Positions 1-27,818 of a stretch of DNA of 27,818 nt are shown one piece after another (within the stretch, counting starts at the first letter, position 1; every line of letters starts with the position of its first letter). This DNA is from a virus: the IMG/VR virus record IMGVR_UViG_3300028196_000065, positions 1-27,818 of that record. One strand, 5' to 3'. The notes under the pieces were generated by a model that worked only from the letters and a program-made list of their open reading frames with translations, made no database searches and was not told the origin of the DNA. The position numbers and the translations under genes are program-made.

Positions 1-1
1 T

Positions 2-1429
2 AAAAATTATAAATCATTTAGAAGCGCAGACAGCAAAAGAAGATACAATACAGTTATGTTTAAAGATTGTGTTTTTGATAAAGAAATGGTAGAATTTCAT
101 CTTACAGATCCAAGAAGAAACCCCATTCTCATAGGAAGAAATTTATTTAAAGTAGATGATATTACGACAATTAAACAAAATAATAAAAACCACTGGATGG
201 TTAACAATTCAATTCCTAGTGAAACTAAATCTCTTAGATATATAAAAGATTTCATGATTCACGATAGTGCAGTATATTTTGAAGATTCGATATATTCAGA
301 TTCTTATGCATCTCAAAGATTGACTAAGACTTTATTTGATTTACAAGATTCTGCGCCTTTTGATGATGTACTTAGATTTAGAAATAAAAATGTAGGAAGT
401 GATTATCAAAGTATTTTAACTGTATTAGATGAAGATAGAATTATATCAACAAGACCTACATCTAATACCGATTGGCAGCATGTTTCGATAAACTATAGTG
501 CGGGCAGAGTGAGATCCTTTATAGACGGAAGCTTAGTAGATTCCGTTGGTGTTGACAGTACTACATTTACATCTTTAATTAACTTATCAACACCGAGATT
601 AGGTCAGAAAGATAGTTTCAATACTTCAACAGGCGTATATGACGCATCTATGGGAGATTTTTATCTTCACGAATTTATGATTTTTGATTCTAGTTTAGAC
701 TCAAGTGTAAGTTCATTTTCTGTTCCTTCTGAAACACAATCAATTAAACCATCAACTATTGTTTTGACTGCAACTGATACGTCATATCCTGTTAATGAGG
801 ATATTAGTCCTTATACGGCTGGTGCCAAACAATGGAAGAAAATGAGTTTTGTTAAGGCTTCAACTCATGTCGATAGCGCATTTGAAGCACTTACAATTTC
901 TATAGGTGGTGGTCACATTGGAGATGGTGACATTGTACAAGGTAATAATGAAACAATAACAAATTATTTTGATACAGATTCTTTTGCACGACCTAGCGGT
1001 ACTGTTCAACTTTTAAAAGTAGATGAAGCTGGAGATTCAATAGACTGGACATTTATACGACACGGATTCTCAAATCCTATATTAAAAATAGGCAAATCTT
1101 CTGTTGGTGGCTCTTACGATACTTTTTATGTAAAAGCATATGATTTATCTGAATCTAATTTTACAGATGAGGAAATAATTACTTTCATAGGTAAACATAC
1201 AGATTCTGGAGATAAATTTCCATTAGTGGGAAGTCTTATAAGAGACCATGATAGTTATGCAGGTGACATATTAATAGATGTTCAATATTCAGGAGAAGGT
1301 GGATTACTTCTGATAGAACCTATGGACCATCAGTTTCTTAGATGGATAGAAATAGATAGTGTTCCTTCCACATTTGATTCTTCAACTGTAACATTTGATC
1401 CATTTACTCAATTTGGAGGTATAATCTAA
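2..1429 (+). CDS. Fibre/adhesin-like structural protein with a LamG-like segment (5' partial)
   Basis: The frame is open from base 2, the left edge, through the first ATG at base 56, so the gene most likely begins outside the window. No good ribosome binding site precedes the ATG at 56. Counting from that Met, the protein has 457 residues. Residues about 100-215 look like a concanavalin/LamG-type jelly roll: a WQHVSINY strand, then FIDGSLVDS, then LGQKD, ending in the FYLHEFMIFD strand. This fold is common in phage adhesins that bind sugars. The rest is beta-rich and unrecognised. The dipeptide Asp-Ser occurs about 16 times, written with both TCN and AGY serine codons. The stop overlaps the next start (TAATG), so the two are probably coupled. 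A role in the fibre or virion surface is inferred from fold and position. The specific T4 counterpart is unknown. Confidence 0.6.
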   Translation, partial: KNYKSFRSADSKRRYNTVMFKDCVFDKEMVEFHLTDPRRNPILIGRNLFKVDDITTIKQNNKNHWMVNNSIPSETKSLRYIKDFMIHDSAVYFEDSIYSDSYASQRLTKTLFDLQDSAPFDDVLRFRNKNVGSDYQSILTVLDEDRIISTRPTSNTDWQHVSINYSAGRVRSFIDGSLVDSVGVDSTTFTSLINLSTPRLGQKDSFNTSTGVYDASMGDFYLHEFMIFDSSLDSSVSSFSVPSETQSIKPSTIVLTATDTSYPVNEDISPYTAGAKQWKKMSFVKASTHVDSAFEALTISIGGGHIGDGDIVQGNNETITNYFDTDSFARPSGTVQLLKVDEAGDSIDWTFIRHGFSNPILKIGKSSVGGSYDTFYVKAYDLSESNFTDEEIITFIGKHTDSGDKFPLVGSLIRDHDSYAGDILIDVQYSGEGGLLLIEPMDHQFLRWIEIDSVPSTFDSSTVTFDPFTQFGGII

Positions 1430-4098
1430 TGCCCGTAGTTGATCAGGTCTATTATGATTCTGCATCTTTCAAATTAAAACAATACAATGCTGACGGATCT
1501 TATACTACCGTAGGCTCTGTACACGATCAAGTACAGAAAGTTGAATTAATTGGTCGTCAATATCAATTGATATTTGATTCTAGTTTTGATATGATTTCAA
1601 ATGGCGCTTCTCCAACTATAGCAGTTTCAGACACAGATTCCGATGGAAATACTATCACTTGGAATCTTTCTCAAGTAACATCTCCAGGTAAAGGTAGGTT
1701 TGATAAAGATATTGCAAAAGCTTCAGGTGCAAATACGTTGTTTAGTTTATCTTCACGATTGTCAGAGTATACCGCAGATTCAACAACGGAAATAATGGCA
1801 CTACAAAGTATAAATGATTTTAAACTTGAGGGTAAATATGGCTCAAGTGTGCCTAAGTTTACATCTATAAGAGATTCTTATGAAACTAGTATTGTTATAA
1901 ATTTAGAATATACTCCTGCACTTACTACAATGACAAGCACTAATGTTCCAGATATATTAGGTAATATTTTTAATATGGGACAACCCGATGTTAAATTTAA
2001 ATTTGCTACTGATCTTACTTTCAATACCAATACTAAAAATTATGTCTTTGATAGTTCTGGTTTAAATCTTTTTGTGACAACAAACAATACAAATCCTAAA
2101 AAAATAGATCAATATATTTTACCTGAGCATTTTAATTTAAAAACTTTAGTATCGGCAGATCCTGTAAAAGGAACTTTAGCAACGACTCCGGATTATTCAT
2201 TTAATATAGATTCGCATTTAGGATATACATTTGGGCACACATCCACATATGGTAATGATACTGTTGGTTTAGCGTTAAATGATTCTGGTAATGTTATATT
2301 GAGCGCAGATAGATTGCATAATAAAATATATCAGTATGATTTAAGTACGCCTTTAAATTTATCCACTGCAGAATATAAATCTGCATATGCTGAAATACCT
2401 AATTTATTTGCGGGTGGCACTCCATATGGAAATACTAATATGAGAACCTTTAATTATAATGTTGGTCGTGCAGATTTTGCTTCACACCCAGCTTTTGCCG
2501 GTTTGGGTCTCAAAAATATTCCAAGTTATTCTGGCGCGTCTGTTTGGGATAAAACTTTTCATACACACCTTTCTGCTAATGGCGAATATATTTACATTAT
2601 GAGTCATACTGAAATAAAAAGATATAAATTAAGAATACCATACAACATATATTCCGCAATTCAAAAAACTGATGGAAGTTCTCTTACAATTGAAGCATCT
2701 TCACAATTTTGGGATAATACTATTACGAATACTTATTATCTGGGCGGCACATGGTGGCGATATATAAGAATTAGAGTTGGCATCTCTAATCGATCAGACA
2801 CTTCACAGATAACTCAGGTTTTTAATGAATATGGCACATCAGACAATCCAGTGCCCTCATATAGGAGAGCGGGTTATATATCTAATAGAATCACATTTTT
2901 CTTTCAGGGAAATCCTTATGGCTACAGCAATAAAACACATTTTATACATACTGCTTTTCCTCAATGCTTTACAATGTCGCGTGACGGCACACAACTATAT
3001 ATGGTCTGGGGCAAATGTTTTACCGAAGGTAAAATTAGACAATACACTTTATCAGAGCCTTGGGATTTATCAACTGCAACTGTTACTCATGATGTAATAC
3101 ATGGTATAGGTCAAGGTGGTCAGTTTCAAGATAATGTTACGTCAAGAAAATTCTTAGGTCCTTGGTCAGTAGAAATTAGTTCTGATGGCACAAAACTCTT
3201 TATATGGGATAGCTTTACAAATTATGTGTATGGCTATCCATTATCTACAGCATATGATTTATCCACTATACCAAAAGAGGATAATATAGTTTATCCTTGG
3301 CCAAGTGTTTATGAAAGTCGATCTCCTAAAATACCCACAATGTCGCCATCGGCTAAACATTTTAGAATGAATAATAATGGCTCTAAATTTTACATAGCAA
3401 ACAATGCTACGATAAAAGAATATCGAATGTCAACAAAATATGATTTGAGTACAGCTACTTTTGGTAGTGAGTATTCTAATTTGGATCTTTCAAGAAATTG
3501 TGGTTTTGAAATGGATAGTGCAGAAACTAACATCTTTCTTCAAAAATCAAATAAAATAGATCAATTAAGCTTGACACCTTCTGCCTCGGCGGACAATGAT
3601 AGTGCCGATATTAATTCTGCAGAGCCTGTATTTAAAAGTAAGTTCTTAGACGTAAGCCCAGAATTTTCTTCAAATAGTATGACAAATATTATATTATCAA
3701 GAGATGGTACAAAATTATTTGTTTCTGATACAAACAAAATTGCTGAATATTTATTGTCCGAAGCTGGTCAAATTTATAGTGCTACACACGAATCATCATT
3801 TACTACCGGATTTAGTCCTACTAGTGCATTTGCATTTAATACTGCAGAAGATAAGTTATATGTTACCGGTGGTACTCAAGTTAAGAGATATACTGTAGGA
3901 AATCCTCTCTTTCAAAACACAAGTGAGGATATGAATCCAAATGAGATATACGAATTGACCGGAAAATTCAATTCAAATACTATTGCTATTTCTTGGGATA
4001 GTAATGGCGATGAATTTCACGTTATGGGAAAAGATGGAAGTGCTGTTGGTATTGATACATATACTACTAAAAATAAGTTCGGCATCAAACCATTATAA
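1429..4098 (+). CDS. Large structural/adhesin protein with beta-propeller-like repeats
   Basis: This is an 889-residue protein. The first 165 residues look like two beta-sandwich modules, including an acidic loop of Asp-Thr-Asp-Ser-Asp type near 68-73. From about residue 200 to 825 a degenerate repeat recurs: a strand like SRDGTKLFV or SSDGTKLFI, then a short loop, then QYxLSxPxDLSTA. Copies lie near residues 205, 285, 382, 516, 583, 648, 695, 757 and 803. This resembles the blades of a beta-propeller and is a repeat style seen in phage tail and surface proteins. Two gaps between copies (about 313-380 and 412-515) look like insertions. The start ATG shares its A with the upstream stop. Its stop codon lies inside a late promoter that serves gp13. 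Surface binding is inferred and no enzyme motif is visible. Confidence 0.65.
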   Translation: MPVVDQVYYDSASFKLKQYNADGSYTTVGSVHDQVQKVELIGRQYQLIFDSSFDMISNGASPTIAVSDTDSDGNTITWNLSQVTSPGKGRFDKDIAKASGANTLFSLSSRLSEYTADSTTEIMALQSINDFKLEGKYGSSVPKFTSIRDSYETSIVINLEYTPALTTMTSTNVPDILGNIFNMGQPDVKFKFATDLTFNTNTKNYVFDSSGLNLFVTTNNTNPKKIDQYILPEHFNLKTLVSADPVKGTLATTPDYSFNIDSHLGYTFGHTSTYGNDTVGLALNDSGNVILSADRLHNKIYQYDLSTPLNLSTAEYKSAYAEIPNLFAGGTPYGNTNMRTFNYNVGRADFASHPAFAGLGLKNIPSYSGASVWDKTFHTHLSANGEYIYIMSHTEIKRYKLRIPYNIYSAIQKTDGSSLTIEASSQFWDNTITNTYYLGGTWWRYIRIRVGISNRSDTSQITQVFNEYGTSDNPVPSYRRAGYISNRITFFFQGNPYGYSNKTHFIHTAFPQCFTMSRDGTQLYMVWGKCFTEGKIRQYTLSEPWDLSTATVTHDVIHGIGQGGQFQDNVTSRKFLGPWSVEISSDGTKLFIWDSFTNYVYGYPLSTAYDLSTIPKEDNIVYPWPSVYESRSPKIPTMSPSAKHFRMNNNGSKFYIANNATIKEYRMSTKYDLSTATFGSEYSNLDLSRNCGFEMDSAETNIFLQKSNKIDQLSLTPSASADNDSADINSAEPVFKSKFLDVSPEFSSNSMTNIILSRDGTKLFVSDTNKIAEYLLSEAGQIYSATHESSFTTGFSPTSAFAFNTAEDKLYVTGGTQVKRYTVGNPLFQNTSEDMNPNEIYELTGKFNSNTIAISWDSNGDEFHVMGKDGSAVGIDTYTTKNKFGIKPL

Positions 4099-4101
4099 AT
4101 A
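4094..4101 (+). promoter_or_regulatory. T4-type late promoter upstream of gp13
   Basis: This is an exact TATAAATA, the -10 element recognised in T4-like phages by RNA polymerase carrying the late sigma gp55. It overlaps the stop codon of the preceding gene and ends 28 bases before the gp13 start. Transcription from here would cover gp13 to gp17. No -35 element is expected for this class. Confidence 0.8.
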
Positions 4102-4129
4102 GATGTAAATAAGTTTGATAGGATAAAAC

Positions 4130-4888
4130 ATGGCATCAAATCCACCTAATACACGGGATGAATTAATAGATTACTGTAAAAGACGCCTAGGCGAACCAGT
4201 AATTGAGGTTAATGTTGCTCTAGAGCAAGTTGAAGATCGTATAGATGATGCAATTGAATTTTATCAAGAATTTCATACAGATGCTACTATTAGAACTTAT
4301 CTTAAACATTTAGTAACCTCAACAGATGTTACTAATAAATATATCTCTGTTCCATCAAGTGTTTTATTTTTAACTAAATTATTTCCTGTAATTACTTCTG
4401 GAAATAATACAAATTTTTTCGATATTAAATATCAAATGATGTTAAACGATGTTGCTGATATGACTAGTTTTATGGGCGATCTTATGTATTATGAGCAAAT
4501 GCAGCAACATCTTTCTATATTAGATATGAAACTAAATGGAATACCTCAAGTTACATTTTCAAGACGCGCAAACAAACTATATATTCACGGCGAATGGCAA
4601 GATGGTGATATAAAGGCTGGAGACTATCTTGTATTTGAAGTGTATCAAACTCTTGATCCAGATGCAAATACTTCTATCTACAACGATAAATTTTTGAAAG
4701 AATATGCAACAGCACTTATCAAAAGACAGTGGGGAGCAAATCTTATAAAATTTGAAGGTATGCAAATGCCTGGAGGAGTTACTTTAAACGGCAGACAAAT
4801 ATTTGAAGATGGTATGGCTGATATTGAAAGAATAGAAGAAAAGATGCGATTAGAGCAAGAGATGCCACCGGACTTCTTTGTGGGGTAA
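4130..4888 (+). CDS. 13: Neck protein gp13 (head completion)
   Basis: This 252-residue protein resembles the gp13 neck protein of marine T4-like phages (T4 gp13 is about 309 residues). In T4, gp13 and gp14 form the collar that closes the DNA-filled head and makes it ready to join the tail. The N-terminal region has the typical features: TRDELIDYCKRRLGEPVIEV, then an acidic amphipathic helix with DRIDDAIEFYQEFH, then a beta segment with KYISVPSSV. The start ATG has GGAT upstream and follows a late promoter closely. gp14 follows 3 bases after the stop, the order found across T4-like phages. The assignment rests on remembered family similarity plus gene order. Confidence 0.9.
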   Translation: MASNPPNTRDELIDYCKRRLGEPVIEVNVALEQVEDRIDDAIEFYQEFHTDATIRTYLKHLVTSTDVTNKYISVPSSVLFLTKLFPVITSGNNTNFFDIKYQMMLNDVADMTSFMGDLMYYEQMQQHLSILDMKLNGIPQVTFSRRANKLYIHGEWQDGDIKAGDYLVFEVYQTLDPDANTSIYNDKFLKEYATALIKRQWGANLIKFEGMQMPGGVTLNGRQIFEDGMADIERIEEKMRLEQEMPPDFFVG

Positions 4889-4891
4889 AAA

Positions 4892-5497
4892 ATGGCAACA
4901 AATATTTATTTTTCACAAAAAGTCACGACAGAACAAAATTTATATGAAGATATAATTATAGAATCTTTAAAGATGTATGGTCAGGACGTCTATTATATTC
5001 CAAGAACAATTGTAAATGAAAATAGAATTTTTGGAGAAGATGTTTCATCACAGTTTAATTCTTCTTATAAGATAGAAATGTATATTCAGAACATAGAAGG
5101 TTTTGATGGTGAAGGCGATTTATTCACTAAGTTTGGAGTAGAAATTCGTGATGCTGCCACATTCGTAGTATCTCGCCGAAGATGGGGACACCTTGTGAGT
5201 CAAAGTAATAATGATATTGAAGCACTAGAAAGACCTTCCGAGGGGGATATAATTTATTTACCATTGTCAAATTCTATGTTTCAGATCATGCATGTTGAAC
5301 ACGAATCTCCATTTTATGCCTTAAAGAATTTACCGACATTTGAATTGCGCTGTGAATTATTTGAATATAGTGGTGAAAATTTTGATACATCTCTGGATGT
5401 AATTAATGATATTGAACAAACTGGCGGTTATTCATATGATATTGTTGTTGATCGTCCTAGAAAACCCGCCTTAACTGCAGTTATACAGGATGTTTAG
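4892..5497 (+). CDS. 14: Neck protein gp14
   Basis: This 201-residue protein resembles gp14 of T4-like phages (T4 gp14 is about 256 residues), the partner of gp13 in the neck. Recognisable features are the start TNIYFSQKVTTEQNLYEDI, the segment with YGQDVYYIPRTIV and the FVVSRRRW motif near the middle. The C-terminal half carries FQIMHVEHESPFYALKNL, which is conserved in marine gp14 proteins. It starts 3 bases after gp13. Its stop codon TAG shares its G with the GTG/ATG start region of the next gene, so all of these are likely translated from one late mRNA. Confidence 0.9.
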   Translation: MATNIYFSQKVTTEQNLYEDIIIESLKMYGQDVYYIPRTIVNENRIFGEDVSSQFNSSYKIEMYIQNIEGFDGEGDLFTKFGVEIRDAATFVVSRRRWGHLVSQSNNDIEALERPSEGDIIYLPLSNSMFQIMHVEHESPFYALKNLPTFELRCELFEYSGENFDTSLDVINDIEQTGGYSYDIVVDRPRKPALTAVIQDV

Positions 5498-6852
5498 TGA
5501 TGGTAGGTAGAATAACTCAAATAAACATAACAGATTCTGGACTTACTATTGATAGTGATTTAGAAGTAATCATAACTAGACCAACAATTCCAACACAACA
5601 TGCGGCGGCTGAGGCTACATTAACTGGTAACGGCGGAGTAGGTATTATTACAGTTACAAATCCAGGCTCACATTATCTTGGCATTCCTACTGTGTCGATT
5701 TCATTCCCTGATAGTGTAGGAAAACAAGCTTTTGGTATGGCAGTGTTGGGTGATAGTGGTGATGTTGTCAATATTCTTACAACGAATAACGGTAAATTTT
5801 ATAAATCTGTTCCGTCTGTCATTGTTTCTTCACCCACTGGTGATAGCAACAAACAAGCAACTTTATCACTACAGTACGATTCTGATAACGGAAAGGTTTC
5901 TGGCTTAACGATAATCAATGCAGGTAAACTTTATGATAGTTCTGCACCACCCACAATAACTATTTCAGCTTTTGATTCTAGTGGAGGTTCAACAGCTACA
6001 GCTACAGCAAATGTGGTTAACAGTAGACTTTCTAGTGCTTTAATTACGGATTCTGGTAGTGGATATACTTCGGCTCCCACAGTAACTATTTCAGCACCCA
6101 CCTTGTCATTAAGTAATTTTACTGCAACTGCAACTGCAATAATAGATTCTATGGATGGAATTGGTAGTTATAATATAACAAATGCTGGATCATTTTATCT
6201 GTCTGTGCCCACTGTTACAGTTGGAGCGCCAACTGGAGAAGCAGATTCTTTTAAAGCTTCCGCGTTAGCTGTTATGGATAATGCAGACTCTAATAACAGT
6301 GTAAGCCATCTATTAATATTGGATTCTGGTAGTGGATATGAAACATTACCTATAATTACAATAGATTCCTCAACAGGCACCGGAATAAATTTTCAAGCAA
6401 AGGCTGTTGCTGTTAGAAATACTTTCACAAGAAAGATTTTGAGAGTTGACATTATTAATCAAGGTAAATACTATGATTCAAATGTAGTGCCTCTTGTTAC
6501 AATAGCTGCACCGAGAGATGTTAAATTTGAAATTGGTGAGAAAATAACACACAAGCTTCCTAATACTACATTGCATGGCGAAATATCTGCTTGGAAACAA
6601 GATTCTAATAAGTTATCCATTATTCATGTGGGTGCAGATGACGGTAAATATCATGAATTTGTTGCACAAAACGACTCTGATATCGTAGGCTTAACTAACG
6701 GAAGTAAAGTTGGCATAGTATCGGTTACAGAAACTAATAAAATTTCAAATAATGAACAGAATGACGATTTTGCAGCAACTTCAACAAATGTCTTACTAGA
6801 CTTCTTAGATTTCTCCGAGACAAATCCATTTGGCGATCCAGGAGATACATAA
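5497..6852 (+). CDS. Virion structural protein with seven ~44-residue repeats
   Basis: This 451-residue protein has no T4 homologue that I recognise but sits where marine T4-like phages often carry a structural protein, between gp14 and gp15. Seven repeats follow the pattern N-x-G-x-x-Y-x-S-x-P-x-V-T-I-x-x-P-T-G, then a strand rich in Ala and Thr. The key Tyr falls near residues 60, 102, 146, 190, 234, 281 and 326, a period of 42-47. A C-terminal unit at about 340-410 contains GEKITHKL and IIHVGADDGKYHEF, a module I associate with marine phage structural proteins. The start could be GTG at 5497 or ATG at 5500; AGGA at 5487-5490 serves either. It overlaps gp15 by one base (TAATG). A repeat beta fold decorating the neck or tail is inferred. 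Confidence 0.7.
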   Translation: MMVGRITQINITDSGLTIDSDLEVIITRPTIPTQHAAAEATLTGNGGVGIITVTNPGSHYLGIPTVSISFPDSVGKQAFGMAVLGDSGDVVNILTTNNGKFYKSVPSVIVSSPTGDSNKQATLSLQYDSDNGKVSGLTIINAGKLYDSSAPPTITISAFDSSGGSTATATANVVNSRLSSALITDSGSGYTSAPTVTISAPTLSLSNFTATATAIIDSMDGIGSYNITNAGSFYLSVPTVTVGAPTGEADSFKASALAVMDNADSNNSVSHLLILDSGSGYETLPIITIDSSTGTGINFQAKAVAVRNTFTRKILRVDIINQGKYYDSNVVPLVTIAAPRDVKFEIGEKITHKLPNTTLHGEISAWKQDSNKLSIIHVGADDGKYHEFVAQNDSDIVGLTNGSKVGIVSVTETNKISNNEQNDDFAATSTNVLLDFLDFSETNPFGDPGDT

Positions 6853-7640
6853 TGTTTGGTACATATTTTTATCACGAAAGAATTAGAAAAACGGTTGCGA
6901 TATTTGGAACTATGTTCAATGACATATATGTTTTAAGAAAAAGAAGTGATGGTAGGGTAATTAGTCAAGTTAAAGTTCCTTTAGCATATGCGCCAAAAGA
7001 AAAGTATTTAGAGCGTATTAGAGAAAATCCAGACTTGACTGACGATACAAAAGTTGCTATAAAGTTACCTAGAATGTCTTTTGAAATATTAGCAATGCAA
7101 TATAACTCAGAACGCAAACTTCCTAAAATGAACAGATTTGATAAGACATTAACCAGCACTAGTAAAAACAAGTTTTTTAGTCCTGCGCCATATGATATTT
7201 CATTTCAATTGAATATATACACAAAAACTCAAGATGATGCTTTACAAATAGTTGAACAGATAATACCTTATTTTAATCCACATTATACAATTACTATGAA
7301 GCCATTCGCAACACTTGCTTCAGATATTCGGGAAGATATACCCATTACTTTAAATAGTGTTGCTTTTGCTGATGATTTTGAAGGTACTTTAGAGGCTAGA
7401 CGTACTATAATTTACACTTTAGATTTCACAATGCTTGCTAATTTTTACGGCGCTATTGGAGATGGCAAAATTATCAGACAAACAATTACAGATGTTCATA
7501 CGATGCTCAAAGGTGACTCCTCTGATCCTCAGTTTGCAAGATATACAATTGATCCTAATCCTCTAAATTTAACACCTCCATTAGGAGACAGTGATTTTGG
7601 ATTTACTCAAAATACAATAGAACATTTTGATAGTGCATAG
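6852..7640 (+). CDS. 15: Proximal tail sheath stabiliser / tail terminator gp15
   Basis: This 262-residue protein is close to T4 gp15 in length (272). In T4, gp15 forms the hexameric ring that caps the finished tail, stabilises the sheath and docks to the neck. Features shared with T4 gp15 as I remember it are the start MFGTYFYHE, the segment with PLAYAPKEKY, the proline-rich stretch FFSPAPYDISFQLNIYTK, and the strongly conserved core DDALQIVEQIIPYFNPHYTI. The ATG shares its A with the previous stop. The gp16 terminase gene follows after 9 bases. Confidence 0.9.
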   Translation: MFGTYFYHERIRKTVAIFGTMFNDIYVLRKRSDGRVISQVKVPLAYAPKEKYLERIRENPDLTDDTKVAIKLPRMSFEILAMQYNSERKLPKMNRFDKTLTSTSKNKFFSPAPYDISFQLNIYTKTQDDALQIVEQIIPYFNPHYTITMKPFATLASDIREDIPITLNSVAFADDFEGTLEARRTIIYTLDFTMLANFYGAIGDGKIIRQTITDVHTMLKGDSSDPQFARYTIDPNPLNLTPPLGDSDFGFTQNTIEHFDSA

Positions 7641-7649
7641 GAAATAAAA

Positions 7650-8045
7650 ATGAATGATACAGATAATGAACAGGATGATTTGGAGTTTACAAGACGTACT
7701 TATTATGATTTAATTAATAAGGGTCAAGAATCTTTAGATGAAATGATGAATTTAGCATCCGCACTAGAACATCCTAGGGCATTTGAGGTTGTAGCCACAC
7801 TTATAAAAAATACATCTGATGTAAATGATAAGTTGATGGATCTTCATAAGAAAAAGAAAGATTTGGCTAAACTAGATAAGCCTAGCGAAAACTCAACAAC
7901 TAACAATCTTTTTGTAGGGTCAACAACAGATTTGCAAAGAATGTTACAAGATATGAAGCCTGTGGATGATAGTAAAATTCATGTTGTTGAAGATAATGAT
8001 AATGTGATAGAGTTTAAAAAAGATGATGATACACCAACAACCTAA
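7650..8045 (+). CDS. 16: Small terminase subunit gp16
   Basis: This 131-residue protein is shorter than T4 gp16 (164) but has the same layout. An acidic N-terminus is followed by a central helical pair with HPRAFEVVATLIKNTSDVND and KLMDLHKKKKDL, which matches the oligomerisation coiled coil of T4 gp16. After that comes LFVGSTTDLQRML, matching the T4 segment VFMGSPTELMDEI. The small subunit forms a ring that regulates the packaging motor and promotes cutting of concatemeric DNA. The end of the gene overlaps the start of gp17 by 23 bases, so the two subunits are probably made in a coupled way. Confidence 0.88.
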   Translation: MNDTDNEQDDLEFTRRTYYDLINKGQESLDEMMNLASALEHPRAFEVVATLIKNTSDVNDKLMDLHKKKKDLAKLDKPSENSTTNNLFVGSTTDLQRMLQDMKPVDDSKIHVVEDNDNVIEFKKDDDTPTT

Positions 8046-9621
8046 TACTTATTTAGGTAATCCAAATGTAAAACGTGATGGAGTAGTTCAAGAGTGGACT
8101 AATGATGCGGTAAAAGAGTATGTTAAATGTATGAATGACCCATCATACTTTGCAAAAACTTACTGTAAGATTATATCACTTGATAAAGGTCTTGTCAACT
8201 TTAATCTTTATCCATATCAAGAAAAAATGTTTGAATCATTCAATAATAATAGATTTTCAATAGTTTTAGCTTGTAGACAAAGCGGTAAATCAATATCATC
8301 TGTCGCTTATCTTCTTTGGTTTGCTTTGTTTCATAGCGAAAAAACCATTGCAGTTATGGCAAATAAAGGTGCAACAGCGCGAGAAATGCTTGGCCGTATT
8401 ACTTTGATGCTTGAAAACTTACCGTTCTTTTTACAGCCTGGTTGTAAGGCACTCAACAAGGGATCAATAGAATTTAGTAATAATTCAAGAATTGTAGCGG
8501 CAGCTACTTCAGGTTCATCAATTCGTGGTATGTCTGTTAATCTTCTTTATCTTGACGAATTTGCATTTGTTGAAAGAGCAAATGAATTTTATACTTCTAC
8601 ATATCCTGTTGTATCATCTGGTAAAGATACTAAAATTATCATTACATCAACAGCTAATGGCATAGGCAATATTTTTCATAAGATATGGGAAGGTTCAGTA
8701 CAGGGTACAAACGAATTTAAATCTTTTCGTGTTGATTGGTGGGATGTTCCGGGTAGAGATGAAATTTGGAAAAATTCTACTATATCTAACACTTCACAGT
8801 TACAATTTGATCAAGAGTTTGGTAATACATTTATAGGCACAGGAGATACTCTTGTAAATGTTGAAACTTTATTAGGACTAAAAATGAAAGATCCTATGGA
8901 AATCACTAGTGATGGTGTTAGATTATATGAGCACCCCAAAGAAGGTAATACTTACACATGTTTAGTTGATGTTGCACAAGGTAGAGGGAGAGATTTTTCA
9001 ACATTCAATATAATTGATGTAAGTGATCGTATTTTTAAACAAGTCGCAGTATATCAAAATAATACTATATCTCCACTACTCTATCCTAATATCATATATA
9101 AATATGCAAAAGTATACAATGATGCTATGGTGGTTGTTGAGTCAAATGATGCCGGTCAAGTCGTATGTAATGGTCTTTATCATGATCTAGAATATGAAAA
9201 TATGTTTGTGGAATCTGTTATTAAAGCAGATTCTTTAGGTATTAGAATGAACCGTAAAGTAAAAAGAATAGGTTGTTCTTCATTCAAAGATTTAATAGAA
9301 ACGAACAAACTTGAAATATATGACAGAGAAACTATTTCAGAGATTTCAACCTTTACGGCAAGAGGAAATTCTTGGGAAGCCACAGATGGTAATCATGACG
9401 ATTTAGTAATGAATTTAGTATTATTAGGATATTTTGTGGGTACAACATACTTTAATGAAATGACAGATATTAATATTAAAGATTTAATGTTTTCACAAAG
9501 AATGCGCGAGATTGAAGATGATGTATTGCCTTTTGGATTTATAGATGATGGTAGATATGAGCCAGTAGAAACTCCTAATCCTTGGCAAGTGCAGAAAGCC
9601 CCATCTTGGAATGAGTGGTGA
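8023..9621 (+). CDS. 17: Large terminase subunit gp17 (packaging ATPase and nuclease)
   Basis: This 532-residue protein is the DNA packaging motor (T4 gp17 is 610). The N-terminal ATPase domain has Walker A CRQSGKS at 84-90, Walker B LLYLDEF at 174-180 with the catalytic Glu, and the coupling motif TSTANG at 209-214. The C-terminal RNase H-like nuclease has the acidic residues expected: Asp in LVDVAQG near 316, Glu in VVVESND near 373, and the Asp pair in GNHDDLVMN near 459-460. The start is ATG at 8023 or at the adjacent ATG at 8026, both inside gp16. It is followed by an 85-base gap with a late promoter for gp18. Confidence 0.97.
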   Translation: MMIHQQPNTYLGNPNVKRDGVVQEWTNDAVKEYVKCMNDPSYFAKTYCKIISLDKGLVNFNLYPYQEKMFESFNNNRFSIVLACRQSGKSISSVAYLLWFALFHSEKTIAVMANKGATAREMLGRITLMLENLPFFLQPGCKALNKGSIEFSNNSRIVAAATSGSSIRGMSVNLLYLDEFAFVERANEFYTSTYPVVSSGKDTKIIITSTANGIGNIFHKIWEGSVQGTNEFKSFRVDWWDVPGRDEIWKNSTISNTSQLQFDQEFGNTFIGTGDTLVNVETLLGLKMKDPMEITSDGVRLYEHPKEGNTYTCLVDVAQGRGRDFSTFNIIDVSDRIFKQVAVYQNNTISPLLYPNIIYKYAKVYNDAMVVVESNDAGQVVCNGLYHDLEYENMFVESVIKADSLGIRMNRKVKRIGCSSFKDLIETNKLEIYDRETISEISTFTARGNSWEATDGNHDDLVMNLVLLGYFVGTTYFNEMTDINIKDLMFSQRMREIEDDVLPFGFIDDGRYEPVETPNPWQVQKAPSWNEW

Positions 9622-9633
9622 AAATAGATATTA

Positions 9634-9641
9634 TATAAATA
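9634..9641 (+). promoter_or_regulatory. T4-type late promoter upstream of gp18
   Basis: This is an exact TATAAATA in the gap between gp17 and gp18, 65 bases before the gp18 start. It would give the abundant sheath and tube proteins their own late transcript. The rest of the gap (9642-9706) shows no obvious hairpin, only the gp18 ribosome binding site near 9694-9702. Confidence 0.82.
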
Positions 9642-9706
9642 ACAGTAATTGAACATAACCGTATTATGACAACTTATAATTCTATTACTTGGAAAAGGAA
9701 AGAAAC

Positions 9707-11488
9707 ATGGCGTTATTCTCACCATCAGAGTCTCCTGCTGTCGTTGTAAAAGAAGTTGACCTTACTAATGGCGTTGCTAACGTGCCTACTTCAACAGGGG
9801 CATTTGTTGGTAACTTTAATTGGGGTCCATGCGACGAACCGACTCGAATCAATAATGAAGCTACACTTGTTAGTACATTCGGTGCACCCGATGTATTGAA
9901 TACTGTAGATTTTCACTCAGCATCATACTATTTAAGATATTCTGACGATCTAATGGTTGTCCGAGGAAACTCTGATATTGCAAAAAATGCAGTAGACTCA
10001 GATGCCACATCAATTTTAGTAAAAAATGACACCCACTTTGATACATTATCTATAGATAGTTCTTTATCATTTATTTCTAAACATCCTGGAGAACTTGGAA
10101 ACTCTATTGAAGTACATCTATGTACAGCGCGTAGTGACTCAACATTTAATGGGTGGGCTTACAATAGCAGCTTCACAGGCGCACCAATGACTTCTGACTA
10201 TGCTTTAAGCGTTGCTGGTATTACTGCAACTACGGATTCTGATAGAAAAGCTAGTACCATTAAAGATGAATGTCATATCGTAGTTCTTGACGCAGACGGC
10301 GAACTTACAGGAACAAAAAATCAAATTCTAGAAACTTTTCCTTTTGTGTCTTTAGCTAAAGGAGCAAAAAGAGCAGATGGTACAAGCAATTTTATTAAAA
10401 ATGTAATTAACAATCAATCCTCTTATTTAAGATTTGGTAATTTTCCTACACTTGGACTTCCTGCAAAATTTTCAACAAACTCAGGTACAACATTAACCTC
10501 AGCTAATGCAGCAACAATAAATTATACCTCTGGTCTTCATGATAGCAATGATACCATTGGAATAAAATTTGGTGGCGGTATGAGTGATAGTTCACTAGGC
10601 AAAGATGATTACATGAATGGATTTGATAATTTTGAAGATCCTAATGCCCATCTTATAGACTTTTTAATAGCACCAGGACTAATAACTTCTACCGATCAAG
10701 TAACGATAGTAAATGACCTTGTTACAATCGCAGGAAGTATTCGTAAAGATTGCATTGTAGTTGCTTCTCCAAATAGAAACGCCGTTATTTCTGATACTCC
10801 AAATACAGATATTATTTCAGGAATAAAAAACTTTACTAGAAGTTCTTACTTAGCAGTGGATAACAATTATCTGAAAGTTTACGATAAGTATAATGATGAA
10901 TTTATTAATATTCCTGCGGCTTCATCAACTGCTGGACTCATGGCAGCAACAGATAATAACTTTGCACCTTGGTTCTCACCTGCGGGAACACGTAGAGGTC
11001 AATATTTTGGGGTTACAAATCTAGCATATAGCCCTAATAAATCTGAAAGAGACCAGTTATATCAAGCTGGTATTAATCCAGTTGCAAACATACCTGGACA
11101 AGGAATATTGCTTTTTGGCGATAAAACACACCTTGCAAGACCATCCGCATTTGATAGAATCAATGTTCGCAGATTGTTCCTTGTACTTGAAAGAGCGATT
11201 TCAAATGCCGCACAAAATATTCTCTTTGAATTTAATGATGAATTTACGAGGGCAGAATTTGTGAATGTGGTTGAACCTCTATTGAGGGATGTACAGGGTC
11301 GTAGAGGTATCACAGACTTTAAACTTGTATGTGATGAAACTAACAATACACCATTAGTCATTGACACTAATCAGTTTATTGCTACACTATTCATTAAACC
11401 CGCAAGATCAATCAACTTCATTACTTTAAACTTTACTGCGGTTCGTACCGGTGTAGCGTTTGAAGAAGTTGTTGGCACAGTAAGCTAA
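9707..11488 (+). CDS. 18: Contractile tail sheath protein gp18
   Basis: This 593-residue protein (T4 gp18 is 659) polymerises around the tail tube and contracts during infection. The N-terminus ALFSPSESPAVVVKEVDLT and the segment TSTGAFVGNFNWGP are typical of marine T4-like sheaths. The C-terminal core, from NVRRLFLVLERAIS through FEFNDEFTRAEF to SINFITLNF, is the conserved sheath domain that carries the arm linking neighbouring subunits. The start is placed at the ATG at 9707, because AAAGGAAAG sits just upstream. An in-frame TTG at 9689 would add six residues that overlap this ribosome binding site. It is followed directly by gp19, the usual pair. Confidence 0.95.
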   Translation: MALFSPSESPAVVVKEVDLTNGVANVPTSTGAFVGNFNWGPCDEPTRINNEATLVSTFGAPDVLNTVDFHSASYYLRYSDDLMVVRGNSDIAKNAVDSDATSILVKNDTHFDTLSIDSSLSFISKHPGELGNSIEVHLCTARSDSTFNGWAYNSSFTGAPMTSDYALSVAGITATTDSDRKASTIKDECHIVVLDADGELTGTKNQILETFPFVSLAKGAKRADGTSNFIKNVINNQSSYLRFGNFPTLGLPAKFSTNSGTTLTSANAATINYTSGLHDSNDTIGIKFGGGMSDSSLGKDDYMNGFDNFEDPNAHLIDFLIAPGLITSTDQVTIVNDLVTIAGSIRKDCIVVASPNRNAVISDTPNTDIISGIKNFTRSSYLAVDNNYLKVYDKYNDEFINIPAASSTAGLMAATDNNFAPWFSPAGTRRGQYFGVTNLAYSPNKSERDQLYQAGINPVANIPGQGILLFGDKTHLARPSAFDRINVRRLFLVLERAISNAAQNILFEFNDEFTRAEFVNVVEPLLRDVQGRRGITDFKLVCDETNNTPLVIDTNQFIATLFIKPARSINFITLNFTAVRTGVAFEEVVGTVS

Positions 11489-11498
11489 GGAGAGAAAA

Positions 11499-12029
11499 AT
11501 GGCTATTTTAGGCGTAGATGATTTTAAAGCTAAGTTAAGAGGCGGTGGCGCAAGACCTAATCTTTTCAAAGCTACTATCAACTTCCCTGGCTACGCGGCT
11601 GGAGATGTTGAACTTACATCATTCATGTGTAGAACTGCACAGTTGCCCGCTTCACAAGTAGGAATTATACCTGTAAACTTTAGAGGTAGAATTTTGAACA
11701 TGGCAGGAGACCGTACATTCAACCCATGGACTGTTACTATTATTAACGATACTAACTTTGATGTAAGAAATGCGATGGAACGTTGGATGAACGGTATTAA
11801 TGCACACTCTGCAAATACCGGTCTTACAAATCCACAAGAGTATCAAGCAGATTTACTTGTAGATCAACTTGATAAAGACGAAACTATATTAAAGCGTTAT
11901 GAATTTAAAGGCGCTTTTCCAAGTAGTGTTAGTGAAATTACAGTTGATTATGCAACTAATGATCAGATTGAAGAATTCACAGTTGAATTCCAAATTCAAT
12001 ATTGGTCATCTTTGGGCACTACTAGTTAA
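11499..12029 (+). CDS. 19: Tail tube protein gp19
   Basis: This 176-residue protein (T4 gp19 is 163) stacks as hexamers to form the inner tail tube through which DNA passes. Recognisable segments are the N-terminal DDFKAKLRGGGARPNLF, the CRTAQLPAS motif followed by VNFRGR, and the strands with MAGDRTFNPWTVTIINDTNF. The C-terminus EFTVEFQIQYW is also typical. TAAGGAG lies 6 bases upstream of the ATG. The gene ends just before the gp20 late promoter. Confidence 0.95.
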   Translation: MAILGVDDFKAKLRGGGARPNLFKATINFPGYAAGDVELTSFMCRTAQLPASQVGIIPVNFRGRILNMAGDRTFNPWTVTIINDTNFDVRNAMERWMNGINAHSANTGLTNPQEYQADLLVDQLDKDETILKRYEFKGAFPSSVSEITVDYATNDQIEEFTVEFQIQYWSSLGTTS

Positions 12030-12031
12030 GA

Positions 12032-12039
12032 TATAAATA
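12032..12039 (+). promoter_or_regulatory. T4-type late promoter upstream of gp20
   Basis: This is an exact TATAAATA, starting 3 bases after the gp19 gene ends and 60 bases before gp20. The expected transcript start, about 5-8 bases downstream, falls at the foot of the hairpin at 12047-12070, so the late mRNA would begin with that hairpin. Confidence 0.8.
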
Positions 12040-12046
12040 CTTGAAA

Positions 12047-12070
12047 AGGTGAGGGGTTCGCTCCTCACCT
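12047..12070 (+). other. Perfect 10-bp hairpin with TTCG loop in the gp20 leader
   Basis: The arms are AGGTGAGGGG and CTCCTCACCT with loop TTCG. All ten positions pair, with one G-T wobble. The bases after it (CATTTGCATT) are not a U-tract, so it is a poor intrinsic terminator in either direction. It lies between the late promoter and gp20. It could protect the 5' end of the gp20 mRNA, mark the 3' end of the gp18-gp19 mRNA, or do both. Confidence 0.8.
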
Positions 12071-12099
12071 CATTTGCATTATAATATTAGGAAAAATAT

Positions 12100-13647
12100 A
12101 TGGCTGACAATGAATTTACAAAACTTTTTGGCTTTGAGTTTAGACGCGCGGGCAAAAAAGATGAAAATAAACAAAAACTAAAATCCGTCATTGCACCACA
12201 AAGTGATGATGGTGCTGGTTATGTTACAGCCTCAGGTAGTCACTTTGGTCAATATGTTGATATTGATGGTGACAACACTAAAGATAATATAAGTCTCATT
12301 CAAAAATATAGAGGTATTGCAACTCATCCAGAAGTTGATATGGCTATTGAAGATATTGTAAATGAAGCTATTGTAAACAATGAAGATGATATCACTTTAA
12401 AATTAAATTTAGACGAAATTGAAACTCAAGATAACATCAAAGAACAAATCCAAGAAGAATTTAAATATGTACTGTCATTGTTTGATGCCACAGAACACGC
12501 ACACGACTTATTTAAAAGGTGGTATATTGATGGAAGAATTTATCATCACATTCTTATAGATGAAAATAATCAGAAGGCAGGTATTCAAGAATTAAGATTT
12601 GTTGATGCTATAAAAATTCGTAAAGTAAAAGAAATAAAAACTAAAAAAGATGCAGTAACAAATGCTGACATAATTGATGAAATTAAAGAGTACTATATTT
12701 ATCAAGATAAACCAGGAAAAGCTGCACCTGGAACAATGTCTAACAAAGGTATAAGATTTAGTACAGATGCTATCAATTATGTAACAAGCGGTCTTTTAGA
12801 TGAAACAAGAAAAAAAGTTGTCTCTCATTTACATAAGTGTATTAAGCCTGTCAATCAATTAAGAATGATGGAAGACTCTCTGGTTATTTACAGATTGAGT
12901 CGTGCACCAGAACGTAGAATTTTCTATGTTGATGTTGGTAACTTACCTAAGGGTAAAGCAGAAGAATATATGAAAAATATCATGACCAAATATCGTAACA
13001 AACTAGTTTACGATGCTGGTACTGGTGAATTGCGCGATGATCGTAAACATATGTCAATGCTTGAAGATTTCTGGTTACCTAGGCGTGAAGGTGGTAGAGG
13101 CACAGAAGTATCCACACTTCCGGGCGGTGATAATTTAGGTCAGATTGATGATATTATTTATTTTCAAAAACGTCTTTATCGTGCATTGAACGTACCTCTC
13201 AATAGACTAGAGCAAGAATCGCAATTCTCACTCGGTAGAGGTAATGAAGTTACTAGAGAAGAAATAAAGTTTTCAAAGTTTATTGATAGACTACGAAAAA
13301 AGTTTTCTATGGTTTTCTTACAAGTTTTGAAAAAACAACTTATCTTAAAAAGAATTATTACAGATGGAGATTGGGATGAATGGAAGACCGATATTAGAAT
13401 TGACTATGCAAGAGATAACTATTTTGCAGAATTAAAAGATGCTGAAATATTGAGAGAAAGATTGCAGACGTTAGAATTGATGACAAACTATGTTGGCGAT
13501 TATTTCTCTAAAGGATTTATTCTTAAAAATGTTCTTAAATATACAGAAGATGATGTAAAAGACCTCAAAAAAGAAATTGAGACTGAAATAAAAGACGGCG
13601 ATCTTCCTGATCCGGCAGAAGAAGAAGATCAAGACGATAGGCGTTAA
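12100..13647 (+). CDS. 20: Portal vertex protein gp20
   Basis: This 515-residue protein (T4 gp20 is 524) forms the dodecameric portal through which DNA is packaged and ejected, and in T4 it starts prohead assembly. Conserved segments are GIATHPEVDMAIEDIVNEAI near 90, the HDLFKRWYIDGRIYHH region near 137, SHLHKCIKPVNQLRMMEDSL near 242, YRLSRAPERRIFYVDVGNLP near 264, and the MLEDFWLPRREGGRGTEVST region near 319. This stretch is the one widely used to survey myovirus diversity. TTAGGA precedes the ATG. The C-terminus is highly acidic. Confidence 0.97.
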   Translation: MADNEFTKLFGFEFRRAGKKDENKQKLKSVIAPQSDDGAGYVTASGSHFGQYVDIDGDNTKDNISLIQKYRGIATHPEVDMAIEDIVNEAIVNNEDDITLKLNLDEIETQDNIKEQIQEEFKYVLSLFDATEHAHDLFKRWYIDGRIYHHILIDENNQKAGIQELRFVDAIKIRKVKEIKTKKDAVTNADIIDEIKEYYIYQDKPGKAAPGTMSNKGIRFSTDAINYVTSGLLDETRKKVVSHLHKCIKPVNQLRMMEDSLVIYRLSRAPERRIFYVDVGNLPKGKAEEYMKNIMTKYRNKLVYDAGTGELRDDRKHMSMLEDFWLPRREGGRGTEVSTLPGGDNLGQIDDIIYFQKRLYRALNVPLNRLEQESQFSLGRGNEVTREEIKFSKFIDRLRKKFSMVFLQVLKKQLILKRIITDGDWDEWKTDIRIDYARDNYFAELKDAEILRERLQTLELMTNYVGDYFSKGFILKNVLKYTEDDVKDLKKEIETEIKDGDLPDPAEEEDQDDRR

Positions 13648-13649
13648 TT

Positions 13650-16600
13650 ATGGCTAGTAATACCAAATTAAGCTGGCGATTTACTCATGAAGATAATACA
13701 AGTACATCCAGAGTTAATGCTGGAGAAATATCATATCTAACTGGCACTGCAGAGGATATTACTGAAGATAATTTTCTTACACTTGCAAGTATAATAGAAT
13801 TAGAATATCCTGTTAGAACAGACGGTGCTACACCAACGAACCATGAGATAATTTCATATAATCTTAAAGAAGAAGGTGGTGAAAACCCCGGTAGTATAGT
13901 ATATAGAATTAGTTTTATTCTAGATGGTGAGGATATAGATAATATAATAGAATTTGATGAAGGCATAGAATTTAATCAATTTCGGCAAGCGATTCCTCTA
14001 AAAACGCCCGCAATTTCTACATCTACAGTTCTGTATATCGGAATAGAAAAGATTGAAAAAAGTATAGTCCGAAGAAGTAGTAGAGGCTTTCGCAAGCGCA
14101 GAGTATTAAAAAATACACTTTTACAAAATTTTATAATAGGATTTAAAGTAAAACAGCCTGTTTCAGATACGGATACGTTATCTATTTCTCCAGGCACTGG
14201 CGCAGATAGTGCTACCGCAGAAGGTGCTGGTTCTGTTGTAACCACATCATTAGAGTCAAATTTAGATTCAGATGCAAATGTAGCAGTCGAACAACAAGTA
14301 TTACTAGATTCTGCAATAGCTTCAGGTATAGCGCCCGATAGTTCTGGAATAGTAGCTGGAGTAGATTTAAAAACTATTTCGTCTATAGTTCCTGGACCTA
14401 CAATTCTTAAAGATAGCGATGGAAATAGACCTGCTCCAAAAGTTGAAGGTATAAATGTAGATAGTGCAGAAATAAGAAATCTACAAGCTGATAGTGCCAC
14501 AATAGATAAAATTACTGCAGATAGCGCATCTATAACAAAACTTGGCGCAGATAGCGCATCTATAACAAACTTATCTGGTAGTTCTATGGAATTTGATAGT
14601 GCAACTTTAGGTAAATTAAATCTTTCTAAAGATGCTGTAATAGAATTAGGTACTGCTAGTGACAGTGATGGTTTAGGCAATTTATCTGATATTACATCGA
14701 TTAAGTCTGATGGTATTACCTCTCCATCGGTTGATACTAAAAATCTTGAAGCTGATAGTGCTAAAATAGTAAGTGAATTAGAAGTGGGTAGATATGGAAT
14801 CGATGCTGGTAATCCAGATGATGAACTTGTTCTACTTGATGAAAATTATGGCGGAATTTATTACAAAAAAAATACAGTCAAATATGCATCACTAAAATTT
14901 AATGAACAAGATGATAAATGGCATTTTCATCCTAACATAAGAGTTTCTGATTTAGATAGTGATGGAATACCAGATGAAGATGCGGTATCCAATAGTCTAT
15001 CACAACTAGGTAGTGGCGCACATGGACAATTTTTATCTTACAATGGCATATCAAATCAATATGAATGGGACTATATTGTAAAATCTGGCAAAATTGTTTC
15101 TACTGATGCAGAACTTGCTATAGAACTGGCAAATATTCCTTCTCCAAACTCAAACGTAAATGCACAAAACAATAGAAAAGACTTAATTCATTCTACTTGG
15201 AATAATTTCAATCATGGTAGTACGACAAACTCAACAGAGCAATATTCAAGTTATCCTTTTAATGATAGTAATTTAGGGTTTGTATTTTATGATACTACAA
15301 ATCATATAGTAAAAACTTTGACTTCCGGTCATGATGAACAAAGTATAACTGGTCTTATATCAGACAAAAGTTATTATGAATATGAAGCTGATATAGTTTT
15401 TACTGGAGATAGTTCTGGCAAATCTATGGGATTTGTTATAGGTTTTATAAATGAAGGTAAAGAAAACGAAGAAAATATTGATGGCGTATTTGAAAAAATA
15501 TCAACTTTAACATTATTTAGAACACCTAATCCTGTAGGATTTGATGGTAGTGATACTCCTATGGACCATAATACAAAAGTATATACAAGTTATGCACTTG
15601 TATTAAATGCTTTCCAAGAAGATCAGCATATTTTAGATTTTGATGGTACATATGAGATTGGTGGTACAACACATTCGACTTGGGATGCTGCAGGTTCAAC
15701 AGCAATCCGAATTCATAAAGATTTAGAACACTTAGTAATTACACTATCCAATTTTGGTAGTTCTGTTCCAAATGATAATATGATATTAGACTTTGATCTT
15801 ATTAATAATTTTGAAGGACGGGCTAAAAGTTTTGCTGGTCAAGTACAATATGGATATGCAACAAATGGCGTTAAAGGAGGTACATTTCAAGGTACATTTA
15901 AAGGTGGTGGATTAAGCAAAATTAATATGGACGATGCTATTATTGACATTAATAACGAAGAAGTTTACATTTATATAGATTCTTCAGCAACATCAACATA
16001 TGATTTACCGGTTGGTTATCAAAAAATTGATAGTGATTTAGATGGTACTGGTACACCTATAGACTTCTTTAAAGAAGAATTTAGTTTAGGTAGAATATAT
16101 CATAATCCAAATTCTGTGCCGCCAAAAACCTGGTACAAAGATCCTCATACTACATTTGAACTTGCTACGGTATTTCATGAAGTTGTGGATGATGGATCTC
16201 CACAACTTGGAGGTAATTTAGATTTAAACGGATTTGATATTAATAATGTATCTGGTCCTATTGTGATTGATCCAGCACCAGCCAATGGTATTGGTGGAAC
16301 GGTTCAAATAAAAGGTGATTTGGAAGTTCAAGGAACAACCACTACTGTCAATTCCACCGAACTCAGTATTGCCGATAAGAATATAGAAATTGCAAAAGGT
16401 GCAGCAAATGCAGCCGCCGCTGATGGTGGTGGCATCACAATAGATGGTGCTGGTGCTACAATATTATATAACGCAGATAGTGATGCGTTTGCACTTAACA
16501 AAGCTTTTGCCAGTCCTCTTGCAGGCGGTACAAATTTAATATCAGGATATAATACAGATAACTTGAATGAGGGTACAAATCAGTATCATACTACGGCAAG

Positions 16601-18035
16601 AGCAAGAGCATCTATTGGATCATCTAACAATGGTGGTGATGGTTCACTTAGCTATAATGCATCAACAGGAGTTATATCTTACACAGGACCAAGTGCCTCT
16701 GAGACACGGGCACATTTTTCAGCCTTAAACGCTGGTACCGCAACCTATACACAATTATCATATAGTGCTGGCGTATATATTCTAACAGTGGATCCCTTAG
16801 ACGCTTCTGAAATACCTAATTTAGACGCTTCAAAAATAAATGCTGGTACGTTAGATGCAGCTAGAATACCTAATTTAGACGCTTCAAAAATAAATGCTGG
16901 TCAAATAGACTCAGCTAGAATTCCCACTCTGCCATACTCTGAAGTTAGTGGTACACCAACATCAATAACTGATTTAGGAATAAGTGACGGTGATTCTGGT
17001 CAAATTTTAAAAACTGATGGCTCTGGTGGATTTACTTTTATAGATCCGCCTATAACTGGAGTTACTTCTGTTGCTACCGGAACAGGACTGTCTGGCGGAA
17101 CTATTACTACTACAGGCACTATTAACTTGGCAAATACTGCGGTATCGGCAGGATCATATACTACTGCAAATATTACTGTTGATGCACAGGGTAGAATAAC
17201 AGCGGCATCTAGTGGTACATCTGGTGATAATGCATATACCGGGTTTACATTAACTGCAGACGGTGGCACAGTTAATGGCAACACTATTGGCACTGCTGCC
17301 AGTGGAACAGATAGATTAGGTTTTACTGCAGGTACAGGAATAATAATCACAGGAAATGCGGGTGGTGCGGGTAATGATGATATTAAAATATCTGTGTCTG
17401 ATAATGCATATACTGGTTTCACAATATCTGAAGATGGTGGTACAGGATCATTTGTTGCAAGTGCTTCTAGTGCAAATGCCAATTCTGGAACAGATAGACT
17501 AGATTTTGTAGCAGGTACAGGAATAACAATTCTAGGAACTTCTTCTGCATCATCAAATGGTGATAAAATTAAAATATCTTCATCTCCAGGAACCACAATT
17601 AATTCAAATGCTGACAATAGAGTCATAACAGGTAGTGGAACTGCAAACACTTTAAATGGTGAAGCTAATATGACGTTTAATGGTTCAACTCTTGCTGTAA
17701 CTGGAGCGATTACAGCGACTGGAAATGTGACTGCAGCATTTTCTTCGGACTTGAGACTTAAAGAAAACTTAGAAAAAATTGATAATGCTCTTGAAAAAGT
17801 AGATAATTTAAATGGTTATACATTTAATTGGAATAAAAAAGCCGACTTAGGTTCTACACCTAACAATAAAAGAGAAGCTGGAGTTATTGCTCAGGAAGTT
17901 GAAAAGGTAATGCCAGAAGTTGTTGTGGATAGAATTGATGGATACAAAGCTGTTTATTATGAAAAACTTGTTCCTATCTTGATCGAATCAATTAAAGAAT
18001 TAAAATCAAGAGTTGAAGAATTGGAAGGTAAATAA
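13650..18035 (+). CDS. Long tail fibre-like protein with C-terminal S74 self-cleaving chaperone
   Basis: This 1,461-residue protein is the largest in the window. Residues 1-165 form a globular head. Residues about 270-320 carry ten-residue repeats of ADSASITKLG type, and the whole stretch 165-375 is rich in Asp-Ser-Ala. A jelly-roll-like region spans about 570-750. At about 850-925 is a segment common in marine T4-like phage fibres, with QLGGNLDLNGFDINNVSG and VQIKGDLEVQGTTTTVNST. Beta-helix-like repeats follow, including IPNLDASKINAG twice. The last ~96 residues match the intramolecular chaperone/peptidase S74: Ser1366-Asp1367 in SSDLRLKEN, then AGVIAQEVEKVMPEVV, the YYEKLVPILIESIKEL helix and a final coiled coil. 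This domain trimerises the fibre and then cuts itself off. Receptor recognition is the likely role. Confidence 0.88.
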   Translation: MASNTKLSWRFTHEDNTSTSRVNAGEISYLTGTAEDITEDNFLTLASIIELEYPVRTDGATPTNHEIISYNLKEEGGENPGSIVYRISFILDGEDIDNIIEFDEGIEFNQFRQAIPLKTPAISTSTVLYIGIEKIEKSIVRRSSRGFRKRRVLKNTLLQNFIIGFKVKQPVSDTDTLSISPGTGADSATAEGAGSVVTTSLESNLDSDANVAVEQQVLLDSAIASGIAPDSSGIVAGVDLKTISSIVPGPTILKDSDGNRPAPKVEGINVDSAEIRNLQADSATIDKITADSASITKLGADSASITNLSGSSMEFDSATLGKLNLSKDAVIELGTASDSDGLGNLSDITSIKSDGITSPSVDTKNLEADSAKIVSELEVGRYGIDAGNPDDELVLLDENYGGIYYKKNTVKYASLKFNEQDDKWHFHPNIRVSDLDSDGIPDEDAVSNSLSQLGSGAHGQFLSYNGISNQYEWDYIVKSGKIVSTDAELAIELANIPSPNSNVNAQNNRKDLIHSTWNNFNHGSTTNSTEQYSSYPFNDSNLGFVFYDTTNHIVKTLTSGHDEQSITGLISDKSYYEYEADIVFTGDSSGKSMGFVIGFINEGKENEENIDGVFEKISTLTLFRTPNPVGFDGSDTPMDHNTKVYTSYALVLNAFQEDQHILDFDGTYEIGGTTHSTWDAAGSTAIRIHKDLEHLVITLSNFGSSVPNDNMILDFDLINNFEGRAKSFAGQVQYGYATNGVKGGTFQGTFKGGGLSKINMDDAIIDINNEEVYIYIDSSATSTYDLPVGYQKIDSDLDGTGTPIDFFKEEFSLGRIYHNPNSVPPKTWYKDPHTTFELATVFHEVVDDGSPQLGGNLDLNGFDINNVSGPIVIDPAPANGIGGTVQIKGDLEVQGTTTTVNSTELSIADKNIEIAKGAANAAAADGGGITIDGAGATILYNADSDAFALNKAFASPLAGGTNLISGYNTDNLNEGTNQYHTTARARASIGSSNNGGDGSLSYNASTGVISYTGPSASETRAHFSALNAGTATYTQLSYSAGVYILTVDPLDASEIPNLDASKINAGTLDAARIPNLDASKINAGQIDSARIPTLPYSEVSGTPTSITDLGISDGDSGQILKTDGSGGFTFIDPPITGVTSVATGTGLSGGTITTTGTINLANTAVSAGSYTTANITVDAQGRITAASSGTSGDNAYTGFTLTADGGTVNGNTIGTAASGTDRLGFTAGTGIIITGNAGGAGNDDIKISVSDNAYTGFTISEDGGTGSFVASASSANANSGTDRLDFVAGTGITILGTSSASSNGDKIKISSSPGTTINSNADNRVITGSGTANTLNGEANMTFNGSTLAVTGAITATGNVTAAFSSDLRLKENLEKIDNALEKVDNLNGYTFNWNKKADLGSTPNNKREAGVIAQEVEKVMPEVVVDRIDGYKAVYYEKLVPILIESIKELKSRVEELEGK
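14517..14569 (+). repeat. Two 23-base direct repeats, period 30, in the fibre gene
   Basis: GCAGATAGCGCATCTATAAC followed by AAA occurs at 14517-14539 and again at 14547-14569. Each unit of 30 bases encodes ten residues (ADSASITKLG and ADSASITNLS). Near-exact DNA identity suggests recent duplication within an older, more degenerate series of Asp-Ser-Ala repeats. Confidence 0.85.
16811..16901 (+). repeat. Two 37-base direct repeats, period 54, in the fibre gene
   Basis: Identical 37-base copies lie at 16811-16847 and 16865-16901. They begin AATACCTAATTTAGACGCTT and encode IPNLDASKINAG within an 18-residue unit. A third, diverged unit follows (IDSARIPTL). This repeat type is common in phage fibre shafts with beta-helical structure, and the exact copies point to a recent duplication. 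Confidence 0.9.
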
Positions 18036-19213
18036 TGCCTTTACCTAATAGAGGAACAATAACATTAGAAGATATAGATTCGGAGTTTGGTAATGGAACA
18101 TCTCTATTTCAAAATTACAGTGGTAATTTAACTTCTACACAACACGACGATCATCCAAACATTCCAGCATCTGGAGAAATAGCTCTTCAGGATTTTTATA
18201 CAATAAAAGCCCCAATTTCTGGGCCTGGATTGTTTAATACAAATCATAATATGGTTCATTCAGTACCCGGTACAGCCGGATCATTTACAGATGCAAGCGG
18301 AGCCAGTCAGACGATAAACAATTATACTGGTTGGGAGGTATATTTAGGTAGATTTGTCTCAGGAACTAGTACTATTCCTGGAATAAACTTTCCCATACCA
18401 AGTGATCCTACTCCTAATCCTATGGGTTCTTATAGTGCGTCTGGCGGTGATACAAATGTTCCGTCAGTTGCTGGTAATTATTCAGTCTCATTCGCAACTC
18501 CAGATACAATTATCTCCGGATATGTTCAATATGGCAACGCAATCTATTCTGGGAAAAATGCTATGAAATTAGAACTTGCGAGTGTAGAAACGCAGACGGG
18601 TTTTGATATTGTACGTGGTCCAGTCTTAGTATCCAAAGATAGGAGACAGATTACTGCTGGAGAAAAAGTTAGATTTGTATATAGGGCTGTTGCTGGAAAC
18701 GATGCTTATGATGTTTTAGGAATTATTATGGATGATACCGGATCATCTTTGGTACATCAATTTGTATTAGATGCGACTCAAAGTTCTAGTGGAGGTGCAA
18801 CTAATTGGATAGAAGTTACAACCACAGTTACAACTTCGGGTAGTTATTATTTTGTTTTTATAAATGGAACATTTGATTATTCAGGAGGAAGAGCGGCAGG
18901 TGCATCATTGTATGTAACTGATGTAGAAGTATTGGCGGGTGGTAGCCTCACAGAAAATGGCGGCTTTAGTAATGTTGGTAATAATCCTAACTGGACATCA
19001 AATACAACAACTTCTGCAGTAACATTCACCACAAGCGGAAATGGAATAAATGCTGTATTAAATATACAAACTATTGGTACTCAAGCTATTGTTAGAGTTA
19101 TTAATGGTGGCTCAGGATTTGCAGTAGGCGATAGTATAACTGTTGGTGGTCAACAGTTGGGTGGTAATGCTAGTGGAGATGATTTAACTTTTAATGTTGC
19201 TGCATTAGCATAA
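18035..19213 (+). CDS. Adhesin-like structural protein with phage N-terminal attachment motif
   Basis: This is a 392-residue protein. The N-terminus PNRGTITLEDIDSEFGNG and then SGEIALQDFY is a motif I recognise from many phage tail and adhesin proteins (general form: I-x-x-x-D-I-x-x-E-F-G-G, then L-x-D-F-Y), where it is presumed to anchor the protein to the virion. Residues about 150-310 are beta-rich, with VKLELASVE-like and FVYRAVAGNDAYD strands suggesting a jelly-roll carbohydrate-binding domain, but I cannot name the family. The C-terminus VINGGSGFAVGDSITVGG resembles repeats of the 451-residue protein at 5497. The start overlaps the stop of the S74 fibre (TAATG), so it may be a fibre tip or accessory adhesin. 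That role is inferred. Confidence 0.65.
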   Translation: MPLPNRGTITLEDIDSEFGNGTSLFQNYSGNLTSTQHDDHPNIPASGEIALQDFYTIKAPISGPGLFNTNHNMVHSVPGTAGSFTDASGASQTINNYTGWEVYLGRFVSGTSTIPGINFPIPSDPTPNPMGSYSASGGDTNVPSVAGNYSVSFATPDTIISGYVQYGNAIYSGKNAMKLELASVETQTGFDIVRGPVLVSKDRRQITAGEKVRFVYRAVAGNDAYDVLGIIMDDTGSSLVHQFVLDATQSSSGGATNWIEVTTTVTTSGSYYFVFINGTFDYSGGRAAGASLYVTDVEVLAGGSLTENGGFSNVGNNPNWTSNTTTSAVTFTTSGNGINAVLNIQTIGTQAIVRVINGGSGFAVGDSITVGGQQLGGNASGDDLTFNVAALA

Positions 19214-19233
19214 TATTTGTAAATTCTATTTTG

Positions 19234-19241
19234 TATAAATA
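19234..19241 (+). promoter_or_regulatory. T4-type late promoter upstream of the prohead genes
   Basis: This is an exact TATAAATA in the 52-base gap before the gp67-like gene, 24 bases from its start, followed by the ribosome binding site AAGGAG at 19252-19257. It would drive the gp67-like to gp23 head assembly operon, which ends at the terminators near 22891-22947. Confidence 0.82.
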
Positions 19242-19265
19242 ATACTATTACAAGGAGATATTGAT

Positions 19266-19550
19266 ATGGAAGATGAAGATTTTGAAATAGATTATGAAGT
19301 ATCCGATGATGAAGATGAACTAGAAGAATATGAGTTTGGTTCTGAGGATGATGAATATGAGTATACCGATGATGATTTTGAAGAACCTCAACCTATGTTA
19401 GATTTTGTTAATTCAGTACATAATGATGAACTTAGAGATGCTGGAAATTCTTTTCACTCTATGCTAGGTGATAAGATTAAAGATGCTATAGAGGCTGAAA
19501 GAATTAATATAGGAACTCAAATGTTTGGTTCTGAAATGGCAGAAGAATAA
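19266..19550 (+). CDS. 67: Prohead core protein, gp67-like, with N-terminal acidic tract
   Basis: This 94-residue protein has roughly half Asp and Glu in its first 45 residues. The second half, from about residue 55, is an amphipathic helix (AGNSFHSMLGDKIKDAIEAE, then RINIGTQMFG). It resembles the helical part of T4 gp67 (80 residues), which has the form ARKLFAEAMAARTIDLIKEE. T4 gp67 is an internal core protein cut up by the protease during head maturation. From memory, T4 carries its acidic stretch at the C-terminal end, so the order looks reversed here. Position between the portal/fibre genes and gp21 supports the call. AAGGAG lies 8 bases before the ATG. Confidence 0.65.
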   Translation: MEDEDFEIDYEVSDDEDELEEYEFGSEDDEYEYTDDDFEEPQPMLDFVNSVHNDELRDAGNSFHSMLGDKIKDAIEAERINIGTQMFGSEMAEE

Positions 19551-19564
19551 AATAGAGAATTTAA

Positions 19565-19765
19565 ATGAAAACTTTTAAAGATTTAATAAAAAATTTAGTC
19601 GTAGAAAAAAATGTTATGGTCGGCAAAAGCAAAATTGTTGTAACTAAATCTGGTAACAGATTTAAAGCTTCTATTGATGGAGAACATTTGGACGATTATG
19701 AATCTGAAAAAGAAGCAATTACTATGGCAAAAGAATTTATTAAACAGTTTAAGAATAAGGGATAA
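19565..19765 (+). CDS. Small protein in the gp68 position (possible prohead core protein)
   Basis: This 66-residue basic protein lies between the gp67-like gene and gp21, where T4 and marine relatives place gp68. It is much shorter than T4 gp68 (141), and I do not see convincing sequence similarity. It has a basic start KTFKDLIKNLVVEKN, a small beta hairpin with GKSKIVVTKSGNRFKASIDG, and a final helix AITMAKEFIKQFKNKG. The ribosome binding site is weak. A core role is inferred from position only. It could equally be a nucleic acid-binding or unknown accessory protein. Confidence 0.45.
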   Translation: MKTFKDLIKNLVVEKNVMVGKSKIVVTKSGNRFKASIDGEHLDDYESEKEAITMAKEFIKQFKNKG

Positions 19766-19768
19766 GAC

Positions 19769-20419
19769 ATGAAACTAATCGCAGAATATTGTGATCATGA
19801 TATACATCTAGTCACCGAAGCAAAGGCAAATGGCGAAAAGTCTTATCAGATCGAAGGTGTATTTGCACAAGCCGATCAACCAAATAGAAATGGCAGAATT
19901 TATAGAATGGAAGTAATGAAGCCTGCCGTTGAAAAATATATATCAGAACAAGTTAATACTGGTCGTGCTGTAGGTGAGTTAAATCATCCAGAAGGACCCA
20001 CTGTTAATTTGGATAAGGTATCCCATCGTATTACGGAAATGAAATTTGATGAAAGTAATGTGATGGGTAAAGCACTTATATTAGATACTCCTATGGGTAA
20101 AGTTGTAAAAGGCTTACTTGATGGTGGTGTTCAACTAGGTGTTTCGACTCGTGGTATGGGAAGTCTTGTAAAACAGAATGGAATAATGGAGGTTGGGAAT
20201 GATTTTCAACTCAACACCGTTGACATTGTTCAAGATCCATCAGCGCCTGGAGCTTTTGTTAATGGAATAATGGAAGGCGTAGAATGGGTATGGAATAATG
20301 GCTTGATTGAATCACAAGACATTGAAAAAATAGAGACTGAAATTAAGAAAACATCTTCACGCTCACTTGTGGAAGCACAAGTTCGTGGGTTTCAAAATTT
20401 CCTCTCGTTGCTTAAATAA
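19769..20419 (+). CDS. 21: Prohead core protease gp21
   Basis: This 216-residue protein matches T4 gp21 (212), the serine protease that degrades the scaffold and trims the capsid proteins before DNA packaging. Catalytic features fit this family: His73 in GELNHPEG, Ser126 in LGVSTRGMG, and Asp152 in VDIVQDPSAPGAFV. The early segment EGVFAQADQPNRNGRIY is also characteristic. It cuts after (L/I)-x-E motifs, which are present in gp22 and gp23 here. It starts 3 bases after the 66-residue gene. Confidence 0.95.
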   Translation: MKLIAEYCDHDIHLVTEAKANGEKSYQIEGVFAQADQPNRNGRIYRMEVMKPAVEKYISEQVNTGRAVGELNHPEGPTVNLDKVSHRITEMKFDESNVMGKALILDTPMGKVVKGLLDGGVQLGVSTRGMGSLVKQNGIMEVGNDFQLNTVDIVQDPSAPGAFVNGIMEGVEWVWNNGLIESQDIEKIETEIKKTSSRSLVEAQVRGFQNFLSLLK

Positions 20420-20434
20420 GAAAAGGAGTCAAGT

Positions 20435-21526
20435 ATGACTGATGAAAACCAGGAACTTGAGATCCATGATGACAACGAAATTGTGGAATCTCACGAAGAT
20501 CAGCTACACGAAAGAAGCGAACCTATGGGCGATAAACCATCGACCATGACTACGCCTCCAAGTGAAGATGATTCGGTCGCGTCTGTAAAAGCCGCTGCCG
20601 GAAAAACTAAAAAAGCATCTCCGCCTAAAACTAAAGCGGGAATGAAAGCTGCTATGGCAGCAAAAGCAGAAGGAATGACGAAAATTCAACTACAATCATT
20701 GTACGCAAGTGTAATGGAAGAAGAAGTTGAATTGGATGATGAGGAAGCTATTGTGGAAGATACCACAAAAGACGAATTGGAAGTCATGATTTCTGAAGAT
20801 GAGTCTCTAAGTGAAGATTTTAAAGCAAAAGCAAGCGTACTTTTTGAAGCTGCAATTAACAATCGTGTTGCAACTAAAGTTTCAGAATTAGACGAAGAAT
20901 TTGCTGCAAAAATCGAGAGTCTTGAGGAGCAGTTTGCTACCGAGACAGAAGAATCGATTGAAGAAGCCAAAGTTGATTTGGTAGACAAAATGGATTCTTA
21001 TCTCAACTATGTAGTCGAAAATTGGATGGAAGAGAATAGACTTGCTGTTGAGCAAGGTATTCGTACTGAAATTGCAGAAGGTTTCATGAGCAAGTTGAAA
21101 GACCTGTTTACTGAGTCTTATATTGAAGTACCAGAATCCAAAGTTGATCTAGTTGACCAACTTGCTGAAGAAGTCCAAGACCTAGAAGGACTTTTGAATG
21201 CAGAAACCGCCAATAATGTTGCAATGAATGAAAAAGTAAATAACCTTAAGCGTAGTATGATTATTACAGAAGCGTCTAAGGATCTTGCTGAAACACAAGC
21301 TGCAAAATTACTAAAACTGGCTGAAGGTGTAGATTTTGAGAACGAAGAAACATTTGCGTTCAAAATCGAAACCATTAAAGAGTCGTATTTTTCAGCAAAA
21401 AGTGACGCGGAAACGCCAGCAGCAATTGTTGAAGAAACGCTTACCGAAGAAACTCAAGAGGATACTGATCAAGTAGAAGTTTCTTCTAGTATGGCACAAT
21501 ATATTGCTGCCCTAAAAGCTAACTAA
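20435..21526 (+). CDS. 22: Prohead scaffold protein gp22
   Basis: This 363-residue protein (T4 gp22 is 269) is the major internal scaffold on which gp23 assembles. It is almost entirely helical and highly charged. Residues 1-50 are acidic. At about 55-80 is a Lys/Ala-rich stretch with KTKAGMKAAMAAKAEG. From 130 on there are long coiled-coil-like helices, for example ELDEEFAAKIESLEEQF and ENWMEENRLAVEQGIRTEI. The C-terminus ends SSSMAQYIAALKAN, a short helix typical of scaffold contact with the capsid protein. AAGGAG at 20423-20428 sets the start. It is longer than in T4, mostly through the extra N-terminal region. Confidence 0.9.
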   Translation: MTDENQELEIHDDNEIVESHEDQLHERSEPMGDKPSTMTTPPSEDDSVASVKAAAGKTKKASPPKTKAGMKAAMAAKAEGMTKIQLQSLYASVMEEEVELDDEEAIVEDTTKDELEVMISEDESLSEDFKAKASVLFEAAINNRVATKVSELDEEFAAKIESLEEQFATETEESIEEAKVDLVDKMDSYLNYVVENWMEENRLAVEQGIRTEIAEGFMSKLKDLFTESYIEVPESKVDLVDQLAEEVQDLEGLLNAETANNVAMNEKVNNLKRSMIITEASKDLAETQAAKLLKLAEGVDFENEETFAFKIETIKESYFSAKSDAETPAAIVEETLTEETQEDTDQVEVSSSMAQYIAALKAN

Positions 21527-21540
21527 GGAGTATTAAAGTT

Positions 21541-22884
21541 ATGCAATACAATCAACTCGTAGAAAAGTGGGCACCGGTTCTGAATGAAGAATCTGCCGGA
21601 AATATCCACGACAAGCACCGCAAAGCAGTTACCGCTGTTGTGCTTGAAAACCAAGAAAAAGCTCTCATGGAGCAACGCGCACAAATGACCGGTTTCGGTG
21701 AATTGAGCGAAGCCGCACCAACTAACTCAACAGGTGCAAACGTACAAAATTGGGATCCAATTCTGATTTCACTTGTTCGTCGCTCCATGCCAAATATGAT
21801 GGCATATGACGTATGTGGTGTTCAGCCAATGACTGGTCCAACTGGACTGATCTTTGCAATGAAATCCACATATCGTACCACATCCAAAGGTCAAACTGAT
21901 GGCGGAGAAGCCCTGTTCAATGAAGCAGGTCATGCATTCTCAGGTGATTCCACCGGTATTCATAGCACTGATGGTTCTGGTTTCAACGGCGTTACTAATG
22001 CAGGCGCAGCTGGTCTAGATGATGATCGTAATGATCCTCTGACTGGTACTGGTATGTCTCTAGCAGCTGGTGAAGCACTGGGTACATCTGGTTCGCCTGC
22101 GTTTAATGAAATGGGTTTTACCATTGATAAAGCGCAAGTAACAGCGAAAACACGCGCATTGAAAGCGGAATATTCGCTTGAACTCGCACAGGATTTGAAA
22201 GCAATTCACGGTCTGGACGCTGAAAGCGAACTGGCTAACATTCTTTCAACTGAAATTCTTGCAGAGATTAACCGCGAAGTTATCCGTTCGATCAACAGCC
22301 AAGCTAAAACTGGTGCTTCTACAGGAAACACTGCACTGAATGGTGCATTTAACCTGAACACAGATGCAGACGGTCGTTGGAGCGTTGAGAAGTTTAAAGG
22401 TCTCATGGTTCAAATCGAGCGTGAAGCAAACACAATTGCAAAAGAAACTCGTAGAGGTCGTGGTAACTTTATCATTACATCTTCGGACGTTGCTTCTGCA
22501 TTGTCTGCAACTGGTATGCTTGATTATGCACCAGCGTTGAAAGACAACCTGAATGTAGATGATACTGGCAATACATTTGCTGGTGTTCTTAATGGTCGCA
22601 CAAAAGTATATATTGATCCATATGCTGTTGTAGACTATATCACCGTAGGTTATAAAGGCACCAACGCATATGACGCTGGTATCTTCTATTGTCCATACGT
22701 ACCTCTCACAATGGTTCGCGCCGTTGCTGAGGATAGCTTCCAGCCGAAAATTGGTTTCAAAACTCGTTACGGCATGGTATCGAACCCATTTGTTGGTGCA
22801 ACCGCATCTGATGGACTCGCAACAGCTAGAACTAACCAATACTACAGAATTTTCCGTGTAGACGATCTTCTGGTAAGTTCATAA
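21541..22884 (+). CDS. 23: Major capsid protein gp23
   Basis: This 447-residue protein is the HK97-fold capsomer subunit (T4 gp23 is 521). Landmarks are LVRRSMPNMMAYDVCGVQPM and TGPTGLIFAMKSTYRT near 78-110, the TKARALKAEYS-like segment near 200 (here TAKTRALKAEYSLEL), TRRGRGNFIITSSDVASAL near 300, and YCPYVPLTM near 385. A probable gp21 cleavage site is Leu55-Ser56-Glu57 before Ala58, giving a mature protein of about 390 residues. TAAGGAG lies 10 bases upstream. Codon use differs sharply from the neighbours: 17 of 20 Arg codons are CGT or CGC, and Leu uses CTG often. This is expected for the most abundant virion protein. Confidence 0.98.
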   Translation: MQYNQLVEKWAPVLNEESAGNIHDKHRKAVTAVVLENQEKALMEQRAQMTGFGELSEAAPTNSTGANVQNWDPILISLVRRSMPNMMAYDVCGVQPMTGPTGLIFAMKSTYRTTSKGQTDGGEALFNEAGHAFSGDSTGIHSTDGSGFNGVTNAGAAGLDDDRNDPLTGTGMSLAAGEALGTSGSPAFNEMGFTIDKAQVTAKTRALKAEYSLELAQDLKAIHGLDAESELANILSTEILAEINREVIRSINSQAKTGASTGNTALNGAFNLNTDADGRWSVEKFKGLMVQIEREANTIAKETRRGRGNFIITSSDVASALSATGMLDYAPALKDNLNVDDTGNTFAGVLNGRTKVYIDPYAVVDYITVGYKGTNAYDAGIFYCPYVPLTMVRAVAEDSFQPKIGFKTRYGMVSNPFVGATASDGLATARTNQYYRIFRVDDLLVSS

Positions 22885-22890
22885 TAAAAA

Positions 22891-22910
22891 AGAGAGGCTT
22901 TAACCTCTCT
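22891..22910. terminator. Hairpin terminator, best oriented for the minus-strand genes
   Basis: The arms are AGAGAGG and CCTCTCT with a 6-base loop. Read on the minus strand, the hairpin is followed at once by a run of six T residues, a classic intrinsic terminator for the 119/152/69-residue cassette. Read on the plus strand, it is followed by CAAAGAAAAA and would be weak. Confidence 0.8.
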
Positions 22911-22925
22911 CAAAGAAAAACTGTT

Positions 22926-22947
22926 AAGGGCGCTTTCGGGCGCCCTT
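22926..22947. terminator. GC-rich hairpin terminator after gp23
   Basis: The arms are AAGGGCGC and GCGCCCTT with loop TTTCGG, followed on the plus strand by TATTC after three T residues. It ends the gp67-gp23 head operon. On the minus strand it is followed by AACAGTTTTTC, so it may also stop leftward transcription just after the stop codon region of the 69-residue gene. Confidence 0.85.
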
Positions 22948-22950
22948 TAT

Positions 22951-23160
22951 TCAATCTAAGTTACAATTCCATTGTTCATTCACATAGAACGCTTCTAGTG
23001 TATTATCTTTACCGAATGGCGAGATAATTTTACATACTGGAGGATTAGTATCATCTTCCCGTACATCATATCGCATACTCATAGAACCTTCTACAATTTG
23101 ACAATCGTGGTGTGATGGCTTAACCATTGATCCAGTAAATCTAACTGTTACGACTTGCAT
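22951..23160 (-). CDS. Unknown 69-residue protein, last gene of the minus-strand cassette
   Basis: I do not recognise this protein. It is small, begins MQVVTVRFTGSMVKPSHHDC and looks beta-rich (RYDVREDD, CKIISPFGKDNTLEAFYVNE). It has three Cys, and two His near residue 17. The start is well supported: on the minus strand a perfect AGGAGG (plus-strand CCTCCT at 23167-23172) lies 6 bases before the ATG. The start overlaps the end of the 152-residue gene by 20 bases. The stop lies just before the convergent terminators. It may encode a small host-directed or regulatory protein, but only its position and promoter type suggest this. Confidence 0.75.
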   Translation of the reverse strand: MQVVTVRFTGSMVKPSHHDCQIVEGSMSMRYDVREDDTNPPVCKIISPFGKDNTLEAFYVNEQWNCNLD

Positions 23161-23599
23161 TATATACCTCCTGTTTTATTTCAATAATTTCTTTCATTTT
23201 TTCTTCCACTATGGATAATGTATCCGTCGATTTATCCCCAAAGCTGTAATCAACCAGTTCAAACGGATAGTCTATGTTGGTTTCAATATGTGGACGATCT
23301 CCCCGCAACTCTGCGATTTTTCTAAAGCTTGCGGGTATACCCAATTCTATTTCATCAGGCAAGAACCTCGGCCCAGGCACACTTTTCCATAACATAAAAT
23401 TTGTCCAATAATCTGGTTGGCACTGACGGCAGCAATCATTCCAACCCTCGACTATCCACCTATTGTACTTCTGACATTCAATTACGTGCAACCCATATTT
23501 ATGACAAAAGTTTTTAAACCATAAAAATGCACTTTCATCATTTGAAAAGACTCTGTTGTATTCTTTGTCAACAGTCTCAGTCTTTATCTCTTTCCACAT
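23141..23599 (-). CDS. Unknown 152-residue Cys-containing protein
   Basis: I do not recognise this protein. The start is placed at the ATG at 23599, which shares an A with the stop of the upstream gene (TAATG coupling). A longer open frame reaches 23650 but lies inside that gene. The N-terminal half is aromatic and Cys-rich: FLWFKNFCHKYGLHVIEC, then WNDCCRQCQPDYW at about 71-83. This arrangement could bind a metal ion or form a redox site, but no known zinc motif is clear. The middle has VPGPRFLPDEIELGIPASF. The C-terminus is a charged helix rich in Glu and Lys. It is the second of three genes on the minus strand. Confidence 0.75.
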   Translation of the reverse strand: MWKEIKTETVDKEYNRVFSNDESAFLWFKNFCHKYGLHVIECQKYNRWIVEGWNDCCRQCQPDYWTNFMLWKSVPGPRFLPDEIELGIPASFRKIAELRGDRPHIETNIDYPFELVDYSFGDKSTDTLSIVEEKMKEIIEIKQEVYNASRNS

Positions 23600-23958
23600 T
23601 AAGCAACTCCTCTTTTCATTTTCCAATTTTGGATTGTTTTGTTGTACCATTCTTCATTCTTATTACGCAGAATATCAAGAGGTGCGTGGCTTACTTCTAA
23701 ACCTTCTTCATTTCTTGCATCAACATATTCTTCAACAGTAAAAGACTTTACCAGTTCTGCAACAAATTTTGCTTTTGTGAATGGACCACCATACTTAAAT
23801 CGGGCTATAAAAAGGTCTTTGCCTTTGCCGACACGTGATGGATGAACATTTACGCCATTTTTTGAAACTGCTGGCCAAACTGGACGATCTGTATAATCTC
23901 CAGTGTAGTGAAGGTATCCACCGTAGTATGTGAAGTCTTTTTTGTTGAACTTAGTCAT
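23599..23958 (-). CDS. Conserved marine-phage hypothetical protein, 119 residues
   Basis: The function is unknown. The sequence style is familiar from hypothetical proteins of marine phages: KFNKKDFTYYGGYLHYTG, then LFIARFKYGGPFTKAKF, then FVAELVKSFTVEEYVDAR, then APLDILRNKNEEWYNKTI. It is basic and aromatic at the start and helical in the second half. The ribosome binding site on the minus strand is GAAAGGG about 7 bases before the ATG. It is the first gene of the cassette, about 35 bases downstream of a TTGACA/extended -10 promoter. No catalytic or membrane features are seen. Confidence 0.8.
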   Translation of the reverse strand: MTKFNKKDFTYYGGYLHYTGDYTDRPVWPAVSKNGVNVHPSRVGKGKDLFIARFKYGGPFTKAKFVAELVKSFTVEEYVDARNEEGLEVSHAPLDILRNKNEEWYNKTIQNWKMKRGVA

Positions 23959-23994
23959 TTGTGAACCCTTTCAAGTGATTCTTTCTATACTAAT

Positions 23995-24023
23995 AAACTA
24001 GCATAAAAAAGAGGTATTGTCAA
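23995..24023 (-). promoter_or_regulatory. Sigma70-type promoter of the minus-strand cassette (extended -10)
   Basis: On the minus strand TTGACA (24023-24018) is followed after 17 bases by TAGTTT (24000-23995), which is preceded by TGC, an extended -10 signature. The -10 hexamer itself matches only three of six consensus positions. The -35 box lies one base from the late promoter TATAAATA of the opposite strand. This fits early transcription by host polymerase. Confidence 0.6.
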
Positions 24024-24024
24024 G

Positions 24025-24032
24025 TATAAATA
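24025..24032 (+). promoter_or_regulatory. T4-type late promoter upstream of the gp3-like gene
   Basis: This is an exact TATAAATA, ending 20 bases before the ATG at 24053, with ribosome binding site AAGGGG between. It points away from the minus-strand sigma70-type promoter, whose -35 box it nearly touches. Confidence 0.8.
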
Positions 24033-24052
24033 TAGATATAAAGGGGAATTAT

Positions 24053-24550
24053 ATGGCAAATTTAACACAAACATCAAATTTTTTACAGCCGACAAACTTT
24101 AAGGTCGTTATAGATCATACAAAGTTTGGCAATCTAGAATTTTTTGCACAAAGAGTTATACACCCAGGTGTTTCTGTTCAAGCACCTCTTGTACCATATA
24201 AAAGAATTGCTTCTATATCAGTTCCTGGAGATACTCTCGCATTTGAAGATTTGTCTATGGATGTTTTAGTAGATGAACAAATGAACACTTATATTGAGGT
24301 ATTTAATCTAATCAATAGTATGGTTCAAACTACACAACAAGATGCATTAAGAAAAGATGCTACTAATGATCAAACCATGGATATCACACTGACGATAACT
24401 AGTAGTGCTAATAATGTAGTCAAACAAATTAGATATATAGATTGTGTAGCTACAAACATAGGAACAATACTTTTAGAAGCTACTTCAGAAACATCACCTG
24501 TAATCACATTTCCAGTGACTTTTAAAATTGGATATTATGAAATAAGATAA
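24053..24550 (+). CDS. 3: Tail tube-fold protein, probably tail completion protein gp3
   Basis: This 165-residue protein is close in length to T4 gp3 (176). Its pattern is that of the tail tube fold shared by gp19, gp54 and gp3: NFLQPTNFKVVIDH, then FFAQRVIHPGVSV with the Pro-Gly turn, then SVPGDTLAFEDLSMDVLVDE, and a final beta strand FPVTFKIGYYEI. Marine T4-like phages usually place gp3 between gp23 and uvsY, as here. gp3 ends the tail tube at its head-side end. A gp19 paralogue or gp54 (tube initiator) is possible but less fitting by position. The ATG at 24053 is preferred over an upstream in-frame TTG at 24017 that overlaps the promoter. Confidence 0.62.
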   Translation: MANLTQTSNFLQPTNFKVVIDHTKFGNLEFFAQRVIHPGVSVQAPLVPYKRIASISVPGDTLAFEDLSMDVLVDEQMNTYIEVFNLINSMVQTTQQDALRKDATNDQTMDITLTITSSANNVVKQIRYIDCVATNIGTILLEATSETSPVITFPVTFKIGYYEIR

Positions 24551-24569
24551 TTATATTATGGAGAGTTAA

Positions 24570-25016
24570 TTGCTAACACTTGAAAGCACTTTAGAAGAAT
24601 GGCAAACTGATTGTAAAATTGATGAAAATAACTTGGTAAGATCAACCGTAGAAATTGCAAAACTACATGCAAAATATTTACAAGTTTTGTCTATCAATAA
24701 ACTTCAATTAAAAAAATCTCAAATGAGACAACAAACACTTCTTTTGGAGAAGTGGAAATATTACAATGGCAAACTATCACAAGATGAAATTGAAGCTCAT
24801 GGATGGGAATATGACCCCTTTAATGGCATCAAAGTAATAAAAGGTGATATGAATCGCTATTATGATGCAGATATAGATATACAAAAAAGTGAAGAAAAAA
24901 TTGCATATTATAAAACTTTTGTAGAAACTTTGAGTGAGATTGTTGAAAACCTCAAATGGAAACACCAGTCGATAGGTAATATTATTAAATGGAAACAGTT
25001 TGAGGCTGGTGGATAA
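24570..25016 (+). CDS. uvsY: Recombination mediator UvsY
   Basis: This 148-residue protein (T4 UvsY is 137) helps load the UvsX recombinase onto single-stranded DNA coated with gp32. It is helical and basic, with a helix pair near 35-70, then YYNGKLSQDEIEAHGWEYDP, then a long helix, and ends KWKQFEAGG, matching the T4 ending AFEAGK. The start appears to be TTG: an in-frame TAA stands directly before it, GGAG at 24560-24563 lies 6 bases upstream, and the next in-frame Met is about 50 residues in. The ATG at 24558 is in frame with this gene but is followed within three codons by that TAA. It overlaps uvsW by TAATG. Confidence 0.9.
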   Translation: MLTLESTLEEWQTDCKIDENNLVRSTVEIAKLHAKYLQVLSINKLQLKKSQMRQQTLLLEKWKYYNGKLSQDEIEAHGWEYDPFNGIKVIKGDMNRYYDADIDIQKSEEKIAYYKTFVETLSEIVENLKWKHQSIGNIIKWKQFEAGG

Positions 25017-26521
25017 TGATTGAAAAGATTACAGTAGGTAAAAAGAATGAGAGTCAATTGCTAGTTGATGCTGATAGTGGCATCTTAATGGAATTGAATG
25101 AATATTTCTCATTTTTTGTTGACGGCTATAAGTACATGCCACTCTACCGAAACAAAGTTTGGGATGGCAAGATAAGAATATTCAATGCTTTAGCACAAGA
25201 ATTGCCTGTTGGTCTTTTACATCAACTTAAAGAGTTTACAAAAAAACGCGGTTATGAATTAGAATATGAAGATGGTGAATATGGATCACCAGAACAATAT
25301 AATGCTGTTGATCCAGAAGAAATAATGAAGTTTATTACCAGTCTTAATTTGAGAGGTAATGGTAATCCTATTACTGTAAGAGATTATCAATTCGATGCTA
25401 TCTGTACTGCAATTACAAATAAAAGATCAATATTATTATCTCCTACAGGTAGTGGTAAATCTTTAATAATTTATGTGTTACTACGTTGGTTACTTGAAAG
25501 GTGTGATGATAGAAAAATTCTGATCATTGTACCGACAACTTCATTGGTTGAACAGATGTATGCGGACTTTGCTGATTATTCATCTCATGATTCTTGGAAT
25601 GCCATACAAGAATGCCACAAAATATTTTCGGGTAAAGCAAAAGATATGGAAGAAAATGTTGTCATTTCAACTTGGCAGTCTGTATATAAACTGCCGCCGG
25701 CTTGGTTTCAACAATTCTACGGTGTTTTTGGAGATGAATGTCATGGATTCAAATCAAAATCATTAACTTCTATTATGAATAAATGTGTAAATACTGCATA
25801 TCGATACGGTACAACAGGCACACTTGATGGTACCCAAACACATAAACTTGTACTAGAAGGTCTTTTTGGCAAAGTAAGAAAAGTTACTACCACTAAAAAA
25901 TTGCAAGATGATGACACACTTGCGCCTCTTAATATTTTTATGCTAACTTTAGATTACAATGAAACAGATAAAAAAGAAAATGTAGGCAAAACATATCAAC
26001 AAGAGATTAATTGGATCGTAGCAAATGAGCGCAGAAATAATTTTATAAGAAATCTTTCAATTGATATGAAAGGTAACACTTTGGTATTATTTCAATTTGT
26101 TGACAAACATGGCAAAGTACTGTATGATCTAATTTCAGCTAAAGCCAAGGATAGTAGAAAGGTATTTTATGTCTCAGGTCAAACGGATGCTACAGACCGA
26201 GAAACTATAAGAAAAATTGTTGAAACACAAAAAGATTCTATTATTGTTGCCAGTCTTGGTACTTTTAGTACAGGTATAAATATAAAAAATCTACACAATA
26301 TAGTATTTGCATCTCCTAGTAAGTCTCAAATTAGAGTACTGCAAAGTATTGGTAGAAGCTTAAGGAAGAGTGATGATGGTCGTATAAGTAAACTATACGA
26401 TCTAGTTGATGATCTACAACACAAATCTAGAAAAAATTATACATTACTTCACGGTGAAGAAAGATTGAAGATATACCAAAAAGAGCAATTCCAGTATAAA
26501 GAGTATAGGATAAAGATATGA
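25016..26521 (+). CDS. uvsW: Superfamily 2 DNA/RNA helicase UvsW
   Basis: This 501-residue protein matches T4 UvsW (503), which unwinds branched DNA and R-loops and switches replication from origin- to recombination-driven initiation. An N-terminal DNA-binding region (1-110) includes YRNKVWDGKIRIFN. Motif I is SPTGSGKS at 142-149, motif II is DECH at 240-243, and motif III is TGT at 267-269. In the second RecA-like domain, VSGQTDATDRE is near 386, STGINI near 418, and motif VI QSIGRSLRKSD at 443-453. Its last bases overlap the next gene (ATGA). A TATAAATA inside the gene at 26275-26282 is probably only coding sequence (Gly-Ile-Asn-Ile). Confidence 0.96.
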   Translation: MIEKITVGKKNESQLLVDADSGILMELNEYFSFFVDGYKYMPLYRNKVWDGKIRIFNALAQELPVGLLHQLKEFTKKRGYELEYEDGEYGSPEQYNAVDPEEIMKFITSLNLRGNGNPITVRDYQFDAICTAITNKRSILLSPTGSGKSLIIYVLLRWLLERCDDRKILIIVPTTSLVEQMYADFADYSSHDSWNAIQECHKIFSGKAKDMEENVVISTWQSVYKLPPAWFQQFYGVFGDECHGFKSKSLTSIMNKCVNTAYRYGTTGTLDGTQTHKLVLEGLFGKVRKVTTTKKLQDDDTLAPLNIFMLTLDYNETDKKENVGKTYQQEINWIVANERRNNFIRNLSIDMKGNTLVLFQFVDKHGKVLYDLISAKAKDSRKVFYVSGQTDATDRETIRKIVETQKDSIIVASLGTFSTGINIKNLHNIVFASPSKSQIRVLQSIGRSLRKSDDGRISKLYDLVDDLQHKSRKNYTLLHGEERLKIYQKEQFQYKEYRIKI

Positions 26522-26973
26522 CTATAAGAAAAAATAATATTCTACAGTTAAAACTTACCAACGGTGAAGAAATTCTTTGTGAGATGATTGATATTCCCAA
26601 GGACCTATTGGAAGAAGAAATTGATGATGAATTTGAAGTAATTGTTAAAAATTGTCTTTGTATTACTAAAGTTAGAGTTTCAGAAAACAAACTATTTTGT
26701 ACACTTGATCCTTGGATTTCTTTTCAAGATGTTGATAAAAATAATATAGCTTCTTTAAATCCACAGCATATCATAGCAAAGTGTATTCCAAGTGAAGAAG
26801 TCATGGAACAGTATTTAAACGCTATAGAGCCTACAGAGATTTCTAGTCAAGATGATACTGAATATTTAGACGCATCTAATTGGATGGAAAGATTGGGGCT
26901 AAAAGAAAATCTAGTAGACATATATGATTCAGATCAAAATGTGATAAACTTTCCATCTGGAACTAAGCACTAG
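26518..26973 (+). CDS. Sm-like (Lsm fold) protein, candidate RNA-binding protein
   Basis: This 151-residue protein has a pattern like an Sm fold in its first 95 residues: LQLKLTNGEEILCEMIDI (helix-free start, then Gly-Glu turn), a variable middle, KLFCTLDPWISFQD, and LNPQHIIAKCIPSEEVMEQY, where a final strand leads into a helix. Sm-like proteins of probable cyanophage origin are known from structural work, as I recall, and usually form rings. The last 55 residues are acidic and probably flexible (WMERLGLKENLVDIYDSDQ). It overlaps uvsW by ATGA. A role in RNA or late regulation next to gp55 is a guess. Confidence 0.55.
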   Translation: MTIRKNNILQLKLTNGEEILCEMIDIPKDLLEEEIDDEFEVIVKNCLCITKVRVSENKLFCTLDPWISFQDVDKNNIASLNPQHIIAKCIPSEEVMEQYLNAIEPTEISSQDDTEYLDASNWMERLGLKENLVDIYDSDQNVINFPSGTKH

Positions 26974-26993
26974 TTACTACCCCACTCACTAAG

Positions 26994-27018
26994 AAGAATC
27001 TTATTATAACAGATTCTT
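26994..27018. other. 8-bp hairpin after the Sm-like gene
   Basis: The arms AAGAATCT (26994-27001) and AGATTCTT (27011-27018) enclose a 9-base AT-rich loop. No U-tract follows on the plus strand, so a terminator role is doubtful. The loop contains the -10 box of the leftward promoter, so the repeat may be a protein-binding site instead. Confidence 0.4.
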
Positions 27019-27030
27019 AAGATTTGTCAA
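27003..27030 (-). promoter_or_regulatory. Perfect consensus sigma70 promoter pointing left (antisense)
   Basis: On the minus strand TTGACA (27030-27025) and TATAAT (27008-27003) are 16 bases apart, all twelve positions matching consensus. No minus-strand gene follows for about 3 kb, so a transcript would be antisense to the Sm-like gene and uvsW. It stands back to back with the gp55 promoter. Confidence 0.65.
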
Positions 27031-27051
27031 CCCATAAAATACGGTTGACAA
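27024..27051. repeat. 9-bp inverted repeat joining the two divergent -35 boxes
   Basis: TTGTCAACC at 27024-27032 is the exact reverse complement of GGTTGACAA at 27043-27051, with 10 bases between. Each arm contains one -35 hexamer. The symmetry could be an operator for a dimeric regulator or simply the result of two facing promoters. Confidence 0.85.
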
Positions 27052-27073
27052 GAAATAAAATATGTGATATAAT
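27045..27073 (+). promoter_or_regulatory. Perfect consensus sigma70 promoter of gp55
   Basis: TTGACA (27045-27050), a 17-base spacer and TATAAT (27068-27073) match the bacterial consensus at all twelve positions. Transcription would start near 27080, just before AAGGAG at 27086-27091. The phage thus seems to have its late sigma made early, by unmodified host polymerase. Confidence 0.9.
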
Positions 27074-27096
27074 GTATGTATTATGAAGGAGTGATT

Positions 27097-27690
27097 ATGG
27101 CAAAAAAGAAATCTAAGAGTACCCATTATGTGGATAATAAAGAATTTTCTCAAAATATAGTGGAATATGTAAAAACAATTAATATAGCTAGAGAAAATGA
27201 AGAAGCTTTGCCTATAGTTCCTAACTATTTGGCAGAATGTTTTTTGAAAATTGCAGAGAATCTATCGCATAAATCTAATTTCATTAGATATACTTACCGT
27301 GAAGAAATGGTAATGGATGCGGTAGAAAACTGTTTAAAAGCTGTTGAAAATTATAATATCAATGCAGCTACACGTTCAGGTAATCCAAATGCATTTGCTT
27401 ATTTCACTCAAATAATTTGGTATGCATTTTTAAGAAGAATTGCAAAAGAAAAACGCCAACAAGATATAAAAGAAAAATATTTATCGCAATCAGGTATAGA
27501 AGCATTTCTTGTAACCGAACAAGGAGAAGCTGCAACTGGAGTTGCTACACATTTCATTGATGTTCTAAAAGATAGAATAGACAAGGTAAAAGAGACAGAT
27601 ACTTCTATAAAAGAATTTTCTAAAAAAGAAAAGCAACGAAAGAAAAGAACCGTTAATGTTGATTCTGATTTGAAAGACTTTTTAATATGA
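27097..27690 (+). CDS. 55: Late transcription sigma factor gp55
   Basis: This 197-residue protein (T4 gp55 is 185) replaces the host sigma factor on RNA polymerase and recognises the TATAAATA late promoters, five of which lie in this window. A basic N-terminus (AKKKSKSTHYVDNKEF) is followed by NYLAECFLKIAENLSHKSNF near 45, then YREEMVMDAVENCLKAVENY, corresponding to the sigma region 2 core, and FAYFTQIIWYAFLRRIAKEK, the aromatic segment that contacts the -10 element. The C-terminus is basic and ends in Leu-Lys-Asp-Phe-Leu-Ile-like residues (DSDLKDFLI), as expected for the clamp-binding tail that contacts gp45. The start is the ATG at 27097 with AAGGAG 5 bases upstream. An ATG at 27076 lies before the transcript start. 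Confidence 0.93.
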   Translation: MAKKKSKSTHYVDNKEFSQNIVEYVKTINIARENEEALPIVPNYLAECFLKIAENLSHKSNFIRYTYREEMVMDAVENCLKAVENYNINAATRSGNPNAFAYFTQIIWYAFLRRIAKEKRQQDIKEKYLSQSGIEAFLVTEQGEAATGVATHFIDVLKDRIDKVKETDTSIKEFSKKEKQRKKRTVNVDSDLKDFLI

Positions 27691-27818
27691 AATTACTAAT
27701 CATAAATGATACTCATACTGGTATCAGAAATAGTTCGGATATATTCTTAGAAAACGCTAGTAAATTCTATTCCGAGATAATGTTTCCGTACTGTGACGCG
27801 CACGGTATAAAACAGATA
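27687..27818 (+). CDS. 47: Recombination endonuclease subunit gp47 (3' partial)
   Basis: The first 44 residues of gp47 are present before the right edge. gp47 is the Mre11-like nuclease that works with the gp46 ATPase to resect DNA ends. The start KLLIINDTHTGIRNSSDIF contains the first metallophosphoesterase motif Asp-x-His, and FPYCDAHGIKQI follows, as in marine T4-like gp47. The ATG overlaps the gp55 stop by ATGA, so the two are coupled. Catalytic residues further on are outside the window. Confidence 0.9.
   Translation, partial: MKLLIINDTHTGIRNSSDIFLENASKFYSEIMFPYCDAHGIKQI

Follow-up and report, generated by a model that had tools for sequence, protein, structure and literature searches.

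What is served by a consensus promoter that points away from the gene beside it and has no gene of its own nearby? The question is raised by a 27,818-nucleotide IMG/VR fragment of a T4-like phage (the whole stretch is hereafter called the window), in which two perfect sigma70-type promoters stand back to back in front of the gene for gp55, the late sigma factor (27097..27690, plus strand; PHROG 234, E=1.1e-51), whose start codon, an ATG at 27097, is preceded by the Shine-Dalgarno sequence AAGGAG. To the left lies a block of genes on the same strand headed by a late-type promoter (TATAAATA, 24025..24032, plus strand), in the order gp3-like, uvsY, uvsW and an Sm-like gene; the promoter element and gp55 follow. 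The uvsW helicase gene (25016..26521, plus strand) is identified by its UvsW_N domain (PF21241). The last gene of the late block (26518..26973, plus strand), called Sm-like in the original prediction, corresponds to T4-like GC139 and has weak matches to PHROG 471 and 527 and no Pfam match; its other label, 'methylamine utilization', comes from one weak PHROG match and looks unreliable. The closest annotated genome is that of Phage C48C1 (Kyanoviridae), where the gene order is as in the window. The same order is found in HTVC008M, Syn9, S-PM2 and Sinorhizobium phage phiM12, some of which carry small insertions, and a late-type TATAAATA promoter occupies the equivalent position in C48C1 and in two further genomes (G001 and G002). 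A blastn search of the 600-base region against phages gave no match.

Both promoters agree base for base with what had been claimed for them. The leftward promoter (27003..27030, minus strand) consists of TTGACA at 27030-27025, a 16-nt spacer and TATAAT at 27008-27003, and from its position transcription is predicted to start near 26996. The rightward promoter, the early promoter of gp55 (27045..27073, plus strand), has TTGACA at 27045-27050, a 17-nt spacer and TATAAT at 27068-27073, with a predicted start near 27080. In each case TG precedes the -10 box. Both score 12/12, and the runner-up site in the 17.8 kb scanned scores 11/12. Under a first-order Markov model 0.07 perfect promoters are expected in the whole window and three are observed. 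For a given perfect promoter, the probability of an opposed perfect partner with 0-40 bp between the -35 boxes is about 6e-5. Judged by its sequence, the leftward promoter is a genuine sigma70-type early promoter. The third perfect TTGACA-17-TATAAT of the window is also on the minus strand (8198-8170), where it lies antisense within the first part of the gene for the terminase large subunit, and has no equivalent in the promoter count for the terminase of C48C1.

To investigate how widely this arrangement is kept, about 320 usable gp55 upstream regions of marine T4-like phages, collected in four gp55 scans of viral contigs, were compared. A divergent promoter pair (score of at least 20) is present in 89.7% of 320 regions, compared with 2.1% of shuffled sequences. 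Of 302 scored regions, 96% have a rightward member of 10 points or more, and its spacer is 17 nt in 96%, consistent with the proposal that it would start gp55 early. A leftward promoter of at least 10/12 lies just beyond a stop codon in 283 of the 320 regions, and many of the remaining contigs are short. For example, it is a perfect 12/12 in the isolates HTVC008M and Sinorhizobium phage phiM12 and is also present in Syn9, S-PM2, Syn1 and C48C1; the leftward element is absent from Acidovorax phage ACP17. In three near relatives, whose gp55 is 95-97% identical, the left spacer varies, while the leftward leader, the two promoters and the palindrome that joins them are invariant. Conservation of the left arm and left -10 box in relatives had been named as decisive for the original prediction, and the leftward promoter proves to be strongly conserved.

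The position of the leftward promoter is equally informative. In about 42 loci an inserted gene separates gp55 from the Sm-like gene; the leftward promoter, usually perfect, is then 500-900 bp away from gp55 and still immediately follows the Sm-like stop codon. Some 29 other loci carry an extra gene on the late side, and here the element remains beside gp55. Because it mostly stays at the uvsW/Sm-like end when a gene enters in front of gp55, the leftward promoter is an autonomous element, and the back-to-back arrangement is dispensable. In whole-genome counts (at least 11/12) it is the sole intergenic antisense-facing promoter in C48C1, G001 and G003; in G004 it is accompanied by two more, and in G002 it scores 12/12 but falls within a short minus-strand ORF. 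It can be described as an old, stand-alone promoter kept across marine T4 relatives, and that it is conserved and antisense to the late uvsW block is close to certain. As a side observation, the gene that separates the element from gp55 in about 40 loci (L198, L200, L347, L212, L217, L218 and others) shows no strong promoter of its own beside the leftward promoter, often begins with a conserved GFTxSxFDLL and appears nucleotidyltransferase-like by eye.

It had been proposed that a regulator binds the palindrome between the promoters and silences both together, timing the early-to-late switch. The palindrome itself, TTGTCAACC-N10-GGTTGACAA (27024..27051), was verified: its arms (27024-27032 and 27043-27051) form an exact 9-bp inverted repeat embedding both -35 boxes, with 10 nt between them. 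Six of the nine pairs follow of necessity from the identity of the two -35 boxes, which leaves only three flanking pairs as extra. The arrangement resembles lambda-type divergent promoters with a shared operator in that back-to-back promoters are joined by a palindrome, and the repeat is perfect in the window and in the three near relatives. In contrast to a lambda-type switch, there is no conserved operator, no fixed spacing and no obligate pairing of the promoters in relatives. Of the features proposed for comparison in related phages, both hexamer pairs and the palindrome, the promoters hold and the exact palindrome does not: just 9 of 248 loci have it. The gap between the -35 boxes ranges from -16 bp (Syn9, where the two promoters overlap) to about 87 bp, quite apart from the insertion loci that place hundreds of base pairs between the promoters. 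Some support for a common regulator could be seen in the gap sizes, which group near -16, 5, 14, 25, 35, 44, 55 and 66 bp; steps of 10 bp gave p ~0.05 in a jitter test on independent sister pairs, and gap changes of at least 8 bp gave p 0.02 with a cut-off picked after seeing the data. This hints at helical phasing, with both boxes on one face of the helix, and is suggestive only. The leftward -35 box is TTGACA, TTTACA or TGTACA depending on the lineage, and the other promoters of the same genome use the same types. Since the -35 type is a genome-wide property, the likeness of the arms belongs to the whole promoter set of the phage, not to a local operator, which also accounts for the covariation of the two arms, a sign of an operator that was considered and rejected. 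Without a conserved operator at a fixed spacing to both promoters, the shared switch was likewise rejected as very improbable; the palindrome is simply two -35 boxes.

The leftward promoter had also been described as lacking a gene to serve and as antisense to the Sm-like gene and uvsW. The Sm-like gene is directly antisense to the expected RNA, and uvsW would be so if the RNA is longer than 0.5 kb. An alternative is that the promoter drives leftward genes further on. Between gp23 and gp3 the window contains a minus-strand cassette (22951-23958) of three small ORFs of unknown function, followed by two strong minus-strand terminators (22890-22947); the corresponding place in phiM12 is also occupied by a set of leftward genes. 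In phiM12 a small annotated leftward ORF with a Shine-Dalgarno-like stretch (L367:5833-5985) lies directly downstream of the perfect leftward promoter, possibly the one instance of a gene served by this promoter. The cassette and its terminators, together with the phiM12 ORF, are what can be said for this alternative. Against it, a candidate promoter belonging to the cassette itself lies at 24077-24048 (10/12), and C48C1, G001, G002 and L005 retain the leftward promoter with no leftward ORF for 5-12 kb (none within 12 kb in the first three). Service to distant leftward genes is consequently very unlikely, and the absence of a nearby gene holds as originally described. A short RNA ended by a leftward terminator was rejected as well: minus-strand terminators are not in excess over the control (8 vs 9 in 260 loci). 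The features expected of a cis-antisense RNA are represented by an antisense-facing promoter with no gene of its own, and a defined 3' end or terminator is missing.

The DNA beyond the leftward -10 box carries a further feature. In the window, an inverted repeat abuts the -10 (26991..27002; AAGA-ttct-TCTT on the minus strand), covering approximately -6 to +6 of the leftward start. Perfect stems of at least 5 bp occur at this position in 23% of 75 distinct leaders, compared with 1% of shuffles and with none at 107 gp55 promoters or at 84 other promoters. The arms are unrelated among lineages but complementary within each (e.g., CATAT/ATATG, AAGGC/GCCTT, AACTG/CAGTT and CAGGA/TCCTG). An RNA hairpin at the leftward 5' end was considered and rejected: although the arms covary, the 5' one precedes the predicted start, the enriched stems are perfect Watson-Crick ones and not those with G-U pairs, and RNAalifold gives no consensus for either strand. 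Because of the position of the 5' arm, the repeat reads as a feature of the DNA and not as a hairpin of the leftward transcript. The remaining leader, up to the Sm-like stop codon (26974..26990, minus strand), holds a GC clump (CCCCACTC on the plus strand, GAGTGGGG on the minus strand) and then a GTA/TATAC-like stretch that is found in relatives; at the upstream gene's stop codon the conservation tails off. G exceeds C over the initial 50 nt of the leftward RNA in 88% of 136 loci. The G run of the leader is on the opposite strand in one clade (L229, L327 and L249, at the Sm-like/gp55 boundary), where the GC clump is G-rich on the plus strand, not C-rich, and the rest of the element is unchanged; this flip excludes a G-rich, R-loop-forming leader as a universal rule. 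A small leftward ORF using the purine run as its Shine-Dalgarno sequence was rejected for want of a conserved start codon. The leftward RNA is not a known Rfam RNA: there was no gathering-level match in 10 relatives, and the sub-threshold matches were chance ones elsewhere in the window.

In a further possible role, the opposed promoter and the inverted repeat would halt rightward late polymerases before they enter the early block, by collision or with the repeat plus AUUAUA acting as a weak terminator. The element does lie exactly at the end of the late block, the repeat often adjoins the -10 box, and a strict scan of 1.5 kb in 260 loci found no plus-strand intrinsic terminator. The repeat arms, however, are often AT-only with a mean fold energy of only about -1 kcal/mol, RNAalifold returned no consensus structure on either strand, and a barrier could do without a perfect sigma70 consensus. 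A transcription barrier, by either means, is therefore unlikely.

We propose instead that two independent early promoters of the host sigma70 type meet at the uvsW-gp55 boundary. The rightward one would start gp55 and the replication-gene block. The leftward one, just beyond the stop codon that closes the late gp3-uvsY-uvsW-Sm block, would produce a non-coding RNA antisense to that block, and we infer that this RNA is made, and made early. Its main job, of which we are less sure than of its being made, may be that of a cis-acting origin transcript like that of T4 oriF, which could prime leading-strand synthesis toward uvsW; late transcription would then shut the leftward promoter off, and UvsW would remove the R-loops. 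In T4, the oriF promoter RNA forms R-loops that are unwound by UvsW, which is made late (PMC3016281). The whole chain from conserved antisense promoter to oriF-like origin transcript is the leading explanation, offered tentatively and with rather less than even confidence. Somewhat more tentative still is the proposal that the consensus early promoter fixed behind the uvsW operon, together with the inverted repeat next to it, constitutes an unreported origin of marine T4-like phages (cyanophages, pelagiphages and relatives); equally tentative is its reading as the positional equivalent of T4 oriF, although uvsY has moved away.

The comparison with T4 oriF (ori uvsY) is mixed. T4 oriF lies 0.9 kb beyond uvsW and fires back toward it, and the marine promoter has the same placement and direction; this likeness supports an origin, as does the excess of G over C early in the leftward RNA, while the strand flip of the G run in one clade counts against it. 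In T4 the promoter is a middle one, depends on MotA, also yields uvsY mRNA and comes with an AT-rich unwinding element, whereas the marine element is a consensus sigma70 promoter, has no such AT-rich element and has uvsY upstream of uvsW on the other strand. No AT-rich stretch was found downstream of the leftward promoter (AT 0.659 vs 0.646), nor a MotA-type box at it, a sigma70 -35 box standing in its place; motA is absent from cyanomyoviruses (PMC2984593). Since an unwinding element and MotA dependence were both looked for and not found, the element is not classed as an oriF-type origin, though it may function in the same way. T4 oriE is similar in that it is believed to need a promoter of the early type (PMC3016281), but it lies in a different place and RepEB is implicated in T4. 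GC skew shows no reversal at gp55 in C48C1, Syn9, G001 or G002, a weak test for recombination-dependent replication of the T4 type. One review gives a single theta origin as predicted for Syn9 (PMC2984593).

The main rival to an origin transcript is antisense restraint of the late uvsW operon. Early leftward transcription might pair or collide with early read-through of the gp3-uvsY-uvsW-Sm block, a possible role that we hold to be doubtful, and the same doubt applies to the suggestion that it keeps UvsW, which would destroy origin R-loops, unmade before late transcription starts. The leftward promoter always faces the late block with uvsW, and this block begins at the late-type TATAAATA in the window as in C48C1, G001 and G002. 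There is also a precedent in CfrI, a non-coding cis-antisense RNA that lies opposite phage genes in the T4-like cyanophage S-PM2 (PMC2984593, PMC5931967), the leftward RNA here being a predicted one. Unlike the leftward element, which sits at the uvsW-gp55 boundary in most lineages, CfrI is located at psbA and a homing endonuclease gene. Restraint is weakened by the immediately antisense genes, which vary by lineage (the extra late-side gene noted above), and by the end of conservation at the stop codon, which means that no particular target duplex is conserved.

CfrI is the only antisense RNA of T4-like cyanophages in the literature searched (PMC2984593, PMC5931967). That literature, mostly without subscription papers and the Syn9 transcriptome paper, holds no report of the element, of mapped origins or of an RNA at the uvsW-gp55 boundary. 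T4-like marine phages rank with the most abundant phages of the ocean. An antisense promoter that is near-universal, stands alone and keeps to one fixed place offers a single-base, testable target in Syn9, S-PM2, HTVC008M and phiM12, whether it proves to be a replication start or a general device holding the late block down. With the other early sigma70 promoters of cyanomyoviruses and pelagiphages it shares its hexamers, the 17-nt spacer and the genome-wide -35 types; it differs from them in facing antisense from an intergenic site and in the inverted repeat that abuts its -10 box.
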